Assembly (NCBI GenBank): GCA_021325635.1
Contig: JAJPGV010000041.1
Span: 1-64,000, forward strand
DNA from: Chloroflexota bacterium
Lineage (GTDB): Bacteria > Chloroflexota > JAJPGV01
Length of the DNA stretch: 64,000 bases
Reading direction: 5' to 3'
The position numbers and the translations under genes are program-made. The notes below the pieces were generated by a model. It worked only from the letters and a program-made list of their open reading frames with translations, made no database searches and was not told where the DNA came from. This document shows positions 1-64,000 of this stretch, in pieces. Numbering within the stretch: the first letter of the stretch is position 1; every line of letters begins with the position of its first letter.

Positions 1-168
1 AACACGGCCCAGGAGAACGCGCTCGCATCGGAGTCGCGCATCCGGGACGTGAACGTGGCCCAGGAGACGGTCCAGTTCACCAGAGATCAGATCCTGATGC
101 AGGCGGGCACGGCCGTGCTGGCCCAGGCCAACCAATCTTCGAGCGCAGTGCTGGCTCTGCTGCGGTAG
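1..168 (+). CDS. fliC: Flagellin, C-terminal fragment (5' part outside window)
   Basis: This is the last 55 codons of a flagellin, open at the window start and ending in TAG. The peptide closely matches the C-terminus of the complete flagellin encoded next to it: both contain the block DVNVAQETV, then [18 protein letters not shown], and end in a Leu-Leu-Arg or Leu-Leu-Gln. This is the D0 helix that packs in the core of the filament. A second, complete copy follows about 300 bp downstream on the same strand, so the organism has at least two tandem flagellins. The gene ends in its own hairpin, so the two copies appear to be transcribed separately. Confidence 0.93.
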
Positions 169-180
169 GAGGCCGGGAAA

Positions 181-209
181 AGCGGGCAGCGCAGCCAGCG
201 CTGCCCGCT
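181..209 (+). terminator. Hairpin terminator after first flagellin
   Basis: A perfect 12-bp inverted repeat (181-192 pairs with 198-209) with a 5-nt loop begins 12 bp after the flagellin stop codon. It is followed by a C/T-rich stretch and not by a run of T, so it is a GC-rich hairpin terminator or 3'-end stabiliser. Confidence 0.75.
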
Positions 210-245
210 CTCCCTCCCCGGATGTCAGCCGTTGCAGCCTGGGCC

Positions 246-273
246 TAAAGTTTGTGGCCCGGCTTGCCGATAC
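246..273 (+). promoter_or_regulatory. Sigma-28 (FliA/SigD) type flagellar promoter
   Basis: TAAAGTTT at 246-253 and GCCGATAC at 266-273 match the sigma-28 consensus (TAAAGTTT, 11-12 nt, GCCGATAA) almost perfectly, with a 12-nt spacer. Measured the Bacillus way it is TAAA-N16-GCCGATA. It precedes the complete flagellin and implies a 5' leader of roughly 190 nt. No sigma-28 gene is in the window. Confidence 0.85.
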
Positions 274-410
274 TCAGCGCAGGCAGAGCCATACGTGCTT
301 GCACTGGCGCGGCCAGAAGGCATTTCGTGGGACGGGAGGTCTGATATGGACTCGGCGGGGGCAGCGCCCCGCCCAAGAAGCTGAAGCGCTGCGAGCTGGC
401 TCAGCTCACC

Positions 411-465
411 CAGGATGAAAGGGATTTTCATCACACGAGCATGATTCGAAGAATCCCCTTCAGGA
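411..465 (+). promoter_or_regulatory. Structured flagellin leader with GGA motifs (CsrA-like sites)
   Basis: Just before the flagellin start the leader can form two small hairpins: 414-420 with 426-432 (loop GGGAT) and 443-447 with 451-455. GGA motifs lie at 412-414, in the first loop at 422-424, and in the ribosome binding site AGGA at 462-465, nine bases before the ATG. GGA in a loop plus GGA over the ribosome binding site is the arrangement by which CsrA represses flagellin (hag) translation in Bacillus. That this organism does the same is inference. Confidence 0.4.
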
Positions 466-474
466 TTTTGAACC

Positions 475-2019
475 ATGTCTGTTCGTGTGAACACCAACGT
501 CGACGCCTTCGACGCCCAGCGGAATTTGGGCCTCGACGCCGCCGATTTTTCACAAGCAGTTCGTCGTCTCTCGTCGGGCCTGCGGCTCAATAGCGCGGCC
601 GACGACGCAGCGGGTCTGGCCATCAGCCAGAAGCTGCAAACACAGATCACCGGGTTCCAGCAGGGCAGCCAGAACGCCCAAGACGCTATCTCGCTCATCC
701 AGACGGGCGAGAGCGCGCTGGCTACCGTTCACGACATTCTCCAGCGGATGCGGCAGTTGGCCGTGCAAGCCTCCAGCGATGCTGAGACTTCCAGCGACCG
801 CTCCAATATCCAGGCAGAGATCAACCAGCTGGTCTCCGAAATCGATCGGATCTCATCTCAGACCGACTTCAATACCAAGAAGCTGCTCGACGGCTCGGCC
901 GGCGGCGCGCAGGTGTTAGGTGGCGGACCTGACATTCGCGCCATCGTGGCCCAGGCCGGCGTCGCCGTTGCTACCACCTACTCCATCAGCGCCTCGACCT
1001 CCGCCACGCGTTCGGCCGTGGAGGCCGCTTCGGCCAATGGCTCGTTCTTCACGCAGACCAGCACGCTCACCATCCAGGGTGGCCTGGGAACGCAATCGTT
1101 CACGGCCCAGGCGGGCGAGTCGCTCGAGGCGTTCTTCCAGGTGGTCAACTCCTCCGGCATCGGCGTGACCATGCAGGTGGATGGCAACAGCAATGGCCGC
1201 GTCGAGATCGTCAACAACAACTTCGGCATCAATACGCTGTACGCCAAGGGCGTCGCAGGTGCCGGCGCAACTACCGTCCTCATCGCGGGCGGCCTCGGAG
1301 GATCCTTCCCCGCCGGAAGCATTCTGACCGGAGGGCCCACTCTGGTGACGACTGTGCAGGCGACCGGGGACTTCTCCAACACCGGCCTGTGCATGGGCTT
1401 CAACAGCAGCAGGGCGTTCGCCGGACACGTTGGCACCAATGGCCTGTTCGCCAGCGGAAACGCCGTGAATGCCTCGATCACGCTCAACGGGGGCGTGGTT
1501 ACCGCCACAGGCATCAACTCGGATCAGATCAGTGGCGCCGGCAGCTCGGCCGGATTGGTGATCACCCTGGCCAGTCCAGGCAACCTGTCTAGCAGCGACA
1601 AGTTCTTCGTGATCGAGAACAGCGGAGGAACCCTCCAATTCCAGGTCGGAGCAAACGCGCATCAGACGATCGGCCTGGTCATCGACGCCCTGAACTCGCA
1701 GACGTTGGGCGTATCGGGTCTGGACGTTCTGACGCAGTCCGACGCCGAGTCGGCGATCACGCAGCTCGATCGGGCGATCCAGCTGGTTTCGGTGAACCGG
1801 GCGAACATGGGCGCCTCGATCAACCGCTTGACCAACTCGGTCAACAACGACAATACGGCGCAGGAGAACGCTCTGTCCGCGCAGTCCTTGATCAAGGACG
1901 TAAACGTGGCCCAGGAGACGGTCGATTTCACGAAAGACCAGATACTGATGCAGGCCGGCACAGCCGTCCTTGCTCAGGCGAATCAGTCGGCCGGAAGCGT
2001 GCTGCGTCTGCTGCAGTGA
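475..2019 (+). CDS. fliC: Flagellin
   Basis: This is the structural subunit of the flagellar filament, exported by the flagellar type III apparatus. The 514-residue product has the conserved N-terminal D0/D1 helices (about residues 1-145, including RRLSSGLRLNSAADDAAGLA) and C-terminal D1/D0 helices (about 425-514). The middle (about 150-420) is a variable Ser/Thr/Gly/Ala-rich region, the surface-exposed D2/D3 part. A single Cys occurs in that region. The ATG at 475 is preceded by AGGA nine bases upstream. It stands alone between its own sigma-28 type promoter and a strong terminator, so it is a monocistronic late flagellar gene. At 514 residues it is longer than minimal Gram-positive flagellins (about 300). 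Confidence 0.97.
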   Translation: MSVRVNTNVDAFDAQRNLGLDAADFSQAVRRLSSGLRLNSAADDAAGLAISQKLQTQITGFQQGSQNAQDAISLIQTGESALATVHDILQRMRQLAVQASSDAETSSDRSNIQAEINQLVSEIDRISSQTDFNTKKLLDGSAGGAQVLGGGPDIRAIVAQAGVAVATTYSISASTSATRSAVEAASANGSFFTQTSTLTIQGGLGTQSFTAQAGESLEAFFQVVNSSGIGVTMQVDGNSNGRVEIVNNNFGINTLYAKGVAGAGATTVLIAGGLGGSFPAGSILTGGPTLVTTVQATGDFSNTGLCMGFNSSRAFAGHVGTNGLFASGNAVNASITLNGGVVTATGINSDQISGAGSSAGLVITLASPGNLSSSDKFFVIENSGGTLQFQVGANAHQTIGLVIDALNSQTLGVSGLDVLTQSDAESAITQLDRAIQLVSVNRANMGASINRLTNSVNNDNTAQENALSAQSLIKDVNVAQETVDFTKDQILMQAGTAVLAQANQSAGSVLRLLQ

Positions 2020-2038
2020 AGCGCTGATCGGTGAAACA

Positions 2039-2069
2039 GGCGATGGCCCGGGCATCCCGGGCCATCGCC
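2039..2069. terminator. Strong hairpin between convergent genes
   Basis: A perfect 14-bp inverted repeat (2039-2052 with 2056-2069, loop of 3 nt) begins 20 bp after the flagellin stop and 25 bp before the stop of the convergent glycosyltransferase. It can terminate transcription from both directions. It has no T tract. Confidence 0.8.
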
Positions 2070-2094
2070 GCCACGTTCGCTGTTTGCGGGGGGC

Positions 2095-4992
2095 TCAGCC
2101 GAGCGGCAGGAGCACGCGGTCACTGCTTCCTATCGGCACGCGACGCCCTGATTGCGGCTCGTACATGCCGACCTCGAGCTGAACCCCGGCGGGCAGCGTT
2201 GCCGGCAGGCCAATCTCATAGCGATCGGCAACGACCTGCCCAGGAACCCAGGAAGTCGTGGGTGCGCTGCCGCCCAGCGGCAGGTCGTCACGTTGGGCGA
2301 CGACGTGGCTGGCGGGGTCCAAGACGTGGACGAAGACTTTGTAGCTCGTGTTCGTGACCGAGGTGCTTTGCCAGACGAGCGTCACCAGCAGCGACCGGCC
2401 AGGCTCGAGTGGGCTGGAACCATAGCCAACCAGCGTGGCAAAGTCGCCAACCGGCAGCTGCAGCTCGGTTTGCACGGGCGGCAGCTGGAAGTCTCGGGGA
2501 GGCTCTGTGACGTCGATTTGTCCCAGCTGCACCTGCCCGACTGCTACCGTGGCTCTGCCCTTGGGAGCAGTCGGGGCAACCGTGATGTCGTGTCGATCTT
2601 CGACGATGCCTACCGGCCAGCGTGCGACGGGAAGCACGTCGTGCAGCCCGGTATCAGCGCTCGAAAGGATGCTGCCGTCGGCGCCAGTGATCCGCACGTC
2701 GGGAGCTGTCACCAGCGGGGATGTCACCTTCCAGAACAGGCTGACCGGCAGGGCCTGGCCGGATTTCACCGCCGAGTTGGGGAGGCTGTAGCCGATCAAC
2801 GCGAGGCCTGGTTCCAGCGTTTGCTCCATGGGGTGAGGTGGCTGCCATCCCGGAGCCGGGGCCTGCCCCGGCCGTACCTCCACCGAGCCCAGCGCGAGCT
2901 GCGTCCCGACGTCTTTGCCGGTGGCGTCACGGACCGCCAGCTGCTGCCCGGTCCTGGCGTTGTACAGCCCGAATTGGAGGCTCATCGAAATGGGTGGGGC
3001 CTGGGCTGGAATCACGAGCTTCTGGTCGTTGACGGCGACGTCGCCCGGTTCCCAGTCCTCCGCGTAGAAGCCCAAGCCATCGGCCTGCGACCACAGATGG
3101 CCCTGACTGTCGACCAGATGGAGAAAAGCGCGGATGTCGGGCGACCCCGGCGTCACGGCGCGCCACAGTTCCTGCACGTCGAGCGTTTCGCCGGCGGTCA
3201 CCGACGATGCCGCCGTATATCCCGTAAGCTGGGCCAGTCCGCCGATGTTCGCCGCCACAGCGGTGGCGGGCGCGGGGGCGGGGAGGCTGTCGCTGCGATA
3301 GATGCTGTAGGCGACCTTGCCGGTGGGGTCGCGGCCTTCGTGAACGAGCTGATCGGGACGAAACAGCGTTGACAGATCGGCGAAGCCTGGCCGGTAGCCC
3401 GCGGTGAAGACGTACAGCATCGAGCGGCCGGCGGGTGGAATCGCCAGGCTTTCACGGCCGTTGAACCAACGAATCGACCCGAACTCCTTCGGCGCCAGGT
3501 AGAGCAGGGTTGGGTGACCGGGATACTCGGATGAGAACAGAGCCGGCTCGGGTTGCGGGAGCTGGGCCAGGTACGCGGCGACGTCGGCCGCGTCGGCCTG
3601 CATGCCATAGTAGGCGGCCGGGTCGTGAGCCCATAGCACGAAGTAGCGGTAGTAGGCGGCGCCGCCTTCACCCAGCAGCACCAGCGTCAGCAGTCCCAGA
3701 CCTGCTCGCGGCGCCCATGTTCGTCGCGGCAGGCCTGAGAGCCAGTCCAGAGTCAGCGCCGGAAAGGCGAAGACCGCCGGGATGATGCCCAGGGTCCTCA
3801 GGAAATGCGGTGCCTCGCTCGATAGGAACCCTGGTACGAGCATGACGGCCATCCACAGCAGTAGGAACGCCTCGGGGCTGGCTGTTGGTCTGGCGGCCTG
3901 CTTCTCGCCGAGGTAGGCGATCACACGCGCCACGGCCAGCAGCACCCCGGCGTAGAACAGGGCGGCCACGGGCCAGTCGAACACGGGCTGCCCGCCCAGG
4001 TTGTACTTCCAGGCTGGGTCGCCTTGAATCGAGAACATGCCCAGCGTCCGGGCAACAGCCGTGACTACTCCACCAGCCTGATCGGACCCGGTGAAGGGCT
4101 GCGGGTTCAGCACGTTCACCTGCAGTGAGCGGCCGAAGAAGGCATCCACGTTGGTGATGGCATAGATGCCCAGCGGCAGGAACACCAGCAGGCCCGTGCC
4201 CGCTAGCGCCAGCATGCGGGACCACTGCCGGCGCGCGAACTGCTGAGTCGTGGCTGCCTGCCAAACCACCACGACCAGGAACAGCAGGGGCAGCACGCGC
4301 GCCGCCGTGTACGTATACATCGCCAGGCCCAGAAAAACGCCGCTCAGCAGCGCGTCTCGCCACCGGCGGTAGACCAACGCGCGCCAGAAAAACAGCAGAC
4401 ACAACGTCTGGACCAGTGGCTGCGAGATGGCGCGCAAGCCCAGGCGGCTTTCGAACATGTGCCAGAACGACACGGCCATGAAGGCGGTAGCCAGCAGCGC
4501 GCCCACGTTCCATTCTGAGGCGCCACTTGCCTCGGACCGCTCAGCTCGAGCCGCGTTTCGCCGCCGAAACAGCTCCTTAAATAGGAACCATACGGCAAGA
4601 ACGGTGCCGGTACCGACCAGCGCCTGCATGATGCGCGCACCGAGGCGTGTGGCGCCGAGCGCCAGAATGCCGAACGATTCCAGGTAGATCATGAGCGGTT
4701 CGCGCGAGCCCGAGCTGGGAAAGAAGATCGGATGAATGCCCTTACTCCAGATCTCCAGCGCAGAAATGGCGTCCAGGCCTTCGTCGTAGTGGAACCCCAG
4801 CGGCAGCTCGTCCAGGCGGAAGAGCCGCAGGAATGCGGCGACCGCCAGGATCGTGAGCAGTGGCCCCAGTTTCGCCAGTGTCCGGAGGGGCGAGCGAACC
4901 AGTGGTGAAGGGGGGGGCCCTGTTTCCCGCTGCTGGACGGGCTGCATTACCGCGATGGATCGGCCATCGTCATGCGCGCCGAAGCTGGCCAC
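2095..4992 (-). CDS. Membrane glycosyltransferase, GT-C (PMT/GT39-like) family
   Basis: This is a 965-residue polytopic membrane protein. The N-terminal half (about residues 45-460) has a series of hydrophobic segments. The first is followed by RLFRLDELPLGFHYDEG, which carries the acidic pair typical of the first extracytoplasmic loop of dolichyl/undecaprenyl-phosphate-mannose mannosyltransferase-like GT-C enzymes. Residues from about 560 onward are soluble, probably beta-rich and extracytoplasmic, with no recognised catalytic motif. The expected role is transfer of a sugar from a polyprenyl-phosphate donor to a protein or lipid outside the membrane; donor and acceptor are unknown. A GTG at 4992 is used for the full ORF; ATG at 4947 is an alternative that keeps all the conserved part. 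It converges with the flagellin gene; glycosylation of flagellin is possible but unproven. Confidence 0.75.
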   Translation of the reverse strand: MASFGAHDDGRSIAVMQPVQQRETGPPPSPLVRSPLRTLAKLGPLLTILAVAAFLRLFRLDELPLGFHYDEGLDAISALEIWSKGIHPIFFPSSGSREPLMIYLESFGILALGATRLGARIMQALVGTGTVLAVWFLFKELFRRRNAARAERSEASGASEWNVGALLATAFMAVSFWHMFESRLGLRAISQPLVQTLCLLFFWRALVYRRWRDALLSGVFLGLAMYTYTAARVLPLLFLVVVVWQAATTQQFARRQWSRMLALAGTGLLVFLPLGIYAITNVDAFFGRSLQVNVLNPQPFTGSDQAGGVVTAVARTLGMFSIQGDPAWKYNLGGQPVFDWPVAALFYAGVLLAVARVIAYLGEKQAARPTASPEAFLLLWMAVMLVPGFLSSEAPHFLRTLGIIPAVFAFPALTLDWLSGLPRRTWAPRAGLGLLTLVLLGEGGAAYYRYFVLWAHDPAAYYGMQADAADVAAYLAQLPQPEPALFSSEYPGHPTLLYLAPKEFGSIRWFNGRESLAIPPAGRSMLYVFTAGYRPGFADLSTLFRPDQLVHEGRDPTGKVAYSIYRSDSLPAPAPATAVAANIGGLAQLTGYTAASSVTAGETLDVQELWRAVTPGSPDIRAFLHLVDSQGHLWSQADGLGFYAEDWEPGDVAVNDQKLVIPAQAPPISMSLQFGLYNARTGQQLAVRDATGKDVGTQLALGSVEVRPGQAPAPGWQPPHPMEQTLEPGLALIGYSLPNSAVKSGQALPVSLFWKVTSPLVTAPDVRITGADGSILSSADTGLHDVLPVARWPVGIVEDRHDITVAPTAPKGRATVAVGQVQLGQIDVTEPPRDFQLPPVQTELQLPVGDFATLVGYGSSPLEPGRSLLVTLVWQSTSVTNTSYKVFVHVLDPASHVVAQRDDLPLGGSAPTTSWVPGQVVADRYEIGLPATLPAGVQLEVGMYEPQSGRRVPIGSSDRVLLPLG

Positions 4993-5087
4993 GCCGGCTC
5001 AACCGAACCGCCTGGCGGGGGTCCTTGCGCCCCGCCGGTTCGCCGCCTGCATTGTCGTCGAGCCGGCATGGCGCTTGCGCGCTCCGG

Positions 5088-6119
5088 TCACCCTGCGCGG
5101 CGAAAGCGCTGGGCGAGCTCTCGGGCAAAGTCGCGGGCGCGAGCCGAGGAGTCCGCGTAGATCTGCTTCAGCTGGGTCTCAGGCATGCGCTGGCCGGTCT
5201 GGTAGTACCACAGCGCCGCGCGCCCCGCGGCCACTGTTCCGGCGTAGGCGACCGCGGCCTTGGGCACAACGCCCAGCCCTGCCGGTAGGAACCCCACCAG
5301 CTCCCGCGCCAGGGTCCGCCATCCAAAGGCCGCGCCGACGATTGGCGCAAGCTCGATCAGCCGGCCGCGGTCTATCTGCATGCCAAACATCGTGGCCAAG
5401 CGCAGCACGAGCATGGTCTGGTTCTTAGTCAGGATGAGCGTGTCGGCCACCGCGCTGGCCGGACCGAGCAACAAGCTTGCCTGAGGAATGGCAGAGACGA
5501 CTGCGACCTCGGCATTGACCCGTGCCACCCGCTGAATTTCCCGCTCACCAACTTCGTCCCGAAAGATGGGGAACGCCCGGGCCAGCGCCAGTCCCAGTTC
5601 CGGCATCAGGTCGACCAGGGCCGGCACCACCTGCCGCCGTACGCTGTCGCTCGATTCCGCTGAGGTAAAGATCGGAGCCCTCGAGGTGTAGGGAAGGTTG
5701 AGATCGCGATTCGATTCGTCGGATAGCAGGTCGGCTTTGTTGACCACATGCAGAAAGGCGGGGCCGCGCCGGCTGAGGATGTCGAACGTGTCGTCGCTGT
5801 ATGGCAAGCCTGCGTCCTGGACCCAGACCACCGCGTCGCACTGGTAAGCCGTTTCCAGTCCTGCGGGCGTGAGCGGCGCGTGCAGCTCGACGAGTCGCCG
5901 GCCGGCCAACGCACTGGACAGGCCACTTGCGCTGAAACCGGAAAGCCGCGTGATGAGCGTGCTCTTTCCGGCGCCGGGAGCGCCAATGATGGCGACTTGA
6001 AAATGCCGTTCGGCCTCTTCGAGGATGTCGTCCGTTCGCACCTGGCGCAGCACGTCGACGAAGTCGCCCACCGCGTCAGCGCCGCGGCTCAGGAAGCCCA
6101 TGGGTTTGAGGATATCCAT
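5088..6119 (-). CDS. Era/TrmE-like GTPase with DUF697-type hydrophobic C-terminus
   Basis: This is a 343-residue GTPase. The P-loop GAPGAGKST and the base-specificity motif NKAD are clear; a DxAG sequence after the second strand fits G3. The C-terminal half (about 190-320) contains hydrophobic helices resembling DUF697 proteins, which associate with membranes. The frame is open to 6197, but the ATG at 6119 (MDILKPMGFLSRG) is preferred because the longer start would run through the promoter of the divergent MFS gene. The role is unknown; related proteins are implicated in membrane or ribosome-linked GTP switching. It is followed after about 95 bp by the glycosyltransferase on the same strand. 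Confidence 0.72.
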   Translation of the reverse strand: MDILKPMGFLSRGADAVGDFVDVLRQVRTDDILEEAERHFQVAIIGAPGAGKSTLITRLSGFSASGLSSALAGRRLVELHAPLTPAGLETAYQCDAVVWVQDAGLPYSDDTFDILSRRGPAFLHVVNKADLLSDESNRDLNLPYTSRAPIFTSAESSDSVRRQVVPALVDLMPELGLALARAFPIFRDEVGEREIQRVARVNAEVAVVSAIPQASLLLGPASAVADTLILTKNQTMLVLRLATMFGMQIDRGRLIELAPIVGAAFGWRTLARELVGFLPAGLGVVPKAAVAYAGTVAAGRAALWYYQTGQRMPETQLKQIYADSSARARDFARELAQRFRRAG

Positions 6120-6157
6120 TCGAGTTCGTGACCCCCGAAGCCGCGGTGCTGCTCCGA

Positions 6158-6163
6158 TATCCT
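6158..6163 (+). promoter_or_regulatory. -10 element of the MFS gene
   Basis: TATCCT lies 18 bases before the GTG at 6182, in the narrow gap between two divergent genes. The same hexamer precedes tmk. No convincing -35 was seen. Confidence 0.4.
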
Positions 6164-6181
6164 CACTGCGGTGCTCTTCCT

Positions 6182-7411
6182 GTGATCGACCGCCCACCGG
6201 CCCTGTCTTGGCAGCGCAATCTGTACGTGCTGACGGCCGTGTCGTTCATGATGTTCACCGCCTTCGGCTTCGTCTTCCCGTTCGTCCCGCTGTTCATCAG
6301 CCAGCTTGGCGTGGGCGATCTGAATCGTGTTGAGCTGTGGTCCGGCATTACCAGCTTCGGGCAGGCGCTGATGCTGTCACTGTTCTCGCCCATCTGGGGA
6401 GCGCTGTCCGACCGTCATGGCCGCCGGGTGATGCTGCTGCGCGTGACCTTCTCCGGCGCCATCATCGTCGGTCTCATGGGGCTGTCCCAAAACATCTGGC
6501 AATTCCTTGCGCTCAGGGTCGTGCAGGGCATGCTCACCGGCGTCATCGCTGCCGCCACAGCCATGGCCAGCTCGTTCGTGCCGCGCGAGCGTCTCGGCTA
6601 CGCACTCGGCCTGGTGCAGATGTCGCTGCTGGCGGGGACCGCGGTTGGCCCGCTCGTGGGCGGTATCGTGGCCGATCACTTGGGCTACCGTTGGAGCTTT
6701 GCGGTGACGGCGCTGATCATGGCGGCGGCCGGTGTGCTCACGCTGCTGGTCTTGCGTGAGGAGTTCACGCCGCCGCCCTCCGACCAGGCGAGCGGAGGCC
6801 TCGGCGGGCTGCTCAAAGACATCCGCACCCGCGGCCGCGACCGGCAGCTGCTGACCATGATGGCCGTGCTCTTCTCCGTGCACTACGGAGTGAATGTCGT
6901 CATCCCTATGCTCCCGCTGTTCGTCCAGACGCTCGGCGGTGAAGGCTCGACGGCGACGATCACCGGCTTGATCTTCACCGTGGCCGGTGTGGTCGGTGCC
7001 CTGAGCTCCCTCGGCCTGGGGCGCGTCGGGGACCGGTTCGGTTACCGCCGCCTGCTGATCGTGACGGCTCTGGGGGCCGGCCTGTTCTACATTCCGCAGG
7101 CATTCGTTACCAGCGCCCTTCAGCTCATCTTCCTGCGTGGGCTGCTGGGCGTGTTCGACGGCGGTCTGCTTCCGTCGGCTAATGCGCTGATCGCGCGCCA
7201 GACCGAGGGGCGCGGCCAGGCCGGCACGCACGGCACTACCTACGGGCTGGTCTACCTGGCGACCGGCATGGGCTTCGCCCTGGGGCCACTCTCCGGCGGG
7301 GTCATCGCCGCCACGGTCGGGCTGCGCAGCGTATTCCTGATTACGGCGTTCATCTTGCTGGCGGTGGGGATCTACCTGCCGTTTGGCGTCAGGGACGCGC
7401 GACCTGCGTGA
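6182..7411 (+). CDS. Major facilitator superfamily transporter
   Basis: This is a 12-TM-type secondary transporter of about 409 residues. The MFS motif A is present in the loop after the second helix (GALSDRHGRRVMLLR) and a second, weaker copy occurs in the C-terminal half (GRVGDRFGYRRLL). The overall pattern resembles drug/proton antiporters of the DHA1 type (MdtG-like), but the substrate cannot be read from sequence. The frame is open to 6128, but the GTG at 6182 is chosen because a -10-like TATCCT at 6158 would place the transcript start after 6128. Divergent from the GTPase. Confidence 0.85.
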   Translation: MIDRPPALSWQRNLYVLTAVSFMMFTAFGFVFPFVPLFISQLGVGDLNRVELWSGITSFGQALMLSLFSPIWGALSDRHGRRVMLLRVTFSGAIIVGLMGLSQNIWQFLALRVVQGMLTGVIAAATAMASSFVPRERLGYALGLVQMSLLAGTAVGPLVGGIVADHLGYRWSFAVTALIMAAAGVLTLLVLREEFTPPPSDQASGGLGGLLKDIRTRGRDRQLLTMMAVLFSVHYGVNVVIPMLPLFVQTLGGEGSTATITGLIFTVAGVVGALSSLGLGRVGDRFGYRRLLIVTALGAGLFYIPQAFVTSALQLIFLRGLLGVFDGGLLPSANALIARQTEGRGQAGTHGTTYGLVYLATGMGFALGPLSGGVIAATVGLRSVFLITAFILLAVGIYLPFGVRDARPA

Positions 7412-7495
7412 TGGCTCAGCCGGCCTTGCAAGAGCTCGTTGACCTTCGCGTTCGTGCAACCAATCCCGCTCGGGCGGTGTCTTAGAGATAAGGAC

Positions 7496-8122
7496 ATGGC
7501 CAAACCGGATGCGGCGCTCACGGACAGAGGGCTTGCCCGCCGCTTGGCGGCGGACCTGGATGCTGCCTTCCCCTTGGTTGTGGTGTCGTACCAGGACCGC
7601 CTCTACCGCTTCGTCCTGCGCTTCACCGGTTGTGCGGCCGAGGCCGAGGACGTGGCCCAAGATGCCTTCGTGCGAGCGTATCGCTGGCTGCGTACGAACA
7701 GGATTGAGCCCGATACCTTCCACCTCCGTCCCTGGCTGTATCGAGTGGCGTTGAACGTCTGCCGCAATAGGGCTCGTCGCGGCGGCCGGACTGTGGAGCT
7801 GCTCGATGAGCCGGCCGGCCTTGGAATGACAGAGGAGCCGGAGCGCGGACCGGAGGGGCTGGCAGAGGCCAACGAGACGCGAGCCGAGCTGGCGGCGCTG
7901 CTCGCGGCTATGCCAGCCAACTATCGGGCCGCCGTGGTCCTGCGCCACGTCGAAGAGCTGAGCTACGCGGACGTCGCCGCGGCGACCGGCTGCCCGTTGG
8001 GCACGGCCAAGAGCAACGTGCATCGCGGCCTCGCCTGGCTGCGATCGCATATGCACCCGCTCGGTGGCGTGCCGGATGGCCACGGTCTATCTCTCCCAGG
8101 CAACGAGGAGGTGTCTTGGTGA
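7496..8122 (+). CDS. ECF-type RNA polymerase sigma factor
   Basis: This is a 208-residue extracytoplasmic-function sigma factor. Region 2 is seen around residues 25-60 (YQDRLYRFVLRFTG, then EDVAQDAFVRAYRWL) and region 4 near 140-185 (YRAAVVLRHVEELSYADVA, then GTAKSNVHRGLAWLR). It would direct core polymerase to a small regulon. The ATG at 7496 is chosen because AAGG lies just upstream; the frame is open to 7439. Its stop codon overlaps the ATG of the methyltransferase gene (TGATG), and the region usually occupied by an anti-sigma factor gene is instead occupied by that DNA-repair protein. This suggests a sigma factor tied to alkylation damage, which is inference. Confidence 0.92.
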   Translation: MAKPDAALTDRGLARRLAADLDAAFPLVVVSYQDRLYRFVLRFTGCAAEAEDVAQDAFVRAYRWLRTNRIEPDTFHLRPWLYRVALNVCRNRARRGGRTVELLDEPAGLGMTEEPERGPEGLAEANETRAELAALLAAMPANYRAAVVLRHVEELSYADVAAATGCPLGTAKSNVHRGLAWLRSHMHPLGGVPDGHGLSLPGNEEVSW

Positions 8123-8913
8123 TGCCTGCAATAGACAGCGAGGCGGACCTTGAACGCTTGTTTGAGCGTCTTCGCACCGTTGAGGCGCCCCGGTCGCTGC
8201 GGTCGAAGGTGCTGCGCGCGGTCGGGCTGAGCGACAGCTACTTCACGCTCGATACGCCCCTAGGCCCGCTGTACGTGGCCTTCAATGAGCGCGGCCTGTC
8301 TGCCGTCTTCCACGCGGCCGACGCTTCCGAATTCGAGCGCCGGTTCGAGCGCGAGATGGGAAGGCAGGTGGGTGTCGTGGCGAGCCCGCCGCAGCAGCTC
8401 GCTGGGACGCTGCGGGAATGGCTGGCCGGCGACCGGCGGCATGCGCTGCGCTTCGATTTGGACGGGCTGGCGCCGTTCCAGCAGGCGGTGCTGCGCAAAA
8501 CGCTGGAGATTCCGCCAGGCCAGATCCGGCCCTACAGCTGGATTGCGCGCGAGATCGGTCACCCGCGTGCAGCGCGGGCAGTTGGAACGGCGCTGGCCAA
8601 GAATCCTATCCCGCTGTTCATTCCGTGCCATCGGGTGGTTCGGGGCGACGGCCGCATCGGCCGCTACAGCCTCATCGGGCCGCAGGCCAAACAGGCCATC
8701 CTGGAGGCGGAAGGCGTGCCGGTCACGGAGATCGAGCGGCTGGCCAGCAACCAGGTTCGGTATCTCGGGAGCAAGACGACGCACGTTTTCTGCTTCCCGA
8801 CCTGCCGCCACGCCCGCGGCATAAGCGAGCAGCATCGGGTGCCGTTCTCCTCGGAGGTCCAGGCCCGGGCGGCGGGGTACCGGCCCTGCAAAGTCTGTCG
8901 CCCAGCTGTGTGA
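8122..8913 (+). CDS. O6-alkylguanine-DNA methyltransferase with C-terminal Ada-type zinc domain
   Basis: This is a 263-residue fusion. An N-terminal segment (about 1-38, with APRSLRSKVLRAVG) resembles the leading part of small anti-sigma proteins but lacks a zinc-binding HxxxCxxC. Residues about 40-200 are an Ogt/MGMT methyltransferase with the active-site PCHRVV and the DNA-binding helix before it (ARAVGTALAKNP). Residues about 210-262 are an Ada-type metal-binding domain: VRYLGSKTTHVFCFPTC, then RAAGYRPCKVCRP, with all four zinc cysteines (C-x3-C and C-x2-C). In E. coli Ada this domain is N-terminal and becomes the methylphosphotriester sensor; here the order is reversed and the AraC DNA-binding part is absent. 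ATG 8122 overlaps the sigma stop and has GAGGAGGTG eight bases upstream. Likely a repair protein that also senses methylation. Confidence 0.9.
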   Translation: MPAIDSEADLERLFERLRTVEAPRSLRSKVLRAVGLSDSYFTLDTPLGPLYVAFNERGLSAVFHAADASEFERRFEREMGRQVGVVASPPQQLAGTLREWLAGDRRHALRFDLDGLAPFQQAVLRKTLEIPPGQIRPYSWIAREIGHPRAARAVGTALAKNPIPLFIPCHRVVRGDGRIGRYSLIGPQAKQAILEAEGVPVTEIERLASNQVRYLGSKTTHVFCFPTCRHARGISEQHRVPFSSEVQARAAGYRPCKVCRPAV

Positions 8914-8993
8914 GGGCGCGCTATCTCTCGTAAGACTGATGCTGGCAAGCATCCAAGCTCCGCGGATTACCTCTCGGCTGCTTGGCCGCGATA

Positions 8994-8999
8994 AAATCA
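8994..8999 (+). promoter_or_regulatory. Probable -10 of the pdxST operon
   Basis: TAAAAT in a short AT-rich patch, about 48 bases before the chosen pdxS start. It would give a leader of about 40 nt carrying the ribosome binding site. No clear -35 was seen. Confidence 0.35.
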
Positions 9000-9047
9000 G
9001 CTCAACTCGCTGTGCGGTTGCGCACGGCTCTGGAGGGCGGTACGAGC

Positions 9048-9929
9048 GTGGAAACAGGAACCTCGACGGTGAAGCGCGGACTGGCGCAGATGCTCAAAGG
9101 CGGCGTCATCATGGACGTGGTCACGCCGGAGCATGCGCAGATCGCGCAGGAGGCCGGCGCCTGTGCCGTCATGGCCCTGGAGCGCGTGCCGGCGGACATC
9201 CGCAAGGCCGGCGGCGTGGCGCGTATGAGTGACCCGTCGATCGTTCAGGCAATCATGGACGCTGTCACCATTCCGGTCATGGCCAAGGCCCGCATTGGCC
9301 ACTTCGTTGAGGCGCAAGTGCTGCAGGCTATGGGCGTGGACTACATCGACGAGAGCGAAGTGCTTACGCCGGCCGACATGCAGCATCACATCTGGAAGCA
9401 GGATTTCACCGTGCCGTTCGTATGCGGCGCGCGCAATTTGGGCGAGGCGCTGCGGCGCATCTCGGAGGGCGCGGCCATGATTCGCACCAAGGGCGAGGCC
9501 GGCACGGGCAACGTGGTTGAAGCCGTCACCCACATGCGGGCCATGACGTCCGAGATGCGGCGGCTGGTCAATATGCCCAAGGACGAGCTCCCAGCCGCGG
9601 CCAAGGAGATGGGCGCCCCGATCGAGCTGGTTTTGGAAGTGGCCAATGCCGGCAAGCTGCCGGTGGTCAACTTTGCAGCCGGCGGCGTGGCCACGCCTGC
9701 CGATGCCGCGCTCATGATGCAGCTTGGGGCAGACGGTGTTTTCGTCGGCTCGGGTATCTTCAAGTCCAGCAACCCACCCGCCTATGCCAAGGCGATCGTC
9801 CAGGCAGTGACCCACTTCAACGACGCCAAGATTCTGGCCGAGGTCTCGAAGGGCCTGGGTGAGGCCATGCCCGGCCTGGAGATCGGTGCCATCCCGGAGG
9901 ATCAGCTGCTGGCTTCGCGCGGCTGGTAG
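9048..9929 (+). CDS. pdxS: Pyridoxal 5'-phosphate synthase, lyase subunit
   Basis: PdxS condenses ribose 5-phosphate, glyceraldehyde 3-phosphate and ammonia into pyridoxal 5'-phosphate; twelve copies form the cylinder onto which PdxT docks. The sequence is near-canonical: [17 protein letters not shown] at the N-terminus, [20 protein letters not shown], the Schiff-base lysine segment [21 protein letters not shown], and the glycine-rich phosphate site with [12 protein letters not shown] 9048 is chosen: it gives 293 residues, the normal family length, and has GGAGGGCGGT upstream, whereas the frame runs open to 8982. pdxT follows 100 bp downstream, so ammonia supply is co-encoded. Confidence 0.97.
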
Positions 9930-10029
9930 GAGCACGCCCTGGCTCGCGGAGGCCCGGAGCAGTCGAGGGGACGCTGATCGCGCCCGGGCAGTCCGCAGCT
10001 CAATCCCGGCTTTCGGTGAGATGGTTCCA

Positions 10030-10611
10030 ATGAAGATAGGTGTCCTTGCCGTGCAGGGTGCATTCGCCGAGCATGCGAGCATCCTGCGATCGCTCGGCCT
10101 GGAGGTGGTCGAGGTGCGGCTGCCGTCGGACCTCGCCGGCCTCGATGGCTTGATCATCCCTGGCGGCGAGAGCACGACGATCGGCAAGCTGATGGACGCT
10201 TACGGACTCTATGCTCCGGTGAAGGATCTGGCTGCTCGCGGGAAGCCCGTTTGGGGTACCTGCGCGGGCATGATCATGCTTGCCAAGGACATCGAGGGCT
10301 CCGACCAGCCGCGCTTAGGTTTGATGGATATCGGCGTCAATCGCAATGCCTTTGGCCGGCAGGCGGACAGCTTCGAGGTCGATCTGGCAGTGCCCGCGCT
10401 GGGAACGAGCGCGTTCCACGCGGTCTTCATCCGAGCACCGCTGCTGACCTCCGTGGGGCCGGGCGTCGAGGTGCTGGCTCGCCTGCCTGACGGCCGGATG
10501 GTTGCCGCCGAGCAGGCGAACCTGCTGGCAACCGCCTTCCACCCCGAGCTGACCGCGGACGTCCGTTTTCACGATCATTTCGTGGAGCTTGCGCGCAAGC
10601 GCGTGAGCTGA
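10030..10611 (+). CDS. pdxT: Pyridoxal 5'-phosphate synthase, glutaminase subunit
   Basis: PdxT hydrolyses glutamine and channels ammonia to PdxS. The 193-residue product has the class I amidotransferase signature: oxyanion segment PGGESTTIGKL, nucleophile Cys in WGTCAGMI, and the His-Glu pair in FHPELT. The start MKIGVLAVQGAF matches the family. ATG 10030 is preferred over ATG 10021 because GGTGAG lies nine bases before it and directly abuts 10021. It forms an operon with pdxS. Confidence 0.96.
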   Translation: MKIGVLAVQGAFAEHASILRSLGLEVVEVRLPSDLAGLDGLIIPGGESTTIGKLMDAYGLYAPVKDLAARGKPVWGTCAGMIMLAKDIEGSDQPRLGLMDIGVNRNAFGRQADSFEVDLAVPALGTSAFHAVFIRAPLLTSVGPGVEVLARLPDGRMVAAEQANLLATAFHPELTADVRFHDHFVELARKRVS

Positions 10612-10648
10612 GGCTCGAGGGCTGCGAATCAGCCTTCCGTCTGCGAAA

Positions 10649-11704
10649 ATGCCAAGAAACGGTGGCGCTGAGTCAACACATGCTGCTCGAGTGCCGGATA
10701 GTCCGGCTCGCCTGCTCCCCGATGGCCTGGACCTGATGATCAGGCCTGTTCGCTATCGGGATCTAGCGGCCATCAGCTCCATCCATCGCGTATCGGCTTC
10801 AGACGGTGATTGGCATTCTGGGATGGCAACCCAAACCTGGCCGTCGACCCAGAATACGCTGTTGGAGTCCCTCCTGCCGGCGCGATCCGCGCACACGTAC
10901 GTCCTGGAAGAGGGTGGGCAAATCTGGGGCTTCATCCAGGCCCGTCCGCGCTCCACCTACGACAAGTGGGACATCATTCGCCTGGTCGCCACGACGGACA
11001 AGCCGGCGGACGTGTGGCTGCGTCTGCTGGAGTACGTTTGCGTGGCCGCCGGCAACCGGCGCGCTACGAAGCTGTTCGCCAACGTGCCCGAAGATGCGGC
11101 CGAGCTGCAGATCTTCCGGCAGATCGGCTTTTACCGCTTCACGTCAGAGACCAGCCTCAACCTGCCATTGAGCCAGCCGGGCAATCCTCCAGTACTGCCC
11201 AGTTACATGCGGCCCACCGAATCCCGTGACGCGTTTTCTTTGCTGCAGCTGTACAGCGTGATTGCTCCGCGTAACGTCCAACAGGCCGAGGGACTGACGG
11301 CCCGTGACTGGGCGCCGCCCTCCGGCTGGATGAGCGATTGGCTGCAGCGCTTCGGACTGGTGCAGGATTCGCCCCACAGCAGCTGGTCGTGGGTCGCTGA
11401 GGACGATGGCAGGATCTTTGCCTGGGTGCGGCTGCGCTGGCGCGAAGGGCGCTGCCGCATGTCATTCTTAATCCATCCCGAAAAGCGAAGCGCCTTTCCT
11501 GAAATTCGTGATTTTGCCGTGGGGACCGCGCGAGCTTCGCGGCCGTGCATCCTAGGGGTGCAGGTAAGGGACTATGAGCAAGAGCTCATGGCCCTGTTCG
11601 AGGACATTGGTTTCCAGCTTGCGGGGCGGTACCTGCTGCTGGTGAAGCACATCGCTGTGCAGATCATGGAGCGCCGGTTGATGCCGGTGCTGACACGCGC
11701 GTAG
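10649..11704 (+). CDS. Tandem GNAT-like acetyltransferase
   Basis: This is a 351-residue protein whose N-terminal half (about 28-165) looks like a GNAT fold: IRPVRYRDLAAISSIH at the start, a central strand with GQIWGFIQARP, and the acetyl-CoA loop region near ELQIFRQIGFYRF. The second half (about 185-335) appears to be a weaker, degenerate GNAT repeat ending in ALFEDIGFQLAGRY. Double-GNAT proteins usually have one active half. The acceptor is unknown. The stop codon overlaps the ribosome binding site of the following SpoIIIAA-like ATPase, so the two are translationally linked; co-occurrence with that ATPase is the only functional clue. Confidence 0.7.
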   Translation: MPRNGGAESTHAARVPDSPARLLPDGLDLMIRPVRYRDLAAISSIHRVSASDGDWHSGMATQTWPSTQNTLLESLLPARSAHTYVLEEGGQIWGFIQARPRSTYDKWDIIRLVATTDKPADVWLRLLEYVCVAAGNRRATKLFANVPEDAAELQIFRQIGFYRFTSETSLNLPLSQPGNPPVLPSYMRPTESRDAFSLLQLYSVIAPRNVQQAEGLTARDWAPPSGWMSDWLQRFGLVQDSPHSSWSWVAEDDGRIFAWVRLRWREGRCRMSFLIHPEKRSAFPEIRDFAVGTARASRPCILGVQVRDYEQELMALFEDIGFQLAGRYLLLVKHIAVQIMERRLMPVLTRA

Positions 11705-11715
11705 AGGACGAAAAG

Positions 11716-13377
11716 GTGTTGGACCCAGGGCACTTGAGCGGGCAGATTACCGACGATCTGGATGCGCTCATCAGCAAACTGCCCGAGCGCCTGGCCGCGC
11801 GGCTGTCGCTCGCTCCGAACCTGGGGGATCTGCTCGAGGTCGTCATGGACCTCGGCCGTTTGCCTGAGGCCCGCTTCATGGGCTCGGAGCTGCTCCTGAG
11901 CGAGGAGGCGATCACCGAGGAAGACATCGACTTCGTCGTGTCGCGCATCGGCGTCTTCGGTGACGATAACCGCGCCGGCATCGAGCGAACGCTTCACCGC
12001 ATCTCCTGCCTGCGAAACCGCATGGGCAAAATCGTCGGCCTCACCTGCCGCGTGGGCCGGGCCGTCTATGGCACCACGGCCATCGTGCGCGACGTGATCG
12101 AAGCGGGCCACAGCATCCTGCTGGTTGGGGGTCCTGGAGTCGGGAAGACCACCATGCTGCGGGAGATGGCGCGGGTCCTCGCCGACGACTTGAACAAGCG
12201 CGTGGTGATCGTCGACACCTCCAACGAAATTGGCGGCGACGGCGACATCCCGCACCCTGCCATAGGTCGCGCCCGCCGCATGCAGGTGCGCACGCCGGCC
12301 AACCAGCACGCGGTCATGATCGAAGCGGTCGAGAACCACATGCCGGAAGTGATCGTCATCGACGAGATCGGCACCGAGCTGGAGGCGGATGCCTCGCGCA
12401 CGATCGCCGAGCGCGGGGTTCAGCTCGTCGGTACCGCGCACGGCCGCACGTTGGACAACCTCATCGCCAATCCGACCCTGAGCGACCTGATCGGTGGCAT
12501 CCAAACGGTCACCCTGAGCGATGAGGAGGCTCGCCGCAGAGGCACGCAAAAGTCGGTTCTGGAACGCAAGGCTCCGCCCACCTTCGACGTGGTGATGGAA
12601 ATCATCGACTGGCAGCGGCTCAACGTGCACCTGAATGTGGCCGCCACAGTGGATGCCATGCTGCGCGGCTACCCGGCGTCGCCCCAACTGCGCTACCGCG
12701 ACGATCAAGGCGAGATCCGCGTCGAGACTCCGGGACCACGACCACGACCGGTACACGCGCTGGGGCGCAGCACTACCGTGGCCCGCGAGGATTGGGATCG
12801 TCAAGCCGAGGTCGCCACGTGGGAGCGCGATCCGCTGGCCTTCGATCGTGGCCAGGACGCTGCCGGCCGGGCGCTCGACTCGCTGCAATCTCGCGCTGGG
12901 CTGAAGCCGCTCAAGGTGTATGCGTTCGGGGTGAGCCGCAATCGCCTCGAGCAGAGCGTGCACGATATGCACCTACCGGTGACCGTGGTGGATTCCGTGG
13001 ACGAAGCGGATGTGGTCATCACGCTCAAGAACTACTACCGCCGCCGTACGGCTGCACTGCGTGAGGCCGAGGAGGCCCATATTCCCATCTACGTGCTCAA
13101 GGCCAACTCCATTCCCCAGATGGAGAATTGCCTGGCCAACCTCTTCGAGCTGCAGAACGATCCTGCCGGGGCCGCGGTGAAGGAGGCCGAAGACGCGGTC
13201 AACCAGGTGCTGTCGGGTGCCGCGCCGGTTGAGCTGACACCGCAGAACGCCTACCTCCGCCGGCTGCAGCACCAGGTGGCGGAGCAGCACAGCCTGCTCT
13301 CCCGCAGCAAGGGCCGGGAGCCAAACCGCCGGGTCAAGATCTTCCGTCCGGGAAGCGACCTCAGCGGCGAATGGTAA
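11716..13377 (+). CDS. SpoIIIAA/Ycf45-like AAA ATPase with C-terminal R3H domain
   Basis: This is a 553-residue protein. Residues about 90-290 form a RecA/PilT-like ATPase resembling SpoIIIAA and plastid Ycf45, with Walker A GGPGVGKTTMLR, Walker B VIVIDEIGTELEAD, and the motif HPAIGRARRMQV between them. The C-terminus (about 495-553) carries an Arg-x3-His segment (RRLQH) and basic residues fitting an R3H single-stranded nucleic acid-binding domain. Ycf45-type proteins of this length are not restricted to spore formers, and no other sporulation gene is in the window. GTG 11716 has GAGGA seven bases upstream and lies 12 bp after the GNAT stop. A substrate is not known; nucleic acid is the reasonable guess. 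Confidence 0.88.
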   Translation: MLDPGHLSGQITDDLDALISKLPERLAARLSLAPNLGDLLEVVMDLGRLPEARFMGSELLLSEEAITEEDIDFVVSRIGVFGDDNRAGIERTLHRISCLRNRMGKIVGLTCRVGRAVYGTTAIVRDVIEAGHSILLVGGPGVGKTTMLREMARVLADDLNKRVVIVDTSNEIGGDGDIPHPAIGRARRMQVRTPANQHAVMIEAVENHMPEVIVIDEIGTELEADASRTIAERGVQLVGTAHGRTLDNLIANPTLSDLIGGIQTVTLSDEEARRRGTQKSVLERKAPPTFDVVMEIIDWQRLNVHLNVAATVDAMLRGYPASPQLRYRDDQGEIRVETPGPRPRPVHALGRSTTVAREDWDRQAEVATWERDPLAFDRGQDAAGRALDSLQSRAGLKPLKVYAFGVSRNRLEQSVHDMHLPVTVVDSVDEADVVITLKNYYRRRTAALREAEEAHIPIYVLKANSIPQMENCLANLFELQNDPAGAAVKEAEDAVNQVLSGAAPVELTPQNAYLRRLQHQVAEQHSLLSRSKGREPNRRVKIFRPGSDLSGEW

Positions 13378-13495
13378 ATCTGTCCTAGCCTACAGGTCCT
13401 CGGTCCGCGGGCTCGCGCACAGCAAGCGTGGCATGCCCGGGCATATCGGAAGCAAGCGTCTAAAGCTCGGCAGCCGAGGGCCGATGATTGAACCA

Positions 13496-13620
13496 GGCAG
13501 GGATGGCCGATGAGGTGCTCCTCGACGTGGGGGTCACCCGCTGGAAAGGACTCCAGTGCCCACGTAAACCCTGCCATCTCGCACCAGAAGCCCCGGATCC
13601 AGCGGATCCGGGGCTTCTGG
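13496..13620 (+). ncRNA. Candidate structured RNA ending in a strong terminator
   Basis: The gap between the ATPase and tmk can fold into a closed multi-helix structure. The outer stem pairs 13496-13502 with 13569-13575. Inside it lie hairpin 13512-13515/13520-13523 and a 7-bp stem 13525-13531/13559-13565, which encloses hairpin 13541-13545/13552-13556. A 17-bp perfect terminator hairpin follows directly. It does not match the SRP, tmRNA, RNase P, TPP, cobalamin or fluoride RNA motifs I could check by eye. It could be a small RNA or the regulated 3' end of the upstream transcript. Confidence 0.33.
13584..13620 (+). terminator. Strong hairpin terminator upstream of tmk
   Basis: A perfect 17-bp inverted repeat (13584-13600 with 13604-13620) with a 3-nt loop. 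It closes the transcript from the ATPase operon or from the candidate RNA just before it and separates it from tmk. Confidence 0.8.
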
Positions 13621-13638
13621 GCATAATGCGCTCTCCGC

Positions 13639-13644
13639 TATCCT
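13639..13644 (+). promoter_or_regulatory. -10 element of tmk (leaderless)
   Basis: TATCCT ends seven bases before the tmk ATG, the spacing at which transcription would begin at or next to the start codon. No Shine-Dalgarno sequence is present. An alternative -10, CATAAT at 13622-13627, lies in the word CATAATGCGCTC that also precedes the gene at 60148. Confidence 0.5.
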
Positions 13645-13651
13645 GAACCGC

Positions 13652-14287
13652 ATGGCCGAGGGTCGCTTCATTACCTTCGAGGGGCCCGAAGGTGCCGGCA
13701 AGAGCAGCCAGATACGGCTGCTGGCAGACTGGCTGAGATCGCGAGGCGTGGAACCGCTGCTCACCCGCGAGCCAGGCGGAACCCCGATGGGCGATCGCAT
13801 TCGGGAGGCGCTATTCGGCGCCCACGATCATGGAGTAACCCCGCTGACCGAAGCGCTGCTGATGAGCGCCTCCCGAGCGCAGCACGTGCAAGAGCTCATA
13901 CGTCCGGCGCTCGCCGCCGGCCGGCTCATCCTGTGCGACCGTTTTGCCGATGCCACGTTGGCTTATCAGGGCTTTGGCCATGGGATGGACCTGGCCCTGC
14001 TACGGGAGCTGGTCCGGATCGCCACCGGCGGGCTTCGACCGCACCTGACCTTCTACCTCGACGTCCCGGCTGAAGTGGGCTTGCAGCGCAAATATGCGGC
14101 CCACACTCAGGGGGACGAGCTCAACCATCTCGATCGCATGGACGTGGCCTTCCACGCCCGGGTGGTTGAGGGCTATAAGCAGGTCATGGCCGAGGATCCC
14201 ACCCGCTGGCGGCGCATCGACGCCCAGCTGAGCTTCGATCAGGTCCAGGACAGCATACGAGCTGTCCTGGAGCGAGAGCTTCTCTAA
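13652..14287 (+). CDS. tmk: Thymidylate kinase
   Basis: Tmk phosphorylates dTMP to dTDP, an essential step in dTTP synthesis. The 211-residue product shows the P-loop FEGPEGAGKSSQ, the TREPGGTPMGDRIR segment, the nucleotide-binding CDRFADATLAYQGFG and a lid region near residues 145-160. The Arg-rich P-loop type seen in eukaryotes is absent and it fits the bacterial class. ATG 13652 matches the family start and appears leaderless. It converges with the next gene, with only 4 bp between the stop codons. Confidence 0.96.
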   Translation: MAEGRFITFEGPEGAGKSSQIRLLADWLRSRGVEPLLTREPGGTPMGDRIREALFGAHDHGVTPLTEALLMSASRAQHVQELIRPALAAGRLILCDRFADATLAYQGFGHGMDLALLRELVRIATGGLRPHLTFYLDVPAEVGLQRKYAAHTQGDELNHLDRMDVAFHARVVEGYKQVMAEDPTRWRRIDAQLSFDQVQDSIRAVLERELL

Positions 14288-14291
14288 TCTT

Positions 14292-16487
14292 TCAGAGCCA
14301 GCCCATCGATTTGAGGATCTCGTCGCCAACGAGGCCGAGGCTCACTTCCCCCGGCTTACCGGCGAGCTCGGGGTGGTACTCGAGCCGGCCGCGTTGGAAG
14401 TACTGAACCGTATGGATGGCGTTGTCCGTCAACACGTCGGGCATCTCGTCGGAGATTGGGTATCCCAACACCGCTGCGCCGCCGTGCGACCTGAAGAACT
14501 TCAGGAAGGCGTTGGCGACGGTGTGCCCGCTCTCCGGGAAGAACTGGTGGGCGGCGTCGTTTGCGCCCTGCTTGCCCGGTTGAAACGATCGTCCCTGGGT
14601 GATTTGGCTGCCGCTGAGCCGCAGCACCACTTCGCCTGGCGTGCCGGCGGCTTCCGGGTGGTATTCCATGACGCCGCGCTGGAAGAACTGCAGGGTCTGG
14701 CCCTGGTAGCTCATGGCTTCCGTTCGGGGGAAGCCGAAAACCTCCAGCCCTCCTAGGGCGTTGAACGCCTTCTGGAAGGCAAAGGCGATGTTGTGTCCTG
14801 TCTGCGGGAAGAACTGGGCGCCCGTGACCGTGGACTTACCAACCGGGCTCGTGGGCGAGAGCTTAGCGGTGCCCTCCTGGACGTAGAAGTCTGTGCCGGC
14901 GAAGGCCGGAAAGACCTGGATGGTGCCGTTGGAAAACGTCTGCACAATGCGATCCGGCTGCTTCACTTCGTCGTTGACCGGAACGCCGAAATGTTTCAGC
15001 CCACCGTTCGCTCGCCAGTAATCCAGTACGGCGTTGGCCACGCTATGGCCGGCGACCGGGAAGAAGATCTGTTCGGGTGAAACGTCGATGTAACCGCCGA
15101 TGTTCGTCTCATCGACGATAACCGGGTCGCCGCCGACGACACCATTCGTGGCGCCCGCCAGATTCACGCTTACGACGGGTGCCTGCCCGTTCGTCAGCCC
15201 GGGGAACGACTGACTGCTGCTGATGCCCAGCTTGGAGGTGATGGTGGCGCTGGTTCCCAGCCAGGGAATGGTGGCCGTCGTAGGCGTGGGACCGGTGTTG
15301 ACCAGCATCCAGGTGCGGTTGGTGCCGCGATCGAACGACAAGAAGTCAACTCCGCCGCTGTTGACGTAGGTGATGGTGCCTGGGTTGGAGAAATGTGACA
15401 CCGCGACCTGGTAGGCGACGTACTCGGGTCTGAAGCTGCCATCGTTGCGGAGTAAGCCCCAAGGCATCTTTTCGCTGACGTCACCATCCAGCAGCTTGTA
15501 GATGCTGATGCGGTCTACGCCGGCAGCCAGCGCCATGGCGAAGGTCCTGATGACGTAGTTAGCCTGCTCTTCGACGGTGCTGCGGAACAACGTGGGATCC
15601 GTCTCGTAGCCGGGGTCGTTATAGGGTGGCATGTTGGCTTCGCTGATCCAGATCGGCTTGGAGATGCCGAAGTTGGCCATGACTTGCTTGTACACCTGCG
15701 GCACCCGATACACGTCCAGCGGCGAGCTGTAGAGGTGCAGGTCGACGGCGTCGAAGTAATAGCCGTTGGCCGCGGCGTCGGGATCCAGCCGCCGCGCGGC
15801 CTCCAGAACGCGCTGGAAATACAGCGTTCGCCCGGCGTTGACGTCGATCCAGTACGTCGTGCCGGCGAAGATGACCTGAGCATTGGGATTCGCGGTCTTG
15901 ATAGCCTGATACGCGTCCTTGAGCAGGAGGAAGTAGTCGGCCTCGGTTCCGGCGAAGGTGCTCAACGGATGGCCCTTCGGAAAGTCGGGCTCGTTCCAGA
16001 TAATCCAGGTGTCGATCTTGCCGGCGTAGGTCTGCGCCAGTCGGTAGCAGAACTGCCCCCACGGGTTCTTGGGGTCATTCCAGGGCAGCGAGAGATTCAC
16101 CGGGGTGGAGCCGTCTTTGGTGGCCCATGCCGGCGGGTTGCCGATCTGGCCGACGACCTGCATTTGATCGGCGATCTCTTGATCGAGCTGCGCCGACGAC
16201 ATCATGAATCGATCGGCGAAGAACTCGGTGCCGTCATCGGGCTGGGCCCGGTTCCAGAAGAACGGAACACGCTCCCATCGGGCGCCGGCGTTGACCGCCA
16301 GCTGCGGCGCCTCGAAGGCCTGCACCAGGCCGAAGCGTGGGTCGATCCTCGGCACGGGCGGCAGCGGCGCCACCGACAACAGCGGTGGCTGAGAGACCAG
16401 CGCAGGGACTGCCGCCTGAACCAGGCCGGTTGAGCACAGCAGCGCAAATGTGGCAGCAAGCGTTGAGATCAGCTTTGCTCGTTTCAC
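14292..16487 (-). CDS. Secreted glycosidase-like (GH clan A) protein with LGFP-like repeats
   Basis: This is a 731-residue exported protein. Residues 1-25 are a signal peptide ending near VQAA. Residues about 40-370 resemble a clan A TIM-barrel glycoside hydrolase (GH39/GH5-like): the acid/base motif is WIIWNEPDFP and the nucleophile motif is PIWISEANMP. About 370-460 is a beta-rich linker domain. The last 270 residues contain three repeats of about 80 residues with FFP-x2-GH and FG-(V/F)P or LGYP motifs (starting near IFFPVAGHSV, QFFPQTGHNI, QFFPESGHTV). These resemble LGFP repeats, which bind cell-wall polymers in other bacteria. Substrate is unknown. Likely a cell-surface enzyme retained by the repeats. 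Confidence 0.8.
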   Translation of the reverse strand: MKRAKLISTLAATFALLCSTGLVQAAVPALVSQPPLLSVAPLPPVPRIDPRFGLVQAFEAPQLAVNAGARWERVPFFWNRAQPDDGTEFFADRFMMSSAQLDQEIADQMQVVGQIGNPPAWATKDGSTPVNLSLPWNDPKNPWGQFCYRLAQTYAGKIDTWIIWNEPDFPKGHPLSTFAGTEADYFLLLKDAYQAIKTANPNAQVIFAGTTYWIDVNAGRTLYFQRVLEAARRLDPDAAANGYYFDAVDLHLYSSPLDVYRVPQVYKQVMANFGISKPIWISEANMPPYNDPGYETDPTLFRSTVEEQANYVIRTFAMALAAGVDRISIYKLLDGDVSEKMPWGLLRNDGSFRPEYVAYQVAVSHFSNPGTITYVNSGGVDFLSFDRGTNRTWMLVNTGPTPTTATIPWLGTSATITSKLGISSSQSFPGLTNGQAPVVSVNLAGATNGVVGGDPVIVDETNIGGYIDVSPEQIFFPVAGHSVANAVLDYWRANGGLKHFGVPVNDEVKQPDRIVQTFSNGTIQVFPAFAGTDFYVQEGTAKLSPTSPVGKSTVTGAQFFPQTGHNIAFAFQKAFNALGGLEVFGFPRTEAMSYQGQTLQFFQRGVMEYHPEAAGTPGEVVLRLSGSQITQGRSFQPGKQGANDAAHQFFPESGHTVANAFLKFFRSHGGAAVLGYPISDEMPDVLTDNAIHTVQYFQRGRLEYHPELAGKPGEVSLGLVGDEILKSMGWL

Positions 16488-16547
16488 GACAGACCGATTC
16501 TAGAAGCTGGGAGATTTCCCGAGATCCAGCTCACCCAAGCGGGCTGA

Positions 16548-16553
16548 TATACT
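16548..16553 (+). promoter_or_regulatory. Extended -10 of pyrE
   Basis: TGATATACT (16545-16553) is an extended -10 (TGn-TATACT). It ends six bases before TTG 16560 and 15 before ATG 16569, so the pyrE transcript has little or no leader. Confidence 0.55.
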
Positions 16554-16568
16554 GGGCTTTTGCCGCCC

Positions 16569-17219
16569 ATGCAAGAGGAAATCGACAATCTGTGGCTGGC
16601 ACGCACCCTTCACCATCTCGGGGCGGTTCAGTTCGGTGATTTCAGCGTCGGCCGGAGCACCGTCCACTCACCGATCTACATCGACCTCAAGGTCATGCTG
16701 GGTGACCCCAGCGTCTTGCGAAACGCCGCTCGCCTCATCCAGAACGAGACCCGTTTCGGGCAGGCGCTGCGCCGGCCCAAGGTTGGCTGGTTCGACGTAG
16801 TCGCGGGCGTGCCCTATGGCGGCCTGCACCTGGCTACGGCCTTCTCCCTCGAAACCAACACGCCGCTCACCTACGCACGGCAGCCGCGAGAGGACGGCGG
16901 CCACGTGATCGAAGGCGTGCGCCAGGCAGGGGCTACCGCGCTGATCGTCGACGACCTCGTCACCGGCGGGCGCAGCATTCTCGAAACGGCAAATCTGTTT
17001 CGGCAAGAAGGGCTTCACGTCCAGGACGTCATCGTTCTGGTGGATCGAGATCAGGGCGCGGCCGAACGGTTGAAGCGGCACGGGCTCCACCTGATCTCGA
17101 TTCTCAAACTGTCGGTAATGCTGAACTTGTATGTTGCCGAAGGCTGGATCTCTGAAGACGAGCATCACAGCGCCGTGCAGTACATCGAGGCGGCGCGGGA
17201 GCGAAGCCGCAGCGAGTGA
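16569..17219 (+). CDS. pyrE: Orotate phosphoribosyltransferase
   Basis: PyrE joins orotate to PRPP to give orotidine 5'-phosphate in pyrimidine synthesis. The 216-residue product carries the PRPP-binding signature ALIVDDLVTGGRS, the catalytic loop region around TYARQPREDGGHVIEG, and the orotate-contacting N-terminal segment SPIYIDLK. The family start fits ATG 16569; a TTG at 16560 would add three residues and sits exactly where a leaderless transcript would start. The C-terminal part (LSVMLNLYVAEGWIS) is of the longer UMP-synthase-like type. It stands alone between the divergent glycosidase and fliK, 140 bp downstream. Confidence 0.93.
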   Translation: MQEEIDNLWLARTLHHLGAVQFGDFSVGRSTVHSPIYIDLKVMLGDPSVLRNAARLIQNETRFGQALRRPKVGWFDVVAGVPYGGLHLATAFSLETNTPLTYARQPREDGGHVIEGVRQAGATALIVDDLVTGGRSILETANLFRQEGLHVQDVIVLVDRDQGAAERLKRHGLHLISILKLSVMLNLYVAEGWISEDEHHSAVQYIEAARERSRSE

Positions 17220-17360
17220 TCTTTCCGTCCGGCAGCGAACGGACAGGTGTGGGGCATCCACGCCGGCAGCCCCAGGACGAGCCGCTCGAGCTCAGACTGC
17301 GTTGGTGCGGCCAGGCAGCCGAAGATCTAACCGGGCCTCGCAGGCAGGCCCCAGCTGGAA

Positions 17361-19265
17361 ATGGACGTTAACGCTCTCACCTCTCTGCTGAGCAGCGGCC
17401 AGGTGGCCCAGCGCTTCACGGCCGAAGAGGCCCATGCTCTGGTGCTGCGGGTTGGCGACGAGATGTACGCCACGATACTGGCGATGTTCGACGATCGGGT
17501 GCTGCTGGACCTCGATCAGGGCCAGCGCTTGACGGCCACCATCCAGACGGACCAGCCGCTGCTGCCGGGACAGGCAGTGCACGTCGAGGTGGTGGCGTCC
17601 ACCCCGCAGCAGATCGCGCTGCGCCTGTTGCAGGCGCCGCCCGAGCTGCCGTCAGCGAGGTCTGCTCAGGTACTGGGTGCGCTGGGTTTGCCGGACGACG
17701 CGCTGAATCAAGGCGCGGTTGAGGCGCTGGTGGCCGAAGGCCAGCCGGTTACCCGCGCCTCGGTGGAGGATTTACGCTCGGCTGCGATCGCCGCGAAGGC
17801 GGGGGACCTGATCTCGTTTCGAGCGCTCGCGTTCGCACTGGCCAACGATCTCCCACTTACCCCCGGCCTGCTCACGGTTATTCGCCAGGGGTTGGCTGGG
17901 CCGTCGTATCCCGTGCTGGCTGATACCGCGCGGCAGCACGTCGAGGCGCTCCTGCAAGCGCTGCCGTCGAGCCTTCAAGATGGATCCTTCCGCGAGCAGC
18001 TGGCCCAGCTTCTCGGCCAGCTGGCTGTCTTAGCCGGAGACTCGGCCGGTGAAGGTGGGCTGGAGGCCGCGATCCGCCAGGTGGCGACCAGCTTGGAGCG
18101 ACTGCTCGCCGGCGCCGGCCAGGGCACTCCGGCGACAGCGCCCGACGACAGTCGCGTCCAGGGCGAGGGGCAGACTGGCACGCCGAGCCCTCCGGCGGCG
18201 CAAGCTGCCGAGGGTTCGCTAGCCGTACGTCCAAACGCGCCGGCCGAGGTTGGGACGGCAGGGTCGAGCTCAGCCGGAAAGCTTGCGCAGCAGCAGGGTG
18301 CGCCGGCCGCGTCCGAAGCACCGAACCCAGGAAGGGCCCAGCCCGGAGCACCTGGCGTGGACCAGGCTCCGGTGGCAGCCGAGACCGGAGGTGGTCCCGC
18401 CGACGGCCAGGTCAGTTCGGGTCTCACAGGGCTTTCTGCCGAGGCGCCGGCGGCCGATGCTGGGCAACCAGCCGTTGCTCTGGCCGGGAGCCAGGACGGC
18501 GCGGACATGGCGAGCGCCGCTCCGCCGGCTGAAGGCGTTCCTGTGAGCGCCGGGGGATTCGAGGATCGGCCGCTGCGTTCCTCAGGCCCGCCGGTTCCAG
18601 CGGAGCTCGTGCATCGCGCTGACGATAGCGCCGCCCGGGCGGCGGCGCCGCAGGCATCAGAGGCGACCAAGCCCGCGGAGAGCGCTCTGCCGGCGCAGTG
18701 GGCTGTGCGAGGGGCGGTGGTCGCGCTGGACAGGGCGCTCGTTGACGGTGGGCTGCCTCCGAGCGCCACGACGTTGGCGGAAACGGTGAGGAACGATCTT
18801 CGCCAGCTGATTCACAGCATGCAGTTCAATCAGCTGCAGAACGCCCTTGCTGTGCCTACGCCCGGCAATTCACAGTACCTCACCTTCAGTCTCCCGCTCT
18901 CTGGCGGAGCCCAAGCCGAGGAAGCCGAGCTGCGTGTCTCTTATAAGCACAGCGATGGCAAGCCGCTCGTCGATCCGGACGACGTGCACGTCGTGATCTC
19001 CCTCAACCTTTCGCATTTGAAGCGGGTGACCACCATCCTGCACCTGTATCATGGCCGCCTCAGCTGTCAGATGCAGGCCGAGACGGTCGAGACGCAGCGC
19101 TTACTCACGCTGTCGGCGAGCGAGCTTCAGCAAAGTCTCCAACAGCTTGGCTTCGCGGTGGACCCCATTCGCTGCGCCATGGAGTCGGGTCCTATCGTCG
19201 GATCCCGCGCGGCAGGCGGCCGTATGCCTGCGCCCGCGCTGTCCCGCGTGAACGTGACGGCATGA
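17361..19265 (+). CDS. fliK: Flagellar hook-length control protein FliK-like
   Basis: FliK is an exported ruler that measures hook length and switches export specificity through FlhB. The 634-residue product has a folded N-terminal part (1-200), a long disordered Ala/Pro/Gly/Glu-rich ruler (about 240-430), and a C-terminal domain (about 470-615) matching the Flg_hook fold: paired strands ending in RVSYKHSDGKPL, then HVVISLNLSHLKRVTTILHLYHGRLSCQ split by turns, and a final ELQQSLQQLGF. The start at ATG 17361 needs no upstream extension. The next gene encodes an FlhB C-domain homologue, the partner of FliK, which supports the call. Confidence 0.85.
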   Translation: MDVNALTSLLSSGQVAQRFTAEEAHALVLRVGDEMYATILAMFDDRVLLDLDQGQRLTATIQTDQPLLPGQAVHVEVVASTPQQIALRLLQAPPELPSARSAQVLGALGLPDDALNQGAVEALVAEGQPVTRASVEDLRSAAIAAKAGDLISFRALAFALANDLPLTPGLLTVIRQGLAGPSYPVLADTARQHVEALLQALPSSLQDGSFREQLAQLLGQLAVLAGDSAGEGGLEAAIRQVATSLERLLAGAGQGTPATAPDDSRVQGEGQTGTPSPPAAQAAEGSLAVRPNAPAEVGTAGSSSAGKLAQQQGAPAASEAPNPGRAQPGAPGVDQAPVAAETGGGPADGQVSSGLTGLSAEAPAADAGQPAVALAGSQDGADMASAAPPAEGVPVSAGGFEDRPLRSSGPPVPAELVHRADDSAARAAAPQASEATKPAESALPAQWAVRGAVVALDRALVDGGLPPSATTLAETVRNDLRQLIHSMQFNQLQNALAVPTPGNSQYLTFSLPLSGGAQAEEAELRVSYKHSDGKPLVDPDDVHVVISLNLSHLKRVTTILHLYHGRLSCQMQAETVETQRLLTLSASELQQSLQQLGFAVDPIRCAMESGPIVGSRAAGGRMPAPALSRVNVTA

Positions 19266-19299
19266 TGACCCCGTTTGCGGCGCCCCGAGCAGGCTGATT

Positions 19300-19626
19300 G
19301 TGATCCGCTATTACGGGCGCCGGCAGAAGCCGCGCCGCCGGATCAAGACGGCCGTCGCGCTGGAGTACCAGCGCGGGCGCGATCCCGCTCCGACAGTCAC
19401 CGCGTCGGGACGCGGTGAGCTGGCAGAGCAGATCATCAGCCTCGCTCGAGCGCATGGCGTATACATCCAGGAGGACCCCCAGCTCGCTGACATCCTGGCC
19501 GATCTCGATCTGGGTGAGGCTATTCCGCGACAGCTCTACCAGGTGGTGGCCGAGGTGCTGGCCTTCGTCTATCAGCTCAACGCCGAGCAGCGTGCCGCAG
19601 CGCCCCAAGAGCAGCCCCAGGCATGA
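19300..19626 (+). CDS. FlhB C-terminal-domain homologue (FhlB/YlqH type)
   Basis: This is a 108-residue stand-alone relative of the cytoplasmic domain of FlhB/EscU export-switch proteins. The family pattern is clear: TAVALEYQRG, ELAEQIISLARAHGVYIQED, then IPRQLYQVVAEVLAFVYQL. The autocleavage NPTH of full FlhB is absent, as in the Bacillus YlqH and similar small paralogues, which sit next to fliK there too. GTG 19300 follows the fliK stop by 34 bp and is probably cotranscribed. It is predicted to modulate hook-filament export switching. Confidence 0.85.
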   Translation: MIRYYGRRQKPRRRIKTAVALEYQRGRDPAPTVTASGRGELAEQIISLARAHGVYIQEDPQLADILADLDLGEAIPRQLYQVVAEVLAFVYQLNAEQRAAAPQEQPQA

Positions 19627-19684
19627 ACGCTGGCGATGCACATAAGGGGAAAAAGCGGCGAAATCGGAGATGGTCCCTATTGGC

Positions 19685-19713
19685 TGGACATGTCAGCAGA
19701 GGCAGACTCTAAT
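19685..19713 (+). promoter_or_regulatory. Promoter of the LPxTG beta-propeller gene
   Basis: TGGACA (19685-19690), a 17-bp spacer, then TCTAAT (19708-19713). The ATG at 19722 lies eight bases after the -10, so the mRNA is predicted to be leaderless or nearly so. Confidence 0.6.
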
Positions 19714-19721
19714 TAGCGCGA

Positions 19722-20915
19722 ATGACTAGTTCGACACGACGTTTTCGCCGGCTGGGCGGCTCTGGCTTCCTGGCTGCCTGCTGCGCATTGAGCATCGCGG
19801 TGTCCAGCGCGAGTGCGAATGGCATTGGCTCGGCTTACGTGGCCAACAGCGGGGCCAACCAGCTGACTATCGTCGACGTGGAAGGCATGGCGGCGGTCGA
19901 CGTCATTGCAACCAAGTCGCAGCCGGCCGGAATTGAGGTATCGAGCGACGGCAAGGTGATTTACGTCACCGAGCCGAGCGCAAACGACTTGATGCTGATA
20001 AGCCGCGACGATTATTCGCCCATTGGCAACGTCCAGGTCGGCACGGCACCTGTGGCCGTGACCGTGAGCCGTGATGGCAAGCTGGCGTTCGTTGCGAACT
20101 CTGGCTCGAACAACGTGACCGTGGTCGATACGGCCGCCAAGACCGTCGTCAAAACGCTGCCGGCCGGCAACCAGCCGAAGGCTACGGCTCTGCTGCCCGA
20201 CGGCAGGACGCTCATCGTGGCCAACTCGGCGGGTGGCACGGTCACCTTTGACGACGTTTCCGCGGGGACGAAGATCGCCGACGTGACCGTGGAGCGGGGG
20301 CCCTCGGCCATCCTGCTTTCGGCTGATGGGAAGACTGCCTACGTGGCCAACAAGGATGGCAACGCGGTGTCAGTGATCGATACCGCCAGCCGGTCTCTCA
20401 CGGCCACCATCGCCACCGGTGTCGGACCCGTGGACCTCGCGGCCAGCCCGAATGGCCAATCACTGTACACGGCGGATGCAGGCTCCAACGACATAGGCGT
20501 CATCGACATTGCGGGGCGGCGTCTGACCGACACGATCCCTGTCGGCCAGGGACCGTCAGGAATTGCCTGGAACAAGGACAAGAGCCTGCTGCTGGTTTCG
20601 AACACCGGCGACAGCACCATGACCTTCGTGGATCCCGCCTCCAAAACGGCGCGGCAGACGATCAAGCTGAGCAAGGCGCCGGTCAGTCTTGCCGTGGCCT
20701 ACGCCGAGCCTGAGCCTGGAACAACCGTTACTGGCCAGGCCGGTGTGGTTGTGGGGACGGGCGGTAACCAGACTGTGGTTCGGGCGCTGCCCAAGACAGG
20801 CCTGGGCGGCCCGAGCGCCGCTCTGCCGGTCCTTGCGCTGGGGATGGCCGGTCTGGCTGCCGCGGCTGCCGTTGCCTGGCGGATGGCCCGAGCGCTGGCG
20901 GCTCGTTCTCGCTAA
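19722..20915 (+). CDS. Surface-anchored YVTN beta-propeller protein with LPxTG signal
   Basis: This is a 397-residue exported protein. Residues 1-32 are a signal peptide with an Arg-rich n-region. Residues about 35-320 are seven or so repeats of about 42 residues of YVTN/NHL type (for example VIYVTEPSANDLMLI, AFVANSGSNNVTVVDT, AYVANKDGNAVSVIDT), which build a beta-propeller. The C-terminus is a sorting signal: ALPKTG near residue 355, a hydrophobic helix, and an RMARALAARSR tail. A sortase would cleave after Thr and link it to the cell wall, which implies a monoderm envelope. No sortase is in the window. Ligand unknown; propellers of this type often bind proteins or polysaccharides. Confidence 0.88.
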   Translation: MTSSTRRFRRLGGSGFLAACCALSIAVSSASANGIGSAYVANSGANQLTIVDVEGMAAVDVIATKSQPAGIEVSSDGKVIYVTEPSANDLMLISRDDYSPIGNVQVGTAPVAVTVSRDGKLAFVANSGSNNVTVVDTAAKTVVKTLPAGNQPKATALLPDGRTLIVANSAGGTVTFDDVSAGTKIADVTVERGPSAILLSADGKTAYVANKDGNAVSVIDTASRSLTATIATGVGPVDLAASPNGQSLYTADAGSNDIGVIDIAGRRLTDTIPVGQGPSGIAWNKDKSLLLVSNTGDSTMTFVDPASKTARQTIKLSKAPVSLAVAYAEPEPGTTVTGQAGVVVGTGGNQTVVRALPKTGLGGPSAALPVLALGMAGLAAAAAVAWRMARALAARSR

Positions 20916-21079
20916 AGCCGCTCTTCTCGGAGGTCATAAGCCGCGCTCGAGCCCATAGGGCTTCCTGCACCGAAGCGGGCTTTCCCCGTAACGTCCGGTT
21001 CAGTTGAGCCGGCCTCGGGTCTCGTCTCACGCGCGTCATGAACTGGCTTCGGGCGGCTGAAGGCTGGCCCGCTCCAGGC

Positions 21080-21134
21080 GCGGCTCTGTCGAACTTGCAC
21101 ACCGCGCGGCCTCTGTCGAACCGCACACACCGCG
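21080..21134. repeat. Two-copy imperfect direct repeat, 27-28 bp
   Basis: Two adjacent units (21080-21106 and 21107-21134) share CTCTGTCGAAC and CACACCGCG with small changes. It lies in the 257-bp gap between the propeller gene and the convergent chemoreceptor gene, which otherwise shows no gene. It could be an operator-like or decayed sequence. Confidence 0.5.
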
Positions 21135-21172
21135 TGGGATAGACGAGACGGCAGCCCCTGCCCGTGTCGAGG

Positions 21173-22453
21173 TTAGCGGGCGGCGGCTAGGGACCCGGCG
21201 CTGCCGTTGCGGGCATAGACGGCACGCCGCTCGGCCAGGGCCTGAGCGAGGCTTCGGGTACTGGCCGTGTTCTCGCGTGCGATGGCAGCTACTGCCTCGA
21301 CCCAGGAGTTGATCTGCTCGATGTCCTGCAGCAGATTGGCGGTGACCATGCTGTTGTTCTTCAGCTTGTCGCCCTGGCTCTCGACCGCGTTCACGATCTC
21401 GTTCGCCGCCGCGGTCATTTCCTCCACGGCAGCGGAGATGTTCTGGACCTGTTCGCTGTTGCGGGCCACGCTGTCGAGGATCTGCTGCAGCGCATTGCCG
21501 GCCTCGGAGCCCAGGTTGGAGCCCTCCTCGACCTCCTGTGACCCCACGTGCATGGCTTCCACCGCGGCGGCAGTCTCATCCTGGGTGGTCTTGATGAGCT
21601 CGCTGATGTCCTTGGTCGCCCGACTGGTTCGTTCGGCCAGCTTGCGCACCTCGCTGGCAACGACGGCGAAGCCTTTGCCCTGCTCGCCCGCTCGAGCGGC
21701 CTCGATGGCGGCGTTCAATGCCAACAGGTTGGTCTGATCGGCGATGTCGTCGATCAGCTTCACGATGTCGCCAATCTGATTTGCCCGCGCTGCCAGCTGC
21801 TGAACCTTCTCCGCCGAGCTCAGCACAGTCTGCTTGATCAGGCCGATGCTCTGGATGGTGCGGCGCACCGCGTCCTCGCCCTGCTGGGCCATGGAAGCCG
21901 CTTCTTCGGACGACGCCGCAACTTTCTGCGCGTTGGTAGCCGTCTCTTCCAGGGCACGTGAGATCTCGACGACCGAGTGGATGACGTTCTCCGTCGCTGA
22001 GATGTTGTCCTTCGTGGCCTTTTCAGCCAGCTCCATCGTTTCCGCCAGCTTGGCGGCAACGGTTTGCGCCTTTTCGGCCTTGTCGAGCTGCGAGGCTGAG
22101 CCGTCGGCTACCGAAGAGATGGTGGTCGCGGCCGTGTCCAGCGTCTCCATGGAGTCATCGGCGCCGGCTGTTGTCCTAGTCTGCTTCAGATTTTCGGCGG
22201 TCTCGGCGAGCTGAGCGCTGAGGCCCTGGATTTGGCCGTTCGCTTGATCCAGCTGCTTGGCCCGAGCAGCCAGCAGGGCGAGCAGATGCTGGCTGCCGTA
22301 CAGCGCACCGCCCACCGATAAGGCTCCGGCGAGAACGGCCAGAATCGCGGTCAGCACCGAGCCCGATAGCAGGCAGACGACCAGGATAATGGCATCGAGG
22401 ATGGCGGCGGCGACCGCCGCGGCAAGCAAGGCAGAACGTGCTGACGAACTCAT
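21173..22453 (-). CDS. Methyl-accepting chemotaxis-like protein without periplasmic sensor
   Basis: This is a 426-residue protein with two closely spaced membrane helices at residues about 8-55 and no extracytoplasmic domain between them. A coiled coil follows, then an MCP signalling domain whose tip is conserved: [20 protein letters not shown] and [18 protein letters not shown]. The tip contacts CheA/CheW. The absence of a ligand domain suggests it senses membrane state, interacts with another sensor, or binds something in the cytoplasm. Ribosome binding site GAGGAAAAC precedes ATG 22453. Location near fliK fits motility. No cheA or cheW is in the window. Confidence 0.9.
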
Positions 22454-22491
22454 GAGCTGTTTTCCTCAGAGGGAGTCGAGTTTGATTCTAG

Positions 22492-24102
22492 TCATTCCCA
22501 CTCAATTGTCCCAGGGGGTTTAGACGTAATGTCATAGACAACTCGGTTTACGCCGCCCACTTCGTTGACGATGCGGTTGGAGATGCGCGCCAGCAGCTCG
22601 TGCGGCAGCCGCGCCCAGTCGGCGGTCATAGCATCCTGGCTGGTCACCGCTCTGACGGCCACGACATTGGAGTACGTGCGGGCGTCACCCATGACCCCGA
22701 CGCTGCGCAGTGGTGTGAGCACGGCGAACGACTGCCACAGATCTCGGTACAAGCCGGCCGCGCGGATCTCCTGCTCCACGATGGCGTCGGCCTCGCGCAG
22801 CGTATCAAGCCGCTGGCGCGTGACCTCGCCAATCACCCGGACGGCTAATCCGGGTCCGGGAAAGGGCTGACGCCAGACCATGTCCTCGGGCAGCCCGAGT
22901 TGAAGCCCAACCTCCCGAACCTCATCTTTGAACAGATAGCGGAGCGGCTCAACCAGCTTGAAGGGCATGTCTTTGGGTAGGCCGCCGACATTGTGGTGCG
23001 TCTTGATCTTGTGGGCGGCTGTGGTGTCGTGGGAAGTGCTCTCGATGACGTCCGGATACAGGGTGCCCTGCGCCAGGAAGTCGACCGTCCCCACTCGCGG
23101 GCTGTCGACCTCCGCCATGAACACGCGAATGAACTCGTCCCCGATGATCTTGCGCTTCTCTTCGGGGTCTTCCACTCCAGCCAGACGGTTGAGGAAGCGA
23201 TCGCTGGCGTCGACGTGGACCAGATTGAGGTGATAGTGGCGGCCAAAGGTCTCGATGACCTGCTGGGCCTCGTCCTTTCGCAGCAGGCCGTTGTCGACAA
23301 AGACGCACACCAGCCTGTCGCCGATGGCTTCATTGAGCAGTAACGCGACCACCGACGAGTCCACACCGCCGCTCAGGGCGCACAGCACGCGCTGGGAGCC
23401 CACCTGCTCCCGAATGCGTTCAATCGCTTCGTGGGCGATGGATCCGGCCGTCCAGGTTCCATGGCAGCCGCAGTACTCGAACAGGAAGTTGCGCAGGATG
23501 TCGGTTCCCTGGGGCGTGTGCAGGACTTCCGGGTGGAATTGGATCCCGGCGATACGGCCGTTGTCGATTGCCGCCAGCGGTGAGTTGCTGGTGCTGGCTA
23601 CAGCGTGAAATCCCGGCGGGAGTGAAGCCACTGCGTCGCCGTGGCTCATCCAGACTTGCAGCTCGCCCGAAAGCTTCCGGAACAGCGGACTGTCGCCTTC
23701 AACAACGCGCAGCTCGGCTGCTCCGAACTCACGCTTCTGAAACGGCTCGACCTTGCCCCCCAGCTCATGGGTCAGCAGCTGCAGTCCGTAGCAGATTCCC
23801 AGGACGGGAATTTCCCCGGAGAACACTCGCTCATCACAGCGCGGCGCATTCTCGTCGTACACGCTGCTGGGGCTGCCTGACAGGATGATCCCGCGCGGCT
23901 TGCGCCGCACGATCTCTTCCCAGGGGGTGTCGTGCGGCAAGAACTCGCTGTAGACGTGGCATTCCCGCACGCGTCGGGCGATGAGGCGGCTGGTTTGCCC
24001 GCCGAAGTCGAGCACGATAATCGTTTCGGCCGACGTGGTGTCTGCCGATGCCCGAGGGGAAGCAGCCGAAGCCCGGGGGCTGAGTGTCTCCGTCCCTTCC
24101 AT
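22492..24102 (-). CDS. guaA: GMP synthase (glutamine-hydrolysing)
   Basis: GuaA converts XMP to GMP using glutamine and ATP. It is 536 residues long. The N-terminal class I amidotransferase has the nucleophile in [10 protein letters not shown] and the His-Glu pair in FHPEVLHT. The ATP pyrophosphatase domain has the P-loop [12 protein letters not shown]. The C-terminal dimerisation domain ends in the invariant [10 protein letters not shown]. The frame extends to 24273, but ATG 24102 is chosen because the amidotransferase fold begins at IIVLDFGGQ, about 27 residues later. That short Ser/Ala-rich leader is unusual. The upstream small HTH gene on the same strand ends 73 bp before it. Confidence 0.97.
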
Positions 24103-24175
24103 TACCGCGACAGAACGCCTGGCCGCGATGCTCCCGTCGCCGGCACGAACTGCACCAAGCGGCTCAGCACCACCT

Positions 24176-24361
24176 CTAGGTTCGCGCCGGGCTGTCTTGC
24201 AGGAACTGCTGGAACTCGTCGAGCGTGACGCCCGCCTCTTTCGCCGCCTGCTCGATGCTGATGCGCCCTTCACGATAACGGCCGGCGGCCGCGGCCATGG
24301 CCGCCCAGCGAGTCAGGCGATTGCGCGGTGCGCGTCGTTCGGTTTGTGGGTTATCTGGCAC
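24176..24361 (-). CDS. Small helix-turn-helix protein (UPF0175-like)
   Basis: This is a 61-residue basic protein ending in a helix-turn-helix-like stretch: [20 protein letters not shown], followed by DEFQQFLQ. That resembles the UPF0175/antitoxin type, in which a small HTH represses its own operon. GTG 24361 is chosen because AGGA lies six bases upstream; a TTG at 24406 would extend it by 15 residues. It lies between tRNA-Gln and guaA on the same strand. No toxin-like partner follows; guaA comes next, so autoregulation of guaA is possible but unsupported. Confidence 0.6.
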
Positions 24362-24443
24362 TGATGTTCCTAGCAAATTTGAGCATATTGTCGGCCGGTC
24401 ACGCAATCACAGTGGCCCATTCGGCAGTTGGAGCGGGTTTGAG

Positions 24444-24514
24444 CTGGGGAGCAGGGATTCGAACCCCGGCACCGTGATCCAGAGTCACGTGTCCTACCGC
24501 TAGACGACTCCCCA
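24444..24514 (-). tRNA. tRNA-Gln (anticodon CTG)
   Basis: The minus strand folds into a cloverleaf with a 7-bp acceptor stem (TGGGGAG at the 5' end pairing with CTCCCCA), a T-loop GTTCGAATC, and an anticodon stem CGTGA/TCACG enclosing CTCTGGA, giving anticodon CUG. The 3' CCA is not encoded. Confidence 0.92.
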
Positions 24515-24529
24515 AGAGAGACATCGCGC

Positions 24530-24535
24530 ATTATA
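24530..24535 (-). promoter_or_regulatory. -10 box of tRNA-Gln
   Basis: On the minus strand TATAATGCGC starts at 24535, 15 bp before the tRNA. The same core ATAATGCGC occurs ahead of tmk and of the gene at 60148. Confidence 0.5.
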
Positions 24536-24625
24536 GCGATTGGGTATCGACGGCCGGGAGCAAACGAGCCGGCGAAAAGAGCGATCGTGAACAGGCAGAT
24601 CGCCTGCTCGGTGCACATTGGCCTG

Positions 24626-27448
24626 CTATCTGGCTCTGCGCTCCGCCGCCCGGCGCTTGGCTTCGAACAGCCGGTTTCGGACGGCGTCCTTGGAGACGGC
24701 GTCCTCGCGAGGACGAGCAGACGGTCGCTCGGCTGGGAGTCCGGTCTGCTCCCTGGTAGTCTGCCGGCCGCGGCGCTGCTCTTCGGGACTGGCAACTTCG
24801 CCGAAGTTGGCTACCGGCTCCAGCCCCGACGCCGTCCGCACAGCGGCGTGATGCGTCTGCAGCGGCGGCGGCCGATACCTCGCCCACAGGACCTGACACA
24901 GCGTCACCAGGTCGTTTGGCGCTATGCGCAGCCGGCGGCTGGCGACGTCCAGCAAGAAGAGCAGGAGTGCCGCGGCGGCCAGGAATTGCCAAATCGATTG
25001 GGCGCCGCCAGCTGCGGCAAGGTCGTGGTTGAAGGCCTGAGCCGCGTCCAGCAGATCGCGACCTCCTGTAGCGGCGGCGAGCTGCTGCAGGAGATTGACG
25101 TTGGTGCCCAGCACCTGGTACTCAGGCGAATAAGGCACGACGTATCCCTTGCTCTGCGCGGCGATAATCTGACCCTGCGCATTGGCCTGGGTCACCTGGA
25201 CCAAGTAGGTTCCCTCGGCGTTGGTGGGGAAGGAGCCTTGGTAGCGGCCTGGGGCCACCTGGTCGAGGGCCACCTGGCTCTTCTGGCCCGAAGGATCGAA
25301 GATGGTGGCGTTCGTCGGCAGAAAATTCTGAAGCTGCCGATCGGCGTCCTGAGAGTCGACGGTTATCTGAGCCTGATCGCCCTGGGCCAGGATGGTCGTT
25401 TGCAGGTTCTGCTCGATCTCGCCGGGCAGCGTGCGTTTGATGACCTGCGTCCAGAACTTGGCGAAATCCGGCCAGGTAATCCACTGTGAGGCCCACTGCC
25501 CCTTGGTGTCCGAGGTCCAGGCAACCACACGGCCCAGACCGTACTGCCATTCGGACAGGATGGGGTCCCCCTGGGCCGAGGCCAGCACGGGCTGGGCGGT
25601 CGGCTTGGGTGTTGTAGCCACGTACCCTTTCAGCTCCGGCAGCTTGGTGGGGTCGATGCCATTCATGATGGGGCTGACGTTGGTGAGCAGGGGCTGGAAG
25701 TTCTCCTCGACGATGGCCGGCTTGGCCACGAGCTGCGTCTCGCGCAGCAGCAGGCTCGGGATGTCGAACGGATCGTTGCCGTCGTAGTAGCGACCCTTGC
25801 CCCATAACGCGATGTTCTGGAGCAGCAGCAGATCCTGCGGCAAGACGTTCGTGCCAACCACGGACACGGTGATCTTGTCGTTGGCGATGGCCTTGATCTG
25901 GTCTTCATACGTGTCGGTGGCGTCGCCATCGCCCAGCAGAATGATGTGCTTGACCTTGGCGTCACTCTCCAGCAGCGCCTTGTGGGCGGCATCGAAAAAC
26001 GGCTTGTAGCTGGCCGGGTCGCCAACCTGCAGACCGTCTACCTTGGCGACCAGGTCGGGCTTGTTGGTGACCTTCTGCAGCGGGATGGCAACGTCCTGGT
26101 TACCGTCGCTGACGCCTACTTCATCGAGCGGGGAAAGGGCATTGATGGCGCCCTTGGCCGCTTCTTTGGAAATGTCGATCCCGAGGTTGCTCTCGAGCGA
26201 TTCGATGATGAAGAACACCGCCGTGCTGGGGATGTTCCGCCGAGGAGCAACCTCGGACGTCACCGGCAGCACGTCTTCGAGGGGGGTCTTGTTGTAGCCG
26301 CCTGTGCCATAGCTCTTGTCGCCGCCAATCACCACAAGCCCGCCGCCGAGGTCTTGGACATACGTCTTGACCACGCGCATCTGCGCCGCGGTGATGGCGC
26401 TGACCGGTACGTTGGCGAGGATCAGGGTGTCGTAGTTCCGCAGCGTCGGCAGATCCGAAGGCATCCCGCTGGGGTTCACGGTCTCCACGTGCGTGCCATC
26501 CGATTCGAGCGCGGCTGCCAGCGCCGCGGTGTCGCCCGCCTGGTTCTCGACGATGAGGACCCGAGGCTTGCCGCTCACATTGGTGAACGCGCTGCCGGTG
26601 TTGTTCTCGGCGACCGTGTCCTCGGCCGGCTCAATGCTGGCCTGGAAATTATGAGCCCCGCTATCCAGCGGCCGGTGATCGAAGATGAACGAGTTCGTGC
26701 CGCGCCGGATCTGGACGGTCTCCTCGGTGGATACCTGCCCATCCGTCAGCAGGCGGATGCGTGAAGACGTATCGATGTTCGATTCGACGGTTACGGATAC
26801 CGAGAACGACTCTCCTTCACGCAGCGTCGGAGGAGACTGCACCTGCTTGACGTAGACCTCAGGATCGTCGTTCTTGGCGATAGGCACGAAATCGATCTGC
26901 ACGCCTGCGGCGCCGGCGATCCTGGCCTGGTCAATGGCCTTGTCCAGGTTCTCGTTACCGTCGGACAGGATGACCATGCGGCGGGCCGTGGTGTTGGGGA
27001 GCAGGGCCATGCCCAAGCGAATGGCGTCCGCAAGGTCGGTTCGGGTTTTCACCGGGCTGGAGTTGATGGCGGGCAGGTCTTCGAGGTGCGACAGCGGCTC
27101 GTCGACCAGCGCATTCTGTCCGAACACGACTACGCCGGCCTGATCTTTGAGGCCGATACTCTTGAGGGCCGTGCGAACCCAGTTGATCTCAGCGTTCACC
27201 TGGTCGCCCGTCACGCTATCCGAGGCGTCGAGCAGGAACACCGTGGACAGGCTCTGGGCTCGCTGCACGATGCGCGGTGAAGCCAGCGCCGTGACCAGCA
27301 GGAGCAGCACCATCAGACGCAGCGTCAGGCTGAAGATGGCCTGGTCGCGGGGCATGTGCACCCCGCTCCGATACGCCACGTACAGCGTCAGCGGCACCAG
27401 CGCCAGCAGCACGAACGCCAGCGGATAGAGGAAGTTAAGGGTGATCAT
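24626..27448 (-). CDS. VWA-domain membrane protein with amidotransferase-like domain
   Basis: This is a 940-residue membrane protein. The N-terminus (1-60) has two membrane helices in the BatA-like arrangement. A von Willebrand factor A domain follows with the metal-ion-dependent adhesion motif LLDASDSV and a later LSDGNEN. About 290-430 is a class I amidotransferase-like fold (RVLIVENQAGDTAALAAAL, then LGGGLVVIGGDKSYGTGGY) lacking a nucleophile Cys. A second VWA-like region contains ILLGDGDATDT. Near residue 840 is a further membrane helix, and the C-terminus is a basic cytoplasmic tail. It belongs to the MoxR-DUF58-VWA operon and is its last gene. The ATG has no ribosome binding site, apparently because the four-helix-bundle insert separates it from the preceding VWA gene. 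Confidence 0.85.
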   Translation of the reverse strand: MITLNFLYPLAFVLLALVPLTLYVAYRSGVHMPRDQAIFSLTLRLMVLLLLVTALASPRIVQRAQSLSTVFLLDASDSVTGDQVNAEINWVRTALKSIGLKDQAGVVVFGQNALVDEPLSHLEDLPAINSSPVKTRTDLADAIRLGMALLPNTTARRMVILSDGNENLDKAIDQARIAGAAGVQIDFVPIAKNDDPEVYVKQVQSPPTLREGESFSVSVTVESNIDTSSRIRLLTDGQVSTEETVQIRRGTNSFIFDHRPLDSGAHNFQASIEPAEDTVAENNTGSAFTNVSGKPRVLIVENQAGDTAALAAALESDGTHVETVNPSGMPSDLPTLRNYDTLILANVPVSAITAAQMRVVKTYVQDLGGGLVVIGGDKSYGTGGYNKTPLEDVLPVTSEVAPRRNIPSTAVFFIIESLESNLGIDISKEAAKGAINALSPLDEVGVSDGNQDVAIPLQKVTNKPDLVAKVDGLQVGDPASYKPFFDAAHKALLESDAKVKHIILLGDGDATDTYEDQIKAIANDKITVSVVGTNVLPQDLLLLQNIALWGKGRYYDGNDPFDIPSLLLRETQLVAKPAIVEENFQPLLTNVSPIMNGIDPTKLPELKGYVATTPKPTAQPVLASAQGDPILSEWQYGLGRVVAWTSDTKGQWASQWITWPDFAKFWTQVIKRTLPGEIEQNLQTTILAQGDQAQITVDSQDADRQLQNFLPTNATIFDPSGQKSQVALDQVAPGRYQGSFPTNAEGTYLVQVTQANAQGQIIAAQSKGYVVPYSPEYQVLGTNVNLLQQLAAATGGRDLLDAAQAFNHDLAAAGGAQSIWQFLAAAALLLFLLDVASRRLRIAPNDLVTLCQVLWARYRPPPLQTHHAAVRTASGLEPVANFGEVASPEEQRRGRQTTREQTGLPAERPSARPREDAVSKDAVRNRLFEAKRRAAERRAR

Positions 27449-28004
27449 GGCTTAGGAGGGCGGAACCGCTGGGGGCCGAACCGCTGGGGGCCGAGTGCCG
27501 AGTGCCGAGTGCCGGGTGCCGAGGTGTCGGAGGCGGCGCCGTGAGTTTCTCGGACTGAAGGTCCCGCGTGCTGGGTGCCGAGTGCGGAGCTTGCTTGGTT
27601 GGCGAAGTGACTTTCTCAGATGGGAAGCCGGCACTGCCGCGCCTTTCGATGGAGACTCGCAGACCACCAATCAGCCGTCCGACCTCTTCGGCCTGCTGCA
27701 ACAGCTGTTCGAATTCCCCGGGATCGAGATAGCCTGCATCGCCGGCCAAGTACAGCAGTGAGCGCACCTCAGCGCAGGAACCTTTTGCTGTCGAGACGAA
27801 ATAGTGGAATTCGGCTCGACTGTTCCGCTCGAAGCCTTCAGCCAAGTTCGGCATAATCGAGGCGGCTGCGCGCTGGAGTTGGCCGGCTAATCCAAAGTCA
27901 CGCGCAAGGTCGCGCTTGCGCGTGACCCGATAAATTGCGGCGGCCAGCGACCGTGCTTTCTGCCAAGCAAGCAGATCTTCGAAGCGGCGGGCGCTACTCA
28001 CCAT
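27435..28004 (-). CDS. Four-helix-bundle protein (23S rRNA intervening-sequence protein family)
   Basis: This is a 189-residue protein whose first 125 residues match the four-helix-bundle/S23 family: FEDLLAWQKARSLAAAIYRV at the N-terminus, GLAGQLQRAAASIMPNLAEG, then FERNSRAEFHYF and SCAEVRSLLYLA. The family was named from ORFs inside intervening sequences of 23S rRNA and is related to the Avd proteins of diversity-generating retroelements; function is unknown. Residues past about 130 are a low-complexity tail that is the translation of flanking heptamer repeats (RHPALGTRHSAPSG). ATG 28004 is preceded by GGAG. It sits between two genes of an operon that are otherwise adjacent, with inverted heptamer arrays on each side, so it looks inserted. 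Confidence 0.88.
   Translation of the reverse strand: MVSSARRFEDLLAWQKARSLAAAIYRVTRKRDLARDFGLAGQLQRAAASIMPNLAEGFERNSRAEFHYFVSTAKGSCAEVRSLLYLAGDAGYLDPGEFEQLLQQAEEVGRLIGGLRVSIERRGSAGFPSEKVTSPTKQAPHSAPSTRDLQSEKLTAPPPTPRHPALGTRHSAPSGSAPSGSALLSHDHP
27464..27526. repeat. Left heptamer array and 15-bp tandem duplication
   Basis: Positions 27464-27493 are two exact copies of a 15-bp unit (AACCGCTGGGGGCCG). They run into about five heptamers CCGAGTG (27491-27526), some degenerate. The heptamer reads GTGCCGA on the plus strand, the reverse complement of the array on the other side of the four-helix-bundle gene. Confidence 0.9.
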
Positions 28005-28084
28005 GCACTCCAGCTCGTCCAGTTTCGCTTGTCGTCTGGGGCCTTCCGCCCCGAACCCTGGTGCTGGCGCCCCAAGATTCGGCG

Positions 28085-28130
28085 CTCGGCACCTGGCACC
28101 TGGCACTCGGCACTCGGCACTCGGCACTCA
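28085..28130. repeat. Right heptamer array, inverted relative to the left one
   Basis: About six heptamers TCGGCAC/TGGCACC in tandem, the inverted complement of the array at 27491-27526. It ends six bases before the stop codon of the upstream VWA gene. Confidence 0.9.
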
Positions 28131-28135
28131 TCAAG

Positions 28136-29989
28136 TCACGCACGTCTATGGAACCAGTACCACTCGAAGGTTAGGAGGCCGATGGCGGCCAGGAGCACCC
28201 AGGGCCAGAACTCATGCTTGGCCGGCGTCCATTCCACCGTGTCGTTGGGACGAAGCACCGAGCCACCGATGTTGAGCGCGGCGCGCGGCGCGATGTCCGA
28301 TTCGCGCGGGTCGGTGAGGTTGATGGCGAACAGCTGCTGTTGGATGAGCTTGCCCTGCGCCTTCTGATCTACTTGATAGAGGCCGATGGCATCGGTATCG
28401 GTGTAGCCCACGGGCTTTCCGGCGGGTTTGAAGCTGCGCGTTGAACCGTCCGGCCGGTGCACGGTGATTTCGTCGGCTTGTGGCAGCGGCTGAATCAGGA
28501 CGCTGTCGCCGGCGGAGGGCGCCTTGATTTGGGCAGCGTCGCCCGGCTGAAGGTAGCTCATGACGTTGGAGATGAAGATGGGGAAGCCGCTGAGCAAGCC
28601 GAAATTCGACCAGTGGAGGTCGAACGGCAGGATCACCATCCTGCGGCCAGCGTTGTTCCCTGAGAGCAGGAGTGGTGTGCTGCCGGACGCTGCCAGGACG
28701 TGCGCCCAGGAAGGCGCATCCACGACCCGCGCGCGCTGCAGCTGGAGGTCGCCGAACTGCACGTAGCTCAGCAGGGGATCGCTGTCCTCGAACGAGGTGA
28801 CCTTGGGACGATTGACTGGGTCGGTCTGCACTTCGAGCCAGTCTGTCGCGGGAGGGTTGATCAACAGCATGTTGCCGTTCGGCAGATCGGGTGGTAGGAA
28901 TCCGTCGAACACGAAGACGTCATATTGGCTGGGGTCGATGCCCGCGTATCGCCGAGGGTCCGCTTTGAACACCTCCACGTTGGGCAGCAGGTTGACGGCT
29001 TTCTCCAGGAACAAATTGTTGACGGTGACCAGCAAGATCTTGTACGTCCCGGCCTGATTCAGCACGAGCCAGGCCGACTTGTCGGCGGGAAATTGCCCGA
29101 CGTCCCGCAGCCGCGCCTCAACGACCTTGGCATTGGGCGGCAGGTTGTCGAACACGTGCTCGAACTTGCCCTTGGCCTGCATCTGGACGTCGGCGCTGTC
29201 CACGAGCTTTCCGTCCACGTACAGGCTCAGCAGATTGCTGCCGGGCGCGTCGCCAAAGTTCTGGACGCGCACGAACACGTGCTGCACCTGGGCATCGTTG
29301 GGATCCGGCCGCGCGCTGAGGTTGGTGATTCCCTGGTTCTCGCCGGAGCTGCCGATCGGAATGAAATGGATGTCTGCGTCGCCGGTCTGAAGGTCCTGTA
29401 TATCCGGGAAAGCGCCGTCACTGATCACAAAGATCTGGCTGCGGCTGTGCCCCTTGTTGAGCGACAGCGCCAGCTGCAGCGCCTGCTTCATGTCGGTGCT
29501 GCCGCTGGTGACCTGGGCGTGATTCAGAGTGTCGGTGAGCTGGGCTTTAGTGGCGGATTGCACCAGGATGTCGGGATGATCGCGGACGCGCACGATCGTG
29601 CCGGTTGCATCGTCGCTCAGACGGTTGACAATCTGCTGCGCCGCGGCTCTGGCCGCCTCGAAGCGGCTGGGCTTCACGTCGGTGCTCTGCATGCTGGCGG
29701 ACGAGTCCAGCAGCAGCACCACGTTATCGCTGGCCTGGGCGTTAGCCGTGAAGAAGGGTCGGGCCAGGCCGAAGGTGAGCAGCGCCATCAGCAGGACCTG
29801 GAGCAGCAGGAGCAGGGTCGTTTTGAGACGCTGCCACGGCTCGTGAGCCACCAGATCGCGATGCAGCTGCTCCCACAGGTAGGTGGAGGAGATCTCGAGA
29901 TCGTGGCGGCGCACCTTGAGCAGGTAGAAGATGATGAGGATTGGGATTGCCAGCCCAAAGGCCAGCGCCAGCGGCGCGACGAAGCTCAC
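28136..29989 (-). CDS. BatA-like VWA-domain membrane protein
   Basis: This is a 617-residue membrane protein. Residues 1-85 hold the BatA-type N-terminus with two membrane helices. The VWA domain follows with a complete adhesion motif LLLDSSASM and VISDGAFPD. About 270-560 is a second domain with alpha/beta and beta-rich parts and no recognised motif. A C-terminal helix (PWVLLAAIGLLTFEWYWF) anchors the protein again. It overlaps the DUF58 gene by 4 bp. Proteins of this kind work with MoxR ATPases as chaperone-like assemblies; the client is unknown. Confidence 0.87.
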   Translation of the reverse strand: MSFVAPLALAFGLAIPILIIFYLLKVRRHDLEISSTYLWEQLHRDLVAHEPWQRLKTTLLLLLQVLLMALLTFGLARPFFTANAQASDNVVLLLDSSASMQSTDVKPSRFEAARAAAQQIVNRLSDDATGTIVRVRDHPDILVQSATKAQLTDTLNHAQVTSGSTDMKQALQLALSLNKGHSRSQIFVISDGAFPDIQDLQTGDADIHFIPIGSSGENQGITNLSARPDPNDAQVQHVFVRVQNFGDAPGSNLLSLYVDGKLVDSADVQMQAKGKFEHVFDNLPPNAKVVEARLRDVGQFPADKSAWLVLNQAGTYKILLVTVNNLFLEKAVNLLPNVEVFKADPRRYAGIDPSQYDVFVFDGFLPPDLPNGNMLLINPPATDWLEVQTDPVNRPKVTSFEDSDPLLSYVQFGDLQLQRARVVDAPSWAHVLAASGSTPLLLSGNNAGRRMVILPFDLHWSNFGLLSGFPIFISNVMSYLQPGDAAQIKAPSAGDSVLIQPLPQADEITVHRPDGSTRSFKPAGKPVGYTDTDAIGLYQVDQKAQGKLIQQQLFAINLTDPRESDIAPRAALNIGGSVLRPNDTVEWTPAKHEFWPWVLLAAIGLLTFEWYWFHRRA

Positions 29990-30870
29990 GCCACCAGTCC
30001 TCGCTTGCGCAGGTTGAAGAACAGCAGCCGGTCGAGCTCTTCGCTGCTCTCGATGCGCTCATAGAGGACGTCGTGCCGCGAACAGAAGCTCTCGATGGCC
30101 GCCGTCCAGCGTGCGTAGCGCTCTCGATAAAGGTTGATGGCGCGTTGGTTCAGCGTGACGTCGACGAACCGGCCAGTCTCCCGATCGATCAGCTTCAGAT
30201 CGCCGCCGATCGGCGGATGGACCTCCGCCGGAGCAAGCACGTGCAGCAGCACCACTTCGAAACGGCGCTGCAACAGCGCCCGGATGCCCGCTTCGAAGTT
30301 GCTGTGCGACAGGAGGTCGGTAATCACAATGGCCAGACCCGGCTGGCGGTTCTGGAGGGCGTATGCCTTCAAAGAAGCTTCGAGGTTGGTCCCGCCCGCC
30401 GGCACCACGCTGGAGAAGTAGGCGAACAGGGCGTGAGCGTCCCTGGGACTATGCGCCGGGCCGAAGGTGGTGCCGACGGCGTCGGAGAACGTGGCGCAGC
30501 GCACGCGGTCGAAATTGCTCAAGCCCATGTAGGCCAGGGCGCTGCCGAGCCGCAGCGCTAGGCTGAGCTTGTTCGGCTCGCCCCAGTCCATCGACTTGCT
30601 GTTGTCCACCAGGACGTGCGCGATGAAGTTCTGCTCGTCCTCGAACAGCTTGACCACCAGGTTGTCCAGCCGGCCGTAGACGTTCCAATCGATCTGCGTG
30701 ACGTCGTCTCCGGGCACGTACTGGCGATAGTCGACGAAGTTCATGGAGGTGCCCCGCTGGATGCTGCGCCGCTCACCTTTGACCGGGCTCGCGATGCGTT
30801 TACGGCTTACCAGCGCAAAGCGCTCGAGCCGTCGCAGCAGGGCCGGCGGGAGGTACACGCTAGCCGCCAT
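29986..30870 (-). CDS. DUF58 domain-containing protein
   Basis: This is a 294-residue cytoplasmic protein of the DUF58 family, which accompanies MoxR ATPases. The diagnostic segment is GTSMNFVDYRQYVPGDDV, then IDWNVYGRLDNLVVKLFEDE, and a VWA-like HVLVDNSKSM with the D-x-S-x-S adhesion residues. It starts 41 bp after the moxR stop and overlaps the VWA gene, so these three are one translation unit. The usual interpretation is that DUF58 links MoxR to the membrane VWA proteins. Confidence 0.92.
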   Translation of the reverse strand: MAASVYLPPALLRRLERFALVSRKRIASPVKGERRSIQRGTSMNFVDYRQYVPGDDVTQIDWNVYGRLDNLVVKLFEDEQNFIAHVLVDNSKSMDWGEPNKLSLALRLGSALAYMGLSNFDRVRCATFSDAVGTTFGPAHSPRDAHALFAYFSSVVPAGGTNLEASLKAYALQNRQPGLAIVITDLLSHSNFEAGIRALLQRRFEVVLLHVLAPAEVHPPIGGDLKLIDRETGRFVDVTLNQRAINLYRERYARWTAAIESFCSRHDVLYERIESSEELDRLLFFNLRKRGLVA

Positions 30871-30911
30871 GCTGCCAGGGACCCATCAGAATGGCCAACC
30901 GGGGCATTGCC

Positions 30912-31913
30912 CTACCGGGCATGCTCCGGAACGTTGCGCAAGATATCGCGAACGATGGAATCGGGCGTGATGCCTTCCGCCTCCGCCTCGAAGTTGAGGA
31001 TGATGCGATGCCGCAGCGCGGGCAGGGCCACGAAGCGGACGTCCTCGAACGCCACGTTGTAGCGGCCTTGCAGCATGGCGTGGATCTTCGCGGCGGTGAC
31101 GATCGACTGCGCCCCACGCGGGCTGGACCCGAACCGGACGTACTGATTCGCTTCACCGCCGTACTCAGAGCCGGGATGGGTAGCCATGACCAAACGAGCG
31201 ACGTAATCCACCACGGGCCGAGCGATGGGCAGGTCCCGGGCCAGGGTGATCATGCGCAAGACGGTCTCGCCCGTGGCCACTTTTCGCGCGTGCGGTAGCT
31301 CGCGCGCCGTGGTCCGGCTGACGATGTCCACCAACTCTTCCTGTGAGGGGTAGCCAATGGTGAGCTTGAAGAGAAAGCGATCGACTTGAGCCTCGGGCAG
31401 TGGGTAGGTGCCCTCCATCTCGATGGGGTTCTGCGTCGCCATGACGAAAAAGGGCTCCTGCAGGTGATGCCTGGTGCGGGCCACCGTCACCTGCCGCTCC
31501 TGCATCGCCTCCAGGAGGGCGGACTGTGTCTTCGGCGTCGCTCGGTTGATCTCGTCGGCCAGTACGAGGTTGGCGAAGATCGGCCCCGGCTGAAACTGGA
31601 AGTGGCGGCCGCCGGTCAGATGATCCTCGGCGATGATGTTACTGCCGGTGATGTCGGCCGGCATCAGGTCCGGAGTGAACTGAATGCGGCTGAACTGCAC
31701 GTCCAGCACCTCCGACAGTGTGCGGATGAGCATGGTCTTGCCCAGTCCCGGCACGCCCTCGAGCAGCACATGGCCGCCGGCTAGCACGCAGATGAGAATG
31801 CCGTGGACGACTTCGCGCTGGCCCACGATGACATGACCTATCTCTTCCTCCATCGACTGGGCGATGTTGGTGAAGTCTTGCGGAGTCAGCTCGAGCTCGG
31901 TCGCGTCTATCAA
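30912..31913 (-). CDS. MoxR-family AAA+ ATPase
   Basis: This is a 333-residue AAA+ ATPase. Walker A is EGVPGLGKT, Walker B is VLADEINR, sensor 1 is in FVMATQNPIE, and the MoxR insert VARTRHHLQEPF is present. The C-terminal lid contains RGAQSIVTAAK. MoxR proteins remodel or activate client complexes, often with VWA partners. The start is a TTG at 31913 preceded by AGGAG at a 10-base gap; ATG at residue 21 is an alternative. It is central to the operon with DUF58 and two VWA proteins. Confidence 0.94.
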   Translation of the reverse strand: MIDATELELTPQDFTNIAQSMEEEIGHVIVGQREVVHGILICVLAGGHVLLEGVPGLGKTMLIRTLSEVLDVQFSRIQFTPDLMPADITGSNIIAEDHLTGGRHFQFQPGPIFANLVLADEINRATPKTQSALLEAMQERQVTVARTRHHLQEPFFVMATQNPIEMEGTYPLPEAQVDRFLFKLTIGYPSQEELVDIVSRTTARELPHARKVATGETVLRMITLARDLPIARPVVDYVARLVMATHPGSEYGGEANQYVRFGSSPRGAQSIVTAAKIHAMLQGRYNVAFEDVRFVALPALRHRIILNFEAEAEGITPDSIVRDILRNVPEHAR

Positions 31914-32002
31914 GTGGGTCTCGCTCCTGTCGGATGTACGTTACGGGGCGAACGGACAGAGAATGTCGGCGCACCTCATGGCTTCGTCCCCCAGCCGTGC
32001 CG

Positions 32003-33607
32003 TCAGCGTCTCGGGGCCAGTGACGAGAAATAGTCCTTCACGATTTGCCGGTAGCTCAGCGGGACCGCCGCTCTATCCATGGCCTGGCTGGCCTGCTGCT
32101 GATAGCGGCCGATAACCTGCTCGTAGGGGACGTTCGAGTCGTTCTGGGCCGGATCTGCCAGGCTGTTGTCGTCGGACGTGGCTACCTGGCCGCTGGCACC
32201 CTGCTGGCCGGGTACGCCCTCGAAGTGGCTGCCCGATCCGGTGTAGACGGTTTCCCCGCTCTGGCTGCCGGAACCGGAGCCATCGCCCGTGCCGCTGCCC
32301 GGCTGCCCGTCGCCCGGCTGCCCTGCTCCGGGCTGCTGCCCGTTCTGACCTAGGGAACCCGGCTGCCCCAGCCCATCCGTGGAATCGTCGTACGGCGTTG
32401 CGCCGGAGTTGAAGCTCGAGCCTGAGTTGGCCGCGCTCCCTTCGCTGCCGGTGGCCTGCGCGAAGCTGTTGGCGCTTTGCTGCACCTGGTTCAGGGCCTG
32501 GTTGAGATTCTGCTGAGCTTGCGATCGTTGACCGCCATTCTGCAGACTGCCGGCTGCCTGGCGGAAAGCTGCGGTGGCGTCGGCCTGGCTTCCGTTCAGG
32601 GCGTCGCTAGCCTGACCCAGCGAGTCACTCAGCTGGCTGTTGCCGGCTTTAGCCTGTGCCGCGGCGGCGGCGCGCAGGCTCGCTGCCAGGCTGTCACGTT
32701 GATCCCCGCTGAGCGAGGACGCCTGCTGACCCAGGGCGTTCAGGTCCCGAGCGGCGGCGTTGTAGTCGCCACTGCGGATGTCCTGCGCTACCTGCTGCAG
32801 CAGGGGCTGCTCGTCGAAGTTCGCCGCCAGCGCTTGGAGCGCTTCCGCCAGCTGGTCGGCATTGCTGTCCTGGTTGGCCTGCAGCCGTTGCTGGGCTTCC
32901 TCGAGCTTCGCCAGGGCTTGATCCGCGCTCAAAGAGGTCTGCTGCAGCTGCTTCTGCAGCTGGGCCAGAATCTGATCGATCGTCTGCTGGTCCTGAGAGT
33001 GGTTGCCGGTCAGGTCCTCGTTCTGCTTGATGTCCGTGGCGGTCTTCTGGAGCTTCTGCGCTTCCTGCTTGATGGCCTCCGCCACGGCCGCCTGACGCTG
33101 GATGGCGGCTTTCCCGGGGTTGGGCAGGGCAATGAGCGCCGCGGTGAGGACAATCGCGCCAAGCGCGAATTTACCCTCACGATCGGGCATACGTGGCGCG
33201 AACGAGCGCCATGGCTCGATTCGCCTGACGTGCCACATGGTGTCGTCCATCTGCGCTTCGGCGAGCACCCCGGTGCTCCTACCGGTCTGCAGCTCGAGGG
33301 CGGTCGTCAGCCGCTCTTTGAGGGCCAGTCTTCGGTCGGCATGCTGAGCGATGATCTGCGGCGGATAGCGCTGCGCGGAGCCAACGGCCAGCCCGACGCC
33401 GGCCAGGGCGGCAGGAAGGGCCAGCAGCAGCCACGCCGGGGGAGTGAAGGCATGATAGCGGGCGACCGCCAGCATGACGGCATCGACGGCCAATGCGAAC
33501 GCGAGGCTGCGCAGCATCCAAACGATGGCCGACTGGAGCTTGAGCAGCCGGCCAATTTCAGCCAGCCTGCCCAGGAATTCGGCTTCTTGTCGTACGGAAT
33601 TCAGCAT
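32003..33607 (-). CDS. Coiled-coil membrane protein (DUF4175-like)
   Basis: This is a 534-residue protein. Residues about 30-80 contain two membrane helices and about 145-165 a third, an arrangement like DUF4175 proteins found beside MoxR clusters. About 165-370 is a long Gln/Ala/Leu-rich coiled coil. About 375-500 is a disordered stretch rich in Gly, Ser and Gln (short GQPG and GSGS repeats). The C-terminus ends with a folded tail (VPLSYRQIVKDYFSSLAP) like those in related proteins. Function unknown; the gene lies between the ABC-2 permease and MoxR in the same operon. Confidence 0.7.
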   Translation of the reverse strand: MLNSVRQEAEFLGRLAEIGRLLKLQSAIVWMLRSLAFALAVDAVMLAVARYHAFTPPAWLLLALPAALAGVGLAVGSAQRYPPQIIAQHADRRLALKERLTTALELQTGRSTGVLAEAQMDDTMWHVRRIEPWRSFAPRMPDREGKFALGAIVLTAALIALPNPGKAAIQRQAAVAEAIKQEAQKLQKTATDIKQNEDLTGNHSQDQQTIDQILAQLQKQLQQTSLSADQALAKLEEAQQRLQANQDSNADQLAEALQALAANFDEQPLLQQVAQDIRSGDYNAAARDLNALGQQASSLSGDQRDSLAASLRAAAAAQAKAGNSQLSDSLGQASDALNGSQADATAAFRQAAGSLQNGGQRSQAQQNLNQALNQVQQSANSFAQATGSEGSAANSGSSFNSGATPYDDSTDGLGQPGSLGQNGQQPGAGQPGDGQPGSGTGDGSGSGSQSGETVYTGSGSHFEGVPGQQGASGQVATSDDNSLADPAQNDSNVPYEQVIGRYQQQASQAMDRAAVPLSYRQIVKDYFSSLAPRR

Positions 33608-33634
33608 GTCAGATCCTCCCGGCGAAGGCCCCGG

Positions 33635-34555
33635 TTACAGCCACCTGCGCAGCGGGTTGATGACTCGACTCGTTGCCAGCAGCAGCACGACACCGGCCAG
33701 CAGATAGGCCAGCGTGGTGATGCACCACAAGGGGTAGTGGCCCAATGCCCACCATTCACCCGCAACCCGCGTTCCAGGCTCACGGAATACCTGGCCGAGG
33801 ATGGTGCTGAGCTGGGAGTTGGTTTGGGTAAGAGCCGACATGACCGCTGCGAGCGGGCTGAAATACAGCGTGTATTTCATGTTGACAGCCTTGTTGAGGG
33901 GACTCGAGAGCAGAAATACGAGGTAGGAACCGACAGTCAACGCCAGCACGATGCCATAGGTGGCTAACGCCGCCAGCAAGCCATTCCGTGAAATCGAAGA
34001 GATGAACACGCCCAGCGATGTGAAGGCAAAGGTGGTCACCAGAAAGATCAGCACCACCGACACAATCTGGTCCGGCGGTATCCCTCCGAACATGATGACC
34101 AGGATGAACAGCGGGACGCTGGCCGCTCCAACGAGAGCGACGTAGCTTCCCGCGGCCAGCAGCTTGCCAACGGCCACGCTCAGCGGGCTCAGTGGCGTGC
34201 CGAGCAGCAGAGGCAGAGTGTGAGTTTCCCGCTCGCGGGCAATGCTCCCGCTCGTAGCTCCGGGCACGATCAACGCGGCGATGATGATGGCCCACAACGA
34301 CATGATCAGGAAGAAGATCGCGCCCCGCTGGGCAATCAGAATGCGATCGATCTGCGGACCGGGGTTGGCCTGGTTTCCGGCGCCGGCAAAAGGCACGGTG
34401 AGTGGAGCGTTGGGACGCAGAACGTTGGTCACCGACCAGAAGGTGGCCAGCGTCACGCCGCCGAAGATCAAGATGATGGCCATAAGCAGCAGATAGGCTT
34501 GTCCCCCGCGCATGCGGGCGCGCAGTTCGTGGATGAGCACGGGATTCATGACCAT
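33635..34555 (-). CDS. ABC-2 type transport system permease
   Basis: This is a 306-residue permease with six predicted membrane helices, of the ABC-2/NosY/GldF-like class: N-terminal NPVLIHELRARMRGG, then helices starting at AYLLLMAIILIFGGV and a periplasmic loop, and the conserved GSIARERETHTLPLLLGTPL in the second third. The frame extends to 34678, but ATG 34555 has GGAG eight bases upstream and the N-terminal motif directly after it. It works with the ATPase gene, 40 bp upstream. Substrate unknown. Confidence 0.88.
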   Translation of the reverse strand: MVMNPVLIHELRARMRGGQAYLLLMAIILIFGGVTLATFWSVTNVLRPNAPLTVPFAGAGNQANPGPQIDRILIAQRGAIFFLIMSLWAIIIAALIVPGATSGSIARERETHTLPLLLGTPLSPLSVAVGKLLAAGSYVALVGAASVPLFILVIMFGGIPPDQIVSVVLIFLVTTFAFTSLGVFISSISRNGLLAALATYGIVLALTVGSYLVFLLSSPLNKAVNMKYTLYFSPLAAVMSALTQTNSQLSTILGQVFREPGTRVAGEWWALGHYPLWCITTLAYLLAGVVLLLATSRVINPLRRWL

Positions 34556-34595
34556 GAACCGGTCTCCACGAGGGATCCGCGGCCCGCTGCCGCGC

Positions 34596-35546
34596 TCACG
34601 GCCGCGATTGGTCCGGTGAGACCGGTGTAGGCGGGGCCGAGGCCACCAATTCGTGCAGTGGCTGCTGCATAGGTGCATATTGAGCGACTTTCACGCCAGC
34701 GGCTATGAGCTGGGTGAGCAGCTGTGCCTGGCCGGCCTGCCCGCCGTGGCAGGTGAAGCTGAACCAGTTGCGCGACGCTTCGACTTCCGTTACATCGCTC
34801 GATTCGTTCAGAACGCGCAGCGCCACGTCGGCATCTTGAAGGACCACGAGCCGCATCCGGTGCGCAACCTCCAGCTCTCTCACGAGCTCAGGCACTGTGC
34901 CCACCGCCGTCAGCTGGCCGGCTGCCATCAGCCCGATGCGATCGCAGACGTCGACCAGATCGCCAATGGCATTGCTGGACATGACTATCGCCTTGCCCAT
35001 TGAGGCCAGCTCGCGGAGGACCTCGAGCATCTCCAGCCGGCTCTGGCTGTCGAGCGCGGTCAGTGGCTCATCCAGCACCAGCAGGCGGGGCTCGTTGAGC
35101 AGGGCTCGCGCAATCAGAAGCTTCTGCTGCTGCCCTCGCGAGAGCGATTGGCAGTCGGCGAAGCGGAAATCGTACAGATCGACCAACTTGAGCAGCTCTA
35201 CAATGGCTGACTGCCTGATTCGCCAGGGCATGCCGAAGCAGCGCCCGAAGAAGTTGAGATATTCCCCAACTTTGGTCCGCTCGTACAGGCCGAATACGTC
35301 CGGAACGTAGCCGATCCAGCCGCGCACGGTCCTGGCCTTGCGCATGGCGTCGAGCCCATCAATCGTGATCTGGCCCTTGGTCGGCCGTACCAGTGTCGCC
35401 AGCATGCGCGTGAGCGAGCTCTTGCCGGCGCCGTTGGGGCCGGCAAGACCGAAGACCGTGCCCGTATCGACGTCGAACGAAACGTCCAGTACGCCGTTGG
35501 TTCTGCCGTAGCGTTTAGAAAGGTGCCTGACCTCCAGGTAGCTCAT
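34596..35546 (-). CDS. ABC transporter ATP-binding protein
   Basis: This is a 316-residue ATPase. Walker A is GPNGAGKSSL, the signature motif is LSRGQQQKL, Walker B is LLVLDEPLTALD, and the H-loop position has an Asn (MSSNAIGD) instead of His. Residues past about 215 form a C-terminal extension like that of GldA/CcmA-type ATPases. It overlaps the preceding gene by 4 bp. With the permease it forms an importer- or exporter-type ABC-2 system of gliding/copper-processing class. The missing H-loop His may lower hydrolysis. Confidence 0.92.
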   Translation of the reverse strand: MSYLEVRHLSKRYGRTNGVLDVSFDVDTGTVFGLAGPNGAGKSSLTRMLATLVRPTKGQITIDGLDAMRKARTVRGWIGYVPDVFGLYERTKVGEYLNFFGRCFGMPWRIRQSAIVELLKLVDLYDFRFADCQSLSRGQQQKLLIARALLNEPRLLVLDEPLTALDSQSRLEMLEVLRELASMGKAIVMSSNAIGDLVDVCDRIGLMAAGQLTAVGTVPELVRELEVAHRMRLVVLQDADVALRVLNESSDVTEVEASRNWFSFTCHGGQAGQAQLLTQLIAAGVKVAQYAPMQQPLHELVASAPPTPVSPDQSRP

Positions 35547-38113
35547 CGCAGCTGACCCTCGTCGGTGAGGTCGAGGCTGAACTGAAGGCTGGCCGTAGGC
35601 AGCTGTGGCGGCGGCTTGTAGGTGTAGCGCAGCCTCAATGCGCCGGTGGCCGACAGGTAAGGAGCGGGATCGGCTATGGGATTGTCACCCCAGGCGAAAT
35701 CCTGCGCATCCCAGTCAGCCGACTGCCAGTTGTAGAGGTATATCTGGCCAAGGGGGTCGCCTGCTGTTGCCCGAGCGCTCAATCGCTGGTTCCCGGCGTA
35801 GTGTCCCACCATGTGCAGCACCAGATTGTTGCTCATCATGTCCGTGGCGCGCACAGGGAGGGAGAACTCGATAGCCAACGACCCCGCTGGATTGAGGTCA
35901 TATTGACCGGGGCGCTGGAAATTCGTAGAGAACGTGCCGATCTGCTTCGTGCCAATCAATGCCGGCGGGACGACGACGCTTGCGCCCCGCGGGAAGCTGA
36001 AGCCCAGGCTGGTGACGAACAGGTTGGTCTCGTTGACGCTGGGATGCTGGTCGGCCACCTGCAAAGGCAGTGGGGAGCTCGGCATCCAGCCTAGAAGCGT
36101 CAGGCCGCTGAGCCCGGCCGGCTGGGCGCTGGTGCTCGATCCCAGGAAGGCGTCGAGAATGCTTTCTCGATTTGTCCTGGTGGTCTCGCTCTGGCTGCTG
36201 GAGCCTGTCAACGCCGCTTTGACCTTGGCTGAGTCCGGTCCGGTGGAGGGCGCCTGCGGATCGAACGCCAAACTCACGATCTTGCGCTCGCCGTTGTTCA
36301 TCCGGCCCACGTATTGCACTGCGCCACCAAGGGCCAGGACGACGTCGTCGACCGGCTGCCCCGTCTTGTTGACGATGGCGCCGCTGAGGCTCTCGCCATT
36401 GACCTTCAGTTCCGAGGTGAACTTGCCGGGCAGCCGCACCTGGCTGTCGGCCAGGAAGCTGCCTGTGCTGGACCCCTCCAGGGGCATGGCGATGCGGTTC
36501 TGAACAGTGCTCTCGTTCACTTTGAGAACCCATGGTGGCGTTACGTCCGGGCTGCCGCTCGACGTGCTGGCAGCGGGCCGGGCATAGCTCGTGACGGAGG
36601 CGTTGCCGGGGACGAGCACACTGAAGTCGCCCTTCCTGGGTGTGTACAGGGAGACGTAGCTGCGGACGTTGGCCTCGACCGAATTTCCCTCAGAGCGGAT
36701 GACCGAGATCTTGTTGAGGATGATGTCGCTGCCGCGATACAGCTCGGCAAAGCGGTGAGTGACGAGCGCGCCCGCAAGGATGAGGACCGGGACTGTCACC
36801 CACCCCAAGGCCTTGTGCCCGCTGACGTGCAGCAGCAGGAAGTTCAACGGTCCCAGCACCAGCGCGTACAGCGCGATGAACAGGATCAGCCAGCGCACGG
36901 AAGGCGGGTCGACGCCGGCTATGTTGAAGATCGCGGTACGTGGCGGCTGGCCCCAATTCTGGATAGTGGCCAGCCCGCCAAACGAGTTGAAGAAGGGAAA
37001 CACCGCTAGGGGCGTGGAGTTGTACGCCATGATGTACTTCCACAGCGCGGCGTTGCCGTTCCACGTGTTCAACGGCTCGGACGTTGGGTCCGCGGCCAGA
37101 TACAGGACCGTCCCCTTGCCGCGCTTGGCGCCGACCATGATAGGGATGCCATTCTGATCGACCACGACCTCGCCGTCCACCAGCTTTCCGGTCGACACCA
37201 GCCAGGGACCGTCACCCTTGATGGGCTGGTGAGCGAAATCTGCGAGCGATGAGAGCGAGGGTACCGAGCGTACGCCGCTGACGTCTACCGGGAGCAGCTC
37301 CTTGGGCAGCGGCTGGAACGTCTTCTGCCAGCCGGAGCCCCCACCCAGCACCAGCAAGCCGCCGTTTTCGACCCAGCCAAGGATCGCTCCCTTCTGGTCG
37401 TCCGTGAGGCCAGTGAGCGAGACGTTGTTCACGATCAGGCAATCTAGGGAGGACATGGCATACTGCCGCGGCGGCACGTCTTCCGGCTTCATGGCCACCA
37501 CGAAGGGCTTCTTACCCTGGCGGCCCGGCAGGTCGAGGTTCTTGAGCTGCTGGAAGAAGTCTTGGTTCCGAGCGAGCGTGCCGCACAGGACCTCGCTGGC
37601 GCTCAGCGCCTGAAGTTGGGCGGTCTGCTGCACCAGCACGCCCTGGTCGGTCGCCAGCTTCACCGTGAGGGCCTTGGTGGGAAAGGGCAGGAAGACGTCG
37701 ATCTCGTACTGCTTGCGCGAGTGGCTCGGCAAGCTGGCGGGCACCGTGTAGACGCTCGTAGGGCGGGCGTTGAAGGCGCGCTGGCGGTTGACGCCGCTGT
37801 CGTCGATCTCGATTTGCAGCTCGCCGGTGATGGAGCTGCCGTCGTTGCTCACCTGCACCTGCACGGGCAGCCAGCCGCCGACTTTGGCTGCTCCGTCGAA
37901 GCCGAGCTTGACGGCGATGGCGGGACCGGGCTGGCCAACGGCTGGACTGGCCGAAGGAACGTCCGAGCCGTCCGACGCTTCCGGAGAGTCAGTCTGAGCG
38001 CTGGCGCTTACGGGTCCGGATAGGACGCTCAACCCGGCGACGCAGAGGAACAGGAGCGCTTGCCGCGCGGGCAGGCGCCGGAGTGCCGTTAACCGTACCG
38101 GGCCAATTCTCAT
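35543..38113 (-). CDS. Large exported membrane protein with amidotransferase-like domain
   Basis: This is an 856-residue protein and the first gene of the operon. Residues 1-40 are a signal peptide ending near SASAQ. About 60-190 is a beta-rich domain. About 190-330 resembles the amidotransferase-like domain of DUF4350/VWA partner proteins (LDCLIVNNVSLTGL, then ILGWVENGGLLVLGGGSGW) without the catalytic Cys. Membrane helices follow near 410-465. The rest is beta-rich and extracytoplasmic. No function is assigned. Neighbours suggest it is part of an envelope assembly driven by the ABC-2 transporter and the MoxR/VWA machinery. Confidence 0.72.
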   Translation of the reverse strand: MRIGPVRLTALRRLPARQALLFLCVAGLSVLSGPVSASAQTDSPEASDGSDVPSASPAVGQPGPAIAVKLGFDGAAKVGGWLPVQVQVSNDGSSITGELQIEIDDSGVNRQRAFNARPTSVYTVPASLPSHSRKQYEIDVFLPFPTKALTVKLATDQGVLVQQTAQLQALSASEVLCGTLARNQDFFQQLKNLDLPGRQGKKPFVVAMKPEDVPPRQYAMSSLDCLIVNNVSLTGLTDDQKGAILGWVENGGLLVLGGGSGWQKTFQPLPKELLPVDVSGVRSVPSLSSLADFAHQPIKGDGPWLVSTGKLVDGEVVVDQNGIPIMVGAKRGKGTVLYLAADPTSEPLNTWNGNAALWKYIMAYNSTPLAVFPFFNSFGGLATIQNWGQPPRTAIFNIAGVDPPSVRWLILFIALYALVLGPLNFLLLHVSGHKALGWVTVPVLILAGALVTHRFAELYRGSDIILNKISVIRSEGNSVEANVRSYVSLYTPRKGDFSVLVPGNASVTSYARPAASTSSGSPDVTPPWVLKVNESTVQNRIAMPLEGSSTGSFLADSQVRLPGKFTSELKVNGESLSGAIVNKTGQPVDDVVLALGGAVQYVGRMNNGERKIVSLAFDPQAPSTGPDSAKVKAALTGSSSQSETTRTNRESILDAFLGSSTSAQPAGLSGLTLLGWMPSSPLPLQVADQHPSVNETNLFVTSLGFSFPRGASVVVPPALIGTKQIGTFSTNFQRPGQYDLNPAGSLAIEFSLPVRATDMMSNNLVLHMVGHYAGNQRLSARATAGDPLGQIYLYNWQSADWDAQDFAWGDNPIADPAPYLSATGALRLRYTYKPPPQLPTASLQFSLDLTDEGQLR

Positions 38114-38146
38114 TGAACGCTGTCAGTCCACGCGCCTAAGAGCGAC

Positions 38147-38152
38147 AGCATA
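38147..38152 (-). promoter_or_regulatory. Extended -10 for the long minus-strand operon
   Basis: On the minus strand TGGTATGCT (extended -10) ends 33 bases before ATG 38113, at the head of the operon that runs down to 24.6 kb. No strong -35. Confidence 0.45.
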
Positions 38153-38265
38153 CCACGGCAAGTGAGCGATGTGCACGCTTTTTACGTAGATATAACGAGT
38201 GAGCACGTTTCATGCCCACATGGTGGCCCAGAGGTTACATCGAGGGTGCTAGCGGCAGGTCAGAA

Positions 38266-38385
38266 TCAGGCGAACAGCCGGTATACGGCGTAGCAGACAA
38301 GCGCGATAACTGCCAGCGCGACAAGCGCTTGCAGGGGATTGGAGAAGTCCAGGGATGGCGCGCCACCCCCGCCGGCGGCAGCCAC
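38266..38385 (-). CDS. Single-TM microprotein (39 residues)
   Basis: GTG 38385 starts one base after the TGA of the rhodanese gene. The 39-residue product is V-A-A-A-G4 followed by a hydrophobic helix (ALVALAVIALVCYAVY) and a short RLFA end. The proximity to the rhodanese stop and the clean TM segment support translation; I do not recognise the family. Confidence 0.5.
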   Translation of the reverse strand: MAAAGGGGAPSLDFSNPLQALVALAVIALVCYAVYRLFA

Positions 38386-38386
38386 G

Positions 38387-38719
38387 TCAGCGCTCGGTCG
38401 GGAAGCCGCTCTCAATCCAGGCTTTTGTCCCGCCTTCCATATTGAATATGTCGAAGGCCCCCACGGCCACAGCCATCTCGGCGGCGACGGCGCTGCGCTG
38501 CCCCACCCCGCACACGAAGATCGTGCGCTGGTCGGCGCGGATGTGCTCCAGCGGCTTGGCCAGAATCTGCCCCAGAGGGATCAGCTCCGCGTTGGGCACA
38601 TGCCCCGACGCATACTCATTGGGCTCCCGAACGTCGATGACGCGGATGCCCCCCGCCTCGATCATCTGACGGGCGGTCGAGACGTCGATGCGCTTGAAAG
38701 GTTCCTGCTCCTCCTCCAC
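38387..38719 (-). CDS. Rhodanese-like sulfurtransferase domain protein
   Basis: This is a 110-residue single-domain rhodanese. It has the N-terminal IDVREPNEYASGHVPNAELI and the active-site loop VCGVGQRSAVA with the sulfur-carrying Cys. GTG 38719 has AAAGGAG seven bases upstream. Small rhodaneses carry persulfide for various sulfur-transfer or redox tasks; the partner is not shown. It is followed by a membrane microprotein, probably cotranscribed. Confidence 0.93.
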   Translation of the reverse strand: MEEEQEPFKRIDVSTARQMIEAGGIRVIDVREPNEYASGHVPNAELIPLGQILAKPLEHIRADQRTIFVCGVGQRSAVAAEMAVAVGAFDIFNMEGGTKAWIESGFPTER

Positions 38720-38806
38720 CGTGCTCTCCTTTGAACAGATGTCTCATGTACATCCTAGCAAGGGTCCCTTGGGTTCCGGGCATGGGTTGGCCTATGCTCA
38801 AGGGGC

Positions 38807-39508
38807 TTGCCCATCTCGCCACCGCCTTTCAGGCTCTCTCCGCCGGCTGCCATCAGGGAGGTCGTTTGTCCGGACCTTCCCCGCGTGGAAACGTCGTCCT
38901 GGCTGGTGCGCAACTACGGGCCGCGCTGCACGCTCGTCTGCGCGGCTTCGGTTCTGCAGCTGATCGGCGCCAGGTCCGAGGCGCTGGTGAGGACCATCGA
39001 GCTGGCCACTGGCTTCAGGGATAAGTCCGGGCCGCCGATTCTGGCGTACGTCGGAGGTCATTCTGCGCTGGATAGGGGCATCGAGCAGGCCGCGATGCTG
39101 GCTGGCATCAGCGTGCGATCGCGCACACGGTTCGTGGTCCGCTGGGAGCCTATTGCCCGCAGCCTAGACGCGGGCTTGCCCGTCGTGCTCAATTGCTATC
39201 GAGCGCCCAGCCGGCAGTGGAGCCATTCGGTCCTGGCGGTGGGTTACGCCGAGCCGCCACGGCGCTTGCTCACGTTGGACCCGAACGACGGTTTGGAGCG
39301 CTGGATGCGCTGGCTCCATCCTGCGACCGGTTGGGTGTGCACCGCGACCTTTATCGAGCCGAGTGCCGGCGGGAGTGCCGAGTGCCGGCGGAGTGCCGAG
39401 TGCCGGCGGAGTGCCGAGTGCCGGCGGAGTGCCGAGTGCCGAGTGCCGAGTGCCGAGGATTGCACCTCCTCCGGAGATTCGGGAGCTGTTTCGGGAGGCT
39501 CGACATAG
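38807..39508 (+). CDS. C39-like peptidase-fold protein with repeat-encoded tail
   Basis: This is a 233-residue protein. About 20-180 resembles the C39-like papain fold: a Cys in YGPRCTLVCAASVLQL, a His in WSHSVLAVGY and an Asp in LTLDPNDGLERW. These would form a Cys-His-Asp triad. The last 50 residues (from GGSAECRRS) are the translation of the heptamer array, a Cys-rich repeated tail that is not part of the fold. The start is TTG 38807; no ATG is in frame. It could be a processing peptidase or a degraded relative; no leader-peptide substrate is nearby. Confidence 0.65.
   Translation: MPISPPPFRLSPPAAIREVVCPDLPRVETSSWLVRNYGPRCTLVCAASVLQLIGARSEALVRTIELATGFRDKSGPPILAYVGGHSALDRGIEQAAMLAGISVRSRTRFVVRWEPIARSLDAGLPVVLNCYRAPSRQWSHSVLAVGYAEPPRRLLTLDPNDGLERWMRWLHPATGWVCTATFIEPSAGGSAECRRSAECRRSAECRRSAECRVPSAEDCTSSGDSGAVSGGST
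39358..39457. repeat. Left heptamer array (GCCGAGT), higher-order 18-bp unit
   Basis: About 100 bp of GAGTGCC heptamers. Four 18-bp super-units (GAGTGCCGAGTGCCGGCG) are followed by several simple heptamers. It lies in the 3' end of the C39-like gene. It is the inverted complement of the array at 39539-39640. Confidence 0.92.
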
Positions 39509-41178
39509 CCGCCGAACAGGAGCCGGGGACGAACAAGGTCGGCACTCGGCACTCGGCACTCGGCACTTCGCCGGCACTCGGCACTTCGTCGGCACTCGGC
39601 ACTCCGCCGGCACTCGGCACTCCGCCGGCACTCGGCACTGCCGACCTTCTCCTGCCGCTGGTCTTTGTGAGCGGATTCACGTCGCTGGCGGTCGAGCTGG
39701 CGGGGTCGAGGCTGCTGGCGCCCTATTTCGGAACATCGCTGTACATCTGGGCGGTGCTGGTTGGCCTGGTGCTGCTCTACCTTACGGCCGGCTATTTCAT
39801 CGGCGGGCGCTGGGCGGACCGGCACCCTTCAGCGCGGGTGCTCTTTCAAATCACCGCTTGGGCGGCCTTCGCCACGGGGGTCATTCCCGTGGTTGCCCGT
39901 CCCATCCTCAGCTTCTCGTCGATCGGCTTCGCCAACCTGGATGCGGGGCTGTTCCTGGGATCGCTGTTCGGCGTGGTTCTGCTGTTCGCCGTTCCGATCA
40001 CACTGCTCGGCTGCGTTTCGCCCTTTGCCATCCGCCTGGCCATGGGTGACGTTGGCCACGCCGGCAACGTGGCGGGACGGATCTACGCGCTCTCGACCTT
40101 GGGGAGCATCCTGGGCACGGTGGTTCCGGTATTCGTGCTCATACCCGCCATCGGCACGCCGCGAACGCTGTACGTGCTCTCGCTGGCTCTGCTGGGGCTG
40201 TCCGTGATTGGCCTGTGGCGATTTCGGAGCTGGTATTTTTGGCTGCTGCTGCCCGTGGCGTGCCTGGCGGTGCTGCCCGAGGCCGTTCTGCGACCGCCGA
40301 GCTTCGGCCGTCTGATCTACGCTACCGAGTCGGCGTACTACTACATCCAGGTCGTTCAGCAGGACACGCCGACCGGACCGCAGAACAATCTCATCCTCGA
40401 CGAGGGCCACGCCATCCATTCGATTTACAACCCGGGCCAGCTCACCACGGGCGGGCCGTGGGACTACTTCATGGTGGCGCCGCTGTTCAACCGCGGCTTC
40501 CGGCCCGATCAGGTGCATTCCGCCGCGCTCGTTGGCCTGGCGGCCGGCACCATCGCTCGGGATCTCACCTCGGTCTATGGCCCTATCCCGATCGACGGCG
40601 TGGAGATCGACCCGAAGATCATCGAGGTGGGGCGGCGCTTCTTCGATATGAACGAGCCAAACCTCAACGCCATCGCCCAGGACGGTCGGTACTACATCAC
40701 CACCACTCCCAAGCGCTATGACATCATCGGCATCGACGCGTATCGCCAGCCCTACATTCCGTTCCACCTGACCACGCGCGAGTTCTTTCAGCAGGTCCGG
40801 GACCATCTCACGCCCAATGGCGTGGCGGTCCTCAACGCCGGACGCACCGAGACGGACTACCGCCTGGTGGACGTTGTGGCCAGTACGATGAAGGCTGTCT
40901 TCCCAAATGTCTTCGTCATCGATCTGCCGGCGCCGCAGATCAACAGCATCATCGTGGGAACGAACTCGGCCGCGGAGCTGTCCAGCTTTGCCGCCAACGC
41001 CGGGCAGCTTTCGGACCCTACGTTGCGTCAGGTGGCGGAAACCGCTCTCCGGTCGGGTCGTGTGCGTGAGGTGACCGCGGATCCGACCGTCTTCACCGAC
41101 GATTGGGCGCCGGTGGAGAAGGTCATCGACGAAATCGTGCTGGGCTACGTCCGCGCGAACAACGGCGAGATCCGCTGA
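39460..41178 (+). CDS. Spermidine-synthase-like membrane protein
   Basis: The conserved part begins near 39650 with a helix of the form PLVFVSGFTSLAVELAGSRL, then APYFGTSLYIWAVLVGLVLL. Membrane helices run to about residue 250, followed by a soluble spermidine synthase-like methyltransferase fold (VGLAAGTIARDLTSVYGP, VEIDPKIIEVGRRFFD, IIGIDAYRQPYIPFHLTTREF). Such membrane-fused polyamine synthase homologues are common but their reaction is mostly unknown. The start is uncertain: the frame is open through the right heptamer array, with TTG 39460 and GTG 39667 as candidates; 39667 would cut the first helix. The array insertion may have replaced the original start. Confidence 0.8.
   Translation: MHLLRRFGSCFGRLDIAAEQEPGTNKVGTRHSALGTSPALGTSSALGTPPALGTPPALGTADLLLPLVFVSGFTSLAVELAGSRLLAPYFGTSLYIWAVLVGLVLLYLTAGYFIGGRWADRHPSARVLFQITAWAAFATGVIPVVARPILSFSSIGFANLDAGLFLGSLFGVVLLFAVPITLLGCVSPFAIRLAMGDVGHAGNVAGRIYALSTLGSILGTVVPVFVLIPAIGTPRTLYVLSLALLGLSVIGLWRFRSWYFWLLLPVACLAVLPEAVLRPPSFGRLIYATESAYYYIQVVQQDTPTGPQNNLILDEGHAIHSIYNPGQLTTGGPWDYFMVAPLFNRGFRPDQVHSAALVGLAAGTIARDLTSVYGPIPIDGVEIDPKIIEVGRRFFDMNEPNLNAIAQDGRYYITTTPKRYDIIGIDAYRQPYIPFHLTTREFFQQVRDHLTPNGVAVLNAGRTETDYRLVDVVASTMKAVFPNVFVIDLPAPQINSIIVGTNSAAELSSFAANAGQLSDPTLRQVAETALRSGRVREVTADPTVFTDDWAPVEKVIDEIVLGYVRANNGEIR
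39539..39640. repeat. Right heptamer array (ACTCGGC), inverted
   Basis: About 100 bp of GGCACTC heptamers, with 18-bp super-units CGCCGGCACTCGGCACTC, in inverted order to the array at 39358-39457. An 81-bp spacer lies between. It encodes the N-terminal extension of the following gene. Confidence 0.92.
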
Positions 41179-41254
41179 TTCCTGCGTGAGTCCACTGGCG
41201 TTCGACGGCGACTTCAGCGCGACAGGAGGTGCCGAGCTTCGGGCATAGCGGTCT

Positions 41255-41605
41255 TCACCACAGGGAAACCGCGTTCTTCAGGTGGCGGATGCCGTTGTGG
41301 TCTATGGCAACTACGTCTATCCGCCAGTCACCCTCGTATCCGCTTTGCACGACGTACGCCTCCGCCAGCCGGGCGAGGCGGCGCTGCTTGTCATCGGCGA
41401 CGGAGTCCTCGGGAGTGCCCATGGTGGCTCCCGATCGAGTCCGCACCTCCACGAATACCAGCTCCGTGCCGTCTCGTGCGATGACGTCTACCTCGCCCAG
41501 CTGGTGCCGCCAGTTTCGGGCGACGATGCGATAACCCTGACGCTTCAGGAAGTCAGCCGCTCGCCGTTCGCCACCGGCGCCCAGGGAAGGACGCCAGTTC
41601 CACAC
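41255..41605 (-). CDS. YraN/UPF0102 family protein
   Basis: This is a 116-residue protein of the YraN/UPF0102 family, an endonuclease-like fold of unknown role. The motifs GERRAADFLKRQGYRIVARN and HQLGEVDVIARDGTELVFVEVRTR are clear, with the E-x-D-(V/I) and V-E-V-(K/R) acidic core. GTG 41605 is the start. It ends 76 bp from the convergent polyamine-synthase-like gene. Confidence 0.92.
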   Translation of the reverse strand: MWNWRPSLGAGGERRAADFLKRQGYRIVARNWRHQLGEVDVIARDGTELVFVEVRTRSGATMGTPEDSVADDKQRRLARLAEAYVVQSGYEGDWRIDVVAIDHNGIRHLKNAVSLW

Positions 41606-41612
41606 CGCCGGG

Positions 41613-42494
41613 CTACTTGAAGGTGATGAGGTCGCTCTTGCTGAGCGTCACCGCGTTGGGCGTCAAGGGCTTGTTGTCGGCGTTTGCCGCTCCGGGTTGA
41701 TTGAGCAGCTGGTATTCCGTCAGGAAGGTGTCGAAGGCAGGCCCAGTCGAGATGCCATCGGTGGCCACAACGGCCGTGATGCCTCGGATGTTGGCTTCGA
41801 AGGTGGTGTACAACACGGCGCCGTTGGCTGCCGATCCCACAATGACCGCGGTCGTGGCCTTGCGCTCCTTGAGCAGGTCTTCGAGATTGGTGCCCACGAA
41901 CTTATCGGCTTTCGCGGTGACCGTGGGCTCACCCGGCTGAGGAGCCACGTCGGGCAGCACGGTGGCGTTGGCCGTGGTGGAGTAGATCACGGGGACCTTT
42001 GCATCCCGAGCTTTCTTGATCAGCCCGGCGATAGTGGGAACGGACGCCATGCAGGCCGGCCGAGACGGGCAAACGGCCGAGTTGATGTCCAGGACCAGCA
42101 ACGCGCTGGCCTTGGCGTCGACTGTCACCGGCACCGGAGCTGGGATGGTGGGCAGCGTTACTGGTCCTGCCGAGGCTGCGCCCGAAGCGGCAGCGCTCCC
42201 GGAGGCGGCAGGCTTTGCCGCGGCGGAGCCGTTGGCAGCGGGTTTGGCCTCAGCGCTGGCCGAGGCTGCCGGCTTGGCCGAAGCCGCCGTGCTGGCCGAA
42301 GCCGCGGGCTTCGCCGAGGCGGACTCACTGGCCGCTGGCTTGGCCGACGCCACTGAGCCCACCGGAGCAGTAGAGCTGGCCGGCGCGCTCGGAGTTGCCG
42401 TGCCGCCGCATGCTGCCAGCAGCAGCCCGAGCGCCGCCGGAATGGTCAACCATTGAGCTCGTGGCCGGAACGCAATCGGTAGGTCTTTCAACAT
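41613..42494 (-). CDS. Isochorismatase-fold lipoprotein lacking the catalytic Cys
   Basis: This is a 293-residue exported lipoprotein: lipobox LLAAC near residue 30, then a 90-residue Ala/Ser/Lys/Pro linker. The rest (about 130-290) is an isochorismatase-like hydrolase fold. The first Asp is in LLVLDINSAV and the Lys in TAKADKFVGTNLEDLL, but the nucleophile segment reads VIVGSAANGAVLYTT, with Ala where active enzymes have Cys (TNGCVL). So it is probably a binding protein or pseudoenzyme. AAGGAGG precedes ATG 42494. It lies beside a solute-binding lipoprotein. Confidence 0.82.
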   Translation of the reverse strand: MLKDLPIAFRPRAQWLTIPAALGLLLAACGGTATPSAPASSTAPVGSVASAKPAASESASAKPAASASTAASAKPAASASAEAKPAANGSAAAKPAASGSAAASGAASAGPVTLPTIPAPVPVTVDAKASALLVLDINSAVCPSRPACMASVPTIAGLIKKARDAKVPVIYSTTANATVLPDVAPQPGEPTVTAKADKFVGTNLEDLLKERKATTAVIVGSAANGAVLYTTFEANIRGITAVVATDGISTGPAFDTFLTEYQLLNQPGAANADNKPLTPNAVTLSKSDLITFK

Positions 42495-42605
42495 AACCCT
42501 CCTTGGTGATAGTTGCGGAGTATCCGGAGCAGCTTCGCTCTCAGTACTAACTCGCACGTGGGTTGCATTGTACAGACCGCTCGGTTGCACGGTCAGGTGC
42601 CGCAA

Positions 42606-43811
42606 TCAGGACCCGATGAGGCTCTGAATGTACTGCACGATCTCCGGCCGCTGATTGATGTAGCTCTCCTTGGTGATCTCTACGTACTGCACGCCCGCTT
42701 TGGGAATGGTGGCATCGAGCAGACCCGTGGTGGGCACGTCCTGGCGCCGGCTGGCATATCCGGAGGCCTTGACCATGGCTTCCTGACCATCCTTGGACAG
42801 CAGCCAGTCGAGGTAAACCTTGGCGGCATTGGGGTGCGCGGCTCTATTCACCGCGCCCACGCCGCCCCAGCTGGCAGTCAGGTACCCACTTTCCTTTAAG
42901 TGGTCAGCCGACAGGAACTCGAGGGGAGCGCCCGTCTTCTTGAGCTGGACGGCCTCGAAGCCGTTGGCGGCGAGGCCGAAGGCGTAGGTGCCGTGCGCAA
43001 CCCAGTCGGTCAGCTGGCGGTCGTCACGGGTGAAGGTGACGCCCTGGTCGAACAGCTGCTTGATGAAATCCTTGCCCAGGCTGGGAGTGACGACCCAGAA
43101 TTGCGCGGTCCCCTGGCCGTTGCCGGGGATACGCGGGTCCAGCATCGCCAGTTTGCCCTTCCATTTCGGGGCGAGGAGGTCGCGATAGGAGGTGATTTCG
43201 GAGAGGTTGACCATGGTTGGGTTGTAGATCGCCGGCGTAGCCACGCCGCCCAGCAGCATGAGCACGTACCTGCCACCGTCGTCCGAGAAGTCGAACTTGC
43301 CGCCGAGCCACTTGGATGGGTTGCCCTCGGGCCCGACGAGCGAATCGGCGATTGGGTCGAGCACGCCGACCTGGGCCATGTGCAGCAGATTGGGCGGCCC
43401 GTGGAGCATGATGTCCACGCCGAACCGGCCAGCCTGTCGCTCGGTCTGGATCTTGGTCTCCAGCTCGCTTCCATTGGCGCCGTTGAACTCGACCTTGATG
43501 TCCGGGTACTGCTGCCGGAAGCCGGTGGTCAGCAGCTCGCTCACGCTGGCGCCCGCCTGGCCGTAGATGACCACGCTGCCCTCACGCTTGGCCGCGGCAA
43601 CGATTTGGTCCCAGCTGGCGGCGCTCGGCTTGGCTTGCGCCTGACCCGCGGAGCTCGCCACGGCTGCCGGCGACCCGCTGGCCGCCGCCGAGGTGGAGAC
43701 AGCCGGCTTGGCGGAGCCGGCGGGAGCCGCATTCTGGCCGCAGGCCGCGAGGAGCAGCGCGATTGCAATGAACAGCCAGGCGGAGACGTAGCCTGTTCGC
43801 ACACGTGTCAT
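42606..43811 (-). CDS. Extracellular solute-binding lipoprotein (Fe3+-type ABC)
   Basis: This is a 401-residue lipoprotein: lipobox LLAACGQ near residue 24, then an Ala/Ser linker, then a class II periplasmic-binding fold (WDQIVAAAKREGSVVIYG, then FRQQYPDIKVEFNGANGSEL). The pattern fits iron(III)/thiamine-type solute-binding proteins. No permease or ATPase is next to it. ATG 43811 is preceded by GGAGGGG; the frame runs open to 44051 but the extension is not like a signal peptide. Ligand unknown. Confidence 0.88.
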   Translation of the reverse strand: MTRVRTGYVSAWLFIAIALLLAACGQNAAPAGSAKPAVSTSAAASGSPAAVASSAGQAQAKPSAASWDQIVAAAKREGSVVIYGQAGASVSELLTTGFRQQYPDIKVEFNGANGSELETKIQTERQAGRFGVDIMLHGPPNLLHMAQVGVLDPIADSLVGPEGNPSKWLGGKFDFSDDGGRYVLMLLGGVATPAIYNPTMVNLSEITSYRDLLAPKWKGKLAMLDPRIPGNGQGTAQFWVVTPSLGKDFIKQLFDQGVTFTRDDRQLTDWVAHGTYAFGLAANGFEAVQLKKTGAPLEFLSADHLKESGYLTASWGGVGAVNRAAHPNAAKVYLDWLLSKDGQEAMVKASGYASRRQDVPTTGLLDATIPKAGVQYVEITKESYINQRPEIVQYIQSLIGS

Positions 43812-43938
43812 GGCAGCGATTCCCCTCCGCCGCCAGGCCGGGATGTGGTCTTTGGGCTGACGGCAGGCACCACGGTAATGGACTCCGGCCTCAATCGCAA
43901 GCATCCGGGCTTCACCCGCAGGCAGCTGAGGCGGGGGA

Positions 43939-45546
43939 TTACAAGCTGGTTCGTTTGTCCAATAGGCGGCGCGCAGCGTCGTCTTCCGCGCCGGATTCGG
44001 ACAGTCGAACCAGCTCCGCGCACTCGTCCGGCCAGCGACCCAGGGATGCACCGTGCCAGGGGGTACGGGGCCGCAGCTTCGGCAGGCCCAGCCGCTCCCA
44101 CACCTCGCGACCGCGGTCCATGTAGTCCTTGCGCGGCAGCGAAACCGGCGGGTAGCTCCACTTTCGGGTAGCGTCCACCAGCATGATCGAGGCGCCCTGG
44201 GGGCTCACCAGGGAGGTGGGGTAGGGGCGGTGTTCCTTGGATTCCTCGTACGGCGCCACCGACTCGTCGAGGCCGGAGGCCCGACCCTGGACGATCTTGA
44301 CGTCCCGATGCGGCTGGCAGCGGTCCACCACCGCCCACAGCACCGACTCGATGTCGTGCGGGTCCACGTCGTCGTCGACGGCGATGGCGATTTTGGGCCA
44401 GCTCGGATCGACGGACATCACGGCGAACAGCGCCTGCCACACGCTGGCGTTGGGGGTTCGAACGCCGCCCACGTCCTGGAAGCTCAGAGCACAGAAGTGG
44501 CGGGCACTGCCGCAATGGTGAAAGGCCACGTCCTTGACGTACGGAATGCCGTGCGATCGCAGCAGGGCCATGATGCGGCCTTCACAGTTGAAGCTGCGCA
44601 GGGTGCTGGACTCGGTGGGCGGGAAGCCTTCGATGACGTCGTGCCAGATGGGATTGCGGCGGTGGGTGATGCCGGTGACCTCGAAGGGGTGCACGCGGCC
44701 CCGCAGCATGACGTGACCGCGGTTCTCGCCGCTGGGCCCGTCCTGGTCCATCGCATCTATCGGTATGCGCCCTTCGATGACCACCTCGGCGGTGGCCGGT
44801 ACAGCCAGATCGACAGTTTCGCAGCGGACGACGGGGATAGGCTCGCCGATGAAGCCGCTGGCCACGTCGAGCTCCGGCAGCCCGTAGGGCACGTCGCTGG
44901 CGGCGACGCAGGGCACGATTGGCGGAGCGCCGACCACGATGGCTACCTCGAGCGGCCGGCCCTGCTGTCGGCACTTGTCCCAATGCATGTGCAGGTGCCG
45001 GGAGGTACGCAGGTTGGCCCGACCGGGACCGAGGATGATGCTGTTGTACATCCCGGCGTTGGTCACGCCCGTATCCGGGTCCTTGCTGAAGACCGCCGCG
45101 GCGGTGATGCGCGGAAACGCCTCCCAGCCGTTGGTGGTGAAGGGCACGGGGAACTCGCGCAGGCCGCCGTGCTCCAGCAGACGGTCGCCGGTATGCACTT
45201 CCTCCTTGACTGGCCCGTCGTTCACCAGCACTGGGGGGATGTGCCTTTCGAAGGCCTGTGCCCAGCGCTCGCGCGCCTCGGCGAGGTCGCAACCCAGGGC
45301 CACGGCGTACATCTCGCGATTGGCGGCCAGCACGGAGGACGCCACCTGGCCGCCCAGCCGCTCGCCATGGCTGACCACCTGCTCGAAGAGGAACCCGAAG
45401 CGCTCGGCTTCATCGATACCGCGGTACTGCCAGCGTACCAGCGGATGCAGCTCCCTGTCCTTGTCGATAGCGTCTGCCACGCGGCGCAGCCTGCCGGCCG
45501 CCTCGAGCGCGCCGAGGTACTCGCGCAGATCTCGGTAATACGCCAT
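43939..45546 (-). CDS. UbiD family decarboxylase
   Basis: This is a 535-residue UbiD-family enzyme. UbiD decarboxylates aromatic or unsaturated acids with prenylated FMN. The motifs NAGMYNSIILGP, LHMHWDKCRQQGRPLEVAIV and DQDGPSGENRGHVM (the region of the usual GPFGE-x2-GY) are present. No ubiX is nearby to make the cofactor. Substrate is unknown. ATG 45546 follows GAGGGGG; an apparent extension to 45765 is a reading of a truncated tRNA-Ser copy and is rejected. Confidence 0.92.
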   Translation of the reverse strand: MAYYRDLREYLGALEAAGRLRRVADAIDKDRELHPLVRWQYRGIDEAERFGFLFEQVVSHGERLGGQVASSVLAANREMYAVALGCDLAEARERWAQAFERHIPPVLVNDGPVKEEVHTGDRLLEHGGLREFPVPFTTNGWEAFPRITAAAVFSKDPDTGVTNAGMYNSIILGPGRANLRTSRHLHMHWDKCRQQGRPLEVAIVVGAPPIVPCVAASDVPYGLPELDVASGFIGEPIPVVRCETVDLAVPATAEVVIEGRIPIDAMDQDGPSGENRGHVMLRGRVHPFEVTGITHRRNPIWHDVIEGFPPTESSTLRSFNCEGRIMALLRSHGIPYVKDVAFHHCGSARHFCALSFQDVGGVRTPNASVWQALFAVMSVDPSWPKIAIAVDDDVDPHDIESVLWAVVDRCQPHRDVKIVQGRASGLDESVAPYEESKEHRPYPTSLVSPQGASIMLVDATRKWSYPPVSLPRKDYMDRGREVWERLGLPKLRPRTPWHGASLGRWPDECAELVRLSESGAEDDAARRLLDKRTSL

Positions 45547-45632
45547 TTTCGAGCCCCCTCGCTCCTGCAGGAACTGGCCCGCCAGAGCCATCCTCGGGCA
45601 GGTCGCCCTAGAGTAGCAAAGAACGTCACTGC

Positions 45633-45647
45633 ACAAGCAGGCGTCTA
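45633..45647. repeat. 15-bp cassette-end repeat, copy A
   Basis: ACAAGCAGGCGTCTA, also found at 46974-46988 and 48889-48903 and in variant form at 46741-46756. It lies 55 bp before the tRNA-Ser 3' end copy, as do copies B and C. Confidence 0.85.
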
Positions 45648-45677
45648 ACAGCCTTGTAGTGGCTCTGATCGGCCCAT

Positions 45678-45725
45678 TTTGAGCTTGCGGAGGGAGAGGG
45701 ATTCGAACCCCCGGAGCTTTCGCTC
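45678..45725. repeat. Truncated tRNA-Ser 3' end, copy A (outer attachment site)
   Basis: 48 bp identical to 48934-48981, that is the tRNA 3' flank plus the acceptor, T arm and variable arm. It stops in the variable arm and continues as unrelated DNA. Not a functional tRNA. Confidence 0.9.
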
Positions 45726-45767
45726 GGATCGGACCAAAGGTGTGACGAGCTGTTCGACGTGCCACGG

Positions 45768-46157
45768 TCAGCGAGCGGCAACCAGCACTCGGTGCTCGCC
45801 ATCGACAATCGTCTGCGCATTGTCGGCCGTCTCCGCTGCTTTGGTGACCCAGCTGTCCTTCTGGTTCGTCGGGCTGATGTCCACCAGGAACTCAAGCCCG
45901 AGCGTCCTCGACAGGTGGATCAGGGTGTCCATAGAAGGATTGTGGTCGCCCGCCTCAAGGCGGGCGATGGCGGGCTGTTTCATGCCGAGCTTCGCGGCCA
46001 GTTGACGCTGTGAAAGCTCATGCTCGACGCGGTAGCCGACAACACGAATGGCTACCGCGCGGGCCAGGGCGCTTCGCTCCCAGCGCTCACGAAATGCAGG
46101 ATCCCGAAGCTGATCCTTCAGTACTTCTGACCAAGGAACGGTCAGTGGTGATGCCAT
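45768..46157 (-). CDS. HigA-type XRE antitoxin
   Basis: This is a 129-residue protein with an XRE helix-turn-helix near residues 45-95: HELSQRQLAAKLGMKQPAIA, then RLEAGDHNPSMDTLIHLSRTLG. It directly follows the toxin gene with a 3-bp gap, the toxin-first order usual for higBA. It would bind the toxin and repress the operon. Residues 96-129 are a short, variable tail. Cargo of the distal cassette. Confidence 0.9.
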   Translation of the reverse strand: MASPLTVPWSEVLKDQLRDPAFRERWERSALARAVAIRVVGYRVEHELSQRQLAAKLGMKQPAIARLEAGDHNPSMDTLIHLSRTLGLEFLVDISPTNQKDSWVTKAAETADNAQTIVDGEHRVLVAAR

Positions 46158-46160
46158 CTG

Positions 46161-46502
46161 TCATTCGTCTCCCATCTGCTGCGCTCGAATGGCACTGAGC
46201 CGTTCAAGGGCTACGGCGACTGCGCGATTGAAGCCCCGCTTATCGACCTTCGCCTCGGGTCCAATCGCTGCTACTACCAACGTGTCTCCAATCCGCCCAT
46301 AGAAGGCCCGCCACGGACTGCGTCCAGCCCTCGGTCGCAGCTCCCTCAGGTCCTCACTGCCCTTCACAGCGCTCTGATGCGGGAAGGCCAAACGCGTGCC
46401 AAGCGCCTCCAGCTTCTCAACAGCATTATTCAGTGCATCTCGTTCCGCGGCTGGTAGTTCCAGCAACTCGGCTCGTGCCGCTATGTGGAATTCGACCCGC
46501 AT
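46161..46502 (-). CDS. HigB/RelE (Gp49-like) toxin
   Basis: This is a 113-residue RelE-superfamily toxin: it starts MRVEFHIAARAELLELP and contains LRELRPRAGRSPWRAFYGR, then TLVVAAIG and the C-terminal FNRAVAVALERL. Such toxins cleave mRNA on the ribosome. ATG 46502 is chosen; a partial dyad TGATATCA lies just upstream and may be the operator. The extension to 46637 would run through a decayed gene and is rejected. Confidence 0.88.
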   Translation of the reverse strand: MRVEFHIAARAELLELPAAERDALNNAVEKLEALGTRLAFPHQSAVKGSEDLRELRPRAGRSPWRAFYGRIGDTLVVAAIGPEAKVDKRGFNRAVAVALERLSAIRAQQMGDE

Positions 46503-46534
46503 ACTGATGATATCAACTCTGTTATCGGTACTGG

Positions 46535-46720
46535 CTTCCGCTTCCGACCCGAGAAGTATCCCTTGTGATTGGCGCGGAAGCGCGCTTGCGCCTGCCGGTT
46601 TGCTTCGCGCCGTCCGCAGGCAAGGCAGGGCCCCCAAAGCGCTGGCACTGTGTCACAGCCAGCGCGGCGAGTTCCGGCCAGGCGCGCGCCCGGTTTTCGG
46701 CCCAGATCACGATTCCCAGG
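46535..46720 (-). pseudogene. Decayed copy of the zinc-ribbon gene
   Basis: On the minus strand a 28-codon stretch (46618 to 46535) reads CGRREANRQAQARFRANHK then GYFSGRKRK, matching the C-terminus of the intact gene at 48394-48837 (CGRAAANRAAQARFRANHK, GYFSRRNRK). Upstream traces (CQRFGGP, PCLAC) sit in other frames. It has no complete reading frame and lies at the same place relative to the cassette end as the intact gene. It runs into the toxin promoter. Confidence 0.75.
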
Positions 46721-46740
46721 CCGGCTCTCAGCGTTGCCCT

Positions 46741-46756
46741 ACAAGCAGGCGGTGTA
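46741..46756. repeat. 15-16 bp cassette-end repeat, copy B (variant)
   Basis: ACAAGCAGGCGGTGTA, a variant of the repeat. It starts 55 bp before the tRNA-Ser 3' copy at 46796. Confidence 0.75.
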
Positions 46757-46795
46757 GCGTTCGCTGCCTGAGCCGGACGGCCCATTTTGATCTTG

Positions 46796-46846
46796 CGGAG
46801 GGAGAGGCATTCGAACCCCCGGAGCTTTCGCTCAGCGGTTTTCAAG
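46796..46846. repeat. Truncated tRNA-Ser 3' half, copy B (internal attachment site)
   Basis: 51 bp matching 48944-48994 with one mismatch (at 46808). It includes the acceptor, T arm, variable arm and anticodon-stem 3' side and ends in the anticodon loop. This is a junction typical of tyrosine recombinase targets in tRNA genes. Confidence 0.9.
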
Positions 46847-46955
46847 TTCGAAATTTTATGTCTAGCGGTATCCCCGAACGTCCCTGATTGAGCTTGTGCT
46901 GTTGACGTAATGTCCCGACTCGTCCAGTGATTTCTAGCTCTGTCCGGGGGCGTTC

Positions 46956-46988
46956 TGCTACACGATTTGCTACACAAGCAGGCGTCTA
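46956..46988. repeat. Direct repeats TGCTACAC and copy D of the 15-bp repeat
   Basis: TGCTACAC occurs at 46956-46963 and 46968-46975, merging into ACAAGCAGGCGTCTA at 46974-46988. The stop codon of the DUF2971 gene lies in the repeat. This looks like a recombinase arm-type or old cassette-end site. Confidence 0.6.
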
Positions 46989-47753
46989 TCTCATGAGGAT
47001 GTCGCTGCGAATTACCGTCTGGGCGAGGCCGTATCTCGCGACCAGCGATTGGACGTCATCGCAAAACCAACTAGGGGATCGTGGCGAAACATAGATGCTT
47101 TCAATGAGCGTCGTCAAATCTACCTCCACATAGGCTCCTTGCCAGGCTAGTTGGGTGGTCTCGTCCTCAGCCATGTAAATGGTCGCAGCCCGGAGTTCAC
47201 GTTCATACTCATAACTCTTGCCCTTGTAAATGCTGGGGTAGAACACGTTTGGAACCATGTGGCCGGTTTCCTCTTGAACCCGAGCCAGGCGCGCCCCTTC
47301 GCGTTGAAGGTCAATGTATTTCACGACGCCAACGTGGACATCCGTGGGAGCCGGTTGAAAGCTCTGCGCCAGGCGCTGAAATGTGCTCCTAATGGCTACT
47401 GAGTGGGATGGCCCGCTGTAAATCGCCCACATCGCTGCAGATTCCACTTCATTCATGTGCCAGCAGTTCACCGCTATCTGGGTACGGGCGACGGCATACA
47501 GCATCCTGAGTTGAAGTTCGACGTTTCTGACTTTTTCGGGATCGGATCTCCACGCGCCATCGAAGCCATCGAGTATGGTCTTGAGCGCAGCCTCCGAGAC
47601 GAATCCTTCTCGGGCATCGCTCATGTGGTCCAGGCGGGCGAAATAGAGGGCGCGACGCTCAAGAAGGGAAATGAATTTGGCTAGGCTGACGTAGCGCCAA
47701 ACCGGCGTATTCGGCTCGTCAGGCGGTTCGAATATGGGTGACTCTGTGTACAT
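46986..47753 (-). CDS. DUF2971 domain protein
   Basis: This is a 255-residue protein matching the DUF2971 family: VWRYVSLAKFISLLERRALYFARLD split by a turn, then NCWHMNEVESAAMW and a VAIRSTFQRLAQSF segment. The reaction is unknown; members often sit in accessory regions and next to toxins or defence genes. The stop codon lies in the copy D repeat. It is the first cargo gene of the inner cassette. Confidence 0.87.
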   Translation of the reverse strand: MYTESPIFEPPDEPNTPVWRYVSLAKFISLLERRALYFARLDHMSDAREGFVSEAALKTILDGFDGAWRSDPEKVRNVELQLRMLYAVARTQIAVNCWHMNEVESAAMWAIYSGPSHSVAIRSTFQRLAQSFQPAPTDVHVGVVKYIDLQREGARLARVQEETGHMVPNVFYPSIYKGKSYEYERELRAATIYMAEDETTQLAWQGAYVEVDLTTLIESIYVSPRSPSWFCDDVQSLVARYGLAQTVIRSDILMR

Positions 47754-47852
47754 CTTTCAAGCAAGCAATCGGGGAGCATGCAGCCTGTTCAGTTCGTTGA
47801 TTCACCCAGTCGCGGACCTGCCGGTGATGACCTACTTCTTGGTTGGGTGTAG

Positions 47853-48170
47853 TTAGTCGGTGGGCGAGCCGAAAAGGCGGGCCACAGAAATGTCCTCGTC
47901 CACCTCCGGCCAGTGAATACCGATACCGCGGCCCAACAACCGCCAATTAGCGCGCTGTTCAGCCGTCGCGTTCGCTAGACGTGGAAATCGTGACAAGGGG
48001 ACGCCCAGCTCCCGACCGTCGTCTGCCTCCACCCAAAGCTTTTCCCCGTCGATGCGTACGGCAACCGCATGTGGCTCCGGGATGTGCCCGAAGCTCGGTG
48101 TTTCGGCCTTGACTGACTTGCCGTTAGCGACCGCTGTCCGGCTCGCTCGCTTGTTCCCGGTGGTACTCAT
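47853..48170 (-). CDS. DUF2442 protein
   Basis: This is a 105-residue protein with the DUF2442 pattern: PHAVAVRIDGEKLWVEADDG, then VPLSRFPRLANATAEQRANWRL and IHWPEVDEDISVARLF. DUF2442 and DUF4160 genes occur in pairs in many genomes and are thought of as a toxin-antitoxin-like unit. Its 5' end overlaps the DUF4160 gene by 47 bp. Molecular function unknown. Confidence 0.92.
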   Translation of the reverse strand: MSTTGNKRASRTAVANGKSVKAETPSFGHIPEPHAVAVRIDGEKLWVEADDGRELGVPLSRFPRLANATAEQRANWRLLGRGIGIHWPEVDEDISVARLFGSPTD

Positions 48171-48387
48171 TCCATGCCTTCAACATCTGCTCGCGATTTG
48201 TCGCAATGATCTCGCGCAGCACCCGTAATTGTGGCGCACTCAGCCCTTCGCTGTAGTCAAGGGAGCCGTCCGTTAACCAGACCTTAGCTTCGCCGTCTCC
48301 GTGCTCAATGTGGACATGTGCCGGCTCCTGGCGCTCATCGCTGAAGAAATGAAACCGGAATCCGTGCTCCCGGTGAACCGTCGGCAT
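48124..48387 (-). CDS. DUF4160 protein
   Basis: This is an 87-residue DUF4160 protein, with the diagnostic RFHFFSDERQEPAHVHIEHG and KVWLTDGSLDYSEGLSAPQ. It is translated with the downstream DUF2442 gene. Taken with DUF2442 it fits a two-gene accessory unit carried by the inner cassette. Confidence 0.93.
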   Translation of the reverse strand: MPTVHREHGFRFHFFSDERQEPAHVHIEHGDGEAKVWLTDGSLDYSEGLSAPQLRVLREIIATNREQMLKAWNEYHREQASEPDSGR

Positions 48388-48393
48388 GCCGGC

Positions 48394-48837
48394 TCAGGCT
48401 ACTCGCCGAACACCCTTAGACTCGGCCTTTCGATTTCGCCGCGAAAAGTAGCCCTTGTGATTCGCCCGGAAGCGCGCTTGCGCTGCCCGGTTGGCAGCGG
48501 CACGGCCGCACTTCACGCAGTAATGCCTCATTCCCGGCGTCGGTTGCCGTTTCGGGGCGAAGGGCGCGCCGCAACCGGCGCACTTTACAAATCCTGCTGT
48601 CCCTGTCATCGCGAATACCAGCTCGGTCATCAGTGCGGCGAACAGGTGCCGTCCGCCGAGCTTGAGCCCCAAGTTATTCGTGTCCCAATCCCAGTGGATT
48701 TCGAGCCCCACATGCCCAACCTCTGTGAACAGGTAATCGACGACGTGCGGCAGCAAGATGCGCTGCCACTCGACTGAACCCTCGTCAGCATCGTCCGGCG
48801 AGTTCGTTACCCGGGAGGTCGGACCGATTGGGCTCAC
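48394..48837 (-). CDS. Small zinc-ribbon protein at cassette end (CGNR-like)
   Basis: This is a 147-residue protein. The C-terminal half has paired cysteines CAGC and CVKC around a short spacer, followed by CGRAAANRAAQARFRANHK, like zinc-ribbon or CGNR-type nucleic-acid-binding domains. The N-terminal half has no known motif. Its remnant occurs in the other cassette at the corresponding place beside the cassette-end repeat, so it belongs to the mobile unit and not to the cargo. I infer a DNA-binding role in movement or regulation; this is not shown. Confidence 0.7.
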   Translation of the reverse strand: MSPIGPTSRVTNSPDDADEGSVEWQRILLPHVVDYLFTEVGHVGLEIHWDWDTNNLGLKLGGRHLFAALMTELVFAMTGTAGFVKCAGCGAPFAPKRQPTPGMRHYCVKCGRAAANRAAQARFRANHKGYFSRRNRKAESKGVRRVA

Positions 48838-48888
48838 CGCTTTGTCCCAATCCTCTCCTCGGCGGAGCCCGATTTGCCCTCCCGCTAC

Positions 48889-48903
48889 ACAAGCAGGCGT
48901 CTA
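48889..48903. repeat. 15-bp cassette-end repeat, copy C
   Basis: ACAAGCAGGCGTCTA, identical to copies A and D, starting 55 bp before the 3' end of the intact tRNA-Ser. Confidence 0.85.
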
Positions 48904-48943
48904 AAGGCTGTAAGTAGGCCCGAAACGGCCGGATTTGAGCTTG

Positions 48944-49026
48944 CGGAGGGAGAGGGATTCGAACCCCCGGAGCTTTCGCTCAGCGGTTTTCAAGACCGCC
49001 ACCATAAACCACTCGGACATCCCTCC
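48944..49026 (-). tRNA. tRNA-Ser (anticodon TGA)
   Basis: The minus strand folds as a class II tRNA: acceptor GGAGGGA/TCCCTCC, anticodon stem GCGGT/ACCGC with loop CTTGAAA (anticodon TGA), long variable arm, and T-loop GTTCGAATC. CCA is not encoded. It is the intact copy; its 3' half is repeated twice further down the same strand. Confidence 0.94.
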
Positions 49027-49082
49027 GGGTTTACCTTTTAGAGAGTACTGCGCCGCGGGGGTGGGTCAAGTCGGCTTCTCGA

Positions 49083-49088
49083 TACACT
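49083..49088 (+). promoter_or_regulatory. -10 of the two-component operon (leaderless)
   Basis: TACACT ends six bases before GTG 49095, so transcription would begin at the start codon. There is no ribosome binding site. Confidence 0.55.
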
Positions 49089-49094
49089 TGTCCC

Positions 49095-50285
49095 GTGGCC
49101 GTCGCTAGGGCAGCGATGGGTCTGTGGAGTGCCGGCTGGCGCCTCCGCACCCGCCTGGATGCACTCAATCTCTTCCAGAAGGTCGTGATCGGCAACTCGC
49201 TCATCATGGCCAGTGGCGCGATCGTCGGCACCTGGGTAACCAAGACCCTCGTCGAGCAGTCGAACTTCACCGTCGCCACGCTGCTGGTGGTGCTCGGCAT
49301 CGGCATCAGCATGGTCACCAACGTGGCCATCGTGCGGGCAGCCTTCAAGCCCCTCGATACCATCCAGAGCACCGTCGAGCAGGTCTCGCTGGGCAGCACG
49401 CGGGCGCGCGTCCCCGGGCTGGAGACGGGCGACCCCGAGATTGCGCGGCTGGGCCAGACCATCAACATGATGCTCGACCGGCTGGAGCAGGACACCCGCA
49501 CCATCGAACGCCACAGCCGCCAGATCCAGGTCATGTCGGCCCAGGTGCTTGGGGCTCAAGAGGAGGAGCGCAGGCGCATCGCGCGCGAGCTGCACGACGA
49601 AACCTCGCAGGCGCTCAACGCCCTCCTGCTGTCCATCGAGATGGTCGAAGCGGCGCTGCGCCCGGCCGTCCTGCCCGCCGAGGCGCGCACGCGGCTGTCT
49701 TCCAGCAAGCAGCTGACCATTCAAACGCTCGACGGCATTCACAACCTGGCCTTCGATCTGCGTCCTACCATCCTGGATGACCTGGGCCTGCTGCCCTCGG
49801 TGCACTGGTATGCCAAGCGCCAGTCGGAGACGTATGGACTGCAGATCCGGGTCGACGCCGACGAGCTGCCGGAACGGCTTCCGGCGCAGCGCGAGGTGGC
49901 GCTGTTCCGCATCGTGCAGGAAGCGCTGACCAACGTATGCAAGCATTCCGGCGCTTCGCTGGCCAAGGTCCGCTTCCGCCTGAAGCCGGATGCCATCACC
50001 CTGGTGGTGAAGGACAACGGCGCGGGCTTCGATCCGGACCAGGTGCAGACGGATCGCCTCGGACTGTTCGGTATTCAGGAACGGGTGACGCTGCTCGGAG
50101 GGGAGCTGCTGATCGAGACCGCGCCGGGGCAGGGCACGAAGCTGAAGGTGACCGTGCCAATCGCCGGCGCCGAAAGCCAGCCGCCGGCAATCGCCAAGGG
50201 TCCGGCGTGGAGAGCCCCCAGCCAGCCGCAGGCGGAGCTCGTGTCCCGTTCCGAGCTGCCGGCACCGGGCCCGGCGCTGGTATGA
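49095..50285 (+). CDS. NarL-type sensor histidine kinase
   Basis: This is a 396-residue kinase. Residues about 30-75 hold two membrane helices, then a HAMP-like linker and a HisKA_3 dimerisation helix with the phospho-acceptor in RRIARELHDETSQALNALL. The HATPase domain has the N box ALTNVCKHSGA, G1 DNGAGFDPDQ and G2 LFGIQERVTLLGGEL. No extracytoplasmic sensor of useful size is present, so the signal is likely membrane or cytoplasmic. It is the first gene of an operon with its response regulator and a solute-binding lipoprotein, which may be the sensor. Confidence 0.94.
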   Translation: MAVARAAMGLWSAGWRLRTRLDALNLFQKVVIGNSLIMASGAIVGTWVTKTLVEQSNFTVATLLVVLGIGISMVTNVAIVRAAFKPLDTIQSTVEQVSLGSTRARVPGLETGDPEIARLGQTINMMLDRLEQDTRTIERHSRQIQVMSAQVLGAQEEERRRIARELHDETSQALNALLLSIEMVEAALRPAVLPAEARTRLSSSKQLTIQTLDGIHNLAFDLRPTILDDLGLLPSVHWYAKRQSETYGLQIRVDADELPERLPAQREVALFRIVQEALTNVCKHSGASLAKVRFRLKPDAITLVVKDNGAGFDPDQVQTDRLGLFGIQERVTLLGGELLIETAPGQGTKLKVTVPIAGAESQPPAIAKGPAWRAPSQPQAELVSRSELPAPGPALV

Positions 50286-50962
50286 CGTCCGCGATCGGCA
50301 CACGCATCCGCGTCCTCATCGCCGACGATCACACCATCCTCCGGGAAGGCATCCGGCTGCTGCTCGGCAGCCAGCCTGATTTCCACGTCGTAGGCGAGGC
50401 CTCCGACGGTCGCGACGCCTACTTCAAGGTGGAGGAGCTGCGGCCGGACGTGGTCCTCATGGACATCGCCATGCCGGTCCTCAACGGGCTGGACGCCACC
50501 GAGCAGATCAAGCGGGCCTTCCCGGACGTCAAGGTCCTCATCCTCACCCAGCACGACAACGACGAATACGTCTACCGCATCCTGCAGGCTGGCGCGGCCG
50601 GCTATGTGCTCAAGCGCGCGGCAGGTGTCGAGCTCGTATCCGCCATCCGCGGCGTCCATCGCGGCAACGCTTTCCTCTATCCCTCCATGACCAAGGGGCT
50701 GGTGACGGATTACCTGCGCCGCGCCGAGGCCGGGCAGGAGCGCGCCAGCTATGACGGACTCACCGAACGCGAGCGGCAGATCTTGAAGATGATTGCCGAT
50801 GGCTGCACCAACCAGCAGATCGCCGACCTGCTGTACCTCAGCGTCAAGACGGTCCAGGCCCACCGGGGCCACCTGATGGAGAAGCTGAACATGCACGACC
50901 GCACCGAGCTGGTCAAGTACGCCATTCGTAAGGGCATCATCAAGGTCGAGCCGGAGATTTAG
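50282..50962 (+). CDS. NarL-family response regulator
   Basis: This is a 226-residue response regulator. The receiver domain (1-125) has the acidic pair in VLIADDHTILRE, the phospho-Asp in DVVLMDIAMPVLNG and the Lys in YVLKRAAG. The C-terminal LuxR-type HTH (about 155-215) is LTERERQILKMIADGCTNQQ, then VKTVQAHRGHLMEKLNMHDR. It overlaps the kinase by 4 bp. It is phosphorylated by the upstream kinase and binds DNA; targets unknown. Confidence 0.96.
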   Translation: MTSAIGTRIRVLIADDHTILREGIRLLLGSQPDFHVVGEASDGRDAYFKVEELRPDVVLMDIAMPVLNGLDATEQIKRAFPDVKVLILTQHDNDEYVYRILQAGAAGYVLKRAAGVELVSAIRGVHRGNAFLYPSMTKGLVTDYLRRAEAGQERASYDGLTERERQILKMIADGCTNQQIADLLYLSVKTVQAHRGHLMEKLNMHDRTELVKYAIRKGIIKVEPEI

Positions 50963-50964
50963 CC

Positions 50965-52254
50965 GTGTGGTCGCGCCAGCCGTGGCAGATGTCCCTCGCG
51001 GCCGCGGCACTCGCGGTGCTGTCCTCGTGTGGCCAGGCGGCGCAGCCTGCCACTCCCAGCCAGCAGCCGGGCCAGATCCGGGCTATCTCTACGAATGGCT
51101 CGCCCACGGCGCCGGCGTCTGCTCCCGCGGCCAGCGCCGCGGCCTCGGGGCTGCCCTCCGCCATCCCCACCACCTCGGCCGGTGACTCGGCTTCGCCGCC
51201 GGCCAGAATCGGCCTCGTGGCGCCCTTCAGCGGCATCGCTGCCGCCTTTGGTCAGGACATGCTCAAGGGCATGCAGATGGCCATCGACGAGAGCAATGGC
51301 AGCGGCGCTCTTGATGGCAAGCGCCTGGCCATCGACCAGGGAGACGACCGGGGCGATGCGTCGTTGGCCGCCGGAGTGGCCAAGAAGCTCGTCGCCGACG
51401 GCGTGGCAGCGATTGTGGGCCCGCCCACCAGCGGCTCCGCGCAGGAGCTCGCGGCGGCCGTCAACCAGGCGAAAGTTCCGGCCATCACGCCGGCAGCAAA
51501 CGATCCGCGCATCACCGACCAGGCCGCGTCCGGTGCGCCGTTCATGTTCCGTGCGGCGGGTCGCTGGGACCAGGAGGCGTCTGTCCTCCTGCCCGAGATG
51601 ATGAAGAGCGGGACGCCGCCGAAGGTCGTCCTCGTTGCCGACCAATCCGCGTACGGACAGGCGCTGGCCTCGTCGGCGCGGCAGGCGCTGGGCAGCGCCG
51701 GGCTGCAGCCGGCCGGCGAGGAGAGCGTCGAAAGCGGCAGCAAGGACTTTGGCCCGGTGATCGCCAGGATCAAGACGCGTTCCCCGAGCGCCATCTTCTA
51801 TGGCGGATTCGCGGCCGATGGCGGCAATTTCGCCAAGCAGCTGGCCACGGCCGGCGTGAAGGCGCGCCTGATGCTTGGGGACGCAGCCGAGGACCGGGCG
51901 TTCGTCGATGCCGCTGGGACTGCCGGGGAGGGAGCCATGCTGGCCTTTCCGCCCGACCCCAAGCAGGTCCCTACCGCCGCAACCTTCCTCGAGGCATACA
52001 AGCGGCGCTACGGTGTTGCCGCCAGCCTCTACGCCGTCTCCACCTATGACTCAGCGCGGCTGGTGATCGATGCGCTGAAGCGTGCGGGGAGTGCCGATGG
52101 GGAGAGCCTGCGCCAGGCCATCGCCTCGACGAGCGACTTCAATGGCGTCTACTGGGGCAAGATGAGCTTCGACGCCAAGGGCGATCTGCAGGGCCGTACC
52201 TACGTGCTGTGGACGGTCAGGGCCGGCAAGTTCGTGCAGGAAGGCGCATCTTAG
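50965..52254 (+). CDS. ABC-type branched-chain amino-acid-like solute-binding lipoprotein
   Basis: This is a 429-residue lipoprotein, starting GTG 50965 three bases after the regulator stop. Lipobox VLSSC near residue 22 is followed by a Pro/Ala/Ser linker and a type I periplasmic-binding fold (IGLVAPFSGIAAAFGQDMLK, IVGPPTSGSAQELAAAVNQA, PAANDPRITD). The fold is like LivJ or urea-binding proteins. No ABC permease or ATPase follows, so it likely acts as a sensor partner of the adjacent kinase. Ligand unknown. Confidence 0.9.
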   Translation: MWSRQPWQMSLAAAALAVLSSCGQAAQPATPSQQPGQIRAISTNGSPTAPASAPAASAAASGLPSAIPTTSAGDSASPPARIGLVAPFSGIAAAFGQDMLKGMQMAIDESNGSGALDGKRLAIDQGDDRGDASLAAGVAKKLVADGVAAIVGPPTSGSAQELAAAVNQAKVPAITPAANDPRITDQAASGAPFMFRAAGRWDQEASVLLPEMMKSGTPPKVVLVADQSAYGQALASSARQALGSAGLQPAGEESVESGSKDFGPVIARIKTRSPSAIFYGGFAADGGNFAKQLATAGVKARLMLGDAAEDRAFVDAAGTAGEGAMLAFPPDPKQVPTAATFLEAYKRRYGVAASLYAVSTYDSARLVIDALKRAGSADGESLRQAIASTSDFNGVYWGKMSFDAKGDLQGRTYVLWTVRAGKFVQEGAS

Positions 52255-52258
52255 GGGG

Positions 52259-52283
52259 GCAGCGCGCCGCCGCCGAGCGCTGC
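52259..52283. terminator. Weak bidirectional hairpin
   Basis: A 7-bp inverted repeat GCAGCGC/GCGCTGC (52259-52265 and 52277-52283) between the convergent solute-binding gene and the Cys/His-rich gene; no T tract. Confidence 0.35.
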
Positions 52284-52516
52284 TAGTGCGGGTGCTCGGG
52301 GCCGATGCTGCAGGAGCCTGTGGCGCAGCAGCCCGGCTGGCCGTGGTTGCCACAGCAGTTGGCGCGGGTCCGCATCTTGATGAGGTTGTTGCTGAAGGCC
52401 ATACGCAGCTTTACGTGAAACGGGGCATCGTAGGTGTGGAAGTTGGCGAAGAAGGCCCCAATGCTTGGGACGAAGCGCTCTTCGTCCTCGTGGCTATGCT
52501 GATGCTCCGCGCTCAT
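52283..52516 (-). CDS. Small Cys/His-rich protein, unknown
   Basis: This is a 77-residue protein: an N-terminal His/Glu-rich start (MSAEHQHSHEDEERF), a central FFANFHTYDAPFHVKLRMAF and a Cys-rich end (RANCCGNHGQPGCCATGSC). The central segment looks like a conserved family core that I associate with Chloroflexota genomes without a firm name. The Cys and His clusters suggest metal binding. Convergent to the solute-binding gene and upstream of no obvious operon. Confidence 0.7.
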   Translation of the reverse strand: MSAEHQHSHEDEERFVPSIGAFFANFHTYDAPFHVKLRMAFSNNLIKMRTRANCCGNHGQPGCCATGSCSIGPEHPH

Positions 52517-52560
52517 CTGGGCGAATACTAGCAGGCTGGCTCCTTAGGCCCCGGGGACCG

Positions 52561-53856
52561 TTAGGCACCCGTCCCTGAGACCGCCACTTCGGCCACCGGC
52601 GCGCTCACGGCGGGCGCCCGCTTGAGCTGGGTGTTGGTCATCAACGCGGTGGCGAAGGCCATCACGCTGAGCAGGACGAAGGCGCTGCCGAAGCTCCAGG
52701 TCTGCGACATGAAGGCGAACACGGCTGGGCTGAGAAAGCTGCCGGTCTGGCGTATCAGGCTGAAGACGCCGAAGAAGGTGCCGCGCGCCTGCGGCGGCGC
52801 CATGTCGGAGCCGATGACCTGCATCGACCCGGAAATCGAGCTCGTAGCCAGCCGGGCAAAGAGGAACACGCCCACGTATTCCGAGAAGGGCCAATGGCCG
52901 AAGCTGGCGGTTGCCATGGTCATGAGGGCCAGCCCCAGCAGGCAGAAGCCCGGGACGATAATCGTCCGGCGGCCAAGGCGATCCATGAGCCGCCCGGACG
53001 TGAAGGTCAACGGCAGCCCGAGCAGGCCGGCGCCGAGCGCCAGGAAGCCCAGTGTTTGCGGCCCGATGCCGTAGGCGTATACGGCATACAGGTCCAGGGT
53101 TCCGCCGAACAGCGCGCCGCGCGTCATGAACGAAAGAAACTGGCTGACGAACAGCAGCAGAATGGGAAACGTGAGCAGCGCCTTCAGGGATTCGCGGAGC
53201 GCCGGCTTCGGCGCCTCCGCTACCGCTGCCTGCACGGCTCGCCGGCCCTGCGCGTTGTGCTCTCTCACCAGCACGAAGCTGGGCACGACCGAGAGCAGCG
53301 CCACGATGCCATACAGCACGAACGGCGCCCTCAGTCCCCAGGCGCCGGCCACGAAGCCGCCGATGGCCGGGCCGGTCAGCCGTCCCGCGGCGTCCATGCC
53401 GAACATGCCGGTGATCTGGCTGCCGCGGTGAGCGCCACCCCGGGCGGTGATCAGCTCCAGCCGGCCCAACGTCCACATCTGCATGGCCCAGCCTTCGAGG
53501 AAGCGATAGGCCAGCAGCTCCGGGAAGGAGTGCGCAGTCGCCATGAGCAGTGAGGTGGCGGCCGTCAGAATGGGCCCGGCGAGCACCATCTTGCGCCCGC
53601 CCAGGCGATCGATCAGGTAGCCGTTGGGAAGCGTCGACAGGGCGGCACCAAGCTGGTTGACGACGACTACCAGCGAGGCCGTGGCGAAATTGACCTGGAA
53701 CGACTTGGCGTACAGCGGCAAGGCAGGAGCGGCGATGCTTACGCCCGCCGCCAGGATGAATGCCGGGAGGTAGATGGACAGCATGCTGTCGGGCGAACCG
53801 GGCTTTGCCGCCGACAGCACACGGCGGGGATCGGGTAAGCGCATCCGGCGCATCAT
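52561..53856 (-). CDS. Major facilitator superfamily transporter
   Basis: This is a 431-residue 12-TM-type MFS protein. Motif A is degenerate in the first half (GYLIDRLGGRKMVLAG) and repeated in the second (GRLMDRLGRRTIIVPG). The pattern is of the DHA1/multidrug type; substrate unknown. It follows the kor operon on the same strand beyond a strong terminator, so it is probably transcribed on its own. Confidence 0.85.
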   Translation of the reverse strand: MMRRMRLPDPRRVLSAAKPGSPDSMLSIYLPAFILAAGVSIAAPALPLYAKSFQVNFATASLVVVVNQLGAALSTLPNGYLIDRLGGRKMVLAGPILTAATSLLMATAHSFPELLAYRFLEGWAMQMWTLGRLELITARGGAHRGSQITGMFGMDAAGRLTGPAIGGFVAGAWGLRAPFVLYGIVALLSVVPSFVLVREHNAQGRRAVQAAVAEAPKPALRESLKALLTFPILLLFVSQFLSFMTRGALFGGTLDLYAVYAYGIGPQTLGFLALGAGLLGLPLTFTSGRLMDRLGRRTIIVPGFCLLGLALMTMATASFGHWPFSEYVGVFLFARLATSSISGSMQVIGSDMAPPQARGTFFGVFSLIRQTGSFLSPAVFAFMSQTWSFGSAFVLLSVMAFATALMTNTQLKRAPAVSAPVAEVAVSGTGA

Positions 53857-53905
53857 AGTACGTCGGGCGAGTCACCGGGCCCGGAAGCAGGACAGGTTCG
53901 TCAGA

Positions 53906-53945
53906 CAAAAACAGGGAGCCTGCGCCCCCCGCGCGGGCTCCCTGT
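53906..53945 (-). terminator. Intrinsic terminator of korAB
   Basis: On the minus strand a 10-bp stem (53936-53945 with 53911-53920) with a GC-rich loop is followed at once by a run of five T, the classical rho-independent form. It lies just after the korB stop. Confidence 0.88.
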
Positions 53946-53958
53946 CAGACAGCCTGGC

Positions 53959-55176
53959 CTAGTTGGCGAACTCCGCCATCAGCGCGTCGAATTCATGGCG
54001 GCTGGGGCGCAGCTCCGCTTCCGTGAAGTCCTTGAGCGGCTTCTCCGGCAGATTCTCCAGCTCGCACAGGTCCTTCATCTTGGGGTTCACGTACAGCAGC
54101 CCGGTGAGCAGCTCGCCCTTCTGACGAGCCTCGTGGATGACGCGCATGGCCGAGATACGGCTGGTTGCGTCGTGCTCTTCGCGCGCCAGCTTGCGCAGCC
54201 GCACGTGCGAGCCGTCGTGCAGCTTGACGTCGGCGGTCTCACCTTCGGCATAGTCGGCCTGGATGTTTTCGTAGTAAGGGATGAAGTCCAGGTCCTGGAT
54301 CTCGATGTCGTGCTCCTTCACGTAGGCGTAGCTCTTGGTCGAGCCCTCGTGGTCGTTGAAGGTGACACAGGGGCTGATGATGTCCAGCACGGCGGCGCCG
54401 CGGTGCGCCAGCGCGGCCTGGATGAGCGGCACCACCTGCTTGCCGTCCCCGGAGAATGAGCGGGCCACGAACGAGGCGCCCAGCTCGATAGCCAGACCGC
54501 AGATGTCGATGGTTTCGTACTCGTTGGGCTTGCCGCCCTTCTGGATCGATCCGAGGTCGGCAGTGGCGGAGAACTGGCCTTTGGTCAGGCCGTACACGCC
54601 GTTGTCTTCGCAGATGTACACCATGTCGAGGTTGCGGCGGATCATGTGGCAGTACTGGCCCAGGCCAATCGAGGCCGTGTCACCATCGCCGCTGATGCCC
54701 ACCAGGACGAGCTTGCGGTTGGCCAGCTTGGCGCCGGTAGCCACGGAGGGCATGCGGCCATGGACGCTGTTGAACCCGTGGGAGCGGCTGACGAAGTAAT
54801 CCGGCGCCTTGGACGAACAGCCGATGCCGCTCATCTTGGCGAGGTAGTACGGGTTCACTCCGTACTCGTAAAAAGCCTTGACAATGTGGTTGGTAATGGC
54901 GTTGTGCCCGCAGCCGGCGCACAGCGTCGTCGGCGATCCCTTGTAGAAGTCGCGGAGCAGGCCAATACGGTTCGCTCCGCTGACCGTGGCTCGCGAGGCG
55001 GTGGCCACGCTTCCCCCATTGCCGTTTGTGGGCTGGTCCACGCCGCTGGTGGAATTGGCCGAGGCGTGGCTGATGGCCCGCTTCTGGCCCTCCGCGGGCG
55101 GCACCTCGTCCGGTCCGATCTGAGCTGAATCGACGCGCGGCACGTCGCTGGGCCGCGGTTGGCTGGGTGTGCTCAT
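53959..55176 (-). CDS. korB: 2-oxoacid:ferredoxin oxidoreductase, beta subunit
   Basis: KorB carries the thiamine pyrophosphate site of the enzyme that oxidises 2-oxoacids (probably 2-oxoglutarate) to acyl-CoA and reduces ferredoxin. The 405-residue protein has LCAGCGHNAITNHIVKAF, GISGDGDTASIGLGQYCHM and NNG-type context DNGVYGLTKGQ. The start overlaps korA by 4 bp (ATGA). The first 65 residues are a variable, disordered N-terminus not seen in most KorB. Confidence 0.94.
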   Translation of the reverse strand: MSTPSQPRPSDVPRVDSAQIGPDEVPPAEGQKRAISHASANSTSGVDQPTNGNGGSVATASRATVSGANRIGLLRDFYKGSPTTLCAGCGHNAITNHIVKAFYEYGVNPYYLAKMSGIGCSSKAPDYFVSRSHGFNSVHGRMPSVATGAKLANRKLVLVGISGDGDTASIGLGQYCHMIRRNLDMVYICEDNGVYGLTKGQFSATADLGSIQKGGKPNEYETIDICGLAIELGASFVARSFSGDGKQVVPLIQAALAHRGAAVLDIISPCVTFNDHEGSTKSYAYVKEHDIEIQDLDFIPYYENIQADYAEGETADVKLHDGSHVRLRKLAREEHDATSRISAMRVIHEARQKGELLTGLLYVNPKMKDLCELENLPEKPLKDFTEAELRPSRHEFDALMAEFAN

Positions 55177-57074
55177 GAGTTGCTCCCCTCTACCGCCAGC
55201 GCGTGCGCCGCGCCGGTAGGTCGCTCGAATTCGCTCTTGCTGCCTTTGCCCTCGGCCACCAGCACCGCGCCGACCACGACCGCCGCCGGGATAGGCGTGC
55301 CGTCATAGTGGCGGACCGACTTCAGCTTGTCCTGGTGCGCTTCCATCTCCAAGCGGAGCAGGTCATACATCTGGCCGTCGCGGTTCTGCTCGATCACGTA
55401 CACACGATCGTGCGAGGTGATGAAGTCCACCACATCGTCTGTGAACGGTGTGGCGCGGATGCGCATGTAGTCGGTCTTGAGTCCGCGTGCGTTCATCTGC
55501 TCGCGCGCCTCCACCACGGCGTGGTGGGTCGTGCCGTAGGCCAGGATGCCGATGCGGCTGCCGGCGCTCTCCACGATGGGCTTGGGAACGAAGCTCTTGG
55601 CGCTGAGGTACTTCTTCTTCAGGCGGTCCATCATGTGCGCCCACACTTCCGGCAGCTCGCTGTAGCGGGCGTTATCATCGTGCCCGGAGCCGCGGGTGAA
55701 GTACGCGGCGGCGGGATGCTCGGTGCCGGGAGTGGTGCGCCACGGTATGCCGTCGCCGTCCGCGTCGCGGTAGCGGCCCCAATCGCCATTGAGCCGCTCC
55801 AGCTCCTCGGCCGTCAGCACCTTGCCGCGATCGAACGGCCTTTCCGGGTACTGGAACGGATCGGCCATCCACAGGTTCATACCCAGGTCGAGGTCGCTCA
55901 TCACGAATATCGGCGTTTGCAGGCGCTCGGCCAGGTCGAAGGCCGTTTGGGTGAACTCGTACGCCTCCTCGACGGTGCCGGGTAGGAGCATGGGATGCCG
56001 GGTGTCGCCGTGGGACAGCCCGTGAACAAAGGAGATGTCGCCCTGATTGGTGCGGGTGGGCAGGCCGGTGGAGGGGCCCATGCGCTGGATGTCGACGATG
56101 ACGGCAGGGATCTCAGCAAAGTAGCCCAGGCCGGTGAACTCACCCATCAGCGAGATGCCGGGGCCCGACGTCGAGGTCATGGCTCGCGCTCCGGCCCAGC
56201 CGGCGCCGATGACCATGCCGACCGCCGCGAGCTCGTCCTCAGCCTGAATGATGGCGATGTTGCGCTGCCCGGTTTCGGGGTCCTTGCGGAAGCGGTTGGC
56301 GTAGGCTTCGAGGTTCTCGCACACACTCGAGGAGGGCGTAATCGGGTACCAGGCCGCCACCGTGCAGCCGCCCATGAGCGCGCCCAGGGCCACGGCCTGG
56401 TTGCCCTCGATGAGCATCTTGCCCTCAATCTTGCCCTGCATGCGCGCAACCTTGAACGGGTCCTGCTTGGTGTGGTTGGCGACGCAGTAGTCGTAGCCCA
56501 TCTGAATGGACTTCATGTTGAGCGGCACAGCCTTCGGCTTGCGCCGGAATTGGTGGGCCAGCGACTCCTCGATCACCTCCATGGGGATGTCGAGCAGCCA
56601 GGCGACGGCGCCGACGTAGATCATGTTGGTGAGGTACTTGCGCAGGTCGGCGTTCTCGATGTTGTCGCGACCCATCTTGTGGAAGGGGACGGGGTAGTAG
56701 ACGCAGTCGTCGCGCTTGGTGTTGCCAACGACCGGGTAGGTGGCCTCGTGGATGATCGCCCCGCCGGGGTTGACGGCCTGCACGTCGCGCTGCCAGGTCG
56801 TTGGATTGAGGCCCACCAGCACGTGCACGTCGTCGGTCCGGGCCTGGTAGGCCTGCGGGCTGACCCGGATGTAGTACCAGGTCGGCAGTCCCTCGATGTT
56901 GGAGGGGAACACGTTCTTCGGCGCCACCGGAATGCCCATCATGAACAGGGCGCGGGTAATCACCAGGTTGGATGATTGGCTGCCGGATCCATTGATGGTG
57001 GCCGCCATGAACGTCAGGTCGTTGACCACCGGCGGACGCTGGCGTGTTGCTCTGAGCTCCTCAGTCGCGAGCAT
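55173..57074 (-). CDS. korA: 2-oxoacid:ferredoxin oxidoreductase, fused gamma-alpha subunit
   Basis: This is a 633-residue protein: an N-terminal gamma domain (about 1-200, starting TINGSGSQSSNLVITRALFM), then the alpha domain with TVAAWYPITPSSSVCENLEA, STSGPGISLMGEFTGL and GTTHHAVVEAREQMNARG. The order gamma-alpha in one chain is the usual KorA type of Gram-positive and Chloroflexota organisms. GAGAGGT precedes ATG 57074. The enzyme feeds low-potential electrons to ferredoxin. The divergent LysR gene may regulate it. Confidence 0.94.
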   Translation of the reverse strand: MLATEELRATRQRPPVVNDLTFMAATINGSGSQSSNLVITRALFMMGIPVAPKNVFPSNIEGLPTWYYIRVSPQAYQARTDDVHVLVGLNPTTWQRDVQAVNPGGAIIHEATYPVVGNTKRDDCVYYPVPFHKMGRDNIENADLRKYLTNMIYVGAVAWLLDIPMEVIEESLAHQFRRKPKAVPLNMKSIQMGYDYCVANHTKQDPFKVARMQGKIEGKMLIEGNQAVALGALMGGCTVAAWYPITPSSSVCENLEAYANRFRKDPETGQRNIAIIQAEDELAAVGMVIGAGWAGARAMTSTSGPGISLMGEFTGLGYFAEIPAVIVDIQRMGPSTGLPTRTNQGDISFVHGLSHGDTRHPMLLPGTVEEAYEFTQTAFDLAERLQTPIFVMSDLDLGMNLWMADPFQYPERPFDRGKVLTAEELERLNGDWGRYRDADGDGIPWRTTPGTEHPAAAYFTRGSGHDDNARYSELPEVWAHMMDRLKKKYLSAKSFVPKPIVESAGSRIGILAYGTTHHAVVEAREQMNARGLKTDYMRIRATPFTDDVVDFITSHDRVYVIEQNRDGQMYDLLRLEMEAHQDKLKSVRHYDGTPIPAAVVVGAVLVAEGKGSKSEFERPTGAAHALAVEGSNS

Positions 57075-57177
57075 GCTGTACCTCTCTTCGTCGAGTCCCT
57101 ACGCGCCGTCGCTGCGCGTAAGACAACACAATACGGCGGGTCGAGCCGCTCCAGAAATTCTGACAGGCAGGATTAAT

Positions 57178-57235
57178 CCGCGCATTAGTGAGATGACTAT
57201 AGAATTAATCATCTCGAATTATAAATCAGGCGTGC
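57178..57235. promoter_or_regulatory. AT-rich divergent promoter/operator region
   Basis: A 58-bp AT-rich stretch in a GC-rich genome lies between korA and the LysR gene. GAATTAATC and GAATTATAAATC repeat in direct order about 17 bases apart. It likely holds both promoters and LysR-binding sites; exact boxes cannot be assigned by eye. Confidence 0.45.
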
Positions 57236-57269
57236 TCAGCAACCACCAGCGCTGCTGACAACTCGCATC

Positions 57270-58151
57270 ATGCAGCTCGAACAGCTCCGGTATTTCCTCG
57301 CCGTAGCAAGGCACCTCAGCTTCACGCGGGCCGCGGAGGCGCTGCCGCTGTCCCAGCCGTCACTGACGAACCAGATACGTAAGCTCGAACGCGAGCTTGG
57401 CGTCGAGCTGTTCGAGCGCACCACGCGCCGCGTGCGCTTGACCCCGGCCGGCGAGAAGCTGGTTGCCGAGGCGCAGGAGATTTTGAACCTGGTAGAGGCG
57501 ACCGAGCTGGAGATGCACGAGTACAGCGGCCTGAAACGGGGCCGCGTGCTCATCGGCACCATACCGACGGTGGGGGCGTTCAGCCTGCCGCCATTGCTGG
57601 CCGAGTTCCGCCGTGGCTTCCCGGGGATCGAGCTGGCCATCCAGGAAGAGGGCAGTGACGTGCTGCTGGACATGCTCCTCGACGAAACGATCGACGTGGC
57701 GGTGATTACCGCGGCCGAGGCGCATCCCTCAGGCGCGCTGGAGCGCCGCTGCCTGGTGCTGGACGAGATGGTGGTGCTGCTGCCGGATGGCCACCGACTC
57801 GCGGGCCGCGCGGCAGTGGCCTTGGGCGAGCTGGCCAGCGAGCAGTTCGTGCTGTTCAAGCCCGGCTACGGCTTGCGCCGCATCGTCGTCGATGCCTGCG
57901 CGGCTGCCGGCTTTCATCCCACCATCGCCTTCGAGACCAGCCAGCGCGAAACCATCTACGGCATGGTGCAGGAGGGCTTGGGCATCACCCTGCTGCCGCG
58001 TTCCGGCATTCATCGCGGCGACTACACGTGGCACCTCGTTCCACTGCAGCCTCCGGCCGTCCAGCGTGAGCTGTCCCTTGCCTGGAAGGCTCGGCGCCGC
58101 CAGTCCGAGGCCACGTGCGCCTTTCGGGACTTCCTGCTGGCGAAGTTCTGA
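57270..58151 (+). CDS. LysR-family transcriptional regulator
   Basis: This is a 293-residue regulator. The N-terminal winged HTH is LEQLRYFLAVARHLSFTRAA, then EALPLSQPSLTNQIRKLERE. The effector domain (about 90-290) has IGTIPTVGAFSLPPLLAEFR. LysR proteins commonly control the gene divergent to them, here korAB, in response to a small effector. Effector unknown. Confidence 0.95.
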   Translation: MQLEQLRYFLAVARHLSFTRAAEALPLSQPSLTNQIRKLERELGVELFERTTRRVRLTPAGEKLVAEAQEILNLVEATELEMHEYSGLKRGRVLIGTIPTVGAFSLPPLLAEFRRGFPGIELAIQEEGSDVLLDMLLDETIDVAVITAAEAHPSGALERRCLVLDEMVVLLPDGHRLAGRAAVALGELASEQFVLFKPGYGLRRIVVDACAAAGFHPTIAFETSQRETIYGMVQEGLGITLLPRSGIHRGDYTWHLVPLQPPAVQRELSLAWKARRRQSEATCAFRDFLLAKF

Positions 58152-58184
58152 TCCGCCGCCGTTGGCCGGCAGGGGGAAGCACGC

Positions 58185-58190
58185 TAAGGT
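58185..58190 (+). promoter_or_regulatory. -10 of the adenosyltransferase gene (leaderless)
   Basis: TAAGGT ends eight bases before GTG 58199; no ribosome binding site is visible. Confidence 0.4.
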
Positions 58191-58198
58191 ATGCGCTA

Positions 58199-58756
58199 GT
58201 GAAAGCCTGGGGCAGCGGAGACGACGGCACAACCGGCCTGTTCGGGCACGAGCGCGTGCCGAAGGATGATCCGCGCCCAGAGTCGTGCGGCGCGATCGAT
58301 GAAGCAACCTCCGCGCTGGGCGTGGCCAAGTGCAGCGGCGTGGAAGCGCGCACGCGGGGCATGCTGGAGGAGACGCAGCGCGACCTGTACGTCATCATGG
58401 GCGAGCTGGCCACTGCTCGGGAGAACCTGAATAAGCTGCCCGCCATCGTTGGCCAGGAGCAGGTGGCCAAGCTGGACGGTTACTGCGCCGAGATCGAGGC
58501 TGAGGTCCAGGTGCCCAACCAATTCCTGCTGCCGGGAGCCTGTATGGCTTCGGCGCAGCTCGACCTGGCGCGAGCGATCGTGCGCCGCGCCGAACGAGTG
58601 ATCGTGCCGGTCGTTCGCGAGGGCCTCTCCGACAATCGCTTCATCCTGCGCTACCTGAATCGCCTGTCCACGCTGCTGTACCTGTTGGCTCGGTTCGAAG
58701 ACGATCGCAAGGGCGTCCTTGGCGTGAGGGCCAAGGACGAAGGGGTCAAAGGATAG
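58199..58756 (+). CDS. Cob(I)alamin adenosyltransferase, PduO type
   Basis: This is a 185-residue PduO-type adenosyltransferase that makes adenosylcobalamin from cob(I)alamin and ATP. The N-terminal ATP-binding motif is GDDGTTGLFG, the second is ESCGAIDEATSALGVAK, and the C-terminal motif is FILRYLNRLSTLLYLLARFE. The frame runs open to 58115, but GTG 58199 places the ATP motif at the usual position. No cobalamin gene or cobalamin-dependent mutase is nearby. Confidence 0.94.
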   Translation: MKAWGSGDDGTTGLFGHERVPKDDPRPESCGAIDEATSALGVAKCSGVEARTRGMLEETQRDLYVIMGELATARENLNKLPAIVGQEQVAKLDGYCAEIEAEVQVPNQFLLPGACMASAQLDLARAIVRRAERVIVPVVREGLSDNRFILRYLNRLSTLLYLLARFEDDRKGVLGVRAKDEGVKG

Positions 58757-58787
58757 GGGTCAGGGATTAGCGCTGCTGACCCCTATC
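58752..58787. terminator. Bidirectional hairpin between convergent genes
   Basis: A perfect 12-bp inverted repeat (58752-58763 with 58776-58787) with a 12-nt loop starts within the last codons of the adenosyltransferase gene and ends just before the stop of the convergent acyltransferase gene. Confidence 0.75.
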
Positions 58788-58790
58788 GCA

Positions 58791-60050
58791 TCAGACCAAC
58801 GTCGGGGCGACGTGCTCCAGGTGGCGCTTCACTGAGGCCAGGAAGCGGCCGGCCGTAAGGCCGTCGTTCACGCGATGGTCAAAGGCCAGCCCCAGGAACA
58901 TCATCGAGCGGATGGCGATGGCGTCGTCTTCCACAACCACCGGACGCTTGACGATGGCATCCATGGTGAGGATGGCGGCCTGCGGCGCATTGATGATTGG
59001 CAGCGACAGCACGGTGCCGAAGGCGCCCGGGTTGTTGACCGTGAAGGTGCCGCCGCGCACGTCGTCTAGCGACAGCTTGCCGGCGCGGGCTCTGTCGCTG
59101 AGCTCCCGGATCTTCCTCGCCAGGCCGGCGATGCTCAAGCGCTCGGCCCGGTGCACGACCGGGACCACGAGCCCTTCCTCCATGGCCACCGCGACGCCAA
59201 CATTGACGTCGTTCTTGAGGACGATTTCGTCTTCGGTCCACTCCGCGTTCATCGTGGGAAACGCCTGCAGCGCCTCCGCCGTCGCCTGCACCACGTACGG
59301 CAGATAGGTGAGGTCGACACCCTCACGGCGCTGAAACTCAGCCTTGATCTCGGCGCGACGCCGAACCAGCGCGGTCATGTCTACCTCAACGAAGGTCGTG
59401 GCGTGGGGCACGGTGGTCTTGGAGCGGACCATGTGCTCGGCGATCATGCGCCGCAGTGGCGAGAGCTTGATCGGGCCCCGAGCAGCCTCCGCCGGCCGCT
59501 CCGCGCTCGGTGCGGCCGCGGCTGGCGCAGCGCTGGCGGCTCCGGCGCCGGATCGCGCCGCGACGTGGGCCAGCACGTCGTCTTTGGTGACGCGGCCATT
59601 GATGCCGCTCCCCTGGATGTGCGTCAAATCGACCTGGTGCTCTCGAGCCAGCCGCCGCACCAGGGGTGACGTTCGGACCGACTCGGGCTCCTCGGGCATG
59701 CGCTCGCGCCCGGCCGCGCTCGATGTCTCGGCCGGAGGAGCGATGCTCGCGGCGGGCGGAACAGCTTTCACCTCGGTGGGTTCGTGTGGAGCCGGCGGCG
59801 GGGCAGGAGCCTCCGCTTCATCCAGCAGGGCGATCTCCGTGCCTACCGGCACCGTCTCGCCTTCCCGGACGCTGATGTGGCGAAGCACGCCTGAGGCTAT
59901 GGCGGGGATCTCGGCGTTGACCTTGTCGGTCATGATCTCGACCAACGGCTCGTCGCGCTCGACGCGATCGCCCACCTGCTTGAGCCAGCGCCCAACCACG
60001 CCCTCGCTCACGGATTCGCCGAGCTGCGGCATGATGATCTTGATGGTCAT
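58791..60050 (-). CDS. Dihydrolipoamide acyltransferase (E2) of 2-oxoacid dehydrogenase
   Basis: This is a 419-residue E2. The lipoyl domain (1-75) has the lipoyl Lys in VEIMTDKVNAEIPA. A Pro/Ala linker follows, then the peripheral subunit-binding domain (TSPLVRRLAREHQVDLTHIQ, then GRVTKDDVLAHV), then the catalytic domain, with the terminal active-site FDHRVNDGLTAGRFL. Such E2s belong to branched-chain or 2-oxoglutarate complexes; E1 and E3 are not adjacent. ATG 60050 starts at the family motif. Confidence 0.95.
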   Translation of the reverse strand: MTIKIIMPQLGESVSEGVVGRWLKQVGDRVERDEPLVEIMTDKVNAEIPAIASGVLRHISVREGETVPVGTEIALLDEAEAPAPPPAPHEPTEVKAVPPAASIAPPAETSSAAGRERMPEEPESVRTSPLVRRLAREHQVDLTHIQGSGINGRVTKDDVLAHVAARSGAGAASAAPAAAAPSAERPAEAARGPIKLSPLRRMIAEHMVRSKTTVPHATTFVEVDMTALVRRRAEIKAEFQRREGVDLTYLPYVVQATAEALQAFPTMNAEWTEDEIVLKNDVNVGVAVAMEEGLVVPVVHRAERLSIAGLARKIRELSDRARAGKLSLDDVRGGTFTVNNPGAFGTVLSLPIINAPQAAILTMDAIVKRPVVVEDDAIAIRSMMFLGLAFDHRVNDGLTAGRFLASVKRHLEHVAPTLV

Positions 60051-60132
60051 CGGCGGAAGTCGAGGGGTAATGTAGCACGCATGCCGGCATCCGTTTGGGT
60101 CACGAACCAAGCGGCCGGAAAGGGTTCCATGC

Positions 60133-60138
60133 CATAAT
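60133..60138 (+). promoter_or_regulatory. -10 of the Arg-rich gene
   Basis: CATAAT ends nine bases before ATG 60148 and is followed by GCGCTC, the same word as upstream of tmk (CATAATGCGCTC). The transcript would be nearly leaderless. Confidence 0.5.
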
Positions 60139-60147
60139 GCGCTCGTC

Positions 60148-60921
60148 ATGCCCAATCGACGTCGATACCGCGGGCCTCGGCGCCCCGGTTCGCCGGGGGC
60201 GGAGGGCTCCACGCAGCCGGCCGCCGCGCCAGGGACCACACCACCACCTTCTGAGCCGAGCGCGGCTATGTCCGCCGGGCCAGCCCGATCCTCCCGGCGA
60301 CGCCGCCGCGGACGAGGCCGCGGCGTACCGGCCGCAGGCGCTCCGGCTGTTGGGCAGGCCGGTGTGCCGACGGAGGATCGGCCAAGCGAGTCTCGGCGCG
60401 GGCCGGCCTCGGCCGTGCCTGGCGAGCTGCGGAGCGAGGCGTCGAGTGAAGTTCGTGCCCGCCGCCGCCGCCGGCGCGGAGGGCGGGGCGCCACAGGCGA
60501 GGCCGCGGCCGCAGCGCTCGGACCCGAAGTCGAGGAGGGCGCTCCTCCGGTCGATTACATCGCGCTTCCTGTGGAGCACGGCATGCCGGTGCTCTATGAG
60601 CCGCGCGAATCCGAGGAAGCGCTCGAGGAGCAGCAGGCCAAGCCGCGCAAGGCCAAGCGCATCAATTCGGGCAAGCTGTTCTGGTACGTACGATCGAAGT
60701 CCTACGTGCCCATTCCCGAGCTGCGCCGGAGGTTCGAGATCGGTCCCGATGAGATGGGCGTCGTCCAAGACGAGGGCCAGACAATGTACGTCGGATTGCC
60801 CCAGGACGTCGCGGACGTCGTCACCAATCTGCGCCGCCAGCAGAAGATCGGCCTCGAATGCTCGGCCGACTTCACCATGCCGGTGATCGTCGGCATTTAT
60901 CCCCTCAATCCCGTCTTCTAG
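60148..60921 (+). CDS. Arg/Pro-rich protein with conserved C-terminal domain, unknown
   Basis: This is a 257-residue protein. Residues 1-165 are a disordered, strongly basic region (RRRRRGRGRG and RARRRRRRGGRG runs alternate with Pro/Ala/Glu). Residues about 165-257 are a compact conserved-looking domain (SGKLFWYVRSKSYVPIPELR, then EIGPDEMGVVQDEGQTMYVG). Clusters of Arg with acidic patches suggest a nucleic-acid-binding or ribosome-associated protein. I do not recognise the domain. Confidence 0.7.
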   Translation: MPNRRRYRGPRRPGSPGAEGSTQPAAAPGTTPPPSEPSAAMSAGPARSSRRRRRGRGRGVPAAGAPAVGQAGVPTEDRPSESRRGPASAVPGELRSEASSEVRARRRRRRGGRGATGEAAAAALGPEVEEGAPPVDYIALPVEHGMPVLYEPRESEEALEEQQAKPRKAKRINSGKLFWYVRSKSYVPIPELRRRFEIGPDEMGVVQDEGQTMYVGLPQDVADVVTNLRRQQKIGLECSADFTMPVIVGIYPLNPVF

Positions 60922-60963
60922 CCGCGCTCCTCGTTCCAGCCCGTCAAGGGCAGGAGAAGCGGG

Positions 60964-63504
60964 CTAGCGCTTGATGACCAGGGTGACCGCTGTGCCGGCA
61001 TCAACCTGGGCGCCGCCGGCCGGAGTCTGGCCGATGACGGTGCCTGGGGGCGCCCCCGCGGGCCCGCCGCTGGAGACCGCCTCCGCGCCCACGTTCAGCC
61101 CGGCATTCCTGATCGAGGTTTCCGCCTGCGTCTGCGACAGGCCCACAACGCTTGGGACCGATGGCCTGGAGTTCGGGCGAACTACCACGGTCGCCTGTGT
61201 GCCCGGGCTGGCTGAGGCCTGCGGCGACGCAGAAGCCGGAGGCGTTGCGCTGGCCAGCGGACTGCCGCTGGCCAGCGGGGTAGTGCTTGTCGAGGGCTCG
61301 GGCGTGGGAATCGCCGGTGGGGTAAGCGATACGCCATTGGGCAGCGCCGTGCCTTCGGCCAGCGCAGTCGCGTAGGCGGCAACTGCCGTCGAAGTCTCGA
61401 CAGCCTGCTGGCGCGTGAGCGTGGCCGACGGAGTGGGCTGGAAGGTCGAGCGCTGTTTGGGCTCCGTGCCCTTGACGAAGACCTCGTCATAGGACGGCTC
61501 ACCGCTATTCGGCAGCAGGCCGGTGATCGACGAGACACGCATGGTCACGATGTTGGGTGGCTTGGTGAAGTTGGCCGCGGGCTTCCCCTTCTCCACCGCT
61601 TCGATGAAGTCATGCCAGATTGGCCCGGCGCCGTCGATGCCGATGATGTTCTGCATCGCCTGGTGGTTGCTGTTGCCAACCCACACGCCGACCGCAACGT
61701 CGGGCGTGTAGCCGATGGTCCAGTTTGCCCGGAATTCCTCGGTAGTGCCGGTCTTCACCGCCGCCGGCCGATCCGGCAGTTCCAGCACGGAGTGCCGTCC
61801 GAACTCGATCTCGCGAGCCGAATCGTCGGACAGGATGCTCGTAATCAGGTAGGCGTACTCCGCCTTGAGGACCTGTTCGGGAGCCGGCTGCTGGAACTGC
61901 TCGATGACCTTGCCGGTGCCGTCCTTGATGCTCAGGATCGGCGTCGGCGGGACGCGCTGGCCGGCGTTGGCGAACACGCCGTAAGCCGAGGTCATGTCGA
62001 GCAGGCTCACCTCATTGCTGCCCAGCGCAAGCGAAAGCCCAACCTGGCTTTCGTCGTTGATGGTGCTGATGCCCATGCTGTGCGCCAGCTGCAGGGTCTC
62101 ATGAATGCCGGCGTCCTTGAGCACCTTGACCGCTGGAATATTCAGCGAGTTGCCCAGCGCTTTCCGATAGGTAATGGTGCCGTGGTACTTCTTGTCGTAG
62201 TTCTCCGGCCGGTAGAAGGAGCCGTCGAAGTTAGGGAATTCGTTGCCGACCTTGGTGTCGACCACGGTTGATGCGGGCGTCTTGCCCTTCAGGAAGTCGG
62301 CTTCATACTCGAACGGCTTCCAGGACGATCCGGGCTGCAGGTTCTTGGCTGTGGCGGCGTTGAACTTCCCGTCCATGGTGCCATTCGGCAGGTTCTGGTT
62401 GTAGTCGCGCGAGCCCACCATGGCCAGGATCTGGCCGGTCCGTGGATCGAGCGCTATCACCGCGCCATTGTTGACATTTTTGTCCTTCGGCAGCTTGGCG
62501 AGCTGCTGCTGCACAATCTGCTGGGCCTGGTTCTGCAGGTTGAGGTCCAGCGTCGTGGTGATGGACAGGCCACCGGTGTACAGGAAGCGCGACCCGTACT
62601 TCTGCTCCAGGTAGTCCCGCACGTAGAACACGAAGTGCGGTGCCTGGATGTCGGTGCGCTGGCTGGCGAACTGCAAGTTTTCGTTGTAGGCGTCGATGGC
62701 CTGCTGCTCGGTGATGTAGCTCTGGGCCACCATGGCGTTGAGCACTTCGAGCTGGCGTACCTTGGCGGTCTTGGGATTCTGCAGGGGGTCGTATTGCGAT
62801 GGCGACTGCGGCAGCCCGGCCAGCATGGCTGATTCCGCCAGGTCGAGCTTGATGGCGGTCTTGCCGAAATAGGATTCGGCCGCCGCCTCGATCCCGTATG
62901 CCTGGTTCCCGTAGTAGATCTGGTTGAGGTACATCTCCAGGATCTGGTCCTTGCTCTTCTCTTTGGACAGGGTGTAAGCAATGGCCACTTCCTGGAGCTT
63001 GCGACGGATGCTCTGCTCCGGAGTCAGGTACACCTTCTTGACCAGCTGCTGGGTTATCGTGCTGCCGCCGCCGACGATCTGGCCGGTGGTCAAATCATCG
63101 TAGGCAGCGCGGATGATGCCGGACACGTCGAAGCCCGGATTGGTGTAGAAGTTCTTGTCCTCGATGGCGATGGTGGCGTTCTTCAGGCTCTCAGGGACCT
63201 GGGCCAGCGGAATCTCGGTTCGATGGCCGGCCAGCGGGTCGACGAACTCATACAGCAGCTTGCCGTTGCGGTCGTAGATGCGGCTGGTCTGAAAGGTCGC
63301 CTCGTGGCTGGTGAAGTTGAGCTTGGCCAGGGCGTCCGAGGCGTAGGCGTAGGCAGCAAAGGCGGCGACGAAAGGCGTAGCAAAAGCTAGGACCCCGAGC
63401 AGGGAAAAAGCCATCAGGATGCCGATGGCGATGCTCATCTTGCCGCTGCCTTGGCGCGCCGTGCGCTGCCGGCGCGTCCGTATCGGGGTGTAAGGTCTAG
63501 CCAA
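60964..63504 (-). CDS. Class A penicillin-binding protein with PASTA domain (PBP1A type)
   Basis: This is an 846-residue bifunctional peptidoglycan synthase. One membrane helix (about 25-55) anchors it. The GT51 glycosyltransferase domain begins with the catalytic Glu in AIEDKNFYTN (Glu115) and GGGSTITQQLVKKVYL. The transpeptidase has the SxxK motif in QPGSSWKPFEYE, the SxN in LGNSLN and the KTG in AVKTGTTEEF. After a Pro/Ser/Ala linker the C-terminus is a single PASTA domain (VPSVVGLSQTQAETSIRNAG). PASTA domains bind muropeptides and are typical of Gram-positive PBPs. It fits a monoderm-like wall. Confidence 0.95.
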   Translation of the reverse strand: MARPYTPIRTRRQRTARQGSGKMSIAIGILMAFSLLGVLAFATPFVAAFAAYAYASDALAKLNFTSHEATFQTSRIYDRNGKLLYEFVDPLAGHRTEIPLAQVPESLKNATIAIEDKNFYTNPGFDVSGIIRAAYDDLTTGQIVGGGSTITQQLVKKVYLTPEQSIRRKLQEVAIAYTLSKEKSKDQILEMYLNQIYYGNQAYGIEAAAESYFGKTAIKLDLAESAMLAGLPQSPSQYDPLQNPKTAKVRQLEVLNAMVAQSYITEQQAIDAYNENLQFASQRTDIQAPHFVFYVRDYLEQKYGSRFLYTGGLSITTTLDLNLQNQAQQIVQQQLAKLPKDKNVNNGAVIALDPRTGQILAMVGSRDYNQNLPNGTMDGKFNAATAKNLQPGSSWKPFEYEADFLKGKTPASTVVDTKVGNEFPNFDGSFYRPENYDKKYHGTITYRKALGNSLNIPAVKVLKDAGIHETLQLAHSMGISTINDESQVGLSLALGSNEVSLLDMTSAYGVFANAGQRVPPTPILSIKDGTGKVIEQFQQPAPEQVLKAEYAYLITSILSDDSAREIEFGRHSVLELPDRPAAVKTGTTEEFRANWTIGYTPDVAVGVWVGNSNHQAMQNIIGIDGAGPIWHDFIEAVEKGKPAANFTKPPNIVTMRVSSITGLLPNSGEPSYDEVFVKGTEPKQRSTFQPTPSATLTRQQAVETSTAVAAYATALAEGTALPNGVSLTPPAIPTPEPSTSTTPLASGSPLASATPPASASPQASASPGTQATVVVRPNSRPSVPSVVGLSQTQAETSIRNAGLNVGAEAVSSGGPAGAPPGTVIGQTPAGGAQVDAGTAVTLVIKR

Positions 63505-63671
63505 GGCTGGCGTCAGTCCCTGCTTGGCCCGATGAATGCGCCGCGCGGGTGGGCCGATGGACAGAACGGGCGGCTTGCTCTCCGGTTATCATTTCAATTC
63601 TGCCTCACCGTAGAAGGACGGTCCGGCGCGATACCTCAATAACAATATCGACAACAACAAGTACGACTGAT

Positions 63672-64000
63672 GTGACGCCAGCGATTCAAGAGTACGTCCT
63701 GGACAAGCTGCGGCTCAGCATTGGAGAAGCGGCGCGTGTGAGCGGGATCTCCGTCCGCCAGCTCAGCTACTGGACGCAGAAGGGCCTTGTCCGAGCGCTG
63801 GGCACGCCTGCCAAGAAGCTGTACGACTTTCGTGCGCTGGAGCGCATCGCCCTGATCCGGCATAACCTGAGCGAGGGCTATGGGCTGGAGGAAGCAGCGC
63901 GCGAGGCGGATCGCCTGCTGCGCTTGCGCACGGCCGCGATCGTCGAGCCGGAAGCCGTCATCTCTCAGCGGGTGGCGGAGCTGGAACAGCTGGTGCAGTA
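63672..64000 (+). CDS. MerR-family regulator, N-terminal part (cut by window end)
   Basis: From GTG 63672 the frame stays open to the window edge. Residues about 14-85 form a MerR-type winged HTH: LSIGEAARVSGISVRQLSYW, then TQKGLVRALGTPAKKLYDFR and ALERIALIRHNL. A coiled coil starts near residue 100 (VISQRVAELEQL). The effector domain lies outside the window. No target can be named. Confidence 0.88.
   Translation, partial: MTPAIQEYVLDKLRLSIGEAARVSGISVRQLSYWTQKGLVRALGTPAKKLYDFRALERIALIRHNLSEGYGLEEAAREADRLLRLRTAAIVEPEAVISQRVAELEQLVQ

Follow-up and report, generated by a model that had tools for sequence, protein, structure and literature searches.

Proteins of the PF05635/S23 four-helix-bundle (4HB) family are known from intervening sequences (IVSs) in bacterial rRNA. 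The 23S IVSs that encode S23p, such as those of Leptospira and Coxiella burnetii, are elements of ~430 bp in which the ORF lies in sense orientation in the loop of a stem formed by terminal inverted repeats, with heptameric repeats of variable copy number upstream of the ORF (PMC4990558). The IVS of C. burnetii has a closing stem of 28 bp, at which RNase III cuts, and contains GACAGAT heptamers in tandem, two to three of them depending on the strain (PMC4990558). Partial likenesses to the element described here are also found elsewhere. Avd of diversity-generating retroelements is a distantly related four-helix-bundle protein, as judged from a weak match to an NCBIfam model. REP/BIME and MITE-type repeats share with it intergenic inverted repeats and dispersed array-only copies. 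The TAACTGA arrays of Beggiatoaceae and cyanobacteria are likewise intergenic 7-bp repeats near start codons, but they have been described as repeats in direct orientation that hardly ever have an inverted partner and have no link to an S23 gene (PMC4679880). As quoted there, many bacteria have heptanucleotides as their most frequent repeats of long unit (PMC4679880).

Here, we analyze a block that separates two VWA genes in a 64,000-nucleotide stretch of a Chloroflexota genome (GCA_021325635.1, contig JAJPGV010000041.1, positions 1 to 64,000; the window). The block has an S23/PF05635 protein, a terminal complementary stem around the ORF and 5' heptamers, as an IVS does; it does not lie inside an rRNA gene but between two protein genes. 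It is built like an IVS, with excision by RNase III being inferred, but it is not an rRNA IVS. Unlike the 23S IVSs it sits at a junction of a protein operon and has long inverted heptamer arrays as arms, and each element of this kind has its own heptamer. Unlike the Avd-containing retroelements it lacks a reverse transcriptase as well as template and variable repeats. Elements of the window type differ from REP/BIME and MITE repeats by having period-7 arrays instead of fixed palindromes and a linked gene that is neither RAYT nor another transposase; the block has neither a transposase nor the conserved terminal inverted repeats by which a known family of insertion sequences or MITEs would be recognised. 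We consider it likely, with good confidence, that the block is an IVS-type insertion element, an S23/4HB gene in a hairpin with arms of inverted 7-bp repeats, which was inserted in a protein operon.

The architecture of gene plus arrays recurs across bacteria at gene boundaries and with empty sites, and looks like a widespread, little-recognised class of insertion elements. We found no report of a genome-wide link of S23 genes to heptamer arrays in the open-access literature; its novelty is provisional. The link joins two threads, the genes annotated only as 'four helix bundle protein' and unexplained dispersed heptamer arrays, and ties both to the long-standing puzzle of the origin and spread of rRNA intervening sequences.

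A four-helix-bundle gene within heptamer arrays

The block (27449 to 28135, minus strand) splits an upstream VWA gene (28136 to 29989, minus strand; BatA N-terminal and VWA_2 domains) from its downstream partner (24626 to 27448, minus strand; VWA and GATase1_like domains) in an operon that also has DUF58 and MoxR genes. Its heptamer, the family of which we name GAGTGCC, forms two mutually inverted arrays. The left array, (GCCGAGT)4.9 with 92% matches, spans 27490 to 27523 and is 3' in the sense of the 4HB gene. Its inverted partner, the right array, (TCGGCAC)7.3 with 88% matches, spans 28079 to 28129, is 5' in the same sense and ends 6 nt past the stop codon of the upstream VWA gene. The left arm has degenerate inner heptamer copies at 27564 to 27589, and outside the left array, before the VWA start, a 15-bp unit, GGGCCGAACCGCTGG, is repeated 2.5 times (27458 to 27494). 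The best arms, 27483 to 27523 and 28085 to 28125, are 85% complementary over 41 nt, with an arm score of 31, whereas none of 2000 shuffles scored above 18.5. In RNA folding, the block reaches a z of -5.7 versus shuffles, and the arrays are the closing stem.

The ORF between the arrays (27435 to 28004, minus strand) encodes 189 aa from an ATG at 28004, with its PF05635 core at 27666 to 27980, and matches PF05635 (E 6.5e-33), TIGR02436 (1.8e-31) and PDB 2gsc (E 1.8e-13), so that its fold family is evident from the sequence. These data confirm what an earlier note on this DNA had claimed, inverted heptamer arrays around a four-helix-bundle gene between VWA genes. Its statement that the other gaps of the operon are 4-bp overlaps or shorter than 90 bp was also borne out (4-bp overlap, 41, 89 and 27 bp). 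The note had further held that the downstream VWA gene has no ribosome binding site and even shows the complement of one. The complement is indeed there (CCTCC just 5' of the ATG); however, the 4HB frame is open through the whole left array and its stop at 27435 produces a 14-nt overlap with the VWA start codon (27448), so that translational coupling is possible and the missing binding site need not mean that the gene is untranslated. A perfect 12-nt inverted repeat with a 6-nt loop (27897 to 27926) lies within the 4HB coding sequence.

The same junction in relatives and the other 4HB genes of the genome

A 4HB gene adjoins the VWA gene in none of 29 VWA loci of the phylum (33-44% identity; some end before the gap). 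Both VWA genes are visible in 13 of these loci, and the block is missing at their junction, as the earlier note would have it if the operon were compared with its relatives. The two genes meet in an ATGA stop/start overlap in the best relative, by TGATG or with gaps to ~120 bp in others, and lie further apart in one (L085). The family and the class contain no second genome, and a nucleotide-level empty site of the window itself is therefore not obtainable; with relatives of at most 44% amino-acid identity, neither a target duplication nor the precise limits of the insertion can be read. In one relative (L083, genome G208) the VWA-VWA junction carries a short array of GAGTGAC/GAGTGAT but no 4HB gene.

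Three PF05635 genes are present in this genome, and all three are flanked by inverted period-7 arrays, which was the second expectation of the note. The heptamer is a different one in each case: GAGTGCC in the window, GGCGCTA/GGCGTTA at C24:395 and GTGAAGA at C51:28503. The idea that the heptamers are the ends of the element thus holds for the architecture and fails for any fixed heptamer, since each element has its own.

Arms, period and position across bacteria

At least one PF05635 gene was found in 116 of 400 genomes of the phylum. We collected loci from the phylum, from other phyla, forty more copies from multi-copy genomes and ten plasmid copies. This sample is not independent, because many copies come from one bacterial family and the best-scoring hits were taken first. 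Inverted arms with a score of at least 15 flank 56 of 88 PF05635 loci, against 13 for arms in direct (forward) orientation; under the same threshold the controls gave 1 of 84 for far flanks 1.1-1.45 kb away and 2.0% for arms paired across different elements. An earlier cut, period-7 identity of at least 0.60, was passed by 50 of 87 near sides versus 2 of 82 control sides. The mean own-arm score was 18.2, the highest of 5000 permutations reached 11.3, and arm pairing is specific to each element. Clear inverted arms are missing at about a quarter to a third of the 4HB loci. The period is 7 in 40 of the 49 periodic arms, 8 in six and 9 in three; loci with period 8 or 9 in their inverted arms are L040, L042, L062 and L166. 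On the 5' side of the 4HB gene the arm is rich in G (0.36) and poor in C (0.13). The period-7 signal declines with distance from the gene, and at 0.3-1.2 kb period-7 arrays still exceed other periods.

We show that 4HB elements prefer gene boundaries and co-directional orientation. Both neighbours run in the direction of the 4HB gene at 62 of 85 loci, and the arrays start at a median of +3.5 nt past the upstream stop codon, with the next start codon following their end at a median distance of 10 nt. Neighbours and distances were assigned by a longest-ORF rule, which is approximate; some outliers are due to spurious frames in DNA of high GC content. At two loci (L046 and L047) the 3' arm enters the next gene, where heptamer sequence forms the start and first codons of a GMC-oxidoreductase-like gene; at L133 the N-terminus of an NAD-epimerase-like protein is built from heptamer sequence of the 3' arm.

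An rRNA copy was also recovered. In Azospirillum lipoferum 4B (L167) a 4HB gene with inverted GGACAGA-type heptamer arrays lies inside a complete 23S rRNA gene (LSU model 1-2925). Together with the heptamers of the Coxiella IVS this makes the heptamer feature common to rRNA and operon copies.

Empty sites on plasmids

Nucleotide-level empty sites were found for sister elements. In plasmids of Trichormus variabilis and Scytonema an insert of ~406-420 bp lies between two genes, while plasmids of Tolypothrix, Nostoc and others, ~97-98% identical, are without the element. At the Trichormus site the ~420-bp insert has GTAATAAA on its left and GTAATTAA on its right, and the empty site has one copy, GTAATTAA, stop codon included; the direct repeat is 8 bp long with one mismatch and spans the stop codon. 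TTCTA (5 bp) stands on both sides of the element at a second plasmid site. Clear short direct repeats were seen at these two plasmid sites only and are not readable in the window. Further filled and empty pairs are L160/L187, L162/L174, L164/L184 (cas10-cmr3), L165/L185 and L168/L186, and in the pair L181/L174 another 4HB gene, a different one, occupies a further junction of the same operon. Arrays and 4HB gene are absent together from empty sites. A single element family, 78-81% identical, occurs in three unrelated contexts, and L172 is a decayed copy of a 4HB element. The filled and empty sites form natural pairs in culturable cyanobacteria.

Three cyanobacterial plasmid copies (L163, L164 and L169) lie in CRISPR operons, twice between cas6 and cas4 of type I-D and once between cas10 and cmr3 of type III-B, and the III-B site is empty in a related plasmid. 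Picosynechococcus sp. PCC 7003 carries an element between cas10 and cmr3, and PCC 7002 is empty there. These copies suggest, without proving it, that links between 4HB and cas genes can come from insertion. This would be a simple reason for finding 4HB genes among cas genes, as inserted genes and not as functional partners. The cas6-cas4 gap of Dolichospermum was rejected as an empty site, as a different insert is present there.

The sister-element empty sites and the relatives without the block support the reading of the block as an insertion. That it is an autonomous unit, as the earlier note had proposed, has not been shown, for no known mobility enzyme is encoded. We found no transposase in the window block. 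The phage records gave no 4HB match, and a phage origin was rejected. No conserved end sequence was found among the elements. Their ends differ from element to element, and hence they are probably recognised by structure rather than by sequence.

Evolution of arms and slots

Elements are shared across genera at several slots, and in this respect some copies behave like resident genes. Since elements at such other operon slots have been inherited over genera, mobility is episodic. The 4HB protein is under purifying selection, with dN/dS mostly 0.03-0.15; values are 0.03-0.09 between copies at shared operon slots and 0.12-0.15 for the same mobile family in different contexts.

Among all same-slot pairs own and cross arm scores were equal overall (17 versus 16 pairs); the comparison is informative only for pairs with 4HB proteins that are more than 25% different. 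In 11 of 12 such pairs an arm matches its own partner better than it matches the partner arm from the other species (17.3 versus 9.5), so the arms turn over in sequence while staying matched within the element. Five of the 12 pairs involve L148, the 4HB protein of which is only ~30% identical to the others; these are accordingly replacements or separate insertions and not orthologues, while the remaining pairs look orthologous. Mismatches in the arms are G.U in 152 and A.C in 143 cases (p 0.64), and an excess of G.U over A.C that would be a sign of RNA-level selection on the stem is not seen. This equality points to upkeep of the arms at the DNA level, by a cause such as conversion between arms, and not via RNA selection. 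In the slot before a 2-oxoacid dehydrogenase E2-like gene, L049, L056, L059, L126 and L151 on the one hand and L148 on the other have unrelated 4HB genes (29-33% identity), each of the two with its own heptamer, which would be the outcome of independent insertion or of replacement.

Origin of the block

In the scenario that we favor, the element would have entered a MoxR-DUF58-VWA operon where a stop and a start codon meet, and in the orientation in which the operon is transcribed. The operon transcript is then predicted to fold into a long stem that RNase III could cut. By analogy with rRNA intervening sequences, such a cut would free the 4HB message and split the polycistron, and RNase III cuts are predicted in many operon mRNAs. 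Slippage in the arrays and conversion between the arms may keep the arms matched at the DNA level. Mobility is presumed to be structure-based, although no mechanism of movement has been established.

One might argue that the heptamer arrays arose on their own as dispersed repeats, by slippage or in the manner of REP sequences, that they pile up in intergenic gaps, and that 4HB genes are found there by chance. This genome has more than ten sites with GAGTGCC arrays but no 4HB gene, among them the surroundings of pyrC in a pyr operon, which would fit, as would the general abundance of heptanucleotide repeats quoted above and the period-7 excess that persists at 0.3-1.2 kb. However, pairing of the inverted arms is element-specific, the signal falls off with distance and each 4HB gene of one genome has a different heptamer. 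Empty sites lack arrays and gene together, the two were gained as one unit, and this idea is largely contradicted; we regard it as improbable. A domesticated host gene of the operon, for example an RNA-binding processing or regulatory factor that is now immobile and has the arrays as its cis-acting sites, would explain the low dN/dS between same-slot copies and the slots shared across genera. It does not sit well with the plasmid empty sites, with one family in several contexts, with the decayed copy L172 or with unrelated 4HB genes (~30% identity) in the same slot. Furthermore, the arrays of orthologues differ in sequence, which makes sequence-specific recognition unlikely. Domestication is therefore an unlikely explanation, but one that we keep in mind.

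A MITE-like or IS element, with ends mobilised by a transposase acting in trans, would have terminal inverted arms, and the short direct repeats found at two sites and the 4HB-less hairpins with the same heptamer are also in keeping with it. A transposase that recognises sequence would require its ends to be conserved, yet they vary from element to element, also in a single genome, and there is no linked transposase; we give this possibility little credence. Very doubtful, too, is a retroelement route, that is mobility via reverse transcription. It is hinted at by the relation of PF05635 to Avd, with the window protein matching the NCBIfam Avd model weakly (E 4e-4), and by the sense-orientation bias. 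RVT_1 has no match in this genome, where dependence on a reverse transcriptase is rejected, and it is absent from 9 of 24 further genomes that have many 4HB genes; a template or variable repeat was not seen. An IVS-type insertion element thus remains our preferred reading of the block.

Array-only hairpins

This genome contains the sequence GAGTGCCGAGTGCC 62 times, and its reversed control not once (0). Three places have inverted hairpins that lack a 4HB gene, namely 39358 to 39639 of the window, C24:7737 and C56:198064, the last two beginning 2-3 nt past a stop codon. The window hairpin belongs to the GAGTGCC family, with inverted arrays around a ~80-bp loop, and is a candidate non-autonomous copy. 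As RNA it has a fold z of -21 and a nearly perfect ~100-bp stem, and its arrays have an 18-bp composite period. A 4HB-less heptamer hairpin is inserted within a 4HB gene (L176) of the Nostoc plasmid pNPM1. We infer that array-only hairpins are non-autonomous copies.

A broader view is possible but tentative, and we would not yet bet on it. S23/4HB genes flanked by inverted heptamer arrays may form, together with array-only hairpins of the same heptamers, one very widespread class of transposase-free mobile elements. Its ends would be recognised by structure (inverted period-7 arrays) and not by sequence, the 4HB protein would be its sole own factor for mobility or maintenance, and rRNA IVSs would be the subset that landed in rRNA genes.

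The neighbours of the window hairpin at 39358 to 39639 are, named by eye, C39-peptidase-like and spermidine-synthase-like genes. At L108 (G000:C30:30000-34300) GAGTGCC arrays occupy both gaps of an apparent pyrB-pyrC-carA operon, with more than 300 bp of forward arrays in the carA-pyrC gap and reverse arrays in the pyrC-pyrB gap.
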